64,000 bases of DNA from Pirellulales bacterium. GTDB lineage: Bacteria; Planctomycetota; Planctomycetia; Pirellulales; JAICIG01. The stretch lies in NCBI GenBank assembly GCA_025927475.1, contig JAICLL010000006.1, forward strand, positions 1-64,000, given 5' to 3'. Position numbers and translations under genes: made by a program. The notes under the pieces were generated by a model. The model saw only the letters and a program-made list of their open reading frames with translations, had not been told where the DNA came from and ran no database searches. Below, piece by piece: positions 1 through 64,000 of this stretch. Each line of letters opens with the position of its first letter. Positions within the stretch are counted from its first letter, which is position 1.

Positions 1-85
1 CCGGCCCCGCCCCCCCCCCGCCGGCCCCGCGCCGCGCGCGCGCGGGGCCGCCCCCCGGCCCCGGCCCCCCCCCCCCCCCCCCCCA
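1..85. repeat. Low-complexity poly-C/GC tract at window edge
   Basis: Almost pure C/G (ccggccccgcccccccccc...); probably contig-end or low-complexity sequence. Confidence 0.8.
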
Positions 86-188
86 CCCTACGGCGGTTTG
101 GTGTCCATCCGCGAGGCGCAACGTGACCCAATGAGGCAGTTCACGGAATGCCGCGGAGGAGCGTTCCCTACAGAGATCTTCAGCCATC

Positions 189-208
189 GAACGGAATGAA
201 TTCCGTTC
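189..208. promoter_or_regulatory. Inverted repeat GAACGGAAT-GA-ATTCCGTTC just upstream of the glycosylphosphotransferase start
   Basis: 9-bp perfect arms with a 2-nt spacer, ending 9 nt before the ATG at 218. Confidence 0.5.
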
Positions 209-217
209 TACGAATCC

Positions 218-1606
218 ATGTACCGCCGGCACGGACAAAAACTGGGATTGGCGTTTCTGGCCTGCGACCTGTCGGTCACGGCGGCAAGCTGGCTGACGGC
301 CTATTATGCGCGGTTCGAGATCTGGCCCACCCGGCATGGCGTGCCTGAGCCGGGACTTGTGTGGCGGGCGTTGCCGCTGGTGCTGGTGTTGGCGGCCATC
401 GCCTATCGGTTGTGCGGACTGTACGAAGTCCATCGCCTGCGCGAGTTGCCGCGCGAACTGGGCGTGGTCTGCCAGGCCAGCGGGCTGCTGTTTCTGCTGG
501 CCATCACGGTGGCGTTTTATCGCCGCGACGATTATGAATCGCGGTTGGCGCTGGCCATCTTTTTGTGCCTCAACGCTTTGTTGCTGATGGCCGCCCGGCG
601 AGCCGTCTGGCGCGTGTTGAAGGGTCTGCGGCGCCGAGGCCTCAACTATGGCCGCGCGGTGATTGTCGGCGCGGGCCGCACGGGCCGGCTGGTGGCCGAC
701 ACCATCCGCCACAACGATTGGACGGGACTCGAGGCCGTCGGTTTTGTCGATGCGCCGCCCAAGCACGAGCCGCCGTCGCTGCCGCGCCTGGGCGCAATTG
801 ACGAACTGAGCGAGATCGTCGCTCGGCACGATATCGACCATGTGTTCATCGCCTTGCCGCTGAGCCGATATGGCGAGCTGCCGCGCGTGTATCGCGCGTT
901 GGAGGAACTGTTGGTTGAAGTGCAGTTGGTGCCCGATCTGCCCGACCTGGCCGGCGTGCGCTTCCGCACGTTGGAAATCGACGACGTGGCGTTTGTCAGC
1001 CTGCGCGGCAATCCGCACTATGGCTGGCCGCGCTTGGCCAAGCGGGCCATGGACCTGGCGATCGCTTCGCTGGCACTGTTGCTCTTGTCGCCGTTGATGG
1101 CCGCCTTGGCCGTGGCGATCAAGCTTACCAGTCGTGGGCCGGTGCTGTATCGGCAGCCGCGGGCCGGGCTGGCGGGACGCACTTTCCAGATGCTCAAATT
1201 CCGCAGCATGTATGTCGATGCCGAAGCGGCCACCGGCCCGGTGTGGGCCACGCGGCGCGACCGCCGCTGTACGCCCTTGGGACGTTTTTTGCGTCGCTGG
1301 AGTCTCGACGAGCTGCCGCAATTGTTCAATGTGCTGGCCGGCGACATGAGCCTGGTGGGACCGCGGCCCGAGCGCGGCGTGCTGATCGAAAAATTCCGCC
1401 GACAGCTTCCCACCTATTTGCAACGCCATCAGGTGAAAGCCGGCATCACCGGCTGGGCGCAGGTGAATGGCTGGCGGGGCAACACGTCGCTCCGCCGCCG
1501 GCTGGAGTGCGACCTGTATTACATCAGCAACTGGTCGCTTTGGCTCGATTGCAAAATCCTCTGGATGACGCTCTGGCGCGGCTGGCGGGACGGACACGCC
1601 TATTGA
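218..1606 (+). CDS. Exopolysaccharide biosynthesis polyprenyl glycosylphosphotransferase (WcaJ/undecaprenyl-phosphate sugar transferase family)
   Basis: N-terminal TM segments, Rossmann-like CoA-binding-type domain (VIVGAGRTGRLVAD), C-terminal sugar transferase motifs (KRAMDLAIASLALLLLSPLM, LKFRSM, LDELPQLFNVLAGDMSLVGPRPE, GITGWAQVNGWRG). Confidence 0.93.
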   Translation: MYRRHGQKLGLAFLACDLSVTAASWLTAYYARFEIWPTRHGVPEPGLVWRALPLVLVLAAIAYRLCGLYEVHRLRELPRELGVVCQASGLLFLLAITVAFYRRDDYESRLALAIFLCLNALLLMAARRAVWRVLKGLRRRGLNYGRAVIVGAGRTGRLVADTIRHNDWTGLEAVGFVDAPPKHEPPSLPRLGAIDELSEIVARHDIDHVFIALPLSRYGELPRVYRALEELLVEVQLVPDLPDLAGVRFRTLEIDDVAFVSLRGNPHYGWPRLAKRAMDLAIASLALLLLSPLMAALAVAIKLTSRGPVLYRQPRAGLAGRTFQMLKFRSMYVDAEAATGPVWATRRDRRCTPLGRFLRRWSLDELPQLFNVLAGDMSLVGPRPERGVLIEKFRRQLPTYLQRHQVKAGITGWAQVNGWRGNTSLRRRLECDLYYISNWSLWLDCKILWMTLWRGWRDGHAY

Positions 1607-1657
1607 AGCCGGAAACGCGACGAGGGGGCTCATGCTGACTATGACCTTCGCGCGCTG

Positions 1658-2026
1658 CTAGCCGGACCGAGACTTATTTCGATTTCGCCGCGCCGAAGCC
1701 CCATTCGCGCGATTGTCGCGAGCGACTCCGTCCACCGACGGAGTGAATTCAACTCGGATGGCCATGGCCAATGCTTCAGCAATCCGTTTTAGCATCGCCA
1801 GTGAATGCGAGTCATAGTCGGAATCTTCCAGGCGCGCGATCACCGATTGATGGCTGCCAATCCGATCGGCAAGCTGCCTCTGCGTAAGCCCCGCTGACGT
1901 TCTCGCCAGGTAAATCTGTTCAGCAACATTGGCATTGAACATTTCGCGCTCGACGGCTGATGCCAAATCGCGATCCTTTTGCAACTTCTTGCGGAGCGCG
2001 GCAGCAAAGTCCTTGGTTCGCGGCAT
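1658..2026 (-). CDS. XRE-family helix-turn-helix protein, HigA-like antitoxin/regulator
   Basis: IYLARTSAGLTQRQLADRIGSHQSVIARLEDSDYDSHSLAMLKRIAEAL is a canonical HTH_3. Confidence 0.88.
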   Translation of the reverse strand: MPRTKDFAAALRKKLQKDRDLASAVEREMFNANVAEQIYLARTSAGLTQRQLADRIGSHQSVIARLEDSDYDSHSLAMLKRIAEALAMAIRVEFTPSVDGVARDNRANGASARRNRNKSRSG

Positions 2027-2041
2027 ATCAAGCCTCCCCCT

Positions 2042-2061
2042 TTATAACAATATTGCTATAA
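2042..2061. promoter_or_regulatory. 20-bp near-perfect palindrome TTATAACAATATTGCTATAA, candidate autoregulatory operator
   Basis: Symmetric apart from one mismatched pair; lies 16 nt upstream of the HTH gene start on the minus strand. Confidence 0.6.
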
Positions 2062-2088
2062 CGCTCCTCTGTCAAGGTAGAAGGCTCT

Positions 2089-2949
2089 TTAGCCCTGCAC
2101 CACCGGGTTCACCAGCGTGCCGATGCCGTCGATCGTGATGTTGATGACGTCGCCGGCGTGCAAGGTAAAGCTGTCGTCGGGCACAATGCCGGTGCCGGTC
2201 AATAGAATCGCGCCGTAACGGAACGTGTTGTCGCGGCCTAAGTAGTCGATCAGGTCTTCAAACGTGCGATGGAGCTGCGCGGCGGTCGTCTGACCTTCAA
2301 AAGCCACCACCGCCCGGCGAATCACCGCCAGATGAATGCCAATGTCGGGTTTGTCGGGCATGGCCGGCGCCAACGTGATGCACGGCCCCAAGGCGCACGA
2401 TTGATCGTAAACCTTCGCCTGCGGCAGATAGAGCGGGTTCTCGCCCTCGATATCGCGCGAACTCATGTCGTTGCCGATCGTGAAGCCCACCAGCTTGAGT
2501 TGCGAATTGAGCACCAGCGCCAGCTCGGGTTCGGGCACGTTCCAGGCCGCGTCGTTGCGGATGCGCACCGGCTTATCGGGACCAACGACCCGATAGGGCA
2601 TGGCTTTGAAAAACAGTTCCGGCCGCGGCGCTTCGTACACCTTGTCGTAGCAAGCGGCCGCCCCCTCCGATTCGTCCATCCGGGCCTTGCGGCTGCGGAT
2701 GTAGGTGACGCCCGCCGCCCACACTTCTTGCCGATCGACGGGCGGCAACAGCGACACGGAAGCCAGCGGCACACGATCGGCATCGGCATCGGTAAGCAAC
2801 GCCACGACCGCCGCCGGATCGTCGGCTTCGAGCACATCAGTCAACGTTTGATATTGTCCGCCGGTCGAGAGCAGTGGAATGATCTCATCGCCATCGAGGC
2901 GTCCGAACATTTCATCGCCGCCGGGCGGCGCGTATTTGACGAGTTTCAT
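2089..2949 (-). CDS. Fumarylacetoacetate hydrolase family protein
   Basis: FAH-fold motifs ([79 protein letters not shown]). Start set at MKLVKY; the longer ORF reads into an intergenic repeat. Confidence 0.92.
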
Positions 2950-3136
2950 AAAATCGTGTGTCGGTATAACGGTGTTATCTGTAGGGAACGGACTCCGTGC
3001 CGTTCCGCGGACTGCCACTGCCGGTCCTATCTGCGCTACCTTACCGCTGGTGGCTGGGGCAGAGGTCGTCCAAACCGATCAGGCGTCGGAGCAACGCCAA
3101 CTTAATATATCCACCAGCCGACGCGCTTGCACGGCA

Positions 3137-4096
3137 TCAAGACCGATACTCGATCAGCGCTTGCAGCACGCGTTGCAAATCGTCGGGCAACGGCGCCGAA
3201 AACTCCAGCGGCTGGCCCGTATCGGGATGAGCGAAGCTCAGCCGGCTGGCGTGCAGCGCTTGCCGGTCGAGCAGCACCTCGTCGTCCTCGGCCCGGCGGC
3301 AAAGTTCGCCGCGCGTAATGCGCGCTCGCCCGCCATAGGCGCGGTCGCATAGCACCGGGCAGCCAATCGATGCCAAATGCACGCGAATCTGATGCGTGCG
3401 GCCGGTCTTGGGCCGAATCGTTACGCTGGCGAATCCCTGGAATCGCTGAATCACCTCGTAAAAACTTTGCGCCGGGCGGCTGGCCGGATCGCCGCGGCGG
3501 ATGGCCATCTTCTCGCGCTGGTGGGGATGCAGCCCGATCGGCAAGTCGATGGTGTCGCGGTCGCGGTCGGGCCGCCCGGCGACAATGGCAAAATACTCCT
3601 TCGAGACGGTGCGCTCTTCAAATTGCCGGGCCAGGGCCTGGTGCGCGCGGTCGTGCTTGGCCACCACCAGCACGCCGCTGGTGTCGCGATCGAGCCGGTG
3701 CACGATGCCCGGCCGCGATGGCCCGCCCACGCTGCTCAGGCGGTCAAAATGAAACTGCAGGGCGGCGGTCAGCGTGCCGCTCCAATTGCCCTTGCCCGGA
3801 TGCACCACCATGCCGGGCGGCTTGTTAATCACCGCCAGCGATGCATCTTCGTAAAGCACCTCCAGCGGAATGTCTTCCGGCTGCGGACCTTCGCGTGGCA
3901 GCTCTGGCAGCGTCAGCGTGATCCGTTCGCCGCAGCTGAGACGATGGCTGGCCTTCACGCGCTTGCCATTCACCTGCACGGCGGCCGCGTTGATCACCCG
4001 CCGCAGAAACGTGCGGCTGTAGCGAGGCAACTGCTGAGCCAGAAACCAATCGAGCCGCAGGTCGTTTTGGCTCTCGGCAACGATGAATTCAATCAT
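3137..4096 (-). CDS. RluA/RluD family ribosomal large subunit pseudouridine synthase
   Basis: S4-like N-terminus and HRLDRDTSGVLVVAK catalytic motif; GRTHQIRVHLASIGCPVLCD. Confidence 0.95.
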   Translation of the reverse strand: MIEFIVAESQNDLRLDWFLAQQLPRYSRTFLRRVINAAAVQVNGKRVKASHRLSCGERITLTLPELPREGPQPEDIPLEVLYEDASLAVINKPPGMVVHPGKGNWSGTLTAALQFHFDRLSSVGGPSRPGIVHRLDRDTSGVLVVAKHDRAHQALARQFEERTVSKEYFAIVAGRPDRDRDTIDLPIGLHPHQREKMAIRRGDPASRPAQSFYEVIQRFQGFASVTIRPKTGRTHQIRVHLASIGCPVLCDRAYGGRARITRGELCRRAEDDEVLLDRQALHASRLSFAHPDTGQPLEFSAPLPDDLQRVLQALIEYRS

Positions 4097-4105
4097 TCCG
4101 CGACA

Positions 4106-5041
4106 TTACTTGTCGGGATTGCCGCCCAACGAACTGGCCGGATCGGTGTTGGCGTCGCTCGTCGAGGCGTCGTCGCTTGTCGAGGCGTCGTCGCTCGTCG
4201 AGGCGTCATCGGGCGGCGGCTTGTCGGCGTCTGCGCCACCCAGCGAGGTTTTCGGTTCCTCATTACGCTGCGTATCGGTGGCCGGGGGCGTATCGGTGGC
4301 CGGCTCTTTGCGGCCGAAATCAATCGTCGAACCAAACGGATGGTCGTCCGAAAGATTGCCCAGGTCGAAGGCGGGTTTTTCGCCCGGCTTGCCCGGCCCC
4401 TTGGGCGCCTTCGGTTTGCTCGATTGCTTGGCAAACCAGTCGTAAAAATCTTTCGTTCCCTTTTGCTCCAGATCGTTCAGTCGCTCTCGAGCCAGCGCGG
4501 TAAACGCGCCATCGGGCCAGCGATCGACCAACGACTGATACTGCTCGCGGGCCTTAGCCAGTTCGTTCTTCGACTCATAGGCTTCCGCCAAACCGAAGCT
4601 GGCCCGCTCGGCCAAGGGAGAATCTGCCGGCGCGTCGTCGAGCACCGCGCGGTAACTCTCCACCGCCTCGTCAAGCGTCTCGCGCGAGGCGGGCCGGTCG
4701 TTGAACAATTGATCGACGCCCTTGGCCAGTTGCGCGTCGGCCAGGCTCAGCCGCGACCAGTTGCCGGGGGGCGTATCGGCGTAGTCTTCGGCCACGTTGA
4801 GCAGGCTTTCATCGGCGTCTTCGCGGCTACGTTCGTCGAGGGCCTGAAAGTAGCTCTCCCAGCCCTTCGCCTGCCGGGCATGGTTCTTTTGCGACCAATA
4901 AAGGTAGGCGAAAATCGCCACCGCCACCGCCAGCACCGTGGCGGAAATGGCGGTCGAATAGGGCTTCATCGCCTCGATTTTCTCGCCCAGCCAATCGGCC
5001 AGCACATTGGTGGCCAGTTCGTGCCGACGCTCGGTCTTCAT
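4106..5041 (-). CDS. Tetratricopeptide-repeat membrane protein (YfgM-like) with low-complexity C-terminal tail
   Basis: N-terminal TM (TAISATVLAVAVAIFAYLYW), TPR-like repeats, C-terminal (DDASTS)n tail. Confidence 0.75.
   Translation of the reverse strand: MKTERRHELATNVLADWLGEKIEAMKPYSTAISATVLAVAVAIFAYLYWSQKNHARQAKGWESYFQALDERSREDADESLLNVAEDYADTPPGNWSRLSLADAQLAKGVDQLFNDRPASRETLDEAVESYRAVLDDAPADSPLAERASFGLAEAYESKNELAKAREQYQSLVDRWPDGAFTALARERLNDLEQKGTKDFYDWFAKQSSKPKAPKGPGKPGEKPAFDLGNLSDDHPFGSTIDFGRKEPATDTPPATDTQRNEEPKTSLGGADADKPPPDDASTSDDASTSDDASTSDANTDPASSLGGNPDK
4154..4207. repeat. In-frame 18-bp minisatellite (3 units) encoding (DDASTS)n
   Basis: gtcgctcgtcgaggcgtc / gtcgcttgtcgaggcgtc / gtcgctcgtcgaggcgtc. 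Confidence 0.9.
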
Positions 5042-5202
5042 TCGGGTCTCTTCGTTCGCCGCGGGAATGCCACTGAGGGAATGCCACTGAACCACACACG
5101 AAGCCGTGCGTTCGTTCGCAGCGCGGAGTATAGGCCCCGCATCCGAAGCTCGTCAAGACGTGGCACTTACGTCGCAAGCGCCGGTCCGCGGCAAGCGCCA
5201 GT

Positions 5203-6195
5203 TCATTGAATAAACTCTTCGACCTCGTCGCCGGCGTTGACCGTGATCTCGCCGGCGTCTTCCAGCCGGCGGATAATATCGACAATCTGCTGCTGCACCT
5301 GCTCGACCGCCGACAGCCGCACCGGCCCAAGATATTCCATTTCCTCGCGCAGCATGTCGGCCGCCCGTGAAGACATGTTGCCCAAAATCTTCTGCTTGAG
5401 GTCTTCGCTGGCCCCTTTAAGCGCCATGGCAAGCTGCGAGCTTTCGACGTTTTTGAGCACCGTTTGAATGTCTTTGGCCGAGAACTTAGCGATGTCGTCA
5501 AACACGAACATCAGCCGCCGGATTTCTTCCACCAGGTCGGGGTCTTCCTGGGCCAGGTTTTCCAGCAGGCTGCGCTCGGTGGCCCGGTCGGTGACGTTGA
5601 GAATCTCGGCCACCGCCTCGACGCCGCCCGCATTCTCAAATTGCTGGCTCATCACGCTGGCCATGCGGTGTTCCAGCCCTTTTTCGACTTCATGGATGAT
5701 TTCGGGGTTGGTTTGCCCCATGGTCGCCACGCGCCGCACCACGGCCAACTGCCGGTCGCTGGGCAGCCCGCTGATCACGTCGGCCGCTTGCGACGGCTGC
5801 AAGTGCGACAGAATCAGCGCGATCGTCTGCGGATGCTCGTCCATGATAAACGTCAGCAGGTTTTGGCTATCGACCTTCTGCAAAAAGCCGAAGGGCATGG
5901 CCTCGATCTGCTGGCGGACGCTTTCGATGGTCGGGCTGGCGTTTCGGCCCAGGGCCTTTTCGACCAGGTTTTTGGCGACTTCCAATCCGCCCGAACCGGC
6001 CCCGATTGAGGCGGGCGACGCTTCGGCGAAGTCCTTGATGGCGATTTCCTGATCTTCGCCGCTAATCAGCCCGATCTTGGCGATTTCGACCGAGACCAGC
6101 TCGACCTGCTTGGCGCTGAGCTTGCCCATGACCTGGGCCGCTTCGTCTTGCGGCAGGCTCATCAGCAGCACGGCGGCTTTACGCAGGTCGGTCAT
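5203..6195 (-). CDS. fliG: Flagellar motor switch protein FliG
   Basis: MTDLRKAAVLLMSLPQDEAAQVMGKLSAKQVELVSVEIAKIG; EHPQTIALILSHLQPSQAADVISGLP; C-terminal FVFDDIAKFSAKDIQTVLKNV. Start placed at MTDLRK. Confidence 0.95.
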   Translation of the reverse strand: MTDLRKAAVLLMSLPQDEAAQVMGKLSAKQVELVSVEIAKIGLISGEDQEIAIKDFAEASPASIGAGSGGLEVAKNLVEKALGRNASPTIESVRQQIEAMPFGFLQKVDSQNLLTFIMDEHPQTIALILSHLQPSQAADVISGLPSDRQLAVVRRVATMGQTNPEIIHEVEKGLEHRMASVMSQQFENAGGVEAVAEILNVTDRATERSLLENLAQEDPDLVEEIRRLMFVFDDIAKFSAKDIQTVLKNVESSQLAMALKGASEDLKQKILGNMSSRAADMLREEMEYLGPVRLSAVEQVQQQIVDIIRRLEDAGEITVNAGDEVEEFIQ

Positions 6196-6252
6196 TGCCA
6201 CGGTGGTGGCCCTCGTCGAAGCGAGCAGTGCGGTCGGGTCCGTCTCTGGCGC

Positions 6253-6352
6253 TATCGGCCCTTCGCCGCCCGGCACTTGAGACGTTGCACCGCGCATACC
6301 GAACCGCCGCGCAGCCGGCCTTGCTTGCCGGGAACAGGGGTGGACGCCGCAC
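6253..6352. repeat. About 100-bp dispersed direct repeat, copy A
   Basis: tatcggcccttcgccgcccggcacttgagacgttgcaccgcgcataccga...ggacgccgcac; near-identical copy at 8491-8591. Confidence 0.9.
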
Positions 6353-6676
6353 CTCGCGCCACGCAACTCCAGCGCCGGTCATGTTTTGCGACCGTGCCGC
6401 CCAAGCATCAATCAACGCTTATGCAAGCGCACTTTCCGAGTATCCGCCGAAGACCAATCTCGCTGGCCTTCGCTCCCCTCTTCTTCCTCTCTCCGCATGA
6501 TCCCGGAAAACTGGCTTGGTCGGTTTCCCGCCTTCGAAATGCGTAATGCCAACGTTGGCCATATGCATAATGGGACATGTCCCAACGTGCATCGCCGATC
6601 AGCGCCGCCCCCTCCCCTCTCGCTGTTTTATACCAGGCGACTGGCTTGGTCGGTTTTCCGCGGGTTGTCGCCCAAA

Positions 6677-6703
6677 GTCGCCTTTCGCTCCGCGAAAGTA
6701 GCG
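6677..6703. repeat. Dispersed repeat (GTCGCCTTTCGCTCCGCGAAAGTAGCG family)
   Basis: Same motif at 37121-37150 and inverted at 37186-37210. Confidence 0.75.
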
Positions 6704-6746
6704 CTAGTTTGCTGCGCCTGTCGGCCGCGAGTGCAAATACAGAATC

Positions 6747-7313
6747 GTGCCACAGATTTCCAGCAAACCGGCTACACTACACCGGCTGGCCAACGACTTC
6801 GTTTCACTCACCGACGACTCGAATCGCATGTTCCTCTGCGGCGACCTCGGGCGCCTCTCGACGCGGCAGCGCGCGATCGTGATGGCAAAGCCCTACTGGC
6901 GCATCCGCTGGTTTGCGTCGATATTGAACTGGAATGGGCTGCGGCTGGAATGGATCAGGTTGAGCGATGTAGACGCGGAGCGTTGGCCTGACGGGACCGA
7001 GTCTAAGATCATTGTTTACTACCGTACCACCGACAAGCACTTCCACCTGCAGATCAATGAGCTGCCCGATCGTCCAAAGCTGCACCAGGCCACGATTTGG
7101 CCACTACGGTATGGCATTGGTCCGGCCGACGTCGCGGTGGGTTGGCATCGCTTTGATTTGTTCGACGATGACGACGACCTAATCGCTGAGGCGCAGCGGC
7201 TCAAGCCGTTTCTCGACCGGCAGCAACTTCGCGACCCCGCGAGGCGAGCCGCATGGAAGAAAACGCACCCTGAATTCGTGTTGCAACGGCGTAAACCTCG
7301 AAGAACGCAATAG
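6747..7313 (+). CDS. Hypothetical protein
   Basis: Uninterrupted 188-aa ORF with coding-like composition; start uncertain. Confidence 0.5.
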   Translation: MPQISSKPATLHRLANDFVSLTDDSNRMFLCGDLGRLSTRQRAIVMAKPYWRIRWFASILNWNGLRLEWIRLSDVDAERWPDGTESKIIVYYRTTDKHFHLQINELPDRPKLHQATIWPLRYGIGPADVAVGWHRFDLFDDDDDLIAEAQRLKPFLDRQQLRDPARRAAWKKTHPEFVLQRRKPRRTQ

Positions 7314-7381
7314 CCTGCCCACCGCATTCCCAGGCGAGCAATTCTGTTCTTGAGTTGCCTCATCCGGTTATCATAGCCCTC

Positions 7382-7939
7382 ATGACCCGGCGCTTTCAGT
7401 TCAGCCTCCGCGCGTTGCTGGCGGTGACGGCGGCGGTAGGGCTGATACTGGCTTGGGTTTTCGTCCCGGTTTTCGAAATGCGCCGGCAGCGGCAAATCGC
7501 CGACGCACTTGCGAAGCGGGGCATGGAAATCGACTACGACTACGATCCGCGGATCACCAAAGCCCAACCGCCCGGTCCCGCTTGGGCGCGGTTGCTTTAC
7601 GGCGACAACCTATATGTCAACCCGATTGCCGTCACCTGGCATGGCAAACCTCCCAGCGACGACGACCTGCGGCTGCTTGCGCAACTCAAGCATTTGCGGC
7701 GTCTATCGCTGGCGGGCATTGCCATCAACGATCGATACCTGACGAAGCTTGGTCACCTGGAAGCCCTGGAAGAGCTGGACCTGCACGCAACCGCGATTAC
7801 CGACTGGGGACTTGAGCAGCTTCCGATCTTCCCTAAGCTGAAACGGATTTACCTGGCAAACACAGCGACCACCCACGACGGAATCACGAAACTTCGCCGA
7901 CGAGTTGGTCACCTGCCGACGCTCTCAATCTCCTGGTAA
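7382..7939 (+). CDS. Hypothetical membrane-anchored leucine-rich-repeat-like protein ('FSLRALL' leader family)
   Basis: MTRRFQFSLRALLAVTAAVGLILAWV leader; LRRLSLAGIAINDRYLTKLGHLEALEELDLHATAITDWGLEQLP LRR pattern. Confidence 0.8.
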   Translation: MTRRFQFSLRALLAVTAAVGLILAWVFVPVFEMRRQRQIADALAKRGMEIDYDYDPRITKAQPPGPAWARLLYGDNLYVNPIAVTWHGKPPSDDDLRLLAQLKHLRRLSLAGIAINDRYLTKLGHLEALEELDLHATAITDWGLEQLPIFPKLKRIYLANTATTHDGITKLRRRVGHLPTLSISW

Positions 7940-7947
7940 GCTTGGCC

Positions 7948-8238
7948 ATGCGCCGCCCTCAGTTCAGCTTAAAAACACTGCTGTGGTTGATGGTAGTGGT
8001 TCCGCCGGCTTTCGCTTTCGGACTCGCCGAAGGTCGGAAAGTGGAGCAGGATGCGCTGAAAGCTGATCGAGCTCGCGTCGTGCAGAGAGATTTGGAATTG
8101 AACGACAAAAAAACGGCGCTCGACGACTATGCGCGAGAACTCTGGCAACGGTACGGTGCCCATGAGATGGCGAGCATGAAGCGCGAGCGTCCCGACATCG
8201 AATCGAATGGTAGGGGGTCCAAGCGAGTGACTGCTTGA
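7948..8238 (+). CDS. Small hypothetical protein of 'FSLKTLL' leader family
   Basis: MRRPQFSLKTLLWLMVVVPPAFAFGLAEGRKVEQDALK; follows the 7382 gene directly. Confidence 0.6.
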   Translation: MRRPQFSLKTLLWLMVVVPPAFAFGLAEGRKVEQDALKADRARVVQRDLELNDKKTALDDYARELWQRYGAHEMASMKRERPDIESNGRGSKRVTA

Positions 8239-8429
8239 CGTGGGCTACGAGAATCCATCAGATGGATCTTCCAGCCTTACCGCCAGAAGGTCGTGGCTCT
8301 GCCTTTACAGCGTCGAGTGCGAACCTGCCCCTGTTGACCATCCCTGCCGGGTCGTGATCTGCTTAGACCTGCACCGGGTCGGCGCGATCCATCCCGTGAA
8401 GCGCCAAGTGATCGAGGTGCGCTAGATCA

Positions 8430-8490
8430 TGCCGCGCCCGCAATTCAGCTTGAAAACGCTCTTATGGTTGATGGTCGTGGTGGTCCCGCG
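8430..8490 (+). pseudogene. Truncated 'FSLKTLL' leader gene fragment
   Basis: MPRPQFSLKTLLWLMVVVVP then abrupt junction into the ~100-bp repeat at 8491. Confidence 0.6.
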
Positions 8491-8591
8491 TATCGGCCCT
8501 TCGCCGCCCGGCACTTGAGACGTTGCACCGCGCATACCGACCCGCCGCGCAGCCTGCCTTGCTTGCCGGGAACAGGGGGTGGACGCCGCAC
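8491..8591. repeat. About 100-bp dispersed direct repeat, copy B
   Basis: Roughly 97% identical by eye to 6253-6352 (two substitutions plus one extra g). Confidence 0.9.
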
Positions 8592-8784
8592 GAGCATCAC
8601 CCAGCGCCGAAACCTGTCAAGCCATGCTAGAAAGATGCACTCCCGCCCCATGTCGGCTGAGTACAATGACTTATGCCGTTCCGGCGGGCCGCGGGACGAA
8701 GGTTCCCGTGGCCGGAGCAGACCTGCCGCCGGATTTTTCCTTGTTGGGTGAGTACATTTGCGGCCCGCGAGCGCTTTAAGTTCG

Positions 8785-9507
8785 ATGTCGAATCATTCGG
8801 CTTCCGACGGCATTGGCGGAATGGCCGCCAATACCGCTGGGCGGGAAGGCGCCGCCCCCGGAGGGAAAGACACTGCCGGGTTCGACGCCGCTCGGCTCAT
8901 CGTAGAGCACCAAGTGGGCGTTTGGCGGTATTTGCGGGCGCTGGGGTGCGACGCCGCCGAAGCCGAAGACCTGACCCAAGAGACGTTTCTGGCAGTGCTC
9001 CAAAAGCCGTTTCAAGATTATCAGCGAGCGGCTACGGCGGCCTACTTGCGGCAGGTTGCTCGAAACTTGCTCCTGAGCAGCCGGCGGCGGGCAACACGGG
9101 GGTCGGTGGCGGTGAAGAGCGCGGCGGAAATGGGGCTGGGTGACCTCGACGCGGCGGCGACGGACGCGGCGGAAGCCGCTTGGCTGCGGTGGAGCGGCGA
9201 CGACGACGGGGCGGAACGACTGGCGGCGTTGCATCGCTGCCTGCAGACGCTGACCGACCGAGCGCGGCAGGCTTTGGAGCTGCGGTTTGGCGAGCAGGCC
9301 TCGCGGGCCGACATCGCCGCCGCGTTAGGCATGAGCGAAGACGGGGCGAAAAACGTATTGCAGCGAGCGAAGCAACACTTGCGAGCTTGTATTGAACAGG
9401 AGATTTCGTCGGAAACCGCACGCGAGACGTCGCCAGGCGAGCCGGAAGCCGGACAGCGCAACGGGGCAGTATCCAAGGGAGTGCGATCCAAGGAGACATT
9501 GCGATGA
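8785..9507 (+). CDS. ECF-type RNA polymerase sigma-70 factor
   Basis: YLRALGCDAAEAEDLTQETFLAVLQKPF (region 2) and LTDRARQALELRFGEQASRADIAAALGMSEDGAKNVLQRAKQHLRACI (region 4). Confidence 0.9.
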   Translation: MSNHSASDGIGGMAANTAGREGAAPGGKDTAGFDAARLIVEHQVGVWRYLRALGCDAAEAEDLTQETFLAVLQKPFQDYQRAATAAYLRQVARNLLLSSRRRATRGSVAVKSAAEMGLGDLDAAATDAAEAAWLRWSGDDDGAERLAALHRCLQTLTDRARQALELRFGEQASRADIAAALGMSEDGAKNVLQRAKQHLRACIEQEISSETARETSPGEPEAGQRNGAVSKGVRSKETLR

Positions 9508-11951
9508 GCGATCCACGCGATGACTTCCTGTTGGATTTGTTCCTGGAAGAGGCGCTGTCGGGCGTTCAGCCGCCGGATGTCTCGCAGAGGGTTTTGAGTG
9601 CCTTGGCAGCTCGCGCCGGCGCATCGCCGGCTGCGGGCGCCTCGGCGCCGCCCTCCCTGCGGCCGATTCCGCTGGCTGCGGAAGGGTCCAGAGGTCAGGG
9701 GTTGGAGATCGGCGACTCGCCGGTAGCCCCGGCCCTCGTGGCCGGCACACGCGACGCCCGGCGCGCACAGGCGAGGACGCTTACGCTACGAGTGTCGCTT
9801 GCCCTGGCGGCCAGTCTGCTCATGGCGGTCGGTGTCGTGTGGCGAGCGGCGCATCGCAACTCCCCGCAACTCGCGCAACAGGATGCTTCCGGCAAACGGG
9901 GCTTGCGGCAGGGGCACGACGAGCCACGCGAGGTTCGCGAGCAAGCACCGGTCACTCGCCATTCAGTCGCGCAGAATCTTGTAGCACCCGCCGCCAACGA
10001 CGCGTCGCTCGATCGCCGTTCGGCGAATCCGCCAGCAGACAACAGGCCGACCAACGATTCGCCGCAAAATGCGGCACCGCTGGCCGCCGCCGAGTCGGAT
10101 GCAGCGAATCGCCGTCCCGCCGACGAGCGTCATTCGCCGCCGAACGATTTACCGGATTCCAACGACTTCGAGCGCAGCGACTTCGACCGCAACGATCGAG
10201 AGGTTGTCGCGGCGTCGCTGGGGGCGGGGCTTTCTTCATCGGCCGCCAGCGATGCCGACGTGGTGGCCTACATCAACGGCGCGATTCGGGCACGCGCCCA
10301 AGAGGCCGGCATGCGGCTGTCGCCGCCGGCCACCGATGCCGAATGGTGCCGCCGCGTGCATCTCGATCTGATCGGCCGTATTCCCACGCTCGACGAACTG
10401 GAGTCGTTTCTGGTCGACAATGGGCCCAATAAGAGTGGGCCCAATAAGAGTGGGCCCAATAAGGATGGGCCCAATAAGAATGCGCGCCACAAGCGGGCCC
10501 GCCTGGTCGATCGCTTGCTGGGATACGAAGCCTCGCCGCCGCGCCGGCGCTCGGCAGGCCCGCAACACTTGCCGGCAGACCGTTACCTGGAAAGCTATGC
10601 CCGGTTCTGGACGGTTCTGTGGACCAATCTACTCATTGGCCGCAACGGCGGCATGGAGCCGAACAGCCCGGTCAACCGCGCGGCGCTCGAACAATATCTG
10701 CGGCGGTCGTTCCTGACGAACAAGCCGTACCAGCAGCTTGCCTATGAGCTGGTCGCGGCACGCGGCTCAAACCTGCCGGGCGAAGACGACTACAACGGGG
10801 CCGTCAATTTTCTGCTGGCTCACGTTCAAGACAAGTCCACGGCGGCCACCGCCAAAACGGCCCAGGTTTTTCTGGGCATGCAAGTGCAGTGCACGCAGTG
10901 CCACAACCATCCGTTCAACGACTGGAAGCAAAACCGCTTTTGGGAGTTGAACGCCTTCTTTCGCCAAGCCCAACCGACGCGCCAAATGCAGGGCGGCGAA
11001 GTGCGGCTCGTCCGGTTGGTCGATGAAGACTTTGCCGGCGAAAGCGGTGACGACCCCGACGAAGCCGAAATCTACTACGAACAGCGCAACGGCATTCTGC
11101 TGGCGGCGTATCCGACGTTTATCGATGGCACCGCCCTGGACCGCGACGGACGCGTGTCGCAGGTCGACCGCCGCCGCGAGCTGGCCCGGCTGATCGCCCG
11201 TAGCGATCAGTTGAATCTGGCGATCGTCAATCGGCTGTGGGCGCATTTTCTTGGCTACGGGTTCACCAAGCCGGTGGACGACCTCGGTCCGCACAATCCG
11301 CCGTCGCATCCCGAGTTGCTTGAACGGCTGGGGCGAGAGTTTGCCGCCGCCGGCTACGACCTGAAGCGGCTGATGCGGTGGATCGTGCTCAGCGAGCCGT
11401 ACAGCTTGTCGAGCAAGTTCGGGCCGAAGCAAGGCAATGCGGCCGACGATCCCTCGCAGGGCATGCCGCCGCTGTTCACCCATTTCTATGTGCGTCAGAT
11501 GCTGGCCGAGCAGCTTTACGATTCGCTGCTGGTGTCCACCGGCGCCCACCTGACCGAGGGCAATTATACCGAGCAGCAGCGCATTAAAGACGAGTGGTTG
11601 CGGCAGTTTGCCATTGCCTTCGGCACCGACGAAAATGACGAAGCCACCACTTTTGATGGCACGATCACGCAGACTTTGGTTATGATGAACGGCGAGCTGA
11701 CCCGCCGGGCCACCAGCGGCGAGTCGGGCAGTTTTTTGCACACACTCGCCCAGACGGGAGGGCGGAAAGCCAGCGAGCCGAAGGGGTATTTGAACCAGCT
11801 TTATCGCGCGGCCTTGGCCCGCTCGCCCTCGAACCACGAAATCCAGCTCGTGGGCGGCCTGCTCGACGCCCGCGACGACGATTCCGCCACCGTCCTGCAA
11901 GACGTGTGGTGGGCGCTGTTGAATAGCAATGAATTTATCCTAAATCACTGA
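9504..11951 (+). CDS. DUF1549/DUF1553 domain protein with anti-sigma-like N-terminus and single TM
   Basis: PLTADAEWCRRVHLDLIGRIPTLDE-type DUF1549 core (here SPPATDAEWCRRVHLDLIGRIPTLDELESFL), QVQCTQCHNHPFNDWKQ, DUF1553 motifs (RRRELARLIARSDQLNLAIVNRLWAHFLGYGFTKPVDDLGPHNPPSHPELL); N-terminal TM LTLRVSLALAASLLMAVGVVW. Confidence 0.9.
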   Translation: MSDPRDDFLLDLFLEEALSGVQPPDVSQRVLSALAARAGASPAAGASAPPSLRPIPLAAEGSRGQGLEIGDSPVAPALVAGTRDARRAQARTLTLRVSLALAASLLMAVGVVWRAAHRNSPQLAQQDASGKRGLRQGHDEPREVREQAPVTRHSVAQNLVAPAANDASLDRRSANPPADNRPTNDSPQNAAPLAAAESDAANRRPADERHSPPNDLPDSNDFERSDFDRNDREVVAASLGAGLSSSAASDADVVAYINGAIRARAQEAGMRLSPPATDAEWCRRVHLDLIGRIPTLDELESFLVDNGPNKSGPNKSGPNKDGPNKNARHKRARLVDRLLGYEASPPRRRSAGPQHLPADRYLESYARFWTVLWTNLLIGRNGGMEPNSPVNRAALEQYLRRSFLTNKPYQQLAYELVAARGSNLPGEDDYNGAVNFLLAHVQDKSTAATAKTAQVFLGMQVQCTQCHNHPFNDWKQNRFWELNAFFRQAQPTRQMQGGEVRLVRLVDEDFAGESGDDPDEAEIYYEQRNGILLAAYPTFIDGTALDRDGRVSQVDRRRELARLIARSDQLNLAIVNRLWAHFLGYGFTKPVDDLGPHNPPSHPELLERLGREFAAAGYDLKRLMRWIVLSEPYSLSSKFGPKQGNAADDPSQGMPPLFTHFYVRQMLAEQLYDSLLVSTGAHLTEGNYTEQQRIKDEWLRQFAIAFGTDENDEATTFDGTITQTLVMMNGELTRRATSGESGSFLHTLAQTGGRKASEPKGYLNQLYRAALARSPSNHEIQLVGGLLDARDDDSATVLQDVWWALLNSNEFILNH
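9723..9746. repeat. Dispersed palindromic repeat GTAGCCCCGGCCCTCGTGGCCGGC inside a CDS
   Basis: Same element at 21409-21432, 40290-40313 and twice at 46158-46207. Confidence 0.85.
10421..10480. repeat. In-frame 15-bp minisatellite (4 units) encoding (GPNKS)n
   Basis: tgggcccaataagag x4 with minor variants, within the DUF1549 domain. Confidence 0.95.
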
Positions 11952-11960
11952 GCAATCCAC

Positions 11961-11989
11961 GGAACGGCACCGAGTCCGTTCCCTACAGA
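11961..11989. repeat. Dispersed palindromic repeat GGAACGGCACSGAGTCCGTTCCCTACAGA
   Basis: GGAACGG...CCGTTCC stem; other copies at 2979-3006, 14921-14946, 48329-48366. Confidence 0.9.
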
Positions 11990-12023
11990 ACCACTAACCA
12001 CCAGCCCCTCCCGGAGTAGAGCC

Positions 12024-13328
12024 ATGTTTCGTTCGTCGTCCGTTCCCGCCGGCATGACCCGCCGCCACTTCATGCAGCACCTGGCCGGCGCGTCGGCCAT
12101 GGCCTTGCCCGCCATCAACTTTACCAACGCCCTGGCGGCCAGCGCCACCGAGCTGCGCAAGAAGCACAAGGCGTGCATCCTGCTGTGGATGGGCGGCGGA
12201 CCGAGCACGATCGACATGTGGGACCTCAAGCCCGGCGCCAACACCGGCGGGCCGTTTACCCCCATCGCCACTTCGGGCAACGCACAAATCTGCGAGCACC
12301 TGCCGATGATGGCCAAGCAGATGCACCACATGTCGATCATCCGTTCGATGAGCACGCGCGAGGCCGACCACAACCGGGGCCGCTATTACATGCACACCGG
12401 CTACGTGCCCAGCACCACCGTCGAGCACCCCAGCTACGGCGCGGTCATCTCCCACGAGCTGGCCGACCAGGTGCCGAACCTGGAGATTCCGCCGTTCGTC
12501 TCGGTGGGCGGCGGCAGCGTGGGACCGGGCTTTTTGGGCATGACGTACGCGCCGTTCGTGGTCGACACCAACGGCGACGTTCGCAACCTGAAGTTCGAGA
12601 TCGAGCAGTCGCGGCTCGAGCAGCGGCTGTTGACGCTCAAGGCCGTTGAGAAGAGCTTTGCCGACCAGGGCCGCGGCGACGCCCCCAAAGACCACGACAA
12701 AATCCTGGACAAAACCATTTCGCTGATGACCAGCAAGCAGATGGCCGCCTTCAAGGTCAATCAGGAACCCAAGGAAGTGCAAGAGCGCTACGGCGTCATC
12801 GCGGGCGCGGGCGGGCGGATGGGCGGCAACACCGGCTTTGCGCGGGGCTGCCTGATGGCCCGTCGTCTGGTCGAAGAGGGCGTGCCGTTTGTCGAAGTCG
12901 ATTTCGGCGGCTGGGACAATCACGCCGGCATTTTCACCACCTTTGAGAACAAGCTGCCGCAGCTCGACCAACCGATGAGCGCCTTGATCGAAGACCTCGA
13001 CCAGCGCGGCATGCTGGAAGACACGGCGGTGATTTGGATGGGCGAGTTCAGCCGCACGCCGCGCATCAACGGCACCACGGGCCGCGACCACTGGGCACGC
13101 GCCTGGAGCGTGGTGGTGGGCGGGGCCGGCATGAAGGGCGGCCAGGCCATCGGCGCCACCAACGAAGACGGCACCGAGGTGACCACCGATCCGTACACCT
13201 CGGAAGACGTGATGGCTTCGGTGCTGAAGGCCCTGGGCGTTTCGCTGGAGAAGAGCTTTACCAGCAAGAACAACCGGCCCATGAAAATCGCCAACAGCGG
13301 CAAGGTGATTAAAGAGCTGTTTGCGTAA
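12024..13328 (+). CDS. DUF1501 domain-containing (sulfatase-like) protein
   Basis: MTRRHFMQHLAGASAMALPAINFTNALA leader; KACILLWMGGGPSTIDMWDLKPG; GEFSRTPRINGTTGRDHWARAWSVVVGGAG. Confidence 0.93.
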   Translation: MFRSSSVPAGMTRRHFMQHLAGASAMALPAINFTNALAASATELRKKHKACILLWMGGGPSTIDMWDLKPGANTGGPFTPIATSGNAQICEHLPMMAKQMHHMSIIRSMSTREADHNRGRYYMHTGYVPSTTVEHPSYGAVISHELADQVPNLEIPPFVSVGGGSVGPGFLGMTYAPFVVDTNGDVRNLKFEIEQSRLEQRLLTLKAVEKSFADQGRGDAPKDHDKILDKTISLMTSKQMAAFKVNQEPKEVQERYGVIAGAGGRMGGNTGFARGCLMARRLVEEGVPFVEVDFGGWDNHAGIFTTFENKLPQLDQPMSALIEDLDQRGMLEDTAVIWMGEFSRTPRINGTTGRDHWARAWSVVVGGAGMKGGQAIGATNEDGTEVTTDPYTSEDVMASVLKALGVSLEKSFTSKNNRPMKIANSGKVIKELFA

Positions 13329-13801
13329 TGAACTTTGAGAATCCCTACGAATCGCCGCGTACTAACCCGACGAGGCACGCCGCCGCTTCCGCGGCGGCGG
13401 TTCGTTTGGTGTTTGTCTCGGTCGTAGCCGCCGTGGCTTTGACATCGCTCTCTAAAGTTGCTGGGGCCGCGGCCGTCAAGGTTGCTTTTCTCAGTGCGGG
13501 TCCAAGTCTCTTGTTCTTGGGCTTCGCTAAGAAAAAATGCAGCCCAACCGCATTTTGGTTGATTCTAGGGGCAGTCGGTGGAGCAGCGGTCACATTAGTC
13601 GCTGAATGTCTCATGAGCGCGAATCTTGCGGCGCAGCTCCGGCATATGTCGCCGTCGCCGATAGGCGACTGGACTAACAAGTCAAACGCGACCTACTTGC
13701 GGGACTCGATGTGGGCCGTGGGTGGCCCGATTATTGGAGCTTGTGCTGGCGCGCTGGCCGCTACGCCCCATTCGGAATTGCGGTCTCGTCTCGGTGCATA
13801 A
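13328..13801 (+). CDS. Hypothetical membrane protein ('NPYESP' N-terminal motif)
   Basis: MNFENPYESPRTNPT plus several hydrophobic segments; overlaps preceding stop (TAATG). Confidence 0.75.
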   Translation: MNFENPYESPRTNPTRHAAASAAAVRLVFVSVVAAVALTSLSKVAGAAAVKVAFLSAGPSLLFLGFAKKKCSPTAFWLILGAVGGAAVTLVAECLMSANLAAQLRHMSPSPIGDWTNKSNATYLRDSMWAVGGPIIGACAGALAATPHSELRSRLGA

Positions 13802-13898
13802 AACGGTGTTTCGAAAATGCCAATCTCGGAGTCGGTTGATTTCCTCAAGCAGAACCTTTGCAATCAAGTGAGCATTCGATTTCTTTGACTCCGCGCGC

Positions 13899-14783
13899 AT
13901 GTTGAGAATCTCGCTCACCATGATCGTTCGCAACGAAGCCGCGACCTTGCCACGCGCGCTGGCGAGCGTGGCCGATCTGGTTGATGAAATCGTGGTGGTC
14001 GATACCGGTTCGGACGACGGCACGCGCCAGATTGCCGCGGCGGCGCGCGATCGACACGGCGGGCCGGCAAAGGTCTGCGATGTTCGCTGGTGCGACGATT
14101 TTTCGGCCGCCCGCAACGAAAGCCTGCGGCAGGCTACGGGAGATTGGGTGTTTTGGCTCGATGCCGACGATTGGCTCGATGAACCAAACCGCCGAGCGCT
14201 CGCCGAGCTGTTGGCCGGACTGGGTGACGAAAACATCGTGTATCAGATGTTGCACACCAGCCCGGCGGCGGCCGATGGCGGCCATCCCGCCTCGGTGGCT
14301 CGGCAAGACCGGCTGTTTCGCAATCTGCCCGGCGTGGGTTGGCAGGGGCGAGTCCACGAGCAAGTCGTGCCGTCGGTGCTGCGGTCGAGCGGAACGGTGC
14401 GGCCCACGTCGATCGCCATCCTTCATTCGGGCTATGAAGACGCCGCAGTCCGGCAACAGAAGCTCGCCCGCAATTTGCGGCTGCTCGAAATGGACCACGG
14501 CGATCGCCCGGACGATCCGTATGTGCTCTTCTATCTCGGCATGACGCTGGCGATGTCGGGGCGCGTGGCCGAGGCGATCGGGCATTTGCAGCGCAGCCGG
14601 GAACTTTTGCCGCCGCGCTCGCGCTTTCTGCCGCGGCTGTTTTTGCTGCTCGCCGATTGCTGGCGGCTGATGGGCGAGGCCGATCGCGCGCTGCAAATCT
14701 GCCGCGAAGGACTGGCGGCGTTTCCGGAAGACGGGGAGATATCGCGGCTAGCGTCCGAGCTGACCAGCGGGAATCGGTGTTAG
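13899..14783 (+). CDS. Glycosyltransferase family 2 (with C-terminal TPR-like region)
   Basis: ISLTMIVRNEAATLPRALASVADLVDEIVVVDTGSDDGT; DWVFWLDADDWLDEPNR. Confidence 0.92.
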   Translation: MLRISLTMIVRNEAATLPRALASVADLVDEIVVVDTGSDDGTRQIAAAARDRHGGPAKVCDVRWCDDFSAARNESLRQATGDWVFWLDADDWLDEPNRRALAELLAGLGDENIVYQMLHTSPAAADGGHPASVARQDRLFRNLPGVGWQGRVHEQVVPSVLRSSGTVRPTSIAILHSGYEDAAVRQQKLARNLRLLEMDHGDRPDDPYVLFYLGMTLAMSGRVAEAIGHLQRSRELLPPRSRFLPRLFLLLADCWRLMGEADRALQICREGLAAFPEDGEISRLASELTSGNRC

Positions 14784-14813
14784 CGTTCAAGAGGATTGCG
14801 ACTCCGCCTGAGG

Positions 14814-14947
14814 TCTGTAGGGACTCCGTGCCCTTCCGCGGGTGGCGGCGCAACGTCGCCCCGTCCTTCGGCGGTTCGCGACAGAGCGGCGGAATGAAGT
14901 CGATTGGCAGTTCACGCCATCGGCACGGAGTCCGTTCCCTACAGACG
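14814..14947. repeat. MITE-like element with inverted terminal copies of the GGAACGG...CCGTTCC repeat
   Basis: ctgtagggactccgtgcc at the left end, ggcacggagtccgttccctacaga at the right end. Confidence 0.6.
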
Positions 14948-15011
14948 TCGAAGGTAAGAACTGCCGGTTTTGCTCATCAAAGTCGAGCAGACGTCTCGCG
15001 GAAGAACGACT

Positions 15012-15599
15012 TCACTCCGGGTTATCGAACAGCTCTTGCAGCCGCGGCGCCAATTCCGGCGGCAGTCGGTCGAGCCAATCGCGATCGATCAATCCGACAT
15101 CGATCAGGTCGTAAAGGTGCATCTGATCCTTGCGCCGGAACGAAGTCAGCTTCATGCGGACCAAGGCGTCGAGTTTCAACAAGCGGAATTGCTCGCCAGA
15201 CTCGCTCTCGTCGACACTCGGCGTCTCGGCAAGGTATTCCGGGCGGACCTTTTCCTCCGCAAAGACTACATGCACGGCATCACGCGCTTTTGCCTCGGGT
15301 CCGTCTAAGAATAGGTCGATTCCGGCCACATGCCGATGCACAAAACCGGCTGCCGCCAGGGCGAGGGCGGCGCGAGTCAGGTCAGACCGACGGAGCAAAA
15401 GATCAACGTCTTGAGTGTTGCGCACCGCGGCTTCATCGACGCGCGATACCCAAGCGGCCACCGCATTGCCGCCCACCACGGCATAGGGCACGCCCGCGGC
15501 CGCCAAAGCGCCGGCCGCGCGCAACAGCCGCTCGCGCACTTTTTCCACGGCTCGAATCATCCTTTCCCAAGAGACTTCGCCGAGTACCACGTCGCCCAT
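15012..15599 (-). CDS. Nucleotidyltransferase-fold protein (AbiEii/MNT-like)
   Basis: GVPYAVVGGNAVAAWVSRVDEAAVRNTQDVDLLLRRSDL matches GG-x-A...DxD nucleotidyltransferase signature. Confidence 0.7.
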   Translation of the reverse strand: MGDVVLGEVSWERMIRAVEKVRERLLRAAGALAAAGVPYAVVGGNAVAAWVSRVDEAAVRNTQDVDLLLRRSDLTRAALALAAAGFVHRHVAGIDLFLDGPEAKARDAVHVVFAEEKVRPEYLAETPSVDESESGEQFRLLKLDALVRMKLTSFRRKDQMHLYDLIDVGLIDRDWLDRLPPELAPRLQELFDNPE

Positions 15600-15713
15600 T
15601 GAATCCCAGCTCCCAACCTGCGGTTCGCCCGTCGCCGCCCTTAATTGTACCGCTTGGCTCTGTCGCCGTAACTGCCGTCACCGCATGGACATCGGATTAC
15701 TGTACATGCGCTA

Positions 15714-15741
15714 TTGACTCTGTACGCTCGTATATTATATT
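15714..15741 (+). promoter_or_regulatory. Candidate promoter of lexA: TTGACT-N16-TATATT
   Basis: -35-like 15714-15719 and -10-like 15736-15741, upstream of lexA ATG at 15790; overlapped by CTGTAC-N14-CTGTAC direct repeat at 15700-15725. Confidence 0.55.
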
Positions 15742-15789
15742 GAAGTCGGGCATTATCCAACCACGCTTGTCTGGAAAGGGATCGCGGCC

Positions 15790-16392
15790 ATGGCCAATCT
15801 TGAACGGTTGACGCAGCGTCAACGAGAAGTCTACGAGTTCATTCGCGAAAAGATTCGCAGCCGTGGCTATGGTCCCACGGTGCGCGAGATCGGCGCGAAT
15901 TTCGACATCAGCTCGCCCAACGGCGTGATGTGTCATCTCAAGGCATTGGAAAAGAAGGGGCTGATTCTGCGCGAGCCCAACATGTCGCGGGCGATCATGC
16001 TGGCCACCGAAAACGCCGACGGGCACGGCCTGCCGCTGGCCGGGCAGATTGCCGCCGGCGTATTGCACGAGGCGGTCGCGCAGAATGAGCGCATCGATTT
16101 CGGCGAGTTGTTCAACTCCGACGATCTGTTTGTGCTCAAGGTCAAGGGAGACTCGATGATCGAAGATCAGATCGCCGACGGCGACTTTGTGGTCATCAAA
16201 AAGCAACCCACGGCGACGCGCGGCCAGACCGTGGTGGCCCTGACCGACGACAACGAGGCCACGCTCAAGCGCTGGTATCCCGAAGGCAAGCGCATTCGGC
16301 TCGAACCGGCCAACCGCAGCATGAAGCCGATCTACGTGAATAACGCTCGTGTGCTCGGCGTGGTGGTTGGCGTGGTGCGCAAGGTGCGATAG
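15790..16392 (+). CDS. lexA: Transcriptional repressor LexA
   Basis: LTQRQREVYEFIREKIRSRGYGPTVREIGANFDISSPNGVMCHLKALEKKGLI; peptidase S24 region with VKGDSMIEDQIADGDFVVI. Confidence 0.96.
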   Translation: MANLERLTQRQREVYEFIREKIRSRGYGPTVREIGANFDISSPNGVMCHLKALEKKGLILREPNMSRAIMLATENADGHGLPLAGQIAAGVLHEAVAQNERIDFGELFNSDDLFVLKVKGDSMIEDQIADGDFVVIKKQPTATRGQTVVALTDDNEATLKRWYPEGKRIRLEPANRSMKPIYVNNARVLGVVVGVVRKVR

Positions 16393-16417
16393 CGGAGCAT
16401 TCGTTCAACTGCAGCCG

Positions 16418-16639
16418 TTATTGGTTCAAGGCCGCGATTTCAACATAAGTCGATTCACACTGTGGCTCCGGAATGGGTTGGCCATCGGCAGCCATGCCCT
16501 CCAAGTGGAATGCGATTGCGTCCTGCATTAGCGCCACCGTCTCTTCGCGGTCGGTGCCGGCGGCGACACATCCCTCGATGTCGGGGGAGTACGCTGAGTA
16601 GCCCGTGATGGTGGGTTCAAGAATGATGAGGTATCTCAT
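16418..16639 (-). CDS. HicB-like (UPF0150) antitoxin family protein
   Basis: MRYLIILEPTITGYSAYSPDIEGCVAAGTDREETVALMQDAIAFHLEGM. Confidence 0.85.
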   Translation of the reverse strand: MRYLIILEPTITGYSAYSPDIEGCVAAGTDREETVALMQDAIAFHLEGMAADGQPIPEPQCESTYVEIAALNQ

Positions 16640-16940
16640 GGCAGCAGCCCAGCTTGACGACGGATGCTTTTTAAAGTCTTCGGAGCTAAGATCGCCGCGG
16701 GATGCCCAGCTACCGTCACTAGCCCGGGTTATGTCGGATGCTTGAATTGCCGGTGACTTGATCGCTGTCGAGCGATATACCAACCGTCATTTTGATGACC
16801 TCGCGGACTGTCATTTCGTCTCAATCGCGTCGCGGCCTATCAATCAGCAAGTTCATTATAAGGCGCGCGAAGCACTGCGATAGCATGCCTGTTCGCGCCG
16901 GGGCATCGCCCAGGCTCTGCCCCAGCCACCGGTGCCGCGC

Positions 16941-18590
16941 CTATTCCGGCTCGCCGGTCTCGGTCCCCGGTGCTGTTGCCGGTTCCTCACCGCTGAGCCG
17001 CTGCTGCGCGCGCTCGACTTGGGGTTGCAGTTCGCGGTTGTCGCCGTAGAGCGTCACAATGCTGTTCCAGATTTTGCGGGCATCCATCCGCTTGCCCTCG
17101 CTATCGAGCCGGTCCGCGTCGTCGAGCCGCGCTTCGATGAGCGCCAGGCGGTCGCCCAGTTCGTCGGTCTGCGCCAGCAGCTCACGGGCGCGGCGCTCGG
17201 CAAGTTTCACAAACGGACGCTCTTTGCCTTCGGCCTGGATCAATTGCGGAATGCTTTGATATTTTTCCAACGCGGTCACGCGGTCGCCAAACTGCTCATA
17301 ACGCCGCGCATCGGCATAAAGCCGCTCGCCTTCGGTGTCGTACTTGCCGAATTTTTCGTGCGCGGCCAAACGTTTCTCGGCCCCGGCCATTTCGATCTGA
17401 TCGATCCACGCCCGTGCTTGCGGCGCGTGCTCGCTTTCGGGAAACCGCTTGAGCAGCGGCTCCAGGTAGCTATCGCGCGCCTGCTTCCACTTCACCTGGT
17501 CTTCGCTGGCCATCAGCCGTTCGGCTTTGGCGTAGAGTTCGGCCTCGCCGGGCGGCCAAAGCGACCAGGCCGCCGCGCCGACGACCAGCACCAGGCAGGC
17601 CGCCAGAAACCAGGCGCGTTCGTAGAACGGCGCGGTGTCTTTCTTGCGTTTTTTCTTGCGGCCGAGCAGCTTGCGCACTTCCTGCGTTTCGGCTTTTTCG
17701 CGCGGCACGCGAATTTTGCTGGGCCGGCCCTCGGCAGCTTGCCCGGCGACGCCGGCGCCGGTGGCGGCTTTCTGCCGGGCCTCGCCCAGCGCCTGCGCGA
17801 CCGCCGCGGCGTCGTGCGGTCGACGCAAGGGATCTTTTTCGAGTAATTGACCGATGAGCAAATCGAGCCACACCGGGCAGTCGAGCACCAACGAGGCCAC
17901 CCGCGGCGCCGGCTCCTCAAGATGCTGGAAGAGCATTTGCGCCGTCGAATCGGGGTTGAAGGGCAACTTGCCCGTCAGCAGCTCGAAGAGCACGCAACCC
18001 AGCGTATAAAGGTCGGTGCGGTGCGAGACGGGCGGCTCGCCGCGAATTTGTTCGGGCGACATGTAGGCCACGGTCCCCAGCGTGTGCTTGGCCGCGGTCA
18101 ACCGTTTGCCGTACTGCACGCGGGCGATGCCGAAGTCGGCGATTTTAATTTGGCCGTCTTCAGTCAGCAGCAGGTTGGCGGGCGTAAGATCGCGGTGGAT
18201 GACTCCCCAGTCGTGGGCGTAAGCCAGCCCCTCGCAGATTTGCAGTCCATAGTCGATCACCGCTTCCCACGGCAATCGCCCGCGCCGTTTGATCAGCCCG
18301 GCCAGCGAGCCGCCGGTCACCAACTCCATCACCAAATAGATGTCGTTGCCCTGCCGCCCGCCACCATAGCAGCGCACGATATGCGGATGCTTGAGGGCCT
18401 TGAGAATCTCCAGCTCGCGGGCAAACCGGGCGACGATGCGCTTGCTGCCAGCGGCTTTGGCCGAAAGGACCTTGATGGCGACGGCGCGGCGGCTCTCGGC
18501 GTGCGTGGCGCGGAACACCGTGCCCATGCCGCCTTCGCCCAGCCGTTCTTGCAACACAAACGGCCCAAGACGCCGCTGTTCGACACTCAT
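16941..18590 (-). CDS. Serine/threonine protein kinase with C-terminal TM and extracytoplasmic region
   Basis: LGEGGMGTVFRATH, VIHRDLTPANLLL, IADFGIARV, GTVAYMSPEQIRGE; TM AWFLAACLVLVVGAAAWSLW. Confidence 0.95.
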   Translation of the reverse strand: MSVEQRRLGPFVLQERLGEGGMGTVFRATHAESRRAVAIKVLSAKAAGSKRIVARFARELEILKALKHPHIVRCYGGGRQGNDIYLVMELVTGGSLAGLIKRRGRLPWEAVIDYGLQICEGLAYAHDWGVIHRDLTPANLLLTEDGQIKIADFGIARVQYGKRLTAAKHTLGTVAYMSPEQIRGEPPVSHRTDLYTLGCVLFELLTGKLPFNPDSTAQMLFQHLEEPAPRVASLVLDCPVWLDLLIGQLLEKDPLRRPHDAAAVAQALGEARQKAATGAGVAGQAAEGRPSKIRVPREKAETQEVRKLLGRKKKRKKDTAPFYERAWFLAACLVLVVGAAAWSLWPPGEAELYAKAERLMASEDQVKWKQARDSYLEPLLKRFPESEHAPQARAWIDQIEMAGAEKRLAAHEKFGKYDTEGERLYADARRYEQFGDRVTALEKYQSIPQLIQAEGKERPFVKLAERRARELLAQTDELGDRLALIEARLDDADRLDSEGKRMDARKIWNSIVTLYGDNRELQPQVERAQQRLSGEEPATAPGTETGEPE

Positions 18591-18737
18591 CGCATGCTCC
18601 CGGCGCTACGAGATGGCCGGGCCAGGAAGCAGCCCGCGAAACCCTCAACGCGACCGATCAGAAGATGACTCGATGCTAACAAACGGCGGCAACGCTGGCA
18701 AACTCGCGCCAGGCCAGCCAAGCGTAAAAGCGAGCGG

Positions 18738-20135
18738 TTACCGGTCAGAGCCGGCCAGCAGCCGTTGCCGCTCGTATTCTTCGAGCCCCAGCCGCTTCAT
18801 CTTCTTGTAGAGCGTGGTGCGGTTGATGCCGAGCGAATCGGCGGTGGCGTTGCGGTTCCAACCGTTGCCTTGCAAGACTTCGAGAATGATTTGCCGCTCG
18901 GGTCCCTCCAGGGCCTGCTTGAGCGTGCGTGTGCCGACCGGCTCCAGATTGACGGGTCGCGAGGCCATGAGGCTCGGCGGCAAATCGGCCAGGCCGATCA
19001 CTTCTCCCTTGCCGAGCAAAACGGCCCGCTCGATCACATTCTGCAACTCGCGCACGTTGCCCGGCCACCGATAGCGCTCGAGCACGGCGAGCGCTTCTTC
19101 GGAAAAGCCGCGTACCGGCTTGCCCGACTCGGCCCGCACATCTTCCAGAAAGTGCTGGGCCAGCGTGGAAATGTCGGAGCTGCGGTCGCGGAGGCTTGGC
19201 AGCTCGATATTGATGACGTTGACGCGGTAATACAGGTCTTGCCGAAACCGTCCTTGGGCCACAAGCTGTTCGAGGTTTTCGTTCGTCGCCAGGATGACCC
19301 GCGTATCGACCTCAAACGTCTTGCCGCCGCCCACCTGTTCGAACTGTAGCTCTTGCAGCACTCGCAGCAGTTTCACCTGCATGCCGGGGCTGGCCGTGCC
19401 AATTTCATCTAAAAAGATCGTGCCTTCGTCGGCTTGCATGAACTTGCCGAGTTTGTCGTAGTTGGCGCCGGTAAACGAGCCGGCGACATGGCCGAAAAGC
19501 TCGCTTTCCAGCAGCGTTTCGGGCAAAGCCCCGCAGGCCACCTCGACAAATGGCTTGTCGCGCCGGCTGCTGCGGCGATGGATGGCGCGGGCGATCAACG
19601 ACTTGCCCGTGCCGCTTTCGCCGGTGATGAGCACGGTGGCTCGGGTGTCGGCCACGCTGTCGATCACTTCGAACACGCGGCGCATCCGCACGTCGTGTCC
19701 GATGATGTTCTCCATGCCAAACCGCTGGTCGAGCTGGGCCTTGAGTTGCTTGTTCTCTTCGAGCACGCGCCGCTGGTTCAACGCGCGCTGGATCGACATC
19801 TCCAGTTCTTCGTCGATCAGCGGCTTGGTGAGCAGGTCGAAGGCGCCGGCGCGAATGGCTTCGACGGCGGTTTCCACCGTGCCATAGCCGGTGATCAGAA
19901 TCACGGTGGTCTGGGGACGCGTGCGGCGGCAATGTGCCAGCACGTCGAAGCCATCGCCGTCGCCCAGGCGGATATCGACCAAGGCCAGGTCGTAGGCCTT
20001 TTTGTCGATTGCCGCCAGGGCCGCCGAGTACGAACCCGCCGTGTCGAGCTGGTATCCCTGTTCGCGCAGCCAGTCGCCCATCGCTTCCAGCAAGTGGCGA
20101 TCGTCGTCGATGAGCAAAATAGCGGGGCGTTTCAT
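18738..20135 (-). CDS. Sigma-54-dependent Fis-family response regulator (NtrC/AtoC-like)
   Basis: Receiver ([22 protein letters not shown]), AAA+ ([30 protein letters not shown] - a GAFTGA variant) and Fis-type HTH. Confidence 0.95.
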
Positions 20136-20338
20136 TCCGCGGACTTGGCTTAAAAATGCATGGATTGCGGTCGAAAGTATTTAGGTTATGGGGGGGCATG
20201 GGTCAACGCGATCGCGGGAATGCCGATCGGGCTTTGCCGAGCGGAACGGATGTGACGAAGATGACGATTGCCCGCCGTTCGAGGGCAGGTTAGAATAGTC
20301 TCTTTGGCGGAGACAATACCGGGAGGGCATAAGTAGTC

Positions 20339-20971
20339 ATGGCGACTCGCGTATTAGTGGTCGACGACCACGAGGTGGTGCGCACCGGCCTGGTCAGCCT
20401 ATTGGAAGGAACTGATCTGGAAATCGTCGGGCTGGCGTCGAGCGGCCCCGAGGCCGTGCGGTTGGCCAAAAAACACAAGCCCGATGTCATCTTGCTCGAT
20501 ATCCGGATGAGCGAGGGCGACGGTCTGGCGGCCCTGGAAGAGTTGCGGCAATCGCTGCCGAACTGCCGGGTGGTGATGCTCTCGACCTACGACAACCCCA
20601 CCTATATCGCCCGTGCCAACGCCCTGGGCGCCAGCGACTATGTGCTCAAAGGCTCGACGCGCGAGCAGCTCTTGGGGGCGATTCGCGCGGTGGCGGCGGG
20701 CCAGGCGCCCTCCGACTTCGGCGAAATGCAGCGTGTGGCGGGCGCCATGGCCACCCGCGAAAAGGAAGCCGACCCGGGCCTTTCGCTTACGCAGCGCGAA
20801 ACTCAGGTGCTGCGCCACCTGGCCCTGGGTCTGAGCAACAAAGAGATCGGCCGCTCGCTTTCGATCAGCGTCGAAACCGTCAAAGAGCATGTTCAGCACC
20901 TGCTGCGCAAGATCGACGCCACCGACCGCACGCAAGCCGCCGTTTGGGCGGTTCGCAAAGGACTGGTGTGA
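20339..20971 (+). CDS. NarL/LuxR-family response regulator transcription factor
   Basis: RVLVVDDHEVVRTGLVSLL, VILLDIRM, LTQRETQVLRHLALGLSNKEIGRSLSISVETVKEHVQHLLRK. Confidence 0.95.
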   Translation: MATRVLVVDDHEVVRTGLVSLLEGTDLEIVGLASSGPEAVRLAKKHKPDVILLDIRMSEGDGLAALEELRQSLPNCRVVMLSTYDNPTYIARANALGASDYVLKGSTREQLLGAIRAVAAGQAPSDFGEMQRVAGAMATREKEADPGLSLTQRETQVLRHLALGLSNKEIGRSLSISVETVKEHVQHLLRKIDATDRTQAAVWAVRKGLV

Positions 20972-21387
20972 TCGAGCACGTGATGAACGATTCGGTGGAC
21001 GGCAATCTGGCGGGGGTCGATCTGGTGGCCGCTGCGCATCGCCGCGAAGAGTGGACGGTGCAGCTCAGTTATCCCCAGGCGATGGTGCCGCGGCACGCCG
21101 AAAGCTTCTGCAGTTGGGCGCGGCGGCTGCGAGGCAAGCTGCTCGATGCGCGCCCGGCGGCCGATCTGAAAGACGACCAGAGCGTGGTGGTGATCGAGCA
21201 ATTTGAGTTTCGCAATCAGGAAGACGCCGCTGAGTTTTGCCGCTACACCTGCCAGGCCCTGGAAAAATGGTCGGGCGCCTGCACCGAACGCCGCTACACG
21301 ATGAAGCTGCGCGGGCGAATCAAGTTCGACGGCAAACACGAGGGACGCGTCGGCTCGGCCCGCGCCCGCTCGAACGATACGGACTAA
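20968..21387 (+). CDS. Hypothetical protein, overlapping the response regulator gene
   Basis: GTG at 20968 overlaps the TGA (GTGA); alternative ATG at 20983; acidic/basic soluble protein. Confidence 0.65.
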   Translation: MIEHVMNDSVDGNLAGVDLVAAAHRREEWTVQLSYPQAMVPRHAESFCSWARRLRGKLLDARPAADLKDDQSVVVIEQFEFRNQEDAAEFCRYTCQALEKWSGACTERRYTMKLRGRIKFDGKHEGRVGSARARSNDTD

Positions 21388-21408
21388 CCGGCGCAGCCCC
21401 TCTTTACG

Positions 21409-21432
21409 GTAGCCCCGGCCCTTGTGGCCGGC
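21409..21432. repeat. Dispersed palindromic repeat GTAGCCCCGGCCCTTGTGGCCGGC
   Basis: Exact motif shared with 40290-40313 and 46158-46207. Confidence 0.9.
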
Positions 21433-21549
21433 CACCGCGATTTTTTTCTCGTGCAAAATGCTTGGCGCGGCGTCATCCGACCGCGATACTGAGCGGTCGC
21501 CGTAGATCGCTGGCCTGCGCCAGCGCGGCGCCCCTTCTCCTTTCACCGC

Positions 21550-22080
21550 ATGAGGATCGTCATGCAAGACACGCCTTTCCGCACCGCAGCCGTCGCCCCG
21601 GATTTCTCCGCGTTAGAAAGCCAACATCGAGTCGGCGCCAATTGGTTCTTGTGGATCGCCGGTCTCTCGTTGGTCAACACCGCCATTTTATTGAGCGGTG
21701 GCGATCGTAATTTCGTCATCGGCTTGGGCATTGCCTCCATCATGGCGGCCATCGGTGTTGGCGCCGCGCAAGCCAATCCCGAGGCCGCAATGATCATCAA
21801 AGGCGTCGCCTTGGTGTTTTGCTTGTTGGCCTCGGGCGTGTTCGCTGGGTTCGGAGTGCTGGCGCGCTATCGCCACACCTGGGCATTCGTGGTGGGCATG
21901 ACGCTGTACGCCTTCGATGCCTTGATTTACTTGTTGGCTCAGGACTTGATGAGCTTTGGTTTCCACATCTTCGCGCTGTTTTGCCTCTGGAACGGCCTGA
22001 AGGCTTGCCGCGCGCTGAATCAACAACCGCTGCACCAGCCGATGCTGGCGCCCGAGGTAGTCGAAGTCGAGCCTGCATAA
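21550..22080 (+). CDS. Hypothetical multi-pass membrane protein
   Basis: Several hydrophobic helices (WFLWIAGLSLVNTAILL, MIIKGVALVFCLLASGVFAGFGVL, FVVGMTLYAFDALIYLLAQ). Confidence 0.8.
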   Translation: MRIVMQDTPFRTAAVAPDFSALESQHRVGANWFLWIAGLSLVNTAILLSGGDRNFVIGLGIASIMAAIGVGAAQANPEAAMIIKGVALVFCLLASGVFAGFGVLARYRHTWAFVVGMTLYAFDALIYLLAQDLMSFGFHIFALFCLWNGLKACRALNQQPLHQPMLAPEVVEVEPA

Positions 22081-22132
22081 CCCGCGCAGCGATAGTTTTC
22101 TGACATTGTGTTGACTGGCCGGAGAGCCACTG

Positions 22133-22193
22133 AAAGCCCGACGCGTGAGCGAGGGGAAATGCGCTATTTCCCTCGCTCACGGGTCGGGCTTCC
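22133..22193. repeat. Long hairpin repeat GAAAGCCCGACGCGTGAGCGAGGGGAAA...TTTCCCTCGCTCACGGGTCGGGCTTCC
   Basis: Arms of about 26 bp; related hairpin at 46068-46133. Confidence 0.9.
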
Positions 22194-22330
22194 AAGGCGA
22201 GTAACTCTCTCGACTAAGAATGCCCGCGAAGCTGCCGGGTTGCTTCGCGGGGCCGATGTTTTAGAATGGAGGTTTTGTGCGGCGCCGCAGAGGCGGGCCG
22301 CGAAGCCCGTCATCTATCTTCTCCTTTTCC

Positions 22331-22831
22331 ATGTCGCGAGATTTTTCGCTGGGAACCGTCGAGGTCGCGCTGTCGCCGCTCGAACGGTTCGAAGAATTTG
22401 TTCAAAGCCGTGGCAAACGCCGCTCGGCGCAGCGCACCGCCATTGTCGAACAAGTCTTCAGCCGCCACGATCATTTCGATGCCGATGACCTGCTCGAGCA
22501 ATTGCGCGAGGTGGCCGGCGGCCGGGCCGTCAGCCGGGCCACCGTCTATCGCACACTCAATGAGCTGGTCGAATCGGGCTTGCTGCGCGAGATGGATCTG
22601 AAAGGCCGCAAGGTCTACGAGCACGATTACGGCTATCCGCAACACGATCATTTGCATTGCCAGCGGTGCGGCAAGTTGATCGAGTTTAGCAGCGACGAAA
22701 TCAAGCAGATCCGCGAGGCGGTCGGCCGCGAGCACCAATTCCGCGTGCTCGGCCATCAGTTGATTATCAACGGCATCTGCTCGGAATGCAGCCGGACGAA
22801 GCGCCGCACCCGCCCGCTCGATTTGATCTAA
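22331..22831 (+). CDS. Fur-family transcriptional regulator
   Basis: RRSAQRTAIVEQVFSRHDHFDADDLLEQLRE..VSRATVYRTLNELVESGLL..HDHLHCQRCGKLIEF. Confidence 0.95.
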   Translation: MSRDFSLGTVEVALSPLERFEEFVQSRGKRRSAQRTAIVEQVFSRHDHFDADDLLEQLREVAGGRAVSRATVYRTLNELVESGLLREMDLKGRKVYEHDYGYPQHDHLHCQRCGKLIEFSSDEIKQIREAVGREHQFRVLGHQLIINGICSECSRTKRRTRPLDLI

Positions 22832-22833
22832 GC

Positions 22834-23613
22834 TCACTGCCAGTTCGGTTCGCGTTTTTCCAGAAACGCCGACAGTCCTTCGGCGGCGGCTTCGGTGGTG
22901 CGAGCGGTGGCGCTCACCGCGGCGCCGGCAGACAGCCAGGTGGGCAAGTGTTCGGCAACGATTTCGTTAAGCATTCGCTTGGTGAGCTGCAGCGCCTCGG
23001 GAGCGCAGCGGGCACATTGTCCGGCCAGCTCGATGGCCCGCGGCCAGAGGTGATCGGGCGCAACCACTTCGTGAAACACGCCGATGCGATGGGCCTCGGC
23101 GGCTTCGACCGTCTGGGCCGACATCAAGAGCCGCGCCGCTTGTCCGCCACCGAGTCGGAACGCCAACAGCGGCGCGACCATGCCCGCCACGATGCCGCGG
23201 AGCGGCTCGGGCAGTCCGAACCTTGCCTCTGGGGAGGCCAGCACCATGTCGCAGGCGAGCACCAGTCCGGCGCCGCCCGCCAAGGCCGGCCCATTGACGG
23301 CCGCGATTAGCGGCTTGGGAAACCGCCACATGGTTTCCAGCAATTCGTGGTAAGCTGCCGCATCGTCGCGCCATTGCTGATAGGCATTTTCCTGGTCTCG
23401 GGCAGCCAGCATTTCTTGCAGGTCCATGCCGGCGCAAAAGGCCGGGCCGGCGCCCGTCAGCACCACCGCGCGAACGCGCCGCTCGAGGTGCAAATCGCCC
23501 AGCGCCTGGCTCAGCTCAGCCAGCATCGCGCGATTCAGCGCGTTGCGCTTTTCCGGACGGTTCAGAATGATCGTGCCGGCGTGCTGATGAAGGTTGATGC
23601 GGACGAGGGGCAT
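22834..23613 (-). CDS. Enoyl-CoA hydratase/isomerase family protein
   Basis: LNRPEKRNALNRAMLAELSQAL, AFCAGMDLQEM, AAVNGPALAGGAGLVLACDMVLAS. Confidence 0.93.
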   Translation of the reverse strand: MPLVRINLHQHAGTIILNRPEKRNALNRAMLAELSQALGDLHLERRVRAVVLTGAGPAFCAGMDLQEMLAARDQENAYQQWRDDAAAYHELLETMWRFPKPLIAAVNGPALAGGAGLVLACDMVLASPEARFGLPEPLRGIVAGMVAPLLAFRLGGGQAARLLMSAQTVEAAEAHRIGVFHEVVAPDHLWPRAIELAGQCARCAPEALQLTKRMLNEIVAEHLPTWLSAGAAVSATARTTEAAAEGLSAFLEKREPNWQ

Positions 23614-23651
23614 GAGTGGTGAGTGGTGAGTGGTGAGTGGGAGATTCGACG

Positions 23652-24002
23652 CTAGCGGCGTAGCATTGATTCGAGATCCTTGGGTTCAGGCAACTCCAAC
23701 TCCTCAATCGCCGTGCTGAGCAGCTTGCCTTGCGTGTCGATACGCAATGACTGGCTGGCGCCGCCCGCGAGCGCATCGTACAACACAAAGTTGACGGCCC
23801 ACAAGCGGGGAAGCTCGTAGCGCTCCACGCGGCTGCAGCCGAGGCCCGCAAAATAGTCCGCCACGCGCTCGGCGGTTAGCGCATCACGCAAGAATTCGTA
23901 GCCAGCCTGCGAATAGGCGATGACACCGATATTGGCGTGGTTGCCCTTGTCGCCGCTACGAGCATGAGCCACCCGATTTAAGGTGATTGTTTTCTGCATC
24001 AT
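23652..24002 (-). CDS. AtuA C-terminal-like small protein
   Basis: ITLNRVAHARSGDKGNHANIGVIAYSQAGYEFLRDALTAERVADYF; ARSGDKGxxANIG motif, adjacent to AtuA. Confidence 0.8.
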   Translation of the reverse strand: MMQKTITLNRVAHARSGDKGNHANIGVIAYSQAGYEFLRDALTAERVADYFAGLGCSRVERYELPRLWAVNFVLYDALAGGASQSLRIDTQGKLLSTAIEELELPEPKDLESMLRR

Positions 24003-24019
24003 AATTCGTATAGCTTCCG

Positions 24020-25390
24020 TCAAGCGGCGGCCCACTCCGCGGCGGTTTGGACCTGCCACTGCGGTTTCACAAGCTCTTTTGGCACCAGCGCCGGCCAGTA
24101 GGCAAACACCGGCCGCACCACCGGGCGGCCGGCGGCATAGCCGGCCAGCCCGGCGGGGCCGCTGGTGGCCAACGGCGCAATCTCCTTGGTAAATCGCTCG
24201 ACCGCTTCACGCCGATCGTCATGCACCGTGATGCGTAACATCACCTCGCGCAGGTCGGCCGGCGGCGCGTGCAACCCGGGCACCCCCTCGCCCGCGCCCA
24301 GGCACTCGATTTGAACCTGCGCCAACTCGAAACCCGCCGCACGAACTCGCCGGACAATGATGTCGGCACAGGCGCGCGCCTTGGTCACCGGCTCGCGGCC
24401 ATAAACCAGCAACTGCCCGCTGGCGGTGTAGCCGGCGCGGTAAGCCAACGAGACTTTGTAGTGGTCAGGAGCAGGCCGCCCCGTGGCTCTCTGCACCGCG
24501 ACACGATTGGCGCCAAGCGCTTCAATTTCGACCGTCGTGAAATCGACATCGACGTCGGGCGTCAGATAATGTGCCGGATCGCCGATCTCATAGACCAATT
24601 GTTCCGCCACCGTTTCGCGATTGACCACGCCGCCCGAACCCTCGGGCTTGGTGATGACACATGCGCCATCGTCGGACAACTCGGCAATCGGATAGCCTAC
24701 GTCGGCCAGTTCGGTCTCTTGCCAATGCGCGTAAAAACCGCCGGTGGCCTGCGCCCCGCACTCGATCAGGTGCCCCGCCACGCTGGCCCTGGCCAGCCGA
24801 TGCCAATCTTCCCAGGCCCAGGCGAATTCATGCACGGCCGGTCCCACGGTGAGCGAGGCATCGGCCACGCGACCGGTGACGACCAGCCGCGCACCCTGGC
24901 CCAAGGCGTCGGCGATCTCTCGCGCGCCCAGATAGGCGTTGGCGCTGACGACTTGCTCTTTCAACTCGCGGAGCGGCTGGCCCGTATCAAGGTTGTTGAA
25001 AAGACAGCCGGAGGCCAGCAGCCCTGGCAGTTCGGGCAGCAGATCGTCGCCCGTGACAACGCCCACCGGCATGTCGCCCAAACCGGCGGCGGCCAACACG
25101 CGGCCGGCCGCGGCCGCGCAGGCCCGCGGGTTTATGCCGCCCGCGTTGGTGATGATTTTCAGCCGCGGCTGCCGCCGCCAGACCGGAGCAAGATCGGCAA
25201 GCACGGTCAAAAAGTCGTCGGCATAGCCGGCGGCCGGATCCTTTTCGCGTCGCCGCGCAAGGATCGACAGCGTCAACTCGGCCAGGTATTCCAACGTGAG
25301 ATAATCGAGCGGGGCCGATTCGATCAGCCGCCGCGGCGAGCTGAGACTGTCGCCCAGAAACCCCGCGCCATTGCCGATTGTGATGGTCAC
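24020..25390 (-). CDS. Acyclic terpene utilization AtuA family protein (DUF1446)
   Basis: MTITIGNGAGFLGDSLSSPRRLIESAPLDYLTLEYLAELTLSIL; ITNAGGINPRACA. Confidence 0.92.
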   Translation of the reverse strand: MTITIGNGAGFLGDSLSSPRRLIESAPLDYLTLEYLAELTLSILARRREKDPAAGYADDFLTVLADLAPVWRRQPRLKIITNAGGINPRACAAAAGRVLAAAGLGDMPVGVVTGDDLLPELPGLLASGCLFNNLDTGQPLRELKEQVVSANAYLGAREIADALGQGARLVVTGRVADASLTVGPAVHEFAWAWEDWHRLARASVAGHLIECGAQATGGFYAHWQETELADVGYPIAELSDDGACVITKPEGSGGVVNRETVAEQLVYEIGDPAHYLTPDVDVDFTTVEIEALGANRVAVQRATGRPAPDHYKVSLAYRAGYTASGQLLVYGREPVTKARACADIIVRRVRAAGFELAQVQIECLGAGEGVPGLHAPPADLREVMLRITVHDDRREAVERFTKEIAPLATSGPAGLAGYAAGRPVVRPVFAYWPALVPKELVKPQWQVQTAAEWAAA

Positions 25391-25662
25391 GATGTCGGCT
25401 CCTCAGCAGACAACTCGATTCGCGCGCAATTCGTGCAACGCCGGCCGCGAAGGATGTACTTCTGGTCGCCCGGATGCTGCTCGGCGCCCTGACGAAAGGC
25501 CGTCATCGGGTTCAGCGACGTCGGCTCGCCGGGGACCACAAAGACCAGGTGTGAGTCACCGGCCGCCGTAAAGGCCCCAAACGCAAAGCGCGATTGAGCA
25601 TAGCCGGCTTCCATGGCTCCGCCGCAGAACCTGCAGACGGCATTCCTCGTCGTCTCGGCCAT
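25387..25662 (-). CDS. Small zinc-ribbon-like protein (DUF6487-type)
   Basis: CRFCGG ... YILRGRRCTNCARIEL cysteine pairs; overlaps the atuA-like start. Confidence 0.65.
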   Translation of the reverse strand: MAETTRNAVCRFCGGAMEAGYAQSRFAFGAFTAAGDSHLVFVVPGEPTSLNPMTAFRQGAEQHPGDQKYILRGRRCTNCARIELSAEEPTS

Positions 25663-25711
25663 TTCGTGTGACCCTTGTTTTGAACGACCGCAATTTTAAC
25701 AATTCTGTTCC

Positions 25712-27325
25712 CTAGACTTGAAACACTCCCAGCTTAAACGGTTCCTGCTCGGCGTGCCGCGTGGCGGTCTCCAGAGCAAAGATCAACTCGTCGCGCGTGC
25801 GAAGCGGGTCGATGATCCGATCGACCCAGCCGCGCGCGGCCGCGTAGCGCGGGTCCATCTGCCGCTGGTAACTCTCGCGGACATCGTGGCGCAATTGCTC
25901 GAGCTTGGCATGATCGATCGCTTCGCCCTCGCGCTGGAGGCTTTTGAGGGTGATCTCCAGCAGCGTCGAGGTTGCCTGATCGCCGCCCATCACGGCGCAG
26001 CGGGCGGTGGGCCAGGCGAAAATCAACCGCGGATCGAAGGCCTTGCCGCACAGCGCGTAGTTGCCCGCCCCGAACGACCCGCCCACGAGCACCGTCAGCT
26101 TGGGCACGCGGCTGTTGCTGATGGCGTTGACCAGCTTGGCCCCGGCCTTGATGATGCCCGAACGCTCGCTGTCGCGCCCGACCATGAAGCCATTCACGTC
26201 TTGCAGAAAGACGATCGGCAGCCAGTCTTGATTACAGTTCATCACAAACCGGGCGGCCTTCTCGGCGCTGTCGACATAAAGCACGCCGCCGAACTGCATC
26301 GGTCCTTCCGCCGGGCGCACCGGATGATGCTGATTGGCCACGATGCCGACCGAAAAGCCGCCCAGCCGGGCGGTGCCGCAAACCAGCGATTGTCCATACT
26401 CGGCCTTGTATTCGTCGAAGGTGCCGGCGTCGAGGATGCAGTCGAGCACGTCGCGCACTTCGTAATCGTGCCGCGGATTCGGGCTGACCAGTTGCTCGAT
26501 GTCGGCGGCGGGCCGCGCAGGCGCAACCGGCTCGCCGCGATGAAACGGCGCCGCGGGCTGGGGCGCATCGGGCGCGACCTGCTCCGCCAGCCGCCGCAAG
26601 CGCACCAGGCAAGCCTCGTCGTTCGGCTCTCGATAGTCGATCGTTCCGCTGATCTGGGCGTGCATTTCGGCCCCGCCCAAATCGTCGCTCGACACGCTCT
26701 GGCCGATGGCGCTTTTGACCAGCGCCGGCCCCGCCAGATACAGGCCGGAGCCTTCGGTCATCAACAGCTTATCGCAGAGCACCGGCAGATAGCCGCCGCC
26801 GGCGACGCAGTTGCCCATGATGGCGGCCACCTGCCCGATGCCCGCCGCCGACAGCACTGCGTTGTTCCTGAAAATCCGGCCAAAATCGTCTTCGTCCGGA
26901 AAGACATCTTCCTGCAACGGCAGAAAGACGCCCGCCGAATCGACCAGGTAAATCAGCGGCAGCCGGTTTTGAAAGGCAATGCGTTGGGCACGCAATACCT
27001 TTTTTGTCGTAGCGGGGAAAAAGGCGCCAGCCTTCACCGTGGCGTCGTTGGCAATGATCATCTGCCGCCGGCCGGCCACCGTGCCGACGCCGCAGATCAC
27101 TCCCGCCGCCGGTGCGCCACCCCACTCGCCATACATCTGCCAACCGGCCCACAGGCCCAATTCGAAAAACTCGGTGTTGGCATCGATGAGCCGTTCGATC
27201 CGCTCTCGGGCGGTCAGGCGGCCTTTGGCGTGTTGGCGATCGATGGCGGCTTGTCCGCCGCCGGTGGCAATCTCGGCCTCCAATTCGGCAAAACCGCGTA
27301 CGAGTTGCGAGAGCGAGTCGTTCAT
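25712..27325 (-). CDS. Acyl-CoA carboxylase carboxyltransferase (beta) subunit
   Basis: QHAKGRLTARERIERLIDANTEFFELG..GGAPAAGVICGVGTVAGRRQMIIANDATVKAGAFFP..GSFGAGNYALCGKAFDPRLIFAWPTARCAVMGGDQA. Confidence 0.95.
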   Translation of the reverse strand: MNDSLSQLVRGFAELEAEIATGGGQAAIDRQHAKGRLTARERIERLIDANTEFFELGLWAGWQMYGEWGGAPAAGVICGVGTVAGRRQMIIANDATVKAGAFFPATTKKVLRAQRIAFQNRLPLIYLVDSAGVFLPLQEDVFPDEDDFGRIFRNNAVLSAAGIGQVAAIMGNCVAGGGYLPVLCDKLLMTEGSGLYLAGPALVKSAIGQSVSSDDLGGAEMHAQISGTIDYREPNDEACLVRLRRLAEQVAPDAPQPAAPFHRGEPVAPARPAADIEQLVSPNPRHDYEVRDVLDCILDAGTFDEYKAEYGQSLVCGTARLGGFSVGIVANQHHPVRPAEGPMQFGGVLYVDSAEKAARFVMNCNQDWLPIVFLQDVNGFMVGRDSERSGIIKAGAKLVNAISNSRVPKLTVLVGGSFGAGNYALCGKAFDPRLIFAWPTARCAVMGGDQATSTLLEITLKSLQREGEAIDHAKLEQLRHDVRESYQRQMDPRYAAARGWVDRIIDPLRTRDELIFALETATRHAEQEPFKLGVFQV

Positions 27326-27455
27326 GCCACCGCATGATAACAATGCACCGGCGCCGGTGGCAGTCCGAAACAAGACGACCACCGCGGCTTTCTGCCGAGA
27401 GGGTGAACCGCGACTATCCGCTTGAGCTGGGGGCTTACCCTAGTAAAATCACATC

Positions 27456-27518
27456 ATGACGCTGAATGAAGCTCTCAAGCAACTCAAAGCGCGCGGCAAG
27501 GTGAGCCGGCAAGGCTGA
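27456..27518 (+). pseudogene. Short remnant resembling the N-terminus of an AlkD-like DNA alkylation repair protein
   Basis: MTLNEALKQLKARGKVSRQG-stop; typical 'MTLxEALxxLKAxG' start followed by premature stop. Confidence 0.3.
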
Positions 27519-27533
27519 GCGAACACGTCCACG

Positions 27534-28088
27534 ATGAATCTACACACTATGCCAACCATTCGCTGCAAAGCCGCCGTGTTTGCCCTCGACTCGTGGACGA
27601 TTCTCACGCTGCCGAAAAGCGCCAGCGCGAAACTACCCTCGCGGGGCATGGCGATGGTCACGGGTACGATCAACGGTTTCTGTTTCCAAGCCCCGCTCGA
27701 ACCAGACGGCAAGGGTAGCCATTGGTTCATGGTCGATCAAGCCATGAGCGACGCCGCGGGAGTCGTCGCGGGCAATACGGTGGCGTTGGCGATCGAGCCG
27801 GCCGCCGAATGGCCGGAACCGCAAATGCCGCTGGATCTCAAGAATGCGCTCGCGGCCGACCCGCAGGCCCGCAGCGTGTGGAGCGACATCACCCCCGCCG
27901 CGCGCTGGGACTGGATCCGCTGGATACGTTCGACCAACCAGCCGGAAACGCGTCGGCGGCGGATCGAAGTGGCGTGCTCAAAGCTCCGGTCCGGAAACCG
28001 AAGGCCCTGTTGTTTTAATCGTAATCTCTGCACCGAACCCTCGGTGTCGAAGAATGGAGTGCTCCGCGAGCCGAGGCCAACAACGTAA
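27534..28088 (+). CDS. YdeI/OmpD-associated family protein with DUF1905
   Basis: FALDSWTILTLPKSASAKLPSRGMAMVTGTINGFCFQAPLEPDGKGSHWF; IRSTNQPETRRRRIEVACSKLRSGNRRPCCFNRNLC. Confidence 0.88.
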   Translation: MNLHTMPTIRCKAAVFALDSWTILTLPKSASAKLPSRGMAMVTGTINGFCFQAPLEPDGKGSHWFMVDQAMSDAAGVVAGNTVALAIEPAAEWPEPQMPLDLKNALAADPQARSVWSDITPAARWDWIRWIRSTNQPETRRRRIEVACSKLRSGNRRPCCFNRNLCTEPSVSKNGVLREPRPTT

Positions 28089-28163
28089 TTCGAGAGGAGC
28101 CTATCGCGGAACCGGCATTGTGGTGTAAGCGTCCCGCCTGCCCGCCGGTTCTGGGATAAGCAC

Positions 28164-29387
28164 TTAACGTTCGCCCCAATCCCAGCAGTCGTGATCCGCC
28201 CATCTCGTCAGAATGTCGCGGTGGCGGCGCCCGTCGATGGCCACATCCAACAGCACCAGCCGCCCGCGGCGCGTCAGGTGAAACCTGCCGATTTCTGTCG
28301 CTTCGATATCGTCGGCCAGTTGGGAAGCTTTGGCCCGCGGCAGCGATTCCCACCGGCAAGCTTCGGTCATGAAATCGTCGAGCCGCGCACGCGCCTCAAC
28401 CGCCGAGCCGAAAGCCAACATCGAGCGGGCCTTGTTGTCCCAGAATTCCCAGCGCCGCTCGGGATGGCCCAGATGAAAAAAGTATTCCAACCCGATGTTG
28501 ATCTCCGGCGGCACCAGCCACTCGGGTAGCGGCTCGGGCGGCTCGGAGTCGCCTTCCGCGTCATGCCATCCTTTGCGCTTCGATTGCGTGTTAAATAGCG
28601 CATCGACGCTGATTTCATCGTCCGGAAACAACGGCGACTGGAATCGGTCGCCAATCCCGTGCCGAGCAACGAGCTCATAGCCGGCGTGCAACTCATAGAT
28701 CTCCACCGTCTCGGTGGCCGGTTCCAGCAGCCAGAGATGTGGTACGCCGGCCCGGCGGTAGACATCCATTCGCGGACCGCGGTCGAGCCACCGCGACGGG
28801 GCGACCAAGACTTCGGCGATCAAGTCGGGAGCGGCACAGAAATAATCGCCGTCGATCATGATGTCGGTTCGATCGGGACCATAATAATAAGCGTCGGGCG
28901 TCATGCCAGCCCAGGGAATCAACGCGATATCGACGCGGCTGCTGTGTTTGCCGCCGTGGCGCGACGAAAGTTCGCCAAACACCTGCCATAGGTTCAACTT
29001 GATGTCACCGGCGTCCAGCCAATGGTCCCAGCCCGTTTCGAGTCCCTCGGGCTGGCCGGGCCAGTAGTCGCGGCGGTTGAACGTATCTAGGAAGGCCCGG
29101 AACGCCCGGCCGTCGATGGGGAAATCGAGGTTGATCGGCCGCGGATAAAGTTGCATGCGGATGCCGCCAACTTCGGCCTCCCAGTTTTTCTGCGACTTGG
29201 TGATCGGTGTGGGAGACTCGACTTGCTTCCAGCGACGGAGCGTTTCCAGCCATTCATGGAAGTGGGCCTCCGCCTCGTCGCGGCCGCGGAAGGGAAATCT
29301 CCAATGCGAAACGCCTCTGATGAGTTCTAGTTTGTTGGACGGGACGCCAAAGAACATGACGTATTCGAGGCCGTAGATCGCATCCAT
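28164..29387 (-). CDS. Large Uma2-family (DUF820) restriction-endonuclease-fold protein with related N- and C-terminal flanking domains
   Basis: PDLIAEVLVAPSRWLDRGPRMDVYRRAGVPHLWLLEPATETVEIYEL is a Uma2 core; GLEYVMFFG...HEWLETLRRW and GLEYFFHLG...DDFMTEACRW flank it. Confidence 0.8.
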   Translation of the reverse strand: MDAIYGLEYVMFFGVPSNKLELIRGVSHWRFPFRGRDEAEAHFHEWLETLRRWKQVESPTPITKSQKNWEAEVGGIRMQLYPRPINLDFPIDGRAFRAFLDTFNRRDYWPGQPEGLETGWDHWLDAGDIKLNLWQVFGELSSRHGGKHSSRVDIALIPWAGMTPDAYYYGPDRTDIMIDGDYFCAAPDLIAEVLVAPSRWLDRGPRMDVYRRAGVPHLWLLEPATETVEIYELHAGYELVARHGIGDRFQSPLFPDDEISVDALFNTQSKRKGWHDAEGDSEPPEPLPEWLVPPEINIGLEYFFHLGHPERRWEFWDNKARSMLAFGSAVEARARLDDFMTEACRWESLPRAKASQLADDIEATEIGRFHLTRRGRLVLLDVAIDGRRHRDILTRWADHDCWDWGER

Positions 29388-29751
29388 TTTTTTGCTCCCG
29401 CAAAAATCGATTCAACTCGACGCGGTCGGTGTCGTTTCATTCGATTCGACCGAATTCCCGGGTGGCTCAAGGGGTCGCAGATTCGTCCAATCGCCGAATG
29501 GGACTTGGGCCAACGCTTGCATCTCACAATCAAGCGCAGCCGCAACGGCGGCAGCATCCCGAGAAGCTCGCTGTGCCGAGAATGAGATCGGCATCCAATT
29601 GCTCGCCTCTTATAAGTATTCACGCCCAACCGCCGCTGTACCTGTCCCTATTTTACCGGCCTGCCGAAGCGCCGGCAATTCGGGCCTTGCATGCGACCGC
29701 CGGCCAGCGACGCTCGCTGGGCCAGTGCGCGATGGAAGACACGGCGCGCGG

Positions 29752-30570
29752 CTACTTTCGGTACCATTCAATGTCGCATTTTGCGTGTGACTTTTCAAAC
29801 CTGAGCACCGCCTCGGTCGTGACCAGTGCATTTGCATTCAAATCGGCTTCCGTGAGATTTGGCAGTCGATCGAGGTGTTGGAAAACGGCGTCGGTGACTT
29901 TGGTCATCGACAATCCGACATCAATAAGCGATTGGCAATCGACGAGCTGGGCTACGCCCAAATCATCGACTTCGGTGCTGTATACATCCAGTTTCTCGAG
30001 TCTGGGATGTCGCGCGAGATACTTCATCCCGGCGCCGGTCACACGGGTGCCGCGCAAACCGAGATCTTCCAGTTCAGGCAGCGATTCCAGCCGTTCGAGG
30101 AACGCGTCCGACACTGTCGTCGCGTTGAGTTGCACGAAATCCAAAGACTTGATCTTGGAAAGCGTGGCCGCCGAGGCATCGGTGATCTTGGTTTCCTGCA
30201 ACCACAATTCACGAAGCGGTAAATGAACGATCAGGCGCAGGCCTTCGTCATCGATGTCAGCGTTGCTCAAGTCGAGCCGCCGAAGCTCCTTCAGGGCGGC
30301 CAGGTGCGCAAGTAGAGCGTTGTCGGCTTTACCGTGGCGAAGATCGACTTTGTTCGCGGTGCCGAAGAGCTCGGCTCCAAACCATTTTTCCAACCGCGAA
30401 GGCTCGCTGATGCCCATTTCCACGTTGCCAGCAGCTTGCCGAATGGCCGCGAACGCCGCCCACCGTTGATGCGCGTAATGGGAGAATAAAGCAACCACGA
30501 TCGAAACACACGTGAAGAGCACGAAGAACAGCCGAAGCGATATCTGAAGCCAGCGTTTTTTAGGTGACAT
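29752..30570 (-). CDS. Membrane-anchored leucine-rich-repeat protein
   Basis: MSPKKRWLQISLRLFFVLFTCVSIVVALFSHYA leader; LRRLDLSNADIDDEGLRLIVHLPLRELWLQETKITDAS..LEDLGLRGTRVTGAGMKYL repeats. Confidence 0.85.
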   Translation of the reverse strand: MSPKKRWLQISLRLFFVLFTCVSIVVALFSHYAHQRWAAFAAIRQAAGNVEMGISEPSRLEKWFGAELFGTANKVDLRHGKADNALLAHLAALKELRRLDLSNADIDDEGLRLIVHLPLRELWLQETKITDASAATLSKIKSLDFVQLNATTVSDAFLERLESLPELEDLGLRGTRVTGAGMKYLARHPRLEKLDVYSTEVDDLGVAQLVDCQSLIDVGLSMTKVTDAVFQHLDRLPNLTEADLNANALVTTEAVLRFEKSHAKCDIEWYRK

Positions 30571-30692
30571 TTTCGTTCACGGGGTCCTTGTCCCAGTAGG
30601 CGGTTCAAGCCGCCTTCTACGCGCTCAGCGAGGCAGCCCTCGTCGTCGCGGGCGCGCTAACTGCGCCATGGGCCCGCCCACGACGGCGACCT

Positions 30693-32630
30693 TTACTTCA
30701 TCGGCGCCAACCAAGCGCCGTGGACGACAAATTGCGATTCCTGACTGCCGAAATAGATGCGCGGCGGTTCACCGATCGTCCATGCATCGGGCGGCGCGGG
30801 AAGCGGCTCCGTCAGCAATGATGAAAAAATCGTTTCGCCCTCCGCGAACGCCTTAAATTCCTGATCGCGGACCCGCAACATGATTTCGACGATTTTGTCC
30901 TTGGGCAGCACAGGCTTGATCCAGCCGGCATCGCTGGCGCCGGCCAGGCTGGTCTTTGTGCCTTCGACGTCGAAAAGCAACAGCGATTGGCGGCCGCCCT
31001 GCACAAACCCGACGGCGAACTCCTTGTCGCCCGACCGTCGCTCGACGTCGACCGTCAGGTCGTATTGCGGAGGGACCGCCACCGGCACGGGCATGCGAGC
31101 CGTGGCGGTGAGCGGCGATTTCAGCGTGCCGGCATCGGTCTTCCAGTTGCCCGACACCGACTGCGGCAAGGAGCCAAGCTGGGCCAACACATCGACGACG
31201 TTTTTGCCATTGATCGGCGGCGGCACTTTCTCCAGGGCTTTGTCGTTGATGCCGGCGGCGTCGAGTGTGCGGCCGGCTTTCGCCAGATACTCGGCGAAAT
31301 TGGACGTCAGCGCCACCTCGTGAGCCTTGAGTTTTTCATTGCGCAGACGGACCATCTTGCGAAGATCGCGACCCGAGCCGACAATCATCCGTTCCAGCGC
31401 CGCGCGTTCGGCCGGATCGGTCACCTTGCTGCGGCAGAGTTTGATCACGGCGTTGGCGAAGGGCAAGCGGGTGGTCGGATTTTGCAGCCGCAGCACCATC
31501 GCGGCGCACCAGGCGCAGCGTTTGAAGTCGCCTTGGTCGCGGTAAAGAATGGCCAGATCTTCCCACATCTGGGCGCCCGCGACCGGAAACTTGGCCACGC
31601 CTTCGCGGTTGATGAACTCCGCTTCGTCGAGTTTCTTGTCGAGCGCCTTCAGCAGCGCGAAGCTGCGGTATTCGCTGGGGCGGCCCCAGGGGGCAATCTC
31701 CAGGGCTTGCAAGAAGAATTCTTCCGCTGCCGGAGAATCGCCGAATTTCTGCAGCATCACGCCGATGGCGCCGTAGATCGTCGGATTCTTGGGATTTTCG
31801 ACCAGTGCTTGCAGATAGAACTGCACCGCGAGCGCACGATAGAAGGCGGCCGGTCCCGACTTCTGCTGCTTGGCCTTCTCCAGCTTGCCGTATTCGGCCG
31901 ACATTTTGTTGGCCACATCGATGAGCTTGCCCGACTTCTTGGGATCCGTCGGCCGCTGGGCAAACGGCTTGAACGCGGTCAGTTGCAGTTGGTCGAGCGG
32001 CAGCGCGAAACCGACGCTCTCGCTGCCGGCGAACTTCAGCGTAACCAGCCCGATGATATTGCCTTCGCGGTCGCAAAGCGGTCCGCCCGAGTTGCCGGCG
32101 TTGATGGCGGCGTCGAATTGATAGTAGGCGACGCCTTCGATCTGCCGGCCGACTCCGCCGAGCAGCCCGGCGGTGATCGTCTTGGTCAACTTGACGCCGC
32201 CGCCCGCCGCCGGATTGCCGATCGCGTAGACGCGCTGGCCGGTCTGGGCTGGAGCTTTTGCCAGCGAGCCGACGCGCAACTCCGCGTTGTGCTCGCTGGG
32301 ATCGATCTGCACGAGCGCCAGGTCGGCGGTCGGATGTGCGCTGACGACTTTGACGTTTTTGAAAACCTTGGTCACCTCTTGCCCGTCGACGAGCACATCG
32401 ACCAGGCACTTGTAACGCAGCGGCACGCCCACGACATGCGCGTTGGTCAAGACCAGCCCCTTGGCGTCGATGAGAATGCCCGTGCCGTTGTTGGCGACGC
32501 TCTCGATGCCGACCACGCATCCTTTCACGCGATTGAACACGTCGACGGCTTCTTCTTCGGCCGCGCGGGCCGATGCGGCGATGCAAAACGAAACCCACGT
32601 CAAGCCGACAAGAAAACGAACCAGCGACAT
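30693..32630 (-). CDS. Secreted trypsin-like (S1C/HtrA-type) serine protease with TPR-like region
   Basis: Signal peptide; catalytic contexts TNAHVVG, TADLALVQI, INAGNSGGPL. Confidence 0.9.
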   Translation of the reverse strand: MSLVRFLVGLTWVSFCIAASARAAEEEAVDVFNRVKGCVVGIESVANNGTGILIDAKGLVLTNAHVVGVPLRYKCLVDVLVDGQEVTKVFKNVKVVSAHPTADLALVQIDPSEHNAELRVGSLAKAPAQTGQRVYAIGNPAAGGGVKLTKTITAGLLGGVGRQIEGVAYYQFDAAINAGNSGGPLCDREGNIIGLVTLKFAGSESVGFALPLDQLQLTAFKPFAQRPTDPKKSGKLIDVANKMSAEYGKLEKAKQQKSGPAAFYRALAVQFYLQALVENPKNPTIYGAIGVMLQKFGDSPAAEEFFLQALEIAPWGRPSEYRSFALLKALDKKLDEAEFINREGVAKFPVAGAQMWEDLAILYRDQGDFKRCAWCAAMVLRLQNPTTRLPFANAVIKLCRSKVTDPAERAALERMIVGSGRDLRKMVRLRNEKLKAHEVALTSNFAEYLAKAGRTLDAAGINDKALEKVPPPINGKNVVDVLAQLGSLPQSVSGNWKTDAGTLKSPLTATARMPVPVAVPPQYDLTVDVERRSGDKEFAVGFVQGGRQSLLLFDVEGTKTSLAGASDAGWIKPVLPKDKIVEIMLRVRDQEFKAFAEGETIFSSLLTEPLPAPPDAWTIGEPPRIYFGSQESQFVVHGAWLAPMK

Positions 32631-32852
32631 GCGACCAGCCTCGTGGCAACAGGAAGCAAGGAAGTTGCCCGATAGTGTACAGCGGCCGCAGACGGATAGC
32701 CAGGAAATTTTCAAGGTCCAGCCCGAAGCGATGAGGACGAATGGCTTCGTATGCCGCGAATTTGGTAACGTGGAGAAGGCGGTGGGACACGACACTCGTC
32801 GTTGAAGCGGCCGGTTCCCGACGCGGGGAATCCGCCATGACGCCCACCCGCG

Positions 32853-33707
32853 TCACGGCTCGAGCGGGTACGCGCCGCGGACGATATCGATGTACGGGTC
32901 GCTGGGGCTGCGCGGATTGTTCCAATAGGAAAGAACGGACCAGATCTGGCGGCCATCGAGTTCCGCTTCGAGCGGTCGCGACGTCATGCGGACCAACGTG
33001 TATTGCCAGTCCAGCGAGTCGCTCGCGCCGCGCACGGCCTCCAGCAACAGCAACGCTTCGGGATCGGTCCCTTCGGCGAAGGCATATAAAGCGCCGTCGA
33101 CAATGCCCGCCTTTTCGGCGGCAAAGCGGTAGATCGGGCGGCTCATCAAGCGCAGCTCGCTCGGCCGGTTCGTGGTAGCTTCCTTCATCACGACCCGGAA
33201 CCGCCGGGCGAGTTGCCCCATCTGCAGCAGCCGCCCTTTTTCGGTTGTCTTGGGCGGCGGAGCGTCGGGCAAGTCCCGCCCAGCCAGCTCGGCCGGCTTC
33301 GGCTGCCAGCGCTCGCCCTCCTCTCCCCGGCACTCCAGCGGCTCGTTGCTGAGCGAGGTGAACTCGCGCGAGATCTGGCCCTTGCTGCAGATCTCGATGG
33401 TGGCCGCCGCGCGCGGCCGCCCGTCCTCGAGCCAGAGGAACACGGCCGCGTCACTGAAAGCCTCGCGAACCGGGTTGTTGAAGTGGACGAGCGGCTCCTG
33501 CTTGTGCGCGAACGGCCGGTCGCTTCGAGCGGCCGCGGCAAGCGAATACGACTGGAATCGCTCACACAAGAAATCGAGTCGCCGCTGTTTTGCCTCGTCA
33601 GTGAACCTGGCGTCCTCGGCGGCCGCAGGCGCCGGCTGCGCAGTTGCGCAGGGCGGCAATACGAGCAGCAAAAGGGCCGATGCAATAATGGTTTTCATGC
33701 GCGACAT
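32853..33707 (-). CDS. Hypothetical secreted protein
   Basis: Signal peptide MKTIIASALLLLVLPPCATAQ; uninterrupted ORF. Confidence 0.7.
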   Translation of the reverse strand: MSRMKTIIASALLLLVLPPCATAQPAPAAAEDARFTDEAKQRRLDFLCERFQSYSLAAAARSDRPFAHKQEPLVHFNNPVREAFSDAAVFLWLEDGRPRAAATIEICSKGQISREFTSLSNEPLECRGEEGERWQPKPAELAGRDLPDAPPPKTTEKGRLLQMGQLARRFRVVMKEATTNRPSELRLMSRPIYRFAAEKAGIVDGALYAFAEGTDPEALLLLEAVRGASDSLDWQYTLVRMTSRPLEAELDGRQIWSVLSYWNNPRSPSDPYIDIVRGAYPLEP

Positions 33708-33843
33708 CCTTCCACCTCGGTGGGGGACTGGTGGCCGAAAGCGTCAACATATTCGGCCCAATTGCGCCAAGTCAAGGTTTACGACACCGCTCTGCTGCCA
33801 ACCCTTTTGCAATACGCTCCCTGTGGGCGTCGTCCGCCGACGG

Positions 33844-34233
33844 CTACGGCAGCGGATTCGTGCAAATGATCTTGCAGCTTGGCAGCTTGATCAGGTAAGC
33901 GACCAGGATCGGGGCGATGATCGTCGCCAAAGCGCCACCGACGAGCTTGGCAAACAGATGCTTCGTCTTCGCCGAGGCCACTGCCTTGGCCATGCCGCCG
34001 GCCCCGAGCGTGTCGAGCAGCGTGTACGCGCCGAGAACCAGTTTGCTTAGTTTGCCCGCCTTGATCTGCTGGGCTTGGAAGCGGGTAAGCCGTTTTTGCT
34101 GGACGAGTGAATCGACGAGCTCGGCGACGTCTTTCGGGGACGCCTGGGGCGGCACGAAGGGCTCCAGCTTTTCCGGCGCAATGATACCGCTGGCGGAAAG
34201 TTGGCTGACGACGGATTCGACGGCGGTGCTCAT
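33844..34233 (-). CDS. Truncated Ser/Thr kinase-derived protein: kinase N-terminal linker and glycine loop followed by TM segment
   Basis: DVAELVDSLVQQKRLTRFQAQQIKAGKLSKLVLGAYTLLDTLGAGGM resembles planctomycete STPK N-termini, then LVGGALATIIAPILVAYLI; no HRD/DFG. Confidence 0.7.
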   Translation of the reverse strand: MSTAVESVVSQLSASGIIAPEKLEPFVPPQASPKDVAELVDSLVQQKRLTRFQAQQIKAGKLSKLVLGAYTLLDTLGAGGMAKAVASAKTKHLFAKLVGGALATIIAPILVAYLIKLPSCKIICTNPLP

Positions 34234-34399
34234 TCCTGGCCAATTATAAACCAGCCGGAGCCACCGCGGAAACATCGCCAAGTCAAAAAAAGTTTATGTT
34301 CCACCTATTTACCCGGCCCCTCGCATCAAGACAGGGTTTGGGCTGCCTCAACGGTCTCAAAACATGCGGACGATTGGTGCCGAAGCACGTTCCGCTGAT

Positions 34400-35149
34400 C
34401 TAAGGCGACCGGGAAGGCAGCCAATCCGCGAAGCGTGTCGGGCCGAGCCGCGGGTGATCGCCGGGAGTAAGGCTTTGGTCGTTCACCGCGGTGCCGTAGT
34501 AGAGCGCCTGGCGATCGGTAATGACTGTCCGCGCGTCGCCGGCTGCTTTGAGGAATTGCCGCACGAGATCATCTTGCCGAATCGGGTCGGGACCGGCCAG
34601 ATCGAAAGTGCCATTCAACGGCTCGGCCAGCGCCGCCTCGGCCACGACCACGGCGACGTCATCCGCGGCAATGGGCTGCATCAGAACCGGCGGAACGCGA
34701 ACAGTCTGCCCCTCCGTCGCGAACTGGACGATTCCGCCGACGAACTCGAAGAACTGCGTGGCACGCACGATGGTGTAAGGAATCGGTGAAGCCTTGATGA
34801 GTGTTTCCTGGGTCAATTTGGCGCGGAAGTAACCACTCGCCAGCAGGCGGTCGGTACCGACGACCGACAACGCCACATGATGGCCGACGCCCGCCGCGGC
34901 TTCGGCGGCCAGGAGGTTGCGACTTGATGTCTCAAAAAACGCCATCACTGCGCTATCCTCCCACGAGGGCGCGTTGGCGACATCGACTACCACCTGAGCG
35001 CCGGCGAGCGCTTGCGCGAGTCCCTCGCCTGTGATGGTGTCGACGCCGGTCGAGGGTGACGCCGCCACCACCTGATGGCGGTGCTGACGAAGATTCACCA
35101 CGACCTTTTTGCCAATCAGTCCGGTGCCGCCGATGACGATGATCTTCAT
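34400..35149 (-). CDS. NmrA-like/SDR NAD(P)-binding protein
   Basis: MKIIVIGGTGLIGKKVVVNLRQHRHQVVAASPSTGVDTITGEGLAQALAGAQVVVDVANAPS. Confidence 0.92.
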   Translation of the reverse strand: MKIIVIGGTGLIGKKVVVNLRQHRHQVVAASPSTGVDTITGEGLAQALAGAQVVVDVANAPSWEDSAVMAFFETSSRNLLAAEAAAGVGHHVALSVVGTDRLLASGYFRAKLTQETLIKASPIPYTIVRATQFFEFVGGIVQFATEGQTVRVPPVLMQPIAADDVAVVVAEAALAEPLNGTFDLAGPDPIRQDDLVRQFLKAAGDARTVITDRQALYYGTAVNDQSLTPGDHPRLGPTRFADWLPSRSP

Positions 35150-35156
35150 GAGTGAA

Positions 35157-37067
35157 CTATCGGTCGCTGGCGACCGCGCTGGTGTCTTGCTCGACCTCGA
35201 TCAGCCGGTCGATCTCGGGGTTTGCTACTTCCTGCCGGCTGCCGTCGGGCCAAATGACCGTCAGACGGTCGATTTCAGTTGCGTCGCCCAGTCCAAAGGT
35301 GACGGGCAACTCGACCTGCGACAGGTAACTGCGCGTGGGCATCACCTGGCGGCTCAGCAACTCGCCGGCCACCTCAGCCTCGATTCGCGCGCCAATGGCG
35401 TCGTGGTTGGCCCGCGTGCCGCGCAGCTTCACCCGCAGCCAATGATGTCCGAGCGATTGATCGTTGCGCAGCAGTCGCGGTCGGCTGCCAATGGCCGTAA
35501 TCAACACATCCAAATCGCCGTCGCCATCGATGTCGGCATAAGTCGCTCCGCGGCCTACCATCGGCCTGGCGAAATCGTCGCCGCAATTGTCCTCGGGCAC
35601 TCGGCAAAACTCGCTGTCGGCCTCGCTGCCGCAGTTCCAAAACAAATGCGGCGGCTGCTCGTAGCGCTGGCTCTCTTGCACCTTTTGAATGTCTTCTTCC
35701 AGATGCCCGTTGGCGGTGAACACATCGAGCCGGCGATCGAGATCGTAGTCGAAGAAGAACAGGCCAAACTTCAGCAGCAGTCGCGAGGCCGGGCCGATGC
35801 CGGTCGAAACCGCCTCATCGACAAACTGCGGCATGCCCTCCGAAGGTTCGGCCTCTTGCGAAACATATAGCGCCGTCGGTTCGTTTGAGAAATTGCCGAT
35901 GCCGATGGCCATCGTGCGGTCGTTGCGAATGCAGGCACAATCGATGCCCATCGCGCCGCGGGCACGGCCATCGGGGTCGAAAGCCACGCCAGCAATGGCC
36001 CCCGTCTCGTCGAACGTGCCGTTGCGCTGGTTGTGAAACAGCAGGTTCTGCACGGTGTCGTCGGCCACCACCAGGTCGATCCAGCCGTCGCCGTCCAGGT
36101 CGGCAGGCGCAACGCCCAGGGCTTTGGGCAGCGGCACGCCGGTGTCGAGATTGCGGACCTGCACGCCGGCCTCGGCCGACACATCGGCAAACTTGCCTTG
36201 GCCATCGTTGCGGTAGAGATAAGGAAAGGCGCCCTCAAAGGCGTCGGGCCGACAGTAGGCTCGGCCTTGACCCTTGAGCGTGCAATTCAGGCCCAGGTCG
36301 ATTTCTTTGGTCCAGCGAATGTAGTTGGCCACAAACAGATCGAGATCGCCGTCGTTGTCGTAGTCGAACCAACTGCAACTGGTGCTCCACGATTCTTCGC
36401 CGCCGGCCACGCCGGCCGCGGCGGTGACGTCGACGAACCTGCCCGACTCGTTGTGAAATAGCCGGTTGGGGCCGACGGTCGAGACGAACAGATCGACCCA
36501 GCCATCGTTGTCGTAATCGCCGACAGCCACGCCCATGCCGTAGCAGGTGACCGCCAAACCGCACTCGGCGGTCACGTTCTCAAAATTCCCCTTGCCGTCG
36601 TTGCGGTATAAGGCCAGCGTGGGGTCGGCGGCATCGGCCGGCTTGTGATCGGGCCAGTAGCACGAATTGACCAGCAACAGGTCCTGGTCGCCGTCGCGGT
36701 CGAAGTCGAAGAAGGCGCAGCCACCGCCCATGGTTTCGGGCAAAAGCTTGTCGCCATAGGCTCCGTTGACATGCACAAAGTCGATGCCCGCCGCCTGCGT
36801 GATGTCGGTGAAATGCACCTCGGGCAGCTCTGCTTGGAGCGCTTTGCGCATCTGCGCCGAAACGCGATTTTCGTCGTGCGAGACGGCAACGGTGGCGGGG
36901 CGGGTGGCCCAATAGATGCCGCCCGCCGCGGTGGCGGCCACGACCGCGATCACCGCCAACGACCAACGAAATGCCCGCCCAATGACGGCGTCGTCGCGTT
37001 CCAGGTCGTCTTGCTCGTTCGCCTCGTCGCGGGGCGGTAGTTTTCTTGCTGCGTTTCGATCACTCAC
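35157..37067 (-). CDS. FG-GAP/VCBS repeat and ASPIC/UnbV (CRTAC1-like) domain protein
   Basis: N-terminal TM; repeated DxDxDGD-type motifs (FFDFDRDGDQDLLLVN, DYDNDGWVDLFVS, DLDGDGWIDLVV); C-terminal LRVKLRGTRANHDAIGARIEAE. Confidence 0.94.
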   Translation of the reverse strand: MSDRNAARKLPPRDEANEQDDLERDDAVIGRAFRWSLAVIAVVAATAAGGIYWATRPATVAVSHDENRVSAQMRKALQAELPEVHFTDITQAAGIDFVHVNGAYGDKLLPETMGGGCAFFDFDRDGDQDLLLVNSCYWPDHKPADAADPTLALYRNDGKGNFENVTAECGLAVTCYGMGVAVGDYDNDGWVDLFVSTVGPNRLFHNESGRFVDVTAAAGVAGGEESWSTSCSWFDYDNDGDLDLFVANYIRWTKEIDLGLNCTLKGQGRAYCRPDAFEGAFPYLYRNDGQGKFADVSAEAGVQVRNLDTGVPLPKALGVAPADLDGDGWIDLVVADDTVQNLLFHNQRNGTFDETGAIAGVAFDPDGRARGAMGIDCACIRNDRTMAIGIGNFSNEPTALYVSQEAEPSEGMPQFVDEAVSTGIGPASRLLLKFGLFFFDYDLDRRLDVFTANGHLEEDIQKVQESQRYEQPPHLFWNCGSEADSEFCRVPEDNCGDDFARPMVGRGATYADIDGDGDLDVLITAIGSRPRLLRNDQSLGHHWLRVKLRGTRANHDAIGARIEAEVAGELLSRQVMPTRSYLSQVELPVTFGLGDATEIDRLTVIWPDGSRQEVANPEIDRLIEVEQDTSAVASDR

Positions 37068-37120
37068 CTATTCTCTCCTGCTTCACTCGGTATGTTGATG
37101 TGTTCGCTTGGTTTGTCGCG

Positions 37121-37210
37121 TTTGTCGCCTTTAGCTCCGCGAAAGTAGCGTCGTATTGCTCCACCGAAGTTGACAGTGGTCCGCTGCTTTTCGCGGAGCG
37201 AAAGGCGACA
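37121..37210. repeat. Large inverted repeat GTCGCCTTTAGCTCCGCGAAAGTAGCG...CGCTGCTTTTCGCGGAGCGAAAGGCGAC
   Basis: About 27-bp arms separated by about 35 nt; sits between two co-directional genes. Confidence 0.9.
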
Positions 37211-37217
37211 AAACCGC

Positions 37218-40109
37218 TCACTGGCCTCCCCCGGATTCACGGGCAGGCTCGGTCGCGGGCAGGCCCGGCGCGCCGGGCCGCCGCAGCGGATAGATCACAA
37301 TCGCTTCGGCCGCGTGGTTGGCGGCCGGGTAACGCTGGCGGGCCAGGGCCGTGGCCCGGTCGCCCGCGTTGTCGTCGGGCTTGTACCGGGCGTGCAGCCG
37401 GCCATGCTCCGCCGCTTTTTCGTTTTCGCCAAGTTGCTTATAGAGCAATTGCAAATTGTAGTGCGCCGTCACGTTTTCGCTGTCGATTGACAGCGTCTTC
37501 TCGAACTGCTCGATCGCCCGGCGCAGAAAATCGTCGCGCTGCGCCCTGCGTTTGGCGCCGTGCGATTGCTTGGCCAGATCGAACAGCGTCTGGCCATACA
37601 GGTTAATCACTTCATAATCGAGACTGAAATCAAACTTGCGGTCGATCATCTCCTGCGTGCGGTCGTCGAGCACGTGGCGGAAATTTTCGGCGGCGTCGAG
37701 CAAGTTGCCCTGCTGGCGGTTCACCACGCCCGTCAGCCAGTTGAGCGTCCAGGGAGGCGCCGGCGGATCGGTGTCTTCGGCGGCCCGGTTGAGCGCCTCG
37801 ACGGCTTCGTCCAGCCGGCCCTCGGTCTGATATACGCGTGCCAGATTGAGCGGGCCATCGTACCGGCCCAGCTTTTCGACTTCCTTAAATGCCGCCTCGG
37901 CCTGCTTCAGCTCGCCCTTGGCGCCGCCATTTTGGCCTTCGAGCAACAGCCCGATGCCATAATCGTTCCACCGCTGCCAGGGCGGAATGGTCGAGGCTGC
38001 GTTTTCCGGCGAGTCTTCTGCGCCAGCCACGGGAAAGGTCACGCGATCGACGGCCAGCGTGGTGATGGGCAGCTCGTTGAGATACGGCGTGCCCGGCGTA
38101 TGCCCGCGAATCGGGCGGTCGCCTGGTCTCACACCAGCGGCGATATGGTCCATGTACGCTTTGTCGAATTTGCGGTACTGTAACTTGACCTCAACCGTGA
38201 CGGGCGCCGCCACGTCGTCCGGCAATTCAAGCTCGTAATGCACCACCTGCCCGGCGCCGGGCGGAATCTGATGGTTATAGAGCGGCACAAAAATGTCCTG
38301 CGGATTGCGGCGATCGATGCGGTTGCCATCGCGGTCGAGCATAAAGACGTTGATGAAGTGCGACCACGGATCGACTTCGCGGTCGTCGCTGATCGCGCCG
38401 TTGCGGCCAATCACACGCCCGCCGCTGGTGACCGTGACATCGACCCAAACTTCGTTGGAGTCAACCGTACCCTGCGTAAACAGGTGACCCAGCTTGAGCG
38501 TGCGGATAACGGTTTCGAGCAGGTATTTCCGGCCCGGCGTGAGCGTGGGCAATTGGGGCCGCAACGGCGCGGCTAGCTCGCCGTCGATGCCGCCGCCCTC
38601 GCGCACGCCAAACAGGTCGATCCGAACATTGCCTTCCAAAAACTTCTGATGGGCGGCAATCGTGACATCATCGTCAACCAACCAGGCCAACCCGGTGTTG
38701 GCCGTCGCAAACAGATGGTCGTGAATGCTCAGCTCCTTGGCGCCGGCGAACAGCTTCGCGCCGAAATCGCTCGACGGCTGGGCCGGCATGTGACACTCGG
38801 CGCAATTGGTCTTGGCGACTTCGGGATAATAAAAACTGCGTGCCCCATGGCCCGAGACGCCGCTGAGCAAATAGGGATCGTAATGGTTCTGTCCCCGCAG
38901 GAAGTCCTTGTAGTGCGTAACGGCTCGCGGCAGGTTCACCTTGTGGCAGGTCGAGCAAAACTCCGCCGAACGATGAAAGTCCTTGAGGAACGTTTTCTTG
39001 TGGAACGACGGCTTGGCCTTGATGAGCTGCTGGTTGACGAACTGCAACAGCGGGTTTTCGCTGAAGGCGAAGGGATAGTGCACCGGCTCTTCGATGGTAT
39101 AGTCGGCGTTGCCGATCGTGCTGTTGACGTTGGTGATGGCATGGCAGACGGTGCAGGTGATGCCGGCTTGCGCGGTGGGGTCGTTCACGATGTCGTAATC
39201 GGCCCGGTCAAAGGCGCCGCTGAAAAAGGGCACCGGGTCGTGACAGCCGGCGCACCAGCGCGAGGCCTGCACGTTGCCGTCACGCTTCAGCGACACTTCG
39301 CGCGTCTCGCGGACGCTAAAGAAATACGCCGGGTTGTTGAACGAGCTGAGGTGATGGGCGCTGTGGAACCAGCCCTCGTAGGCGTCTTGGTGGCATTGCA
39401 GGCAGTAGCTGTCCATCATCAGCGTCTCGGCGGGGATGAAATTGCCGGTAGCCGTCATCGCCGCCGATGGCTCAAAATATTTTTTGCCCTCCTTGGGTCC
39501 GGCCACGTTCCAGCGGCGCGGGTCTTGCGAATGGAGCAGCACCATGCCGAGCACCACGGCGGCAACGGCGCCGGCATAGGCCAGGCCGATGCGCCACTTG
39601 ATGCGCGGTCCCGCCAGGCGGTGCAGCCAATACAGCCAGCCCGCCGCCAGGGGCGAGCCGACGTGCAGCCAATACACCAGCCACCGGGCGGCCGGCTGCT
39701 TCAGCTCGAACCGCCCCACCACCCGCATCAGCAGCAACCCGGTGACCAGCACCGTGATGCACACCACGAACAAGGCATAACCTACGCGCACCGCGCGGCG
39801 GTTGCGGCGGTTCCACGAGTTGAGCATGTGTACAACGCCGAACACGATGAATGGGACAATCAGCAGCAAGCCCAGCGCCAGGTGGCCCAGAAACATGAAT
39901 TGATAGAAATAGTTCTGGTAGGTGTGGTGGGTCCACCATTCGAGCGCCGTGATGCTGGCCAAATATCCCGAGTTGGCGCCCAACAGCGCCAGCAGGGCAA
40001 ACACAAACAGCAATAACTTTCGCAGTCGCGGGCCGACCGCCCGCACGTATTTTTTGGGCGTCGGCTTGCCGGGCGGCGCTTGTGATGAAGAGGGTGTCAT
40101 TGCGGACAT
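37218..40109 (-). CDS. Membrane multiheme cytochrome c / TPR fusion protein
   Basis: About 5 N-terminal TM helices; five CxxCH motifs (CLQCH, CAGCH, CTVCH, CSTCH, CAECH); C-terminal TPR region. Confidence 0.9.
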   Translation of the reverse strand: MSAMTPSSSQAPPGKPTPKKYVRAVGPRLRKLLLFVFALLALLGANSGYLASITALEWWTHHTYQNYFYQFMFLGHLALGLLLIVPFIVFGVVHMLNSWNRRNRRAVRVGYALFVVCITVLVTGLLLMRVVGRFELKQPAARWLVYWLHVGSPLAAGWLYWLHRLAGPRIKWRIGLAYAGAVAAVVLGMVLLHSQDPRRWNVAGPKEGKKYFEPSAAMTATGNFIPAETLMMDSYCLQCHQDAYEGWFHSAHHLSSFNNPAYFFSVRETREVSLKRDGNVQASRWCAGCHDPVPFFSGAFDRADYDIVNDPTAQAGITCTVCHAITNVNSTIGNADYTIEEPVHYPFAFSENPLLQFVNQQLIKAKPSFHKKTFLKDFHRSAEFCSTCHKVNLPRAVTHYKDFLRGQNHYDPYLLSGVSGHGARSFYYPEVAKTNCAECHMPAQPSSDFGAKLFAGAKELSIHDHLFATANTGLAWLVDDDVTIAAHQKFLEGNVRIDLFGVREGGGIDGELAAPLRPQLPTLTPGRKYLLETVIRTLKLGHLFTQGTVDSNEVWVDVTVTSGGRVIGRNGAISDDREVDPWSHFINVFMLDRDGNRIDRRNPQDIFVPLYNHQIPPGAGQVVHYELELPDDVAAPVTVEVKLQYRKFDKAYMDHIAAGVRPGDRPIRGHTPGTPYLNELPITTLAVDRVTFPVAGAEDSPENAASTIPPWQRWNDYGIGLLLEGQNGGAKGELKQAEAAFKEVEKLGRYDGPLNLARVYQTEGRLDEAVEALNRAAEDTDPPAPPWTLNWLTGVVNRQQGNLLDAAENFRHVLDDRTQEMIDRKFDFSLDYEVINLYGQTLFDLAKQSHGAKRRAQRDDFLRRAIEQFEKTLSIDSENVTAHYNLQLLYKQLGENEKAAEHGRLHARYKPDDNAGDRATALARQRYPAANHAAEAIVIYPLRRPGAPGLPATEPARESGGGQ

Positions 40110-40236
40110 GCGGTTGACAGCTCCTAATGCGCCGCGGCTTCAGGCACGGGCGCGCGAGAACGGAAACAACGAAAGACGAAGTAAACGACCTACGGCCAAG
40201 CTCGGTCGGCATCGCAAGCCCCCCCCAAAGGTAGCG

Positions 40237-40260
40237 CGATGCGCACGGCCGTGCGCATCG
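40237..40260. repeat. Perfect 24-bp palindrome CGATGCGCACGGCCGTGCGCATCG
   Basis: Exact self-complementarity, intergenic. Confidence 0.9.
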
Positions 40261-40289
40261 AACTCCGCATATTGCTTTTGCCGGCGAAG

Positions 40290-40313
40290 GTAGCCCCGGC
40301 CCTTGTGGCCGGC
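40290..40313. repeat. Dispersed palindromic repeat GTAGCCCCGGCCCTTGTGGCCGGC
   Basis: Identical to 21409-21432. Confidence 0.9.
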
Positions 40314-40391
40314 TCCGGTGACGCCGCCCGGCCCGTGGCGCGGCCTCAGTTCGCCAAGGTTAAACCGACGGGGAGCGAAGCCCACCGTGCT

Positions 40392-40874
40392 TCACTTCGC
40401 CGATCGGGGCGGACGCTCGATCGCCCGCCGGTAGCCAGCCAGCGGCTGACTGGAGAGATGAAACGCCGCGGCCTCGCATGCGGCCTCCGACCAGTTGGCC
40501 ACCGAAGACCAGCAAGCCCACTGATGACCGCCCGACATCGACACCGTGGGCGCCGAATCGGTCGGCTGCGGAAGCTGCCGGTGGCAATTCGGCCCTTGGC
40601 AGGTGGGGGCGATGGGCATCCGCGGGCTGCCCATGGGTTTGGCGAAAATCGCGACGATGTCGCCGGCTTCCGGCTCATCGCGTTCGCCGCGCGCGGGGCC
40701 ATCATGAGGCATCGTTCCGGCGACGTGCACGTAATCGCCGCAGCTTGCCCGGGCTTCGGAAGCCACAACCGCGAGCGTGGCCAACACCGCGGCGGCCGCT
40801 AGGCGCGCGAAGGGTTGAACTGGCGCAATGCGCCAGCGGAGCGCTGCGGGGATGAAGACCTTGCAATTCCGCAT
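40392..40874 (-). CDS. Hypothetical secreted protein
   Basis: Hydrophobic leader FARLAAAAVLATLAVVASEARA; start at M14 of the ORF uncertain. Confidence 0.5.
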   Translation of the reverse strand: MRNCKVFIPAALRWRIAPVQPFARLAAAAVLATLAVVASEARASCGDYVHVAGTMPHDGPARGERDEPEAGDIVAIFAKPMGSPRMPIAPTCQGPNCHRQLPQPTDSAPTVSMSGGHQWACWSSVANWSEAACEAAAFHLSSQPLAGYRRAIERPPRSAK

Positions 40875-41061
40875 CGGGCGATTGTTCTGCGACGCGAAGT
40901 TCGAAGCAGACAAATGGTGGAAGCTACGTCGGCGAGATCAACCGTCATTTTAAGTCGGTCCCGCAGCCCCGTCAAATTGGCCGTGATTGTCGGCATCCCT
41001 CGCATCGGCGCCGCGCCAGCTTGCCGGGCCTAGTTGCCTGGGCTACCTTGAGGCGTAACCA

Positions 41062-41135
41062 GCGCCCGTAGCTCAATTGGATAGAGCAGCGGACTTCTAA
41101 TCCGCAGGTTACAGGTTCGATTCCTGTCGGGCGTG
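41062..41135 (+). tRNA. tRNA-Arg (anticodon TCT)
   Basis: Cloverleaf: GCGCCCG..CGGGCGT acceptor, GCTC/GAGC D-stem, GCGGA-CTTCTAA-TCCGC anticodon arm, ACAGG-TTCGATT-CCTGT T-arm; CCA not encoded. Confidence 0.96.
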
Positions 41136-41278
41136 CTTCGGTTTCCGACCGCGAAAAGAGCGGTGAGTTGACCAAGTATTTCAAGATCGTCGGCACGGTA
41201 TAATGCCGCCGTGGGGGAGGGTGACGTTAATGCGGCCACCGGGCCTTTCTTCGATCGGTCGTTCCTCAGGAGGAGTCT

Positions 41279-43576
41279 ATGATGCGGAAGCTCGCCTGTC
41301 ATGCGGGGATTGCCGCCTTCGCCACTGTTTTTTCCGCCGGCGTTTCGTGTTTGGCCGCCGAGCCGAGCCATGGCGCCGCGGCCCCAAAGGCTGTGGCACA
41401 CGTTTCCGTGCAAGGAAAAGTCGTCGATCCGGACCGCCGCCCCGTGGCGAAGGCGCACGTGGTGCTCCGGGTTGTCAGTAGCCGCGTGCGCAGCGAAACC
41501 GGCATGATCGACGTGGCCGATATCGTCGCCGAAATGCAGGCCGACGACGAGGGCAGGTTTGCGTTTGAGCGGGTGCCGCTGGACGCCTCGATGAGTCACA
41601 TTATCACTATGCTCCGTAGTGGCCAGCGCGGCGCCGACGTGGTGGCTACCGCGCCGGGTTTTGGACTCAGTTGGACGCCGCTGTTTGGATTGTCGGCCGG
41701 CGCAGAGGTCACGTTGGCGCTGAAGCCAGCCGCGGCATTGGAAGGCGCCGTCGAAAACGACCGCGGAGAGCCGCTGCCCGACGCGGTGGTTGAAGTCATC
41801 GGCCTCTCGCGCCCCGAAAACCCCGAAGATGGTTTCTTGCAAGACACGGAAAGTTTGAACCTGATGTTTTCCGCCCTGCGGCCAACCGCCGTTAGCGACC
41901 GCGAAGGCCATTTCCGCATCGCCGGGCTGCCAAGCGATCAGCGCATTTCGCTGTGGGTGCGCCATGCCGACCATCCGCAGAAGTTTTTTATGGCTGCTGT
42001 GGGAGAACATGCGAAGGCGGGAACACTGGCGCGGACACGCGGCGGCGAGGCCAACGAGATTCCGATCCACGTCAATCCGGTCCGGCTGACCTTGCCCGAT
42101 GGTCCGCGTGTCGCGGTGCGCGTCAGCGATGAAAACGGCCAACCAGTGGGCGGCGGGCGAGTGGGCCTCCTGCGAAACGGCGAATGGCGTGGCCGCGTGC
42201 CAGCCGATGGAAACCTGCGGATGGCGGTCGGGTCGCCCGGCGACTATCGGCTCATCTATATGCCGCCCGAGGGAACCACCGGATTTTCCATCAGTCGGAA
42301 CGTCACCCTGGCGAAGGCCGACAACATCTTGCCGCGGGAAATTCAAGTGCGAATTCCGTCGGGCAGAATCATCGAAGGCCGCGTCGTGGGCAAGGGAAGT
42401 GACGTGGGACTGCCGGGCGTAACGGTCAATTGGGCGGGTGGAAAGGCAGCCGCCCTACAAGGGCCGGCCGATTCCGTTGCCTCACAAACAACGACCGACC
42501 GTGAGGGCCGTTTTCGGTTGCCGGTGCTGCCGGGGCCCGGCAGGATCTCCTTGCGAGGCGATGCACCAGGATTCTTTATTGTCGATTTCCGCAGCGCCAA
42601 CGGCCCCGAGCGGGAAAAATATACGTGGCCGATTGATGTCGCCGAAGCTAGCGAATTAGAACCGCTGCGCCTGGAGGTCTCGCGCGGGTTGATTGTGAAA
42701 GGCCGGCTGCTCGATCCACAAGGCTCGCCTGTGGCCGTTATCGCCGTGCGCATTACCACCGATCGATCCGACACGGCACAAGAGGCGACGACCGACGCCG
42801 ACGGCCGGTTCGAAGCGTCGGGCTTGAATCCCCGCGAAGGCTGCATGCTGTCGGCGGTCGGCGACGGGTTGGCCGCCTGGCAGGCCGTGGCCGCCGCGCC
42901 GAATCACCCGCTCGACGAGCCGCGGACCGCCGAAATCGAATTGACGCTTCAGCCGGCGGTGACGCTCACCGGGCGTGTGCTTTACGACGGCAAGCCGCTG
43001 GCCGGCGTGCGGCTCATGCTGAGGCGTGGCCAGCAGGTCGATCGCGGAATGCGCATGAACAGCTTGGCAACCGCGGTTACGGGCGCCGATGGAAGCTATC
43101 GTCTCAGCGGTCTCAAGGCTGGCGACCGGTATGGAATCGAGGTGAAGCCGCCCTTCGCCGCGGTCGATCCCAAGTGGCATCATCAAATGCCGTATGTTGC
43201 CTCGCTGCCCGACGATGCATCGGGCGACGTGACGCTCGAAGACGTGAATCTTCTCAAGTTAAATCAGTCGTTGTCGGGCGTGGTGATCGATCCCGATGGG
43301 AAGCCGGTGACCGGGGCCACGGTGAGCGTTCAACTGCGCGACGGGCACACGTCGCTATCCCGCACCGACTTTTCGGCGCCGCCGCCTTGGACGAAAACCG
43401 ACGATGGCGGCCGTTTTCGCCTGAGCATGCTGCCCGAGGCCCCTTTAATGCTGATGGCATATATTAGTCCCGGCGGAGGCGGGCGAATCCGCTTTCCCGC
43501 GCGCGTCGACGTGGAAATGAACCAGCAAGACATTCGCATCGTGCTCGACCCATCGCTGGTCGAAGAGGAGGAATGA
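41279..43576 (+). CDS. Secreted carboxypeptidase-regulatory-like (CnaB-like) repeat protein
   Basis: Signal peptide; repeated VQGKVVDPDRRPVAKAHVVLR / VKGRLLDPQGSPVAVIAVRI / LSGVVIDPDGKPVTGATVSV units. Confidence 0.85.
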   Translation: MMRKLACHAGIAAFATVFSAGVSCLAAEPSHGAAAPKAVAHVSVQGKVVDPDRRPVAKAHVVLRVVSSRVRSETGMIDVADIVAEMQADDEGRFAFERVPLDASMSHIITMLRSGQRGADVVATAPGFGLSWTPLFGLSAGAEVTLALKPAAALEGAVENDRGEPLPDAVVEVIGLSRPENPEDGFLQDTESLNLMFSALRPTAVSDREGHFRIAGLPSDQRISLWVRHADHPQKFFMAAVGEHAKAGTLARTRGGEANEIPIHVNPVRLTLPDGPRVAVRVSDENGQPVGGGRVGLLRNGEWRGRVPADGNLRMAVGSPGDYRLIYMPPEGTTGFSISRNVTLAKADNILPREIQVRIPSGRIIEGRVVGKGSDVGLPGVTVNWAGGKAAALQGPADSVASQTTTDREGRFRLPVLPGPGRISLRGDAPGFFIVDFRSANGPEREKYTWPIDVAEASELEPLRLEVSRGLIVKGRLLDPQGSPVAVIAVRITTDRSDTAQEATTDADGRFEASGLNPREGCMLSAVGDGLAAWQAVAAAPNHPLDEPRTAEIELTLQPAVTLTGRVLYDGKPLAGVRLMLRRGQQVDRGMRMNSLATAVTGADGSYRLSGLKAGDRYGIEVKPPFAAVDPKWHHQMPYVASLPDDASGDVTLEDVNLLKLNQSLSGVVIDPDGKPVTGATVSVQLRDGHTSLSRTDFSAPPPWTKTDDGGRFRLSMLPEAPLMLMAYISPGGGGRIRFPARVDVEMNQQDIRIVLDPSLVEEEE

Positions 43577-43577
43577 G

Positions 43578-44807
43578 ATGCCGACAATCGCCCTCTTGTT
43601 ACTCAGCGGCGTGGCCGCGACGCCGGCTCCTGGCACGCTCGTGGGCCGTGTTACCGACGAGGCCGGTGCGCCGATCGCCGGTGCCGTCGTCGATCTCTAT
43701 ACAGCCCGGCCGCGCATCGGCTTGCCCACAACGTGCCCCTCGTGTTACCGCGACTGCGCGAAATCGACCCAGACCGACGCCGACGGCCGATTCTCGATCG
43801 ATCAGCTCGATTTGAACTTGTTGTTCCGCGTGCTGGTGATGGCGGCCGAGCGACGGGCGGTCGTGACCAAGCTGATCGACCCCGCGGCCGCCGAGCTCGA
43901 AGTGGAACTTGAGCCCGTGCCTAGCGGCTTGCCCGACGAGCGGATGCTGCGCGGAAAAGTTGTCGATGAAAACGGCCACCCACTGGCCGGCGCGCTCCTT
44001 TGGCCCACCGGAGCGAAAACTCGCGAGCGCCGCTGGTGGGGCGCTTTGCCGGGCGTCGATGAAGCCGCCGTGGCTGACGCCGAGGGGCGATTTGTCATCA
44101 CCAGCCAGGAACCGAAGCTCGCTCTCGATGTGCAGGCCAGCGCCCCCGGATACGCGACCTCTCCCGCGAAACTGTTCGACCTGGACGGCAGCGAGCACGA
44201 AATCCGCCTGCGGCGCGGGGCGAGCGTTTCAGGACGCCTGAAGTATCAAGGCAAGCCGGCCGCGCAGCGCGCCATTGGCATCGTGCAGCGCGATCGCTCG
44301 GCAGGTCGCTTCTTGGGCGAAACGACGCTGGCCACCAACGGCGAGGGCGGCTTCATGTTCGTCGACCTGCAACCCAACGAACGCTACGTGCTTTACTCGC
44401 TCTGCGACGGCCAGCACGATGCGCCGGTGCTCAAGACGGTGAGCGTGCAGACGGACGGCGAGAGCGAGGTGACGCAGCTTGGTGAACTATCGCTGGTCGA
44501 GGGCCTGACCTTGTCGGGGCATGTCGAACTGCCCGCGGGCGCGCGGCTTCCCGAGGGCGCCAAGGCGCGGGCGAGCCGCGATCCGGCCTGGGATTGGTGC
44601 GAGACTCCGCTGGACGATCAAGGCGCATTCACCCTCCGCGGCCTGCCCGCGGAGGTTTATAGCGTGAGCGTGATTGTGCCTGGCTTCGCAATCGATAGCT
44701 CACGGCTGCGTTATCAATCCACGGGCGAGAGCGAGTTCGGTTTGCGTTTGCGCGGCAAGGGCGACTCGCGGCTGGTGTATGTGGCAGTGCCGCTGAAGGC
44801 GAAGTAG
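43578..44807 (+). CDS. Carboxypeptidase-regulatory-like domain protein
   Basis: LVGRVTDEAGAPIAGAVVDLYTARP, LRGKVVDENGHPLAGALLWPTG; starts immediately after the upstream stop. Confidence 0.83.
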   Translation: MPTIALLLLSGVAATPAPGTLVGRVTDEAGAPIAGAVVDLYTARPRIGLPTTCPSCYRDCAKSTQTDADGRFSIDQLDLNLLFRVLVMAAERRAVVTKLIDPAAAELEVELEPVPSGLPDERMLRGKVVDENGHPLAGALLWPTGAKTRERRWWGALPGVDEAAVADAEGRFVITSQEPKLALDVQASAPGYATSPAKLFDLDGSEHEIRLRRGASVSGRLKYQGKPAAQRAIGIVQRDRSAGRFLGETTLATNGEGGFMFVDLQPNERYVLYSLCDGQHDAPVLKTVSVQTDGESEVTQLGELSLVEGLTLSGHVELPAGARLPEGAKARASRDPAWDWCETPLDDQGAFTLRGLPAEVYSVSVIVPGFAIDSSRLRYQSTGESEFGLRLRGKGDSRLVYVAVPLKAK

Positions 44808-44861
44808 GCCCCGAATTTCGTTTCGCCGCAGTAGAAGCAAAGCGAGGTGGTCATGCTAGCG

Positions 44862-45506
44862 CTATTTGGGGCGAATTTCCAGCAGCACGCTCTCTGATTC
44901 GGTGCCCGGCAAGGGCCAGGTGTCGAGCTTGCGAAGTTGTAGCGAGCCCAGCAGGTTGCGGTCGCGGGCGTCTTGCCGTTCGGCAACCCACTGCGGACCT
45001 TTGATGGCCAGCAACCGGTCGAACGAACCCCAGTGCGGCTCGAACCAGGTGAGCAGCTTGGGCAAGGGCGCCACCGCGCGGGCCACCAGCGTGTCGAAGG
45101 TTTTTTCCGGCAGCAGATCTTCGGCGCGGCGGTGAAAAACGGCCAGCGGCATGCCAAGCTCGCGTACGATTTGCTCGACCGCGCGGGCCTTTTTGGCCAC
45201 CGACTCGCAGAGCGCGACCTTCAAATCTTCGCGCAACACCGCCAGCACCACGCCCGGCACGCCGCCGCCGGTGCCCACGTCGAGCACGCGCTCGCCGGTT
45301 TCCAGGTTTCGAGCAATGACTTGCGAATCGACCAGGTCGCGGCTAACGAATTTTTCGTAGTCGGTATGGCGCGTCAGGTTGAGCTTTTCGTTCCAGTCCC
45401 AGAGCAAACGGCAATAGCGATCGAGCGCTGAGATTTGCTCGGTCGCCAGTTCAATCCCGTGCCGCGATAATGCTGTGTCGAGCGTATCGTCGGCGGGAAG
45501 AGACAT
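44862..45506 (-). CDS. rsmG: 16S rRNA (guanine527-N7)-methyltransferase RsmG
   Basis: LTRHTDYEKFVSRDLVDSQVIARNLETGERVLDVGTGGGVPGVVLAVLREDLKVALCESVAKKARAVEQIVRELG. Confidence 0.94.
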   Translation of the reverse strand: MSLPADDTLDTALSRHGIELATEQISALDRYCRLLWDWNEKLNLTRHTDYEKFVSRDLVDSQVIARNLETGERVLDVGTGGGVPGVVLAVLREDLKVALCESVAKKARAVEQIVRELGMPLAVFHRRAEDLLPEKTFDTLVARAVAPLPKLLTWFEPHWGSFDRLLAIKGPQWVAERQDARDRNLLGSLQLRKLDTWPLPGTESESVLLEIRPK

Positions 45507-45619
45507 ACTTGCTCCAACTGCGAAGAGATATGGGGATGAAGGGAGATAACGAAAGAATTGAGAGAACCGGCGCCGGCCGCCCATGGCAATACAGCGGTCC
45601 GTTCAGTTCGTTCATCTCC

Positions 45620-46018
45620 TTATCTGTTTGTTATCTCCGTATTTCCTCTACCCAAAAAGCGGCTCAGCTTTTCACGCGTGGCGGGCTCGTCGAGCTGCGC
45701 TTTGCCAAAGCCCGGCTCGGCGCCGGCGGCGATGGCGGTCTGCTGATGCTCCGCGAAATTCGTCACCAACATCACGGGCGTGGCCGACAACTGCGCATCG
45801 GCCTTCATGGCCTGCACCAGTTTCAGCCCGTCGTCTCCGTCGGTGTCGAGCTTGCGATTGACCAGCACCAGATCGAACGCTTCCTTGCGCAACGTCGCCA
45901 GGGCGTCGTGAATCTGGTGCGCCTGCACCACCTGAGCGCCGAACTGCGCTTCGACGAGCCGGCGGATCGACCCATGATCGAGGCTGCACTGGCCGACGTC
46001 GAGAACGCGCTTGGGCAT
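45620..46018 (-). CDS. Degenerate response-regulator receiver domain protein
   Basis: CheY-like fold pattern (FDLVLVNRKLDTDGDDGLKLVQAMKADAQLSATPVMLVTNFAEHQQTAIAAGAEPGFGKAQL), but Asn at the expected phospho-Asp. Confidence 0.75.
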   Translation of the reverse strand: MPKRVLDVGQCSLDHGSIRRLVEAQFGAQVVQAHQIHDALATLRKEAFDLVLVNRKLDTDGDDGLKLVQAMKADAQLSATPVMLVTNFAEHQQTAIAAGAEPGFGKAQLDEPATREKLSRFLGRGNTEITNR

Positions 46019-46067
46019 GGGGGTGGTTGGGGGTTGGGGGGTTGGTGCGCGATGATTCATTATCCGT

Positions 46068-46133
46068 TGGAATCCCGACGCGTAAGCGAGGGAAACGGCC
46101 AACTCTTCCTCGCTAACGCGTCGGGCTTCCAAG
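46068..46133. repeat. Long hairpin repeat (GGAA(T/G)CCCGACGCGTAAGCGAGGGAAA family)
   Basis: Related hairpin at 22133-22193. Confidence 0.85.
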
Positions 46134-46157
46134 CCGATCACGCCTCGCTCGCATTAC

Positions 46158-46207
46158 CGGCCGGCCACAAGGGCCGGGGCTTGGCCGGCCACAAGGGCCG
46201 GGACTAC
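46158..46207. repeat. Tandem pair of GGCCGGCCACAAGGGCCGGG(G)C palindromic repeats
   Basis: ggccggccacaagggccgggg cttggccggccacaagggccgggactac. Confidence 0.9.
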
Positions 46208-48216
46208 CGGCCGGCGACGGTGTCGTTCGGCTTTTCCGCAGCCGCTTGCTCGCCGGAATCGGCCGGCGCAATCGCAAACAGGTGCGATTTGTTGGAAACA
46301 TACAACACGTTGTTGGCCACGACCGGCGTGCTGTAGACCGAGTTGCCCATGTCAATCTGGTGCAGCGGCTGGCGCTCGCCGTTGTCGTCTTTCTTCATGG
46401 CCACGTCGGGGTCGGACGACAGACCGAAGATCGACAGCTTGCCCTCTTCGTCGCCCACATAAACCTTGTCGCCCACGATCATGGCCGAACCCCAGGTGGC
46501 CGAGAACAAGTCGAAGGTCCAATGCACCTTGCCGGTCTTGGCGTCGAGGCAGTGAAACAAGCCGCTGAAGTCGGGAATGAACAGCAGGTCGTCTTTAATG
46601 GCCACGGTGCCGCAGGTGCGGTGCATTCTTTCTTCAAAGTCGGCGATGTCGCCGTCGCCGTTCACATCGTATTCGGCATAGTGCCAAATGGCGGCCGAGT
46701 TGGGATTGTCGATGGCCACTTCGCCGTCCTCTTCGACCACGGCCTGCAGCCGCCGCTTGGGCAACACGTGCTTGCGATCGTCGACCTTCACGGCCAGCTC
46801 ACTGCTCACGTCGCCTCGCTTGGTGGGGTCGATGCACCAGAGATGCCCGTTGCCCTCGCCGTGCTCGGGATCTTCACCCACGGCAATGTACACCAGCTTT
46901 TCAAAAATCACCGGCGTGCCGATGATGTGGTTGCGGGTACTCCGCCCGCTGACGCTGTATTTGGCGGTTTTCGGATTGCAGTCAAACTCCCAGAGCAGCT
47001 CCGGCTTGCCGTCGTCGGTGGCTTCGCCGCGGAAGCTGCGCAACCAGCCGTCGCCGCCGCCGAACAGCACCTGCGGCACGCCGTCGATCACCGCGTAGGC
47101 GGGCGACGACCATTGACCGTGCAAGATGTTCTTGCCAGGCGAATTGTCTTGCCAGAGCACTTTGCCCGTGTTTTTGTCAAGGCAGAGAAAGCTGGGGGCG
47201 TCGGGCGAGGGAATGTTGTTGTGTCCTTCGTCAACGCCGTTGGAAGTATTGACAAACAGCAAGTCGCCGGCCGACGTGACCGAGCAACTGCACATGTTGT
47301 GCTGCGAGATCTTCAACTGGCTCATCATGTCGAGATACCAGATGACGTCGGCCTCGTCTTGGTTGTTGTTCGCCTCGGCCTGGAAGGGCCCGTCGTTTTC
47401 GTCATCCTGAAAACCTTCGGTGTCGAGGCAGGCCACCTCGCCGCGGCTGGTGACAAACCACAGGCGGTGTCCTTCGACCAGCGGAGCGCAGCAGATGCCC
47501 TGCAACGGCCAATCGTGGACGCGGCCCGTGGGCAGCTTTTCGCTCGAATGCTGCCAGAGAAAATGTCCGTCGGCTTCGTCGAAGCACAGCAGGCAGCCCA
47601 AGTCGACGTCGGCCGGATAACGCTTCAGGTAGCCGGCGCCGTTGTTGGTGCCGACAAACACCTTGCCATCGGCCACCACCGGGTTTCCGTAACTTTGGCT
47701 GCCCAGCCGGGCGACCCACTTGATGTTGTGCGAGGTCTCGCGTTGCCACTCGCTGTTGTCGCCGATTTCGCCGGGCGACCACTCGGTGGGGATGTTTTTG
47801 CCCACCGGCACATTGTTGCGAATGGGCGAGCCGGCCCATTGGTTCCACTCGCGGTTCGGTTCGCCGGGTTCTCCGCCCGCGGCCTTTTCCCCAACCTCGT
47901 CGGCGGCGTTGGCCGCTTGTTCGTCAGCCGGGGCCTCTTGCGCGGCGGTGTTTTCCGCGGCGGTGTTTTCTTGGGCGGTGTCTGCGGCTTCAGTGGTTTG
48001 GTTATCTGCCCGATCGGCGATCGCGGACTCCGATGCCGCCATGTCAGCATCTGGTGCATCTGCATCCTGGGCAATTGCAGCCTGATCGGGCGCGTTCTGG
48101 GGTGCAGGATTCTGAGCCGCGGGCGGCGACGATTTGGAGCAGCCGGTGTGAACGGCTGCGAAGAGAACCGATGTAAGAACTATTGCAAGAGGAGATCGAA
48201 GCATGATCGCGTGCAT
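46204..48216 (-). CDS. PQQ-like beta-propeller lipoprotein
   Basis: Lipobox-like VHTGC after hydrophobic leader; repeated WxxxG/GKVLWQ-type blades (GKVLWQDNSPGKNILHGQWSSPAYAVIDGVPQVLFGGGDGWLRSF). Confidence 0.9.
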   Translation of the reverse strand: MHAIMLRSPLAIVLTSVLFAAVHTGCSKSSPPAAQNPAPQNAPDQAAIAQDADAPDADMAASESAIADRADNQTTEAADTAQENTAAENTAAQEAPADEQAANAADEVGEKAAGGEPGEPNREWNQWAGSPIRNNVPVGKNIPTEWSPGEIGDNSEWQRETSHNIKWVARLGSQSYGNPVVADGKVFVGTNNGAGYLKRYPADVDLGCLLCFDEADGHFLWQHSSEKLPTGRVHDWPLQGICCAPLVEGHRLWFVTSRGEVACLDTEGFQDDENDGPFQAEANNNQDEADVIWYLDMMSQLKISQHNMCSCSVTSAGDLLFVNTSNGVDEGHNNIPSPDAPSFLCLDKNTGKVLWQDNSPGKNILHGQWSSPAYAVIDGVPQVLFGGGDGWLRSFRGEATDDGKPELLWEFDCNPKTAKYSVSGRSTRNHIIGTPVIFEKLVYIAVGEDPEHGEGNGHLWCIDPTKRGDVSSELAVKVDDRKHVLPKRRLQAVVEEDGEVAIDNPNSAAIWHYAEYDVNGDGDIADFEERMHRTCGTVAIKDDLLFIPDFSGLFHCLDAKTGKVHWTFDLFSATWGSAMIVGDKVYVGDEEGKLSIFGLSSDPDVAMKKDDNGERQPLHQIDMGNSVYSTPVVANNVLYVSNKSHLFAIAPADSGEQAAAEKPNDTVAGR

Positions 48217-48328
48217 TCGTGAGAAACCAAGACACTTTTTCATTTTGACTTTTGCATTTTGCATTTTGACTTTCCCCCTCGGCGGCGTCCCGCCGACAAG
48301 GGCGGGATGACGTCCAATGTCAGCATAC

Positions 48329-48366
48329 GGAACGGCACGGAGTCCGTTCCCTACAGACGTCGAACG
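48329..48366. repeat. Dispersed palindromic repeat GGAACGGCACGGAGTCCGTTCCCTACAGACGTCGAACG
   Basis: Extended similarity to 14921-14970. Confidence 0.9.
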
Positions 48367-48372
48367 TGATAA

Positions 48373-51066
48373 CTACCGGTTCTCCGTGACCGAAAGATTG
48401 TCAATAAAAATCTCGGCATCCTGGGCGTTGCCGAACAGGCCGGGGCTGCCGATCAGGTTGGCCACCTCGTCGACCGCCTCGATCGACCAGTCTTCCGGTT
48501 CGTCTTCGCCGCGCGGCCAGACCTTGCCCTTCAACACCGCCTTGCCCTCTTCGGTCGATGCCTGAAATTTGATCGTGTACCAGGTGTCGTAGTTCCACTT
48601 GAAAGGCACCGTCTTCGAGAACCGATTCAACTCGGACGTCCACGAGCGAATCTGCAACTGCTGCTCAACGCCCATCAGTGAGAGCGTGTAGCGCTGGGCG
48701 ATCACGCCAATGTCGGGCTGCTTGCCGTGGCTGATCGAGCCGCGCACGTCGGCCTGGATGGTATAGTCGTGAAGGTCGGGCTGTCCCATCCAACCCTGAC
48801 TGCGAGTGCCCAGCGGAATGGTGGTGATTTTCACCATCACGCCGTTGCCTTCTGCGCCGCTGCCTTCACTTTCGGGCTTGCCTTGCGAAACGTCAAGACC
48901 CACGTCGCCGTCTTCGCCCGTCCACTTGTAGTCGGCGATGACGCCGGCCTCTTTCACCGCCCGCAGCGCCGGCTCCAGTTCTTTTTTGGCCCCGGCCAGC
49001 GTCTTGACCGATTCGCTCTGGTCGAGTTCCAGATATCGCAGAAAGTTGGTCCAGGTGCGGCGCGGCGTGCGGTCGTTATAGCTGGCCTTGTTCTGGCCGC
49101 TGTTGAGAAACGAACTGGTGAAATAAATGTAGAGCTGCCCGGCCCGCTCTTCTTTTTCTTTGAGCGACTGGAGCAGATCGAAATCGAGGGGAATGTGCCG
49201 ATAGCGGGCGCCCACCCAGGTGACGGGAATTTTTTGATCGGCAAAGTCGAACTTCCAGGGCAGCGGCGGCACGATGCGAATGCGGGCCTTGCCGGTCAGA
49301 TCGCCCACCTTGGCCGTCACCGTGCAGCCCAGGTGCCCGCCGTCTTGGTCGGCGGTGAATTGCCCTTGCTCGTCGATCTTGCCGCCGCCATCGACGTCGA
49401 AGGTCACTTCATCGGCTTTGGCCTCTCTGAGCAACCGTCCGTAGAAGTCGTAAAGCCGCACGGTGTATTGCACCCGCTCGCCCGGCGAAATCAGCGATTC
49501 GACGGGCGACAACTGCACATGCGACGGCTCGTCGCCGGCCGCTTCTCTTTGGGGCTGATCAGGCCGATCCGCAACGCCCGTCTTCGCGCTTGCGTCGCCC
49601 AGGCAATAGAGCGTTTCGGTCGTGGGCAGATAAATCCGGCCATGCGAGACGATGGGCGAGCCGTGGACTTCCTGGCCCTGACCGAAGCGAATCTTGTCGA
49701 TGATCTTTACGCCTTTTTCCGTCGGCTCCAGCACGTGCCAGCCGCTGGTGGTGCAGGCGTAAATCTTGCCGTCGGCATAGAGCAGGCTGGCCCGGGCAAT
49801 CGTGCCGATCAGCCGCTGCTTGGCGATCTGCTTGCCCGTCTTGGTATCGAAGACGTACAGCGGACCCGAGTCGTCGAGGGCATACAGCCGTCCATCGACC
49901 ACCACCGGCGAGCTCTTGCCAATCATGATTTGTTTCTTCGACCAGATCTTGCCGTGTTTCGTGATATCGGTAGGGAGGTTGGGCAAAAGGCCCGCATCGA
50001 GATTGGCGGTGCCGTCGATGGCATACAGGCCGCCCTGCGTATTGTCGTTGATGTTTTCTTCGCTATGGCTCATGTAGACGACGTTGTCCACGACGACCGG
50101 CGTCGTGTTCAGCCCGCGCTGCGAAATATAACAGCTCCAGATCGGGCGACCCGTGCGCGGCTGAAACGCCCACACGCCGCCGTCGCCCGAGCCGAAGACC
50201 ATCGCTGCTTGCCCGCCGAGCATCGTGAGCACCGGCGTGCTGTAAGTGGTGTCGGTCGGTCGCAATCGCGTGCCGTTGAACCAACGCGGCACGCCGGTCC
50301 GCTTGTCGAACGCCACAAAGCGATGGGCGGGCTGGGCCATGTCGCCCCAGCCGATCACCACGGCGTTGATAATCACCAGGTCTTCGAACACGACCGGCAC
50401 GTTGGTCCGCCCGCCGTAGGTGCTCAGGAAGCCATATTCTTCGCTGAGCGAATGCGACCAGATCGTCTCGCCGGTGTCGCCATCGAGGCATTGGAAATAG
50501 TCGCAGACGCCCATGGCGTAGATGCGGCCCGTGGTCGGATCGCCCGCGCAGCACGACCAGCCGAGCCGCTCTTTGGGCACGTCAGAGAGAAACACATTGA
50601 AGCGGTTCTCCCAGAGAATTTCGCCGGTGGCGGCGTCAGCGCAGACCACTTTTTCCTGCTCGCGGGGGGTGCCCGGCTCGTGGCTGCAGATGGTGTAGAG
50701 CTTGCCTCGCATGACGATCGGCGTCGATCGGCTGCCCAGCGCGTCGCTCTTCCAGATGACGTTGTCGCCTTCTTTGCTCCAATGGTCGATCAGGCCAGTC
50801 TCGCGCGAGATGCCGTTTTGCTCGGGCCCGCGCCAGTTGGGCCAGTCGAGCGGGTCGATTTCGGCGGACGAGGCGGCGTCATCCGCTGATTTGTCCTGCC
50901 TCGATTTGTTCTGGTCCGATTTGTCCTGCCCCGATTTATTCTGGCCCGATTTATTCTGGCCATTTGCCGTCTGGCTCAGGCCAAAGGCCAACGCCAGCAT
51001 GACGGGCAAGAGGGTACGAAGCAGAAAGATCTCAGCCGCACGGAAGAAGCTCATGGCAGTCGTCAT
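48373..51066 (-). CDS. PQQ-like beta-propeller outer-membrane-assembly-like repeat protein
   Basis: WPNWRGPEQNGISRETGLIDHWSKEGDNVIWKSDALG; blades with GRLYALDDSGPLYVFDTKTGKQIAKQRL. Confidence 0.92.
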   Translation of the reverse strand: MTTAMSFFRAAEIFLLRTLLPVMLALAFGLSQTANGQNKSGQNKSGQDKSDQNKSRQDKSADDAASSAEIDPLDWPNWRGPEQNGISRETGLIDHWSKEGDNVIWKSDALGSRSTPIVMRGKLYTICSHEPGTPREQEKVVCADAATGEILWENRFNVFLSDVPKERLGWSCCAGDPTTGRIYAMGVCDYFQCLDGDTGETIWSHSLSEEYGFLSTYGGRTNVPVVFEDLVIINAVVIGWGDMAQPAHRFVAFDKRTGVPRWFNGTRLRPTDTTYSTPVLTMLGGQAAMVFGSGDGGVWAFQPRTGRPIWSCYISQRGLNTTPVVVDNVVYMSHSEENINDNTQGGLYAIDGTANLDAGLLPNLPTDITKHGKIWSKKQIMIGKSSPVVVDGRLYALDDSGPLYVFDTKTGKQIAKQRLIGTIARASLLYADGKIYACTTSGWHVLEPTEKGVKIIDKIRFGQGQEVHGSPIVSHGRIYLPTTETLYCLGDASAKTGVADRPDQPQREAAGDEPSHVQLSPVESLISPGERVQYTVRLYDFYGRLLREAKADEVTFDVDGGGKIDEQGQFTADQDGGHLGCTVTAKVGDLTGKARIRIVPPLPWKFDFADQKIPVTWVGARYRHIPLDFDLLQSLKEKEERAGQLYIYFTSSFLNSGQNKASYNDRTPRRTWTNFLRYLELDQSESVKTLAGAKKELEPALRAVKEAGVIADYKWTGEDGDVGLDVSQGKPESEGSGAEGNGVMVKITTIPLGTRSQGWMGQPDLHDYTIQADVRGSISHGKQPDIGVIAQRYTLSLMGVEQQLQIRSWTSELNRFSKTVPFKWNYDTWYTIKFQASTEEGKAVLKGKVWPRGEDEPEDWSIEAVDEVANLIGSPGLFGNAQDAEIFIDNLSVTENR
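50888..50962. repeat. In-frame 15-bp minisatellite (5 units) encoding (GQNKS/GQDKS)n
   Basis: gatttgtcctgcctc/gatttgttctggtcc/gatttgtcctgcccc/gatttattctggccc/gatttattctggcca. Confidence 0.93.
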
Positions 51067-51405
51067 CAAAGGCGGGAGGGACCGGCGCACCGGTTTTGGC
51101 GGGCAAATCACGTCGCTCTAAGATACGCTGCCGCTAGAGGGTTCGGCAAGCGGCCGGGCGATTTTTGATTTTCGAGTTTGGATTTTCGATTTGACTCCGC
51201 GGTGGCTGGGCAGAGCTGGGACGAGTTTGGATTTTCGATTTTCTGCGGTGGCTGGGGCAGAGCCTTGGCCATGCCCCGGCCGGGCAGTTTTGGATTTCCG
51301 GCCGGCAACCACGACATCGCCCTGTGGCATAGCCGCCCCCGGCTGTGCGTCGTCGATGATGCCGGCCCCGCCGAGCCAGCCGGCTGATCCGCAAACTGTG
51401 GAAAG

Positions 51406-51714
51406 TCAGCCGCCGACCCGCAACTGATTGCTCACATCGGCGACGCCCGCGACCGACCGTGCCAGCGTCTCGGCCACGCGCTTGCTCGCCTCGTCGCACA
51501 CGCTGCCCAATAGCGAAACAGTCCTCTGGTCGACCACTACGTCGATCGCCTGGGCGTCGAGATCGGGATGATGCGTCAGTCGGGCGTTGATTTCCATCGC
51601 CAGCCGCGCGTCGGTCGGACTCTTGGCGTCTTGTGCGTCGTGGCGTCCTCTCTGTTCTGCCCGCTGCCGCTCGTCGGTGGTTTTCGGTCGTTCCGCGGGG
51701 TGAATTTCGGCCAT
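51406..51714 (-). CDS. BON-domain protein
   Basis: DARLAMEINARLTHHPDLDAQAIDVVVDQRTVSLLGSVCDEASKRVAETLARSVAGVADVSNQL. Confidence 0.85.
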   Translation of the reverse strand: MAEIHPAERPKTTDERQRAEQRGRHDAQDAKSPTDARLAMEINARLTHHPDLDAQAIDVVVDQRTVSLLGSVCDEASKRVAETLARSVAGVADVSNQLRVGG

Positions 51715-51896
51715 AGTTCGGTGCTCCTTGCTTGCAGGTGTACAAATTGCATTCGAGAAATGAACCAGCTTGGCGGATGGTGCAACGATCGTTCCGGGCA
51801 AGGAGCACTCTATTCCCCGCCTGAGGCGAGCGGATAAGTCGGCTCTATGCTTTACCGGTCGTCCACAATCATCGGTCGCGGCGAGAGAGCCCTTAA

Positions 51897-51972
51897 TGAC
51901 CACGGATGTCACAGATAGGCACAGATAAGAGCCAACTTTGTCTGATCCGTGCCCATCCGTGTTATCCGTGGT
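51897..51972. repeat. Inverted repeat of the (GACCACGGAT...ATCCGTGCCCATCCGTGTTATCCGTGGTC) family
   Basis: Arms gaccacggatgtcacagataggcacagat and atccgtgcccatccgtgttatccgtggtc. Confidence 0.85.
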
Positions 51973-52222
51973 CGCTTTTGGGAAACAAGCCGTCGAGATC
52001 GAATGCCTGGGCATCGGCAAGCCTCTGCTCCAGCCACCGGCCGGCTCGCGGAATGGCGGCTATTTTTCACAAACACCAAGAATTTGCTTGCAATAGGCGA
52101 AGAACCAGCTTACTCTTTCCGCTGTCGGCGGTGCTTGCATCGGCGACGGCCGCCCAGGTACCTGCCCCGCCTGCGGCGGCTTTTTCTTTATTTTATTCTC
52201 TATCTCTGCGAGGACGGGATTC

Positions 52223-52435
52223 ATGCCCACCGGGAAAATCAAAAAGTTGGTCAGCGACAAAGGGTTCGGCTTCATTAAGCCCGACAGCGGACCCGAGGTG
52301 TTCTTTCATCACTCGTCGGTGGCCAACGGCGAGTTCGACAACCTGTCCGAAGGCCAGGACGTGGAGTTTGAGTTGGGCGAGGCCGACCGCAAAGGCGGCA
52401 AAGGCCCGCGCGCCTCGTCGGTCAAGCCGGCTTAG
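52223..52435 (+). CDS. Cold-shock domain protein
   Basis: TGKIKKLVSDKGFGFIKPDSGPEVFFHHSSVANGEFDNLSEGQDVEFELGE. Confidence 0.95.
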   Translation: MPTGKIKKLVSDKGFGFIKPDSGPEVFFHHSSVANGEFDNLSEGQDVEFELGEADRKGGKGPRASSVKPA

Positions 52436-53014
52436 CCCCCCGGCTCAGCCCTCGCGGTGGCGCGGTTTGCCGAGCACTCGATTCGGGCGTGCATGCGCCT
52501 CTCACTGGCTCGATGCGGCGGGCGGGTCGGCTCCGTACAGCCCGATTGCGGCGCCTCCGCCAGAATCGGCCAGTTTTAGTTTCATCGTCCGCTTGCCAAG
52601 CGACTTGCCGTCGCGCTGGCGGTCTTTTTCATAATTATACGCGACCACGGTCCATGCAAGCACTCATCAAGACTCTGCACTTCAGGCAGGCCGTTGCCGT
52701 TTAGATTCAATAGCTTTGGCTTCCTGCCATCGATCGCCGAGCGTTGCCGCGAAGCTTTTGCAACATGGGCTAGCGGTTCTTGGCGAGTCTTTAAGCGGGG
52801 AGAACGGCGAGCGTTTAGGCTAACTCTAGGCGGCGAAGACCAAGTGCGGTCGCTCGAAGAATCGGCGACGAAGCCACTGGGGGCGAAGTGCTGGCGCTGT
52901 TGAGGAAATTCACGGCGGTCGCCAAGATTGACTCTTCAATTCCGAATCTCATGACAGGTACATAAAGAATGAGTCATTTAACTTGAGCGAAACCTGGTGC
53001 TGAAGGAGTAAAAC

Positions 53015-53335
53015 ATGTGGGGTTGGAAAAGCGCCGAGCGGTTGATCGAACCGAGTTTGCCTTTTACTCAGGCCAAAGAAATGCTCACTGCGCAAGGGTT
53101 TCGGCTTCACGCCTCGAATCCACACCACGCTATCTTCAAGAGCGCCGGAACCGAGAACCCGTGGACGACTCTCGCTCCGAACGGTGCAGATATGCCGATC
53201 GAACTCGCACTAGCCGAGGCTCACGGCGGGCTGTACCTGTACTTGCGGTACGAAACGTTCATTCTTTTCGACACGGGCGATCTGAATCGATTCGCCGACG
53301 AAGTCGCGGCCTCTCTTCTACCAGGGCGCGACTGA
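53015..53335 (+). CDS. Hypothetical protein
   Basis: 106-aa ORF with coding-like composition. Confidence 0.6.
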   Translation: MWGWKSAERLIEPSLPFTQAKEMLTAQGFRLHASNPHHAIFKSAGTENPWTTLAPNGADMPIELALAEAHGGLYLYLRYETFILFDTGDLNRFADEVAASLLPGRD

Positions 53336-53521
53336 CGTCCCAACGCGGCGTTGGCAATTCATCAACCGCATAACCAAAGCATCCAGCGCTCTGCCACGCG
53401 AGCGATCTCCGGCCCACGGCGGCGATTAATCCGCTGACACCAGTCGGGCGTGGCGGCGTCCCGCCGCAGCACATGGACGACCGGACTGCGCGGCCGGTTG
53501 CTAAAACAGCGCTCGATCCCA

Positions 53522-53624
53522 GGACGGGGCAGGGAGTATGGGACTCGGAAAATGAGCAACTGCTCGAAGCTTCGCGGCGCCATCTGGAACGCCTTCGCCA
53601 ACACGTTGACGAAGTGAGGACGTA
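53522..53624 (+). pseudogene. Duplicated 3' fragment of the 54109-54312 gene
   Basis: About 103 bp matching 54209-54311 at a constant 687-nt offset with about 3-4 substitutions and no indels; no upstream coding part. Confidence 0.9.
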
Positions 53625-53652
53625 GGGTGGGCCGAGCGCAGCGAGTCCCACC
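53623..53652. repeat. Dispersed hairpin-type repeat GTAGGGTGGGCCGAGCGCAGCGAGTCCCACC
   Basis: GGTGGG...CCCACC arms. Confidence 0.6.
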
Positions 53653-53813
53653 TTCTGGTCGGCATAACACGGCAAGGTGCAATGCGGCCGCAAGCTCCGT
53701 GAGGCAATCACAAAGAGCAAACTCTACGGATGGCGAGCGATCGCACACGATGAGCGTTGGTGATATACTAATACTAACCCTAGTGGCTCGGTATCCATGG
53801 CGGCGACCGTCGA

Positions 53814-54111
53814 ATGCGGGAATTCATAAGCGTCGATCCGGGTGATTTGTATCTGCCACCTAGTCGCGCACAGGGCGCAGATCCGGGCAAACTTGCTCGA
53901 CAGCTTTCACGATACGGTAATTCGCTCGATGGAATGCCGCCGCTGGAAATTGTACGCGGGGAGGACGGTCACCTGCGGATCAACGATGGCGTGACTCGTG
54001 CGACCCGCGCGTCGAAGTTTAAGCCGGGGGAGTTAATTCGGCAGAGGTCATTGACAACCTGCCGAAGGTCGATGTGACCCGTACACCCAAAGTGAAGGAC
54101 GTATTGCCATG
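53814..54111 (+). pseudogene. ParB/Srx-like small protein with apparent 1-nt frameshift near 54038
   Basis: MREFISVDPGDLYLPPSRAQGADPGKLARQLSRYGNSLDGMPPLEIVRGEDGHLRINDGVTRATRASKFKPGELI, then AEVIDNLPKVDVTRTPKVKDVLP-stop in the next frame. Confidence 0.75.
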
Positions 54112-54312
54112 ACACGACAGCGCTCAGAATTACTGGCGGCGATCTCCGACTTGTGTGAGCAATACCCGCATTGGCGATTAGGGCAGTTAGTAGCGAACGT
54201 TGCCGACTGGACGGGCCAGGGAGTATGGGACGCGGAAGATGAGCAACTGCTCGAAGCTTCGCGGCGCCATCTGGAACGCCTTCGCCAACACGTTGACGAA
54301 GTGAGGACGTAA
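54109..54312 (+). CDS. Small conserved hypothetical partner protein of the ParB-like gene
   Basis: MTRQRSELLAAISDLCEQYPHWRLGQLVANVADWTGQGVWDAEDEQLLEASRRHLERL; ATGA overlap with repaired upstream frame. Confidence 0.75.
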   Translation: MTRQRSELLAAISDLCEQYPHWRLGQLVANVADWTGQGVWDAEDEQLLEASRRHLERLRQHVDEVRT

Positions 54313-54324
54313 GGCGGACGCCAC

Positions 54325-55065
54325 TTAATACCCGAACGGGCCGCGCAGCGCGCCGCCCATATAACCGCCGGCGCTGGTGGCGTAATTCAGCCGGCCCGAT
54401 TGCGAAATCACGCGGTCGGGATCGGCGTCGAACAAGCCGTGACCCGGCGTGCCCAGACGATAGTCGTAGGGCGTGGTCATCAGCGTGTTGTGAAAGCGGT
54501 CGATCTGGCGGTGATAGTCGGCGTCGGCCGCGGCGGTCGAGCGCAGGCGGTCGGCGCCGCCCATGGCTTGCCGCCCCACGCGCTCGCGCCAACGATCGAC
54601 GTCGCGGTAACGCTCTGTGGCGTCGCGCGCGGCCGACTCATCATGGTGGCTGCCGAATTGCCGCAGCCGCCATTCCTGATAGGCGCGTGGTCGTTGCGTA
54701 ATCCATTGCTGGCCGTTGAAGAAAGCCCACTGCTGGCTCGGCAGCCAGAACCACCAGATGCCGTTGTGAAACCGGTAGCGCGTCGCCATCTTCGCGGGAT
54801 CGTAATCGCCGGGACGCAAAGGCGCCGGCGGGCCGGGCGCTTGCGCGGCGGTCGGCCGCGCCGGAGCAGCCGCTGGGTGGTGCGGCGGCAAAGCTACCGC
54901 AGGCCGGCTGCGTGATTGCAACGCCGCGCCCGGTTGCGGTTCAGGCGCCGTCGCCGTGGGGCTGCGCGGAGAGACGGCTGCCGGCGGCGCCGCTGCAACC
55001 GGCAAAGCCCCGATGCCAACCAGAACGCCACACGCGATCGACGAAAAAGCTCGGCAGATCATCAT
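54325..55065 (-). CDS. Hypothetical secreted Pro/Ala-rich protein
   Basis: Signal peptide-like start (MMICRAFSSIACGVLVGIGALPVAAAPPAA), uninterrupted ORF. Confidence 0.7.
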   Translation of the reverse strand: MMICRAFSSIACGVLVGIGALPVAAAPPAAVSPRSPTATAPEPQPGAALQSRSRPAVALPPHHPAAAPARPTAAQAPGPPAPLRPGDYDPAKMATRYRFHNGIWWFWLPSQQWAFFNGQQWITQRPRAYQEWRLRQFGSHHDESAARDATERYRDVDRWRERVGRQAMGGADRLRSTAAADADYHRQIDRFHNTLMTTPYDYRLGTPGHGLFDADPDRVISQSGRLNYATSAGGYMGGALRGPFGY

Positions 55066-55212
55066 TCAGCCCTCCGGATCGGCGCCATGAGAAAGCACTA
55101 CTTCTATTATACTCGGCTGGCGCAACCATGCGGCTTGAAACAGATGCGAAAGATAGGCCAAATAGACGAGCGGGGCGTTTTTTCACCAGAATTTGACGAC
55201 GCAAATGCGCTG

Positions 55213-55347
55213 GCCCGGATTATTCACCAGCCCGGGCAGGATGCCTCCCGCGGCGGTCATACACGAGCCCCAAGCGCCAGCGAGGTAATCTCATTGACGG
55301 GCCTCGCTTGCGCTTCGGGTTAATGTGGCCTGATGAACAATCCGGGC
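55213..55347. repeat. Nested inverted-repeat (MITE-like) element
   Basis: Outer arms GCCCGGATTATTCACCAG / CTGATGAACAATCCGGGC; inner arms CAAGCGCCAGCGAGG / CCTCGCTTGCGCTT. Confidence 0.85.
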
Positions 55348-56108
55348 TAGGGCAGCGGCGTGCGCACCAGGATCACGTGCCACTGGCCGGGACCGTGTAC
55401 GCCGGTGGTCAGCTTCAGTTCCAGATCGCCCGTCTTGCTCGGACCGGTAATGAACGCTACGTTGCTGGGCATCTGAGCTGGATCGAACTGAGCGGCAAGG
55501 GCCGCTGATGGCTGCTCTGCGGCGCGGCTGGCATCTGCGGCGCGGTGGCCGCCGCGGTCGACGCCCGGAAACACGTCGAACAAGTCGGCCAAGATCTGGT
55601 TGGCCGCGACCACCGCCACGTGCACGGGCGGCGCCAAACTGGCCACGCGCTCGCAACCCGGTCCGCCGACCATCACCAGCGAACCGGTCTCGGCCACGGC
55701 GGCGGCCACGCCCGTGATGCCGATGTCGGCAGCCAGGATTTGCCGGCGCTGCTCCGCTGGGTCGAGCTGATGCAACGATTCATAGTCGATGCGCCGCATG
55801 TTTCGCTCGCTGAGCAGGTCGTTCAATCGCACGGCACCGAGTGCGCCGCCTTGCCAACAGAGCGCCGCTCGCGGCTGATAGCGATCGAGCAACTGCGCGA
55901 GTTGCACGGTTGCATCCACCCAGTCCGAGGCCCGATGCGCGTGGCCTCCCACCGCTTCGATCTCGGCGGCCAACCGTGCGGGCAGATCGCGGTCGTCCAC
56001 GCGCGCCAACGGCAGCGGCGCGGCGAGCTCGTCGCTGTGCGTCACGCGAAACGCGCGCCCCGCTCGTGCCGCTTCACGCACGCGTGCTAAAAACGCAGAT
56101 TGATTCAT
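55347..56108 (-). CDS. LutC/YkgG-type LUD-domain protein
   Basis: AADIGITGVAAAVAETGSLVMVGGPGCERVASLAPPVHVAVVAANQILADL; AFITGPSKTGDLELKLTTGVHGPGQWHVILV. Confidence 0.92.
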   Translation of the reverse strand: MNQSAFLARVREAARAGRAFRVTHSDELAAPLPLARVDDRDLPARLAAEIEAVGGHAHRASDWVDATVQLAQLLDRYQPRAALCWQGGALGAVRLNDLLSERNMRRIDYESLHQLDPAEQRRQILAADIGITGVAAAVAETGSLVMVGGPGCERVASLAPPVHVAVVAANQILADLFDVFPGVDRGGHRAADASRAAEQPSAALAAQFDPAQMPSNVAFITGPSKTGDLELKLTTGVHGPGQWHVILVRTPLP

Positions 56109-56135
56109 TCGTCCAAGCGGGGCATGGTCCCTCGC

Positions 56136-56816
56136 TCACAGGCTGATTTTCCCACCGGGCGGCACCACGCATGGCTCGGCCAGGGTTTCTTTGCGGACGC
56201 GCTCGGCCCAGGCCGCTGCGTCTTGCGCGATGGGCGGCCAAGTGTCATAGTGCGACGGCGCCACGCGCTTTGGCGCGAGCAGCTTGATCGCCTCGATCGA
56301 ATCGTCCGGCCCCATCGTAAACAGATCGCCGATGGGCAGCACCGCCAGGTCGATGCCCGCCGCCCCGATCAGCTTCATGTCGGAAAACAGTCCCGTGTCG
56401 CAAGCAAAATAAATCACGCCGTCAGCCAGCCAGAGCAAAAATCCCGAGGGATTGCCGCCGTTGGCGCCGTCGGGCAAGGCCGAGCTGTGCAGAGCCAGCG
56501 TCAGCTTCACGCGCCCGAAAGGATGTGTCGAGCCGCCGCCGAGGTTGTGGGCCAGTGTGTTTTTCACGCCTTGCTTGCTCAGCCATTGGCAAATCTCGAA
56601 GTTCGAGATCACCGCGGCGCCGGTGCGCCGGGCAATCGCGGCGCAATCGGCCACGTGGTCGGAGTGGCCATGGGACACCAGAATATAATCCGCCGGCACG
56701 CAATCGGCCTTCAGCGGCGCAGTTGGCGAATCGTTCAAAAAGGGATCGAGCAGCAGCGTGTGAGTGCCGGTGTGGACCAGCCAACTGCCGTGCCCCAGCC
56801 AGGTAAGCTCGGTCAT
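56136..56816 (-). CDS. Metallo-beta-lactamase-fold metal-dependent hydrolase (UPF0173-like)
   Basis: LTWLGHGSWLVHTGTHTLLLDPFLNDSP..YILVSHGHSDHVADCAAIARRTGA. Confidence 0.92.
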   Translation of the reverse strand: MTELTWLGHGSWLVHTGTHTLLLDPFLNDSPTAPLKADCVPADYILVSHGHSDHVADCAAIARRTGAAVISNFEICQWLSKQGVKNTLAHNLGGGSTHPFGRVKLTLALHSSALPDGANGGNPSGFLLWLADGVIYFACDTGLFSDMKLIGAAGIDLAVLPIGDLFTMGPDDSIEAIKLLAPKRVAPSHYDTWPPIAQDAAAWAERVRKETLAEPCVVPPGGKISL

Positions 56817-56884
56817 GGGCGTTCCTCCTTTGCCTGGATTTTACCAAACCCAGGCAAAGATGCGAACCGCCGCACGCATGGACA

Positions 56885-58396
56885 TCACTGCATGCTGGGC
56901 CGCGCGATCAGCCAGTTGTTGTCGGCCGGGGCGAACAAGGCCCGGAACGGCGTGTTGTGAACGCCGTGCGCCTTGCGACCGGGATACCAAACAATGTTGA
57001 ACGTCAGGTTCCAAGCCTGCTGGGCCGAGCCGCCCGAAGCCGAACCCGCGCCGGGAATCATATAGTTGTACCAGGCCCACATGTCCCACTGGTTCGACAG
57101 CGGCAGGCGAACGTCGGCGCCCAGATCGCCGCCCTTGTTGCCGGTGCCGCCGGCCCAAACGCGCCCTTGGGTGCCGTTGGCAAAGTTATAGCGGTAGAAG
57201 GCGTTGTATAAGTCGATGGTGCGAAAGCCCAACTGCGTGCCCAACACCACATCGTGGCCGTCGTGAATGTGATACGCGCCCCAGTAGCCCAATTCGTGTC
57301 CGGCCAGCGTCAGATAACTGATCTCCATGCGGATCTGCGCGACGGAGTACTTGGCGTAAAAGGTGTCGTGCATGTAATCGTAGACGACGCCGCCTTGCAG
57401 ACCATAGCCGGCATGCGCGCGGCGAAAGATGCCGGCGGTAAAGAACTGCTGGTTGCGACTCACGCCCGGCCCGGGAATCACCGTCGCGCCTTGAAAATCA
57501 CTTTGCAGAAACGTCGCGCCCACCTGATAACCGATGCCCAGCGGCGCTAGGCCCAGCCAACGCCCAAACTGGCCCGAAAGATTGACTCCTTCGTGGTAAC
57601 CGAAGTTGGCGTTGCGTCCCAAATCGACCGGCGTGTCGAAGCCTTGCGGCCCGACAAACAACGCGATCTCATCCACCCAATGCCGCGGAATGCAAATGCC
57701 GTCGCACGGCACCGGCGGGCGCGAAGAACTGCCTAAGTCGTAATACGGACTGATCGGACCCGCGAATGGAACCTTGCCGCAGCTATTACACGCGCCGTCC
57801 AGCAACAGACCATCTTCGTCGTCGCCAACCATCACGCCGTCTTCCATCAGCGTGCCGTCGGAAAGAATCTCTCCGTCTTCCATGATCGAGCCATCGATCA
57901 GCTCGGAATCGTCTTGCATGAGGCTTGGCAGCCTGCCCGAAGAAAGCGGCCCGGCCGCGCGCTCGGGAATGCCCGGCCCGATGGTTTCGGCGTTCGAGAA
58001 ATTGGGTTCCTCGATGATGATGTCGCCTTCCTGAGGTTCAACCTGCTGACCTTGCGCATGCCGAATGACGCGGCCGCGGCGGCCGCCCGTCGTGGGCGAA
58101 CGCTGCCAACTGGGCGTGAATGGGCTGGTCGACAGCCGCGGCAACCGCGACCGCACGCTGTTGGGCATCACGCTGGTTTTTCCCGTGGCCCGGTGCGACT
58201 TAATCACCGGACGCTCGACCGGCGGTGAGTCGTCGGGGCGTGACTCGGCGGCCGAGAACTCCGGCGCCGGGGCCGCCAGCGTACTCCGCGACCGGGCAAA
58301 CTTTTGCGCTTGTGCCGGACCGACCCAGCCGGCGCAGATTGCCACACACACTCCCGAAATTGCCCAGCCTCGCTGCGTTTTCCGCAAGGGATGCAT
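56885..58396 (-). CDS. Planctomycete outer-membrane-like hypothetical protein (DUF6666-type)
   Basis: Signal peptide at MHPLRKTQRGWAISGVCVAICAGWVGPAQAQ; beta-rich C-terminus FFTAGIFRRAHAGYGLQGGVVYDYMHDTFY. Confidence 0.72.
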   Translation of the reverse strand: MHPLRKTQRGWAISGVCVAICAGWVGPAQAQKFARSRSTLAAPAPEFSAAESRPDDSPPVERPVIKSHRATGKTSVMPNSVRSRLPRLSTSPFTPSWQRSPTTGGRRGRVIRHAQGQQVEPQEGDIIIEEPNFSNAETIGPGIPERAAGPLSSGRLPSLMQDDSELIDGSIMEDGEILSDGTLMEDGVMVGDDEDGLLLDGACNSCGKVPFAGPISPYYDLGSSSRPPVPCDGICIPRHWVDEIALFVGPQGFDTPVDLGRNANFGYHEGVNLSGQFGRWLGLAPLGIGYQVGATFLQSDFQGATVIPGPGVSRNQQFFTAGIFRRAHAGYGLQGGVVYDYMHDTFYAKYSVAQIRMEISYLTLAGHELGYWGAYHIHDGHDVVLGTQLGFRTIDLYNAFYRYNFANGTQGRVWAGGTGNKGGDLGADVRLPLSNQWDMWAWYNYMIPGAGSASGGSAQQAWNLTFNIVWYPGRKAHGVHNTPFRALFAPADNNWLIARPSMQ

Positions 58397-58744
58397 CGAA
58401 AAAGCTCCTCGAAAGGCGCCTGCACGGGCAGGCCACCGGCCTGCCGCTTCGTAGACAGCCAAGCTATCGGAACCGATACACCCAAAACTTTCGTTAAAAT
58501 CTGCGGAACCGGAAAAGTCGGCGCAGTTTGCCATCGGCGACAATCGGATACCGAAGCGCGCCGCGAACTCGTACGGCTCAGCCGCCGCTGAGCCTTGGAA
58601 CCAGAACTCTCCATTTTCCGGGCGGCCGCTTGCGGAAAACAACCCACCGCCTAGCCACCTGGATTACCCGCCCGTTCAGAACGATCAATGCCTTGGTCGG
58701 ATTGCGGAGAAAGCTCGCATGCCATGCCTTCACCTTAGCAGCCG

Positions 58745-59854
58745 TCACTCTGAACCTTGAACCCTGAATGCTGACCCCTTTGTTCTCGCGGGCACGTCGT
58801 GCACCACGTCCCAGGCCAAGCCGAGCTTTTCCATCGCCAAAATGGTCCAATACGTCACGTCGATTTCCCACCACCTATGCCCGTGGCGGGCCATGCGCTG
58901 AAAAGCGTGGTGGTTGTTGTGCCAGCCCTCGCCGTAGGCGAGCAACCCCACCCACCATAAGTTGCGGCTGTCGTCCGTCGTCTCGTAGTTGCGATAGCCC
59001 CACATGTGGCTGGCCGAGTTCACAAACCAGGTGACGTGCAGCACACCGACCAGCCGCACGAACATGCCCCAGGCCACAAATGACAGGGCGGTGTAAGTGT
59101 CCCAACCGAAATAGCCCAAAGCGAACAGCAGCCCGCTCATCGCAAAGTGCGACGGCAGAAACAGGCGGTGCAGCCAGTGAATGCCCGGGTCTTTGTCCAG
59201 ATCGGGGGCGTATCGCCGCACCAGCTCACGCTCATAGGCGGAGCCGTAGCGGGGAATGAACCACAGCATGTGGCTCCAAAGGCCGCCGTCGTGCGGACTG
59301 TGCGGATCGCCTTCCTGATCGCTGAAGGCGTGGTGCTTGCGATGGTTAGCCACCCAAGTCAGCGCCGAGCCTTCGCCCGACAAGCCGCCGAACAAGGCCA
59401 GCAGCCACCGCACCGGTCGATAGGTCGAAAAGCTGCCATGCGTCAACTGGCGGTGATAGCCCAGGCAGACGCCGATGCCGCCGGTGAGCCAATGCAGAAA
59501 CGCCATGACCGCCACGGCCTTCCACGTAAAGTAGAAAGGCGCCGCCAACAAGCCCAAATGGCAAACGACAATCCAAATGGCCACGGGCCAGTCGATGCCG
59601 TTGGCCCAGCGCCGACGGGTGACGGCGTCCCACGGCTCGAGCCGGGTCGGCCGCGATTTGCGGCGCACCGGCCGCCGCAGCGTCGCCGTGCCGCTGGTTG
59701 TGCCTGCGCCGTACTGATCTGCGCCGTAATGATCTGCGCCGTACTGATCTGCGCCGTACTGATTCGTGTCTGCCTTCCGGCGAGCTTTGCCGCTCGCCGT
59801 CCGAATTTTTTTCGATTTCGGTTTCGCCTCGTAGATTCCTGAAGGAGCCGCCAC
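58745..59854 (-). CDS. Acyl-CoA/fatty acid desaturase
   Basis: His boxes HRQLTH, HRKHH, HNNHH; multiple TM helices. Confidence 0.94.
   Translation of the reverse strand: MAAPSGIYEAKPKSKKIRTASGKARRKADTNQYGADQYGADHYGADQYGAGTTSGTATLRRPVRRKSRPTRLEPWDAVTRRRWANGIDWPVAIWIVVCHLGLLAAPFYFTWKAVAVMAFLHWLTGGIGVCLGYHRQLTHGSFSTYRPVRWLLALFGGLSGEGSALTWVANHRKHHAFSDQEGDPHSPHDGGLWSHMLWFIPRYGSAYERELVRRYAPDLDKDPGIHWLHRLFLPSHFAMSGLLFALGYFGWDTYTALSFVAWGMFVRLVGVLHVTWFVNSASHMWGYRNYETTDDSRNLWWVGLLAYGEGWHNNHHAFQRMARHGHRWWEIDVTYWTILAMEKLGLAWDVVHDVPARTKGSAFRVQGSE
59706..59765. repeat. In-frame 15-bp minisatellite (4 units) encoding (ADQYG)n
   Basis: gcgccgtactgatct x4 near the 5' end of the desaturase gene. Confidence 0.93.
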
Positions 59855-60017
59855 GCGATCTCTCCGTTGCCGTGATGAAATAAAGCGCTTGTGAAGTAAA
59901 GCGCCACCGCCAATGAACGCTATGAGATTCTAGGAACAGGGGCGGGGCGAAGTGTCATCGCGATGTCCGGCTCGTGTAAAAGCTTGGTAAAATCTTCCTT
60001 GCTGAGTCGTAAGGGTG

Positions 60018-61454
60018 TCATCCACCCACCAGCGTCGAATACATCGAGTAGAGCGCCGCGATGCTGATCGAAAGGAAAGCCAGCCCCAGGCAGATGTCGA
60101 TCCAACGCGAGGGCGCGAGCCGCGGGTCGGTTCGCCGGAAACGCAGAAAGACGGTTGCCCCGGCAATGACGGGCAGCGTCGCCGCCTGGGCGAACGCTCC
60201 GGCGGCGGCCATTCCCTTCGGGTCGCGAAACACCAGGTAAAGCAACAAGCCCACCGCGGGATAGAGCACGCTGAACACGTTGATCCACCGTGCGCGCCCG
60301 GCTGCGTCGCGGTGCCGCACCAGCTTGGCCAGGTTCAGAAAATCGGCCGACAGCCGGCTGTTGCCCGCCGAAGCCACGTAAAGCGTTTTGAACAGCACGA
60401 CACAGCCGCCGATCAAGAACAGCGTTCGTGTCCAGCGGTGCCCGAAGGCTTGCACATACATTTGGGCAAGCTGCTCCATCATGTCTTTGCCGCTGGGATG
60501 CAAATTGAGCCGGTGCAGCACGGTGGCGCCCATGAAATAGAATGCCACCGTCGCAACGGTAAACACCAGCATGCTCACCCAGGCATCGAGCGCCATGACG
60601 CGCATCCAGCCGCGCGCTCGGCGGGCCCACTCGTCGCCTGGCTGCCGCGGCCCCGCGAAACGAGCATACCCTTTCTCCAGGCACCAATACGGATAGGCGT
60701 AGAGCTCGCTGGCGCCGACGCCGGTGATGCCAAACACGCCAAACGCCAGCGTAACGCCGGCGCCCGGCACCGAAAACTTTAAACCGTGAGCCACTTCGCG
60801 CCATGGAATGGGATAGCCGGTATAGGGCAACACTGCCACACAAGCGACCGTCACCCCAGTGACCGCCACGACAAGCGCCGTGGTAATTAATTCGATCCGC
60901 TTGTAGCCGCCGCTGAGCAGCAATCCGATGGCCACCAGCGCCGTGACAATCGCCCAAGGGTAATCGGGATGCCGCTGGAGGGCCGCCGCCGCCGAGGGCC
61001 ACACCGGCTCGATGGCCCTCGCCATGCCGTCGGCGACGCCGGGCAACATCAGGTGCAGTGCCTGGCCCACGCCGCCCGCCATGGCGCCCAGTTGAAAAAT
61101 GGTAGCCAGCAACATGCCGAACCACCACCAAACCAGCCAGTGGGTTCCCAGCCGCGGGCCGGGCAGCTCATCGAATGCGCCCAGTGTGGGTTTGCCCGAC
61201 GAAATGGCATAGCGCCCCAACTCCACTTGCACAAACACCTTCACGACGCAGCTAAATAAGATTAACCAGAGAAACGCGAAACCATAATCGGCACCTAGTC
61301 CGGTGGTGAGCAGCAACTCGCCGGTGCCGATGATGCTGCCGGCCAGAATGATGCCGGGGCCGATCTGCCGCAGCGCCTGCCCGAGCGTGGCGGGCGGCTC
61401 GCGCAGGGCGTCGGCGGGCATGGCATACGGATCGAACTCGGCGGCCTCGCTCAT
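60018..61454 (-). CDS. Nramp-family metal ion transporter
   Basis: ALRQIGPGIILAGSIIGTGELLLTTGLGADYGFAFLWLILFSCVVKVFVQVELGRYAI; about 11 hydrophobic helices. Confidence 0.88.
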   Translation of the reverse strand: MSEAAEFDPYAMPADALREPPATLGQALRQIGPGIILAGSIIGTGELLLTTGLGADYGFAFLWLILFSCVVKVFVQVELGRYAISSGKPTLGAFDELPGPRLGTHWLVWWWFGMLLATIFQLGAMAGGVGQALHLMLPGVADGMARAIEPVWPSAAAALQRHPDYPWAIVTALVAIGLLLSGGYKRIELITTALVVAVTGVTVACVAVLPYTGYPIPWREVAHGLKFSVPGAGVTLAFGVFGITGVGASELYAYPYWCLEKGYARFAGPRQPGDEWARRARGWMRVMALDAWVSMLVFTVATVAFYFMGATVLHRLNLHPSGKDMMEQLAQMYVQAFGHRWTRTLFLIGGCVVLFKTLYVASAGNSRLSADFLNLAKLVRHRDAAGRARWINVFSVLYPAVGLLLYLVFRDPKGMAAAGAFAQAATLPVIAGATVFLRFRRTDPRLAPSRWIDICLGLAFLSISIAALYSMYSTLVGG

Positions 61455-61492
61455 GGACCGATTACAACCGCCCCACCGCGCGAAGTAAAGGC

Positions 61493-64000
61493 TCAGCTCG
61501 GCGTGGGCGGCAGAAAGACATCGGCCGCGTTATCGTATTGGCCGACTTCGAGCATGTTGCGGATCACGTCTTCGTAGGGCGTTTGCCCCGCGAGTTGAGC
61601 AAAGAAGAAGTCTTGCGCTCGCTGCGTCAGGTTTCCCTGAAAATAGAGCGTGTCCCAACCGTCGCCGGTCACATTGGCCAACGCCGAACCGGTTCCGTTG
61701 GTCAACAGCAAATGATCTGCTTCGGGCGAATTGACAAACGCCCGCACGATGTCCGCGTGGCTCACTGCCGGATTGCTCGCCTGGGCGGTCCAATAGGCCT
61801 CGCCGCCCGAATCGGGGGCTCGGCCGAGAACGTCCTGGTACAGCGCGTCGATGAATCCCTGGCTGGTGCCCCCATGGCTCGTGGTGTATTCGGGCGAGCC
61901 GACGATTTCTGCTAGCACGAAGCGCGGATCGACGCCGGCGCCCAATTGCCCGACAAAGTATTGTTGACCGCCCGAGTCGGCGGGGCGATGCAGAAAGTTT
62001 TCATAGAAGCAGTTGACCAGGTGGGCCCGATACTCATTCGACGCCAGGAAATCTTGCACCATGACGTGTTGTTGGGCCAGCGCGGCCGTCGGCCCGCCGC
62101 TGGCCAAAAAGCCGAGCCAAAAGGCCTGGCCCGATGAGTCGGGATCGCGCCCCAGCAGCTCGCGATACAGGTTGCGCACAAACGTGGCATCGGTGCCGTC
62201 GCCCGGTTGGCCGGGCAAATAACAGAGCGTCGCCGGCGCGCCTGGCTGCACGGTGGTGGTGACGGTCGCGGTGTCGCCATCGCCGGCCCCGGGAGTGGTG
62301 GTGCCCACCGTGATGGTGTTGGTCAACACTCCCGCCGCCGAAGGCGTGACCAAGATGGTCAGCGTTGCCGAGGCATGCGGGCCGATGCGCCCCAACTGGG
62401 CCGTGATCATTCCGCCGGTGACGCTGACGCTGCCCTGGCTGGCCGAATCGGAAACCAGTGCCACGCCCGACGGCAGCGGATCGGTGAGCGTCACGCCGTC
62501 GGCTTCGGCGCCGCCGCTATTGCTGACGGTAATGGTATAGGTCAGGTTCCCACCGATTGCGACCGGGTCGGGCAGGCCCGTCGCGCTGAGCGACAGACTG
62601 GCCCCGCCTCCGCCTCCGCCACTGATGATGGTCGTGGCGGTGTTCACTCCATTGCTGGCGACCGTCGTGCCCGAATCGGTGGTGGCGACGATCGTGTTGG
62701 CAAACGAGCCACTCTGCGTGGGTCTGACAACGAGCGTAACGGGTATGATTTCTCCGAAAAACACCGTTCCAAGATTGGCGATCACATAGCCATTGATCTC
62801 CTGCACGCTGCGGCCTGGTGCAGTTCCTGAGAGAAAAGTCATCGAGGGCGGAAGCTGATCGGTCAGCACTACGTTCGTCGCGATGTTGGAGCTGTTGTTG
62901 GTGAGGTTCAGATGATACGTCAGTTCCTGTTGGGGCGCGCCGGTGCTGGGTGATGTGCTTTGTGACAGCAAAAAATTCGCCGGCAACAAGACGGGCGCCG
63001 TGATCGTCACGGAATCGCCGGCGGTATTGTTGCTTGGATTCGGGTCTCCCGTGGCGGCGGTGACGGCGGCGTGGTTGGCGATGGTGCTGCCTGCTTGCAA
63101 CGGCATAACCACGAGCGTGAACGTCGCCGTCTGACCGGCGAGCAACACGCCTAGATTGTCGGTCACCGTACCATCCGCGGCCACCACAACCCCTTGATTA
63201 GCGCCGCCGCTGCCCACGGTCGAGTTGGCCGAGACAAACACCACGCCGGAGGGAAGCGCGTCGGTAATGATGACGCCGGCCGCGTCATTTTGTGCGCTCT
63301 GGTTCGTTACCTGGATGGTGTAGGTGATTGCCTGGCCGGGCACAAACAGTTTGTTGTCCGAGGTGCGCGTGGCCGTAAGCGATAAATCGGCGCCACCGGT
63401 CCCCGCTGGCACGGCGGTCACCAGGTCGGCGCCCACCACACCGCTGGGGGTGGCGTTGCCTTGCGTGCTGGTCACCACGGCGGTGTTTTCGATGGCGCCT
63501 ACTTCTGCCACCAACGCGGTCACCGTGAGCGTCACGCTTTGGCCGGGGCCAAGCACGGCGATTCGATCGGTAACCAGGCCGTCGGCTTGGCTGACAATGC
63601 CGCTGGTTGCGGAGCTCGAAACATACGCCACTGCCGAAGGCAGTGGATCGCTCAACACCACGTTGTTCGCCGATGCCGTCGCACTTTGGTTGGTCAGCGT
63701 GATGGTATAGGTGAGTTGCTGCCCGAGTTGCATGGGTGCGCCGCCTGACGAGTCGGATTTCGTGACGCGTAAATCCGGGGCGCCCATAGCGGCCGCGACC
63801 GATGTCAGGTTGTCGATGGCAAAATTGCTGTCGGTGGCGGTGCCCGAATCGGTGGTGGCGATCGCCATGTTGCTGATCGGCCCCAACTGAGTGGGCGTGG
63901 CGACGATGGTCAGCGTGGCGCTGGCGCCGGCGGCCAGGGTTCCCAGCCGGTCGACCACGCTGCCGTTGATCACGCGCACCGTTCCCAGAGCTGTGCCGCC
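61493..64000 (-). CDS. DUF11-repeat extracellular protein with C-terminal DUF4214 region (5' end beyond window)
   Basis: Repeated DxxVxxGxxxTYTIxVxNxG...LPSGVxFVSxxxxxG units; C-terminal FVRNLYRELLGRDPDSSGQAFWLGFL. Confidence 0.9.
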   Translation of the reverse strand, partial: GGTALGTVRVINGSVVDRLGTLAAGASATLTIVATPTQLGPISNMAIATTDSGTATDSNFAIDNLTSVAAAMGAPDLRVTKSDSSGGAPMQLGQQLTYTITLTNQSATASANNVVLSDPLPSAVAYVSSSATSGIVSQADGLVTDRIAVLGPGQSVTLTVTALVAEVGAIENTAVVTSTQGNATPSGVVGADLVTAVPAGTGGADLSLTATRTSDNKLFVPGQAITYTIQVTNQSAQNDAAGVIITDALPSGVVFVSANSTVGSGGANQGVVVAADGTVTDNLGVLLAGQTATFTLVVMPLQAGSTIANHAAVTAATGDPNPSNNTAGDSVTITAPVLLPANFLLSQSTSPSTGAPQQELTYHLNLTNNSSNIATNVVLTDQLPPSMTFLSGTAPGRSVQEINGYVIANLGTVFFGEIIPVTLVVRPTQSGSFANTIVATTDSGTTVASNGVNTATTIISGGGGGGASLSLSATGLPDPVAIGGNLTYTITVSNSGGAEADGVTLTDPLPSGVALVSDSASQGSVSVTGGMITAQLGRIGPHASATLTILVTPSAAGVLTNTITVGTTTPGAGDGDTATVTTTVQPGAPATLCYLPGQPGDGTDATFVRNLYRELLGRDPDSSGQAFWLGFLASGGPTAALAQQHVMVQDFLASNEYRAHLVNCFYENFLHRPADSGGQQYFVGQLGAGVDPRFVLAEIVGSPEYTTSHGGTSQGFIDALYQDVLGRAPDSGGEAYWTAQASNPAVSHADIVRAFVNSPEADHLLLTNGTGSALANVTGDGWDTLYFQGNLTQRAQDFFFAQLAGQTPYEDVIRNMLEVGQYDNAADVFLPPTPS

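Follow-up and report, generated by a model that had tools for sequence, protein, structure and literature searches.

The ParB fold binds several NTPs via its GxxR phosphate (P) motif, Box II, and single-domain proteins of this fold are thought to be capable of independent NTP binding (PMC12704722). Tox-ParB domains, which are found in polymorphic toxins, carry a DGHHR motif (PMC3482391), and orphan antitoxins are common in known toxin-antitoxin systems and in well-studied genomes (PMC7192599). Here, we describe a pair of small genes, A and B, that shows likeness to each of these. Protein A is predicted to share the fold and the GxxR phosphate motif of the ParB/sulfiredoxin (ParB-CTPase) superfamily, but it has no match to PF02195, no sulfiredoxin cysteine (GVTR instead of GCHR), no helix-turn-helix and no recognised partition partner. 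With Tox-ParB (PMC3482391) it has in common a DGxxR-type motif at the equivalent place and, possibly, a toxin-first gene order, whereas it is a stand-alone protein free of RHS or haemagglutinin repeats, with V-T at the position of H-H. Like type II toxin-antitoxin modules, A-B consists of small, co-directional, overlapping genes, is multicopy and patchily distributed, and its second gene is often an orphan; unlike them, it shows no known pairing of toxin and antitoxin folds, and no DNA-binding domain is recognised in B.

The window, i.e. the whole stretch of 64,000 nucleotides that was analysed, stems from a Pirellulales bacterium and contains the following features of the A-B locus:

53522-53624, + strand: B', the 3' half of gene B repeated in direct orientation as a partial copy (100/103 bases identical to 54209-54311; recovered as a B match by a search of the own genome)
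53622-53660, + strand: REP-type palindrome with GTAG head that abuts the end of B' (stem-loop; repeated GTAGGGTGGG head)
53814-54036, + strand: in-frame part of gene A, predicted single-domain ParB/sulfiredoxin-fold protein with P motif DGVTRATR (profile match in the own genome; model of the 62%-identical relative L010)
54044-54112, + strand: rest of gene A in another frame, comprising EVIDNLPKVDVTRTPKVKDVLP and the stop codon (reading frames; 64% identity to the C-terminus of relative L081)
54109-54312, + strand: gene B, intact, encoding a 67-aa three-helix protein; its start overlaps the stop of A as ATGA

As judged from the reading frames, the frame of the window A changes near 54036-54041, after ~74 codons. 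The original frame continues with ~13 residues that are foreign to the family and ends at 54077, while the family-like tail EVIDNLPKVDVTRTPKVKDVLP is read in another frame, whose stop at 54110-54112 overlaps the ATG of B at 54109. In the closest relative, L081, the equivalent tail (EVIATLPNLNVTRTPRVGDTLP) continues the frame of the preceding part of A, so that the frame shift is peculiar to the window copy. The first-pass annotation had proposed a frameshifted, ParB-like A with an ATGA overlap to B and a duplication of ~103 bp of B at 53522-53624, all of which is borne out, by the reading frames and the in-frame tail of L081, by the fold model and its structural matches and by the near-identity of B' and B, respectively; sibling copies, which it had also considered, were found by searching the own genome. 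Chance is ruled out by whole-genome searches. A putative ribosome-binding site of B, AAGGA, lies within the last codons of the A remainder. The window locus is a damaged copy of a conserved two-gene cassette of small overlapping genes.

Elsewhere in the window, a cold-shock protein gene is located at 52223-52435 (PF00313, E 5.5e-18), an ORF of 106 aa without family match lies on the + strand at 53015-53335, upstream of B', and a G-rich low-complexity stretch is found on the - strand at position ~91, near the window start.

Protein A comprises a single domain of 99 aa. The AlphaFold model of its relative L010 (pLDDT 93) matches 172 PDB entries, with sulfiredoxin being the best (2rii, E 6e-4, TM 0.59), followed by SbnI, Atu1540, ParB, Noc and KorB, and viral ParB-type proteins are matched structurally up to E 3.5e-5. 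As the profile comparison with human sulfiredoxin was not significant, the model places A in the ParB/sulfiredoxin superfamily at the level of the fold only. The family carries a (D/N)GVTR motif, which is retained together with a GMPP loop; G61 and R64 are invariant and V62 and T63 are conserved in at least 90% of the 52 A sequences. From its position in the sequence, GVTR appears to occupy the place of the sulfiredoxin GCHR, the Tox-ParB DGHHR and the GxxR P motif of ParB-CTPases. Nearly all of the 52 members have a Val instead of the catalytic Cys of GCHR, and A is ruled out as a sulfiredoxin since this cysteine is missing. None of six A members matches PF02195, the sole PF02195 match of the own genome being located elsewhere, and a role as partition ParB is ruled out as A has neither a helix-turn-helix nor, among the neighbours judged by eye, a recurrent partner gene.

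The AlphaFold model of the window B (pLDDT 94) is all-helical and consists of three helices. The best structural match, and the only one of note, is YihD (DUF1040, PDB 2ko6; Foldseek probability 0.80, TM 0.49, E 0.52), which is itself uncharacterised; this resemblance is weak, the sequence match is not significant (hhalign P 6e-4, probability 29%), and B matches no Pfam family, YihD/DUF1040 included. A weak match to an AHJR-like nuclease was obtained for three B members (best E 1e-3), the B model being all-helical. Searches of Pfam, NCBIfam, PADLOC and PHROGs returned no convincing family for either A or B, and no family named after a toxin-antitoxin system matches them. A plasmid or phage gene was rejected as there was no match in either collection, and so was part of a larger defence system, as PADLOC gave no match.

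Searching with A relatives brought up 59 loci, almost exclusively in metagenome-assembled genomes (MAGs) of Planctomycetota; a few are labelled Acidobacteria and one Mycobacteriaceae, labels that may reflect contamination. Together with the presence of A in only 3/394 genomes sampled across the phylum, this does not support the earlier statement that the A family occurs in many bacteria. The adjacency of the two families, by contrast, stands: 54/59 A loci are followed immediately by a B relative in the same orientation, and in the remaining 5/59 either the contig stops inside A or shortly behind it, or A is degraded. At the junction the genes overlap as NTGA in 87/91 cases, and a GGAGA-like ribosome-binding site of B falls within the final A codons, at a distance of 10 to 14 bases from the B start. 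The glycine codon GGA is accordingly enriched there (32/41 in the last six codons of A vs 122/448 elsewhere, p = 2e-10). Having the translation signal of B inside A explains why the last few A codons are usually kept where A is lost. Both genes are under purifying selection, with pN/pS values, rough owing to synonymous change near saturation in many pairs, of 0.10-0.21 for A in closer pairs, rising to 0.44 in the most divergent, and, for B, of 0.12-0.42 in closer pairs and 0.12-0.47 overall, with a single distant pair reaching 0.68. The distances of A are correlated with those of B (r = 0.62 across 44 pairs; 0/5000 permutations as high), which is compatible with co-evolution and shared ancestry alike and does not separate the two. 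The two undescribed families form one coupled operon, absent from the annotation libraries searched and present in up to nine copies per genome in some planctomycetes.

Loss of the two genes is asymmetric, as seen in 20 genomes that were picked for holding A. In type II systems a toxin is not kept without its antitoxin, and likewise all full-length A genes (37/37) are accompanied by B. Only 37/55 B copies have a full A; 18/55 do not. Partial A genes without B are degraded, cut by a contig end or adjoin other A pieces. Of the 53 B loci, 37 have a full A, six an A with a frameshift or stop and seven no more than a C-terminal stub of A; three show no trace of it, and in two of these B is the continuation of an unrelated reading frame that lies upstream. 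Weighted by gene length, the probability that all 16 losses would hit A by chance is 2e-4, a value to be read with the reservation that the loci are not fully independent, that A is longer than B (99 vs ~70 codons), which makes part of the asymmetry expected, and that the loci come from MAGs, errors in which may add breaks. The genome of the window repeats the pattern: in addition to the window copy, 26 A codons are joined in frame to B in one locus (C221), only the last codons of A precede B in a second (C151), and a third retains a remnant of A without B (C238). Programmed frameshifting in A is ruled out, as the break positions differ between loci.

B is also seen in further arrangements. 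In one locus (L144:489-1154) the reading frame of the B relative extends upstream through an unrelated stretch of ~80 residues without Pfam match, a possible fusion, and in another (L016:776-1454) a solitary B has a ribbon-helix-helix and PIN toxin-antitoxin pair as its neighbour, the pair and B being encoded on opposite strands.

Three features, namely the way in which copies are lost, the coupling of the genes and the number of copies, lead us to tentatively favour a reading in which the translationally coupled A-B cassette behaves as a toxin-antitoxin-like module, A being the effector and B the antidote. The first-pass annotation had likewise considered this possible, and the findings are consistent with it. 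A would bind a nucleotide and harm some component of the cell, whereas B, which would share its message with A and be coupled to the translation of A, would bind A and restrain it. Copies would be retired by breaking A first, and the window copy, in which A runs out of frame after the phosphate loop and B is kept, would be such a retired cassette. Against this reading, neither gene matches PADLOC or a family named after a toxin-antitoxin system, B has no recognised DNA-binding domain, the strong constraint on A in most copies indicates that A is useful there, and B may be retained for a job of its own. With still more caution, we speculate that A-B could represent a new class of toxin-antitoxin systems of Planctomycetota, comprising a minimal, cysteine-less, nucleotide-using toxin of the ParB/sulfiredoxin fold and a YihD-like three-helix antidote, orphans of which are kept across genomes. 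If A was toxic, a single-domain ParB/sulfiredoxin-fold effector would join the known toxin repertoire, and stand-alone ParB-fold activity, left open in a recent survey of the fold, could be tested on a protein of 99 residues and its natural partner.

The main rival, which we regard as rather unlikely, sees A-B as a switch or enzyme of two subunits under nucleotide control, in which A would bind ATP or CTP and control the working partner B, with B acting alone once A is lost. It would account for the same loss pattern without toxicity, and it is consistent with the view that single-domain ParB-fold proteins may act as independent NTP-binding units via the GxxR P motif (PMC12704722), given the GVTR motif and GMPP loop of A, with the constraint on both genes and with the vertical retention of some copies beside the same gene, probably ilvD. 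However, up to nine copies per genome amid random neighbours would be unusual for a housekeeping switch, and the family is rare across the phylum.

An improbable alternative is that the window locus reflects nothing but routine decay of a gene pair of little importance, or that the pair is intact and was misread in sequencing, and that A-B is no more than a conserved hypothetical operon. The host assembly (6.9 Mb) is fragmented, with 316 contigs and 89% completeness, and the breaks in A are scattered in position; elsewhere, however, the pair is conserved, coupled and selected, and loss of A with retention of B recurs in several unrelated loci. The frame shift in the window could nevertheless be an assembly error instead of a mutation, in which case this copy would be intact and not retired, and the remaining findings would be unchanged. 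Also improbable is an effector/immunity pair, with A as a stand-alone cassette resembling a ParB-type polymorphic toxin, B as immunity protein and orphan B as guard against the A of neighbours: Tox-ParB DGHHR sits at the place of (D/N)GVTR in A (PMC3482391), and orphans of B are common and evolve under constraint, but A is a bare 99-aa protein lacking a delivery domain, no secretion, repeat or trafficking domain was present in the loci examined, and clusters of multiple immunity genes were not seen.

Irrespective of its function, A-B was also regarded by the first-pass annotation as a mobile or duplicating unit that undergoes decay or carries a sequencing error. Mobility in this sense is not supported: no recurring transposase was recognised among the neighbours, whose families were judged by eye, no near-identical A-B copies were seen within a genome, and some positions are conserved beside the same gene. 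The copies within a genome are old, as their A paralogs are ~50-66% identical. The genes flanking A-B vary between loci, neighbour families other than B being sporadic (at most 7/59 loci), and DNA homology between copies usually stops near the pair's own ends; three loci adjoin the same gene, read as probable ilvD. A-B as transposon cargo is rejected, as neither common flanking genes nor a transposase were recognised, while transfer of the pair between genomes is plausible. Decay and partial duplication, in contrast, are evident from the broken A copies, from B' and from partial tandem copies, which occur in the window (B' before A-B), in L088 (a piece of A after B) and in L163 (a piece of A before A-B), in the latter two beside complete or broken pairs; in L163 the A piece and B share a short downstream repeat. 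Copies of A-B have been duplicated and lost.

In the window, the end of B' coincides exactly with the head of the palindrome GTAGGGTGGGCCGAGCGCAGCGAGTCCCACC, the CGTA being common to both. REP elements are typified by a GTAG head with a stem-loop behind it. The own genome contains matches to the Y1 transposase family PF01797, which includes the REP transposases; within its two best PF01797 loci no REP copies were found. A query spanning the palindrome yielded 69 matches in the own genome, nearly all of them to the palindrome stretch, i.e. REP copies are present by the dozen, often paired in inverted orientation with 30 to 70 bp between them.
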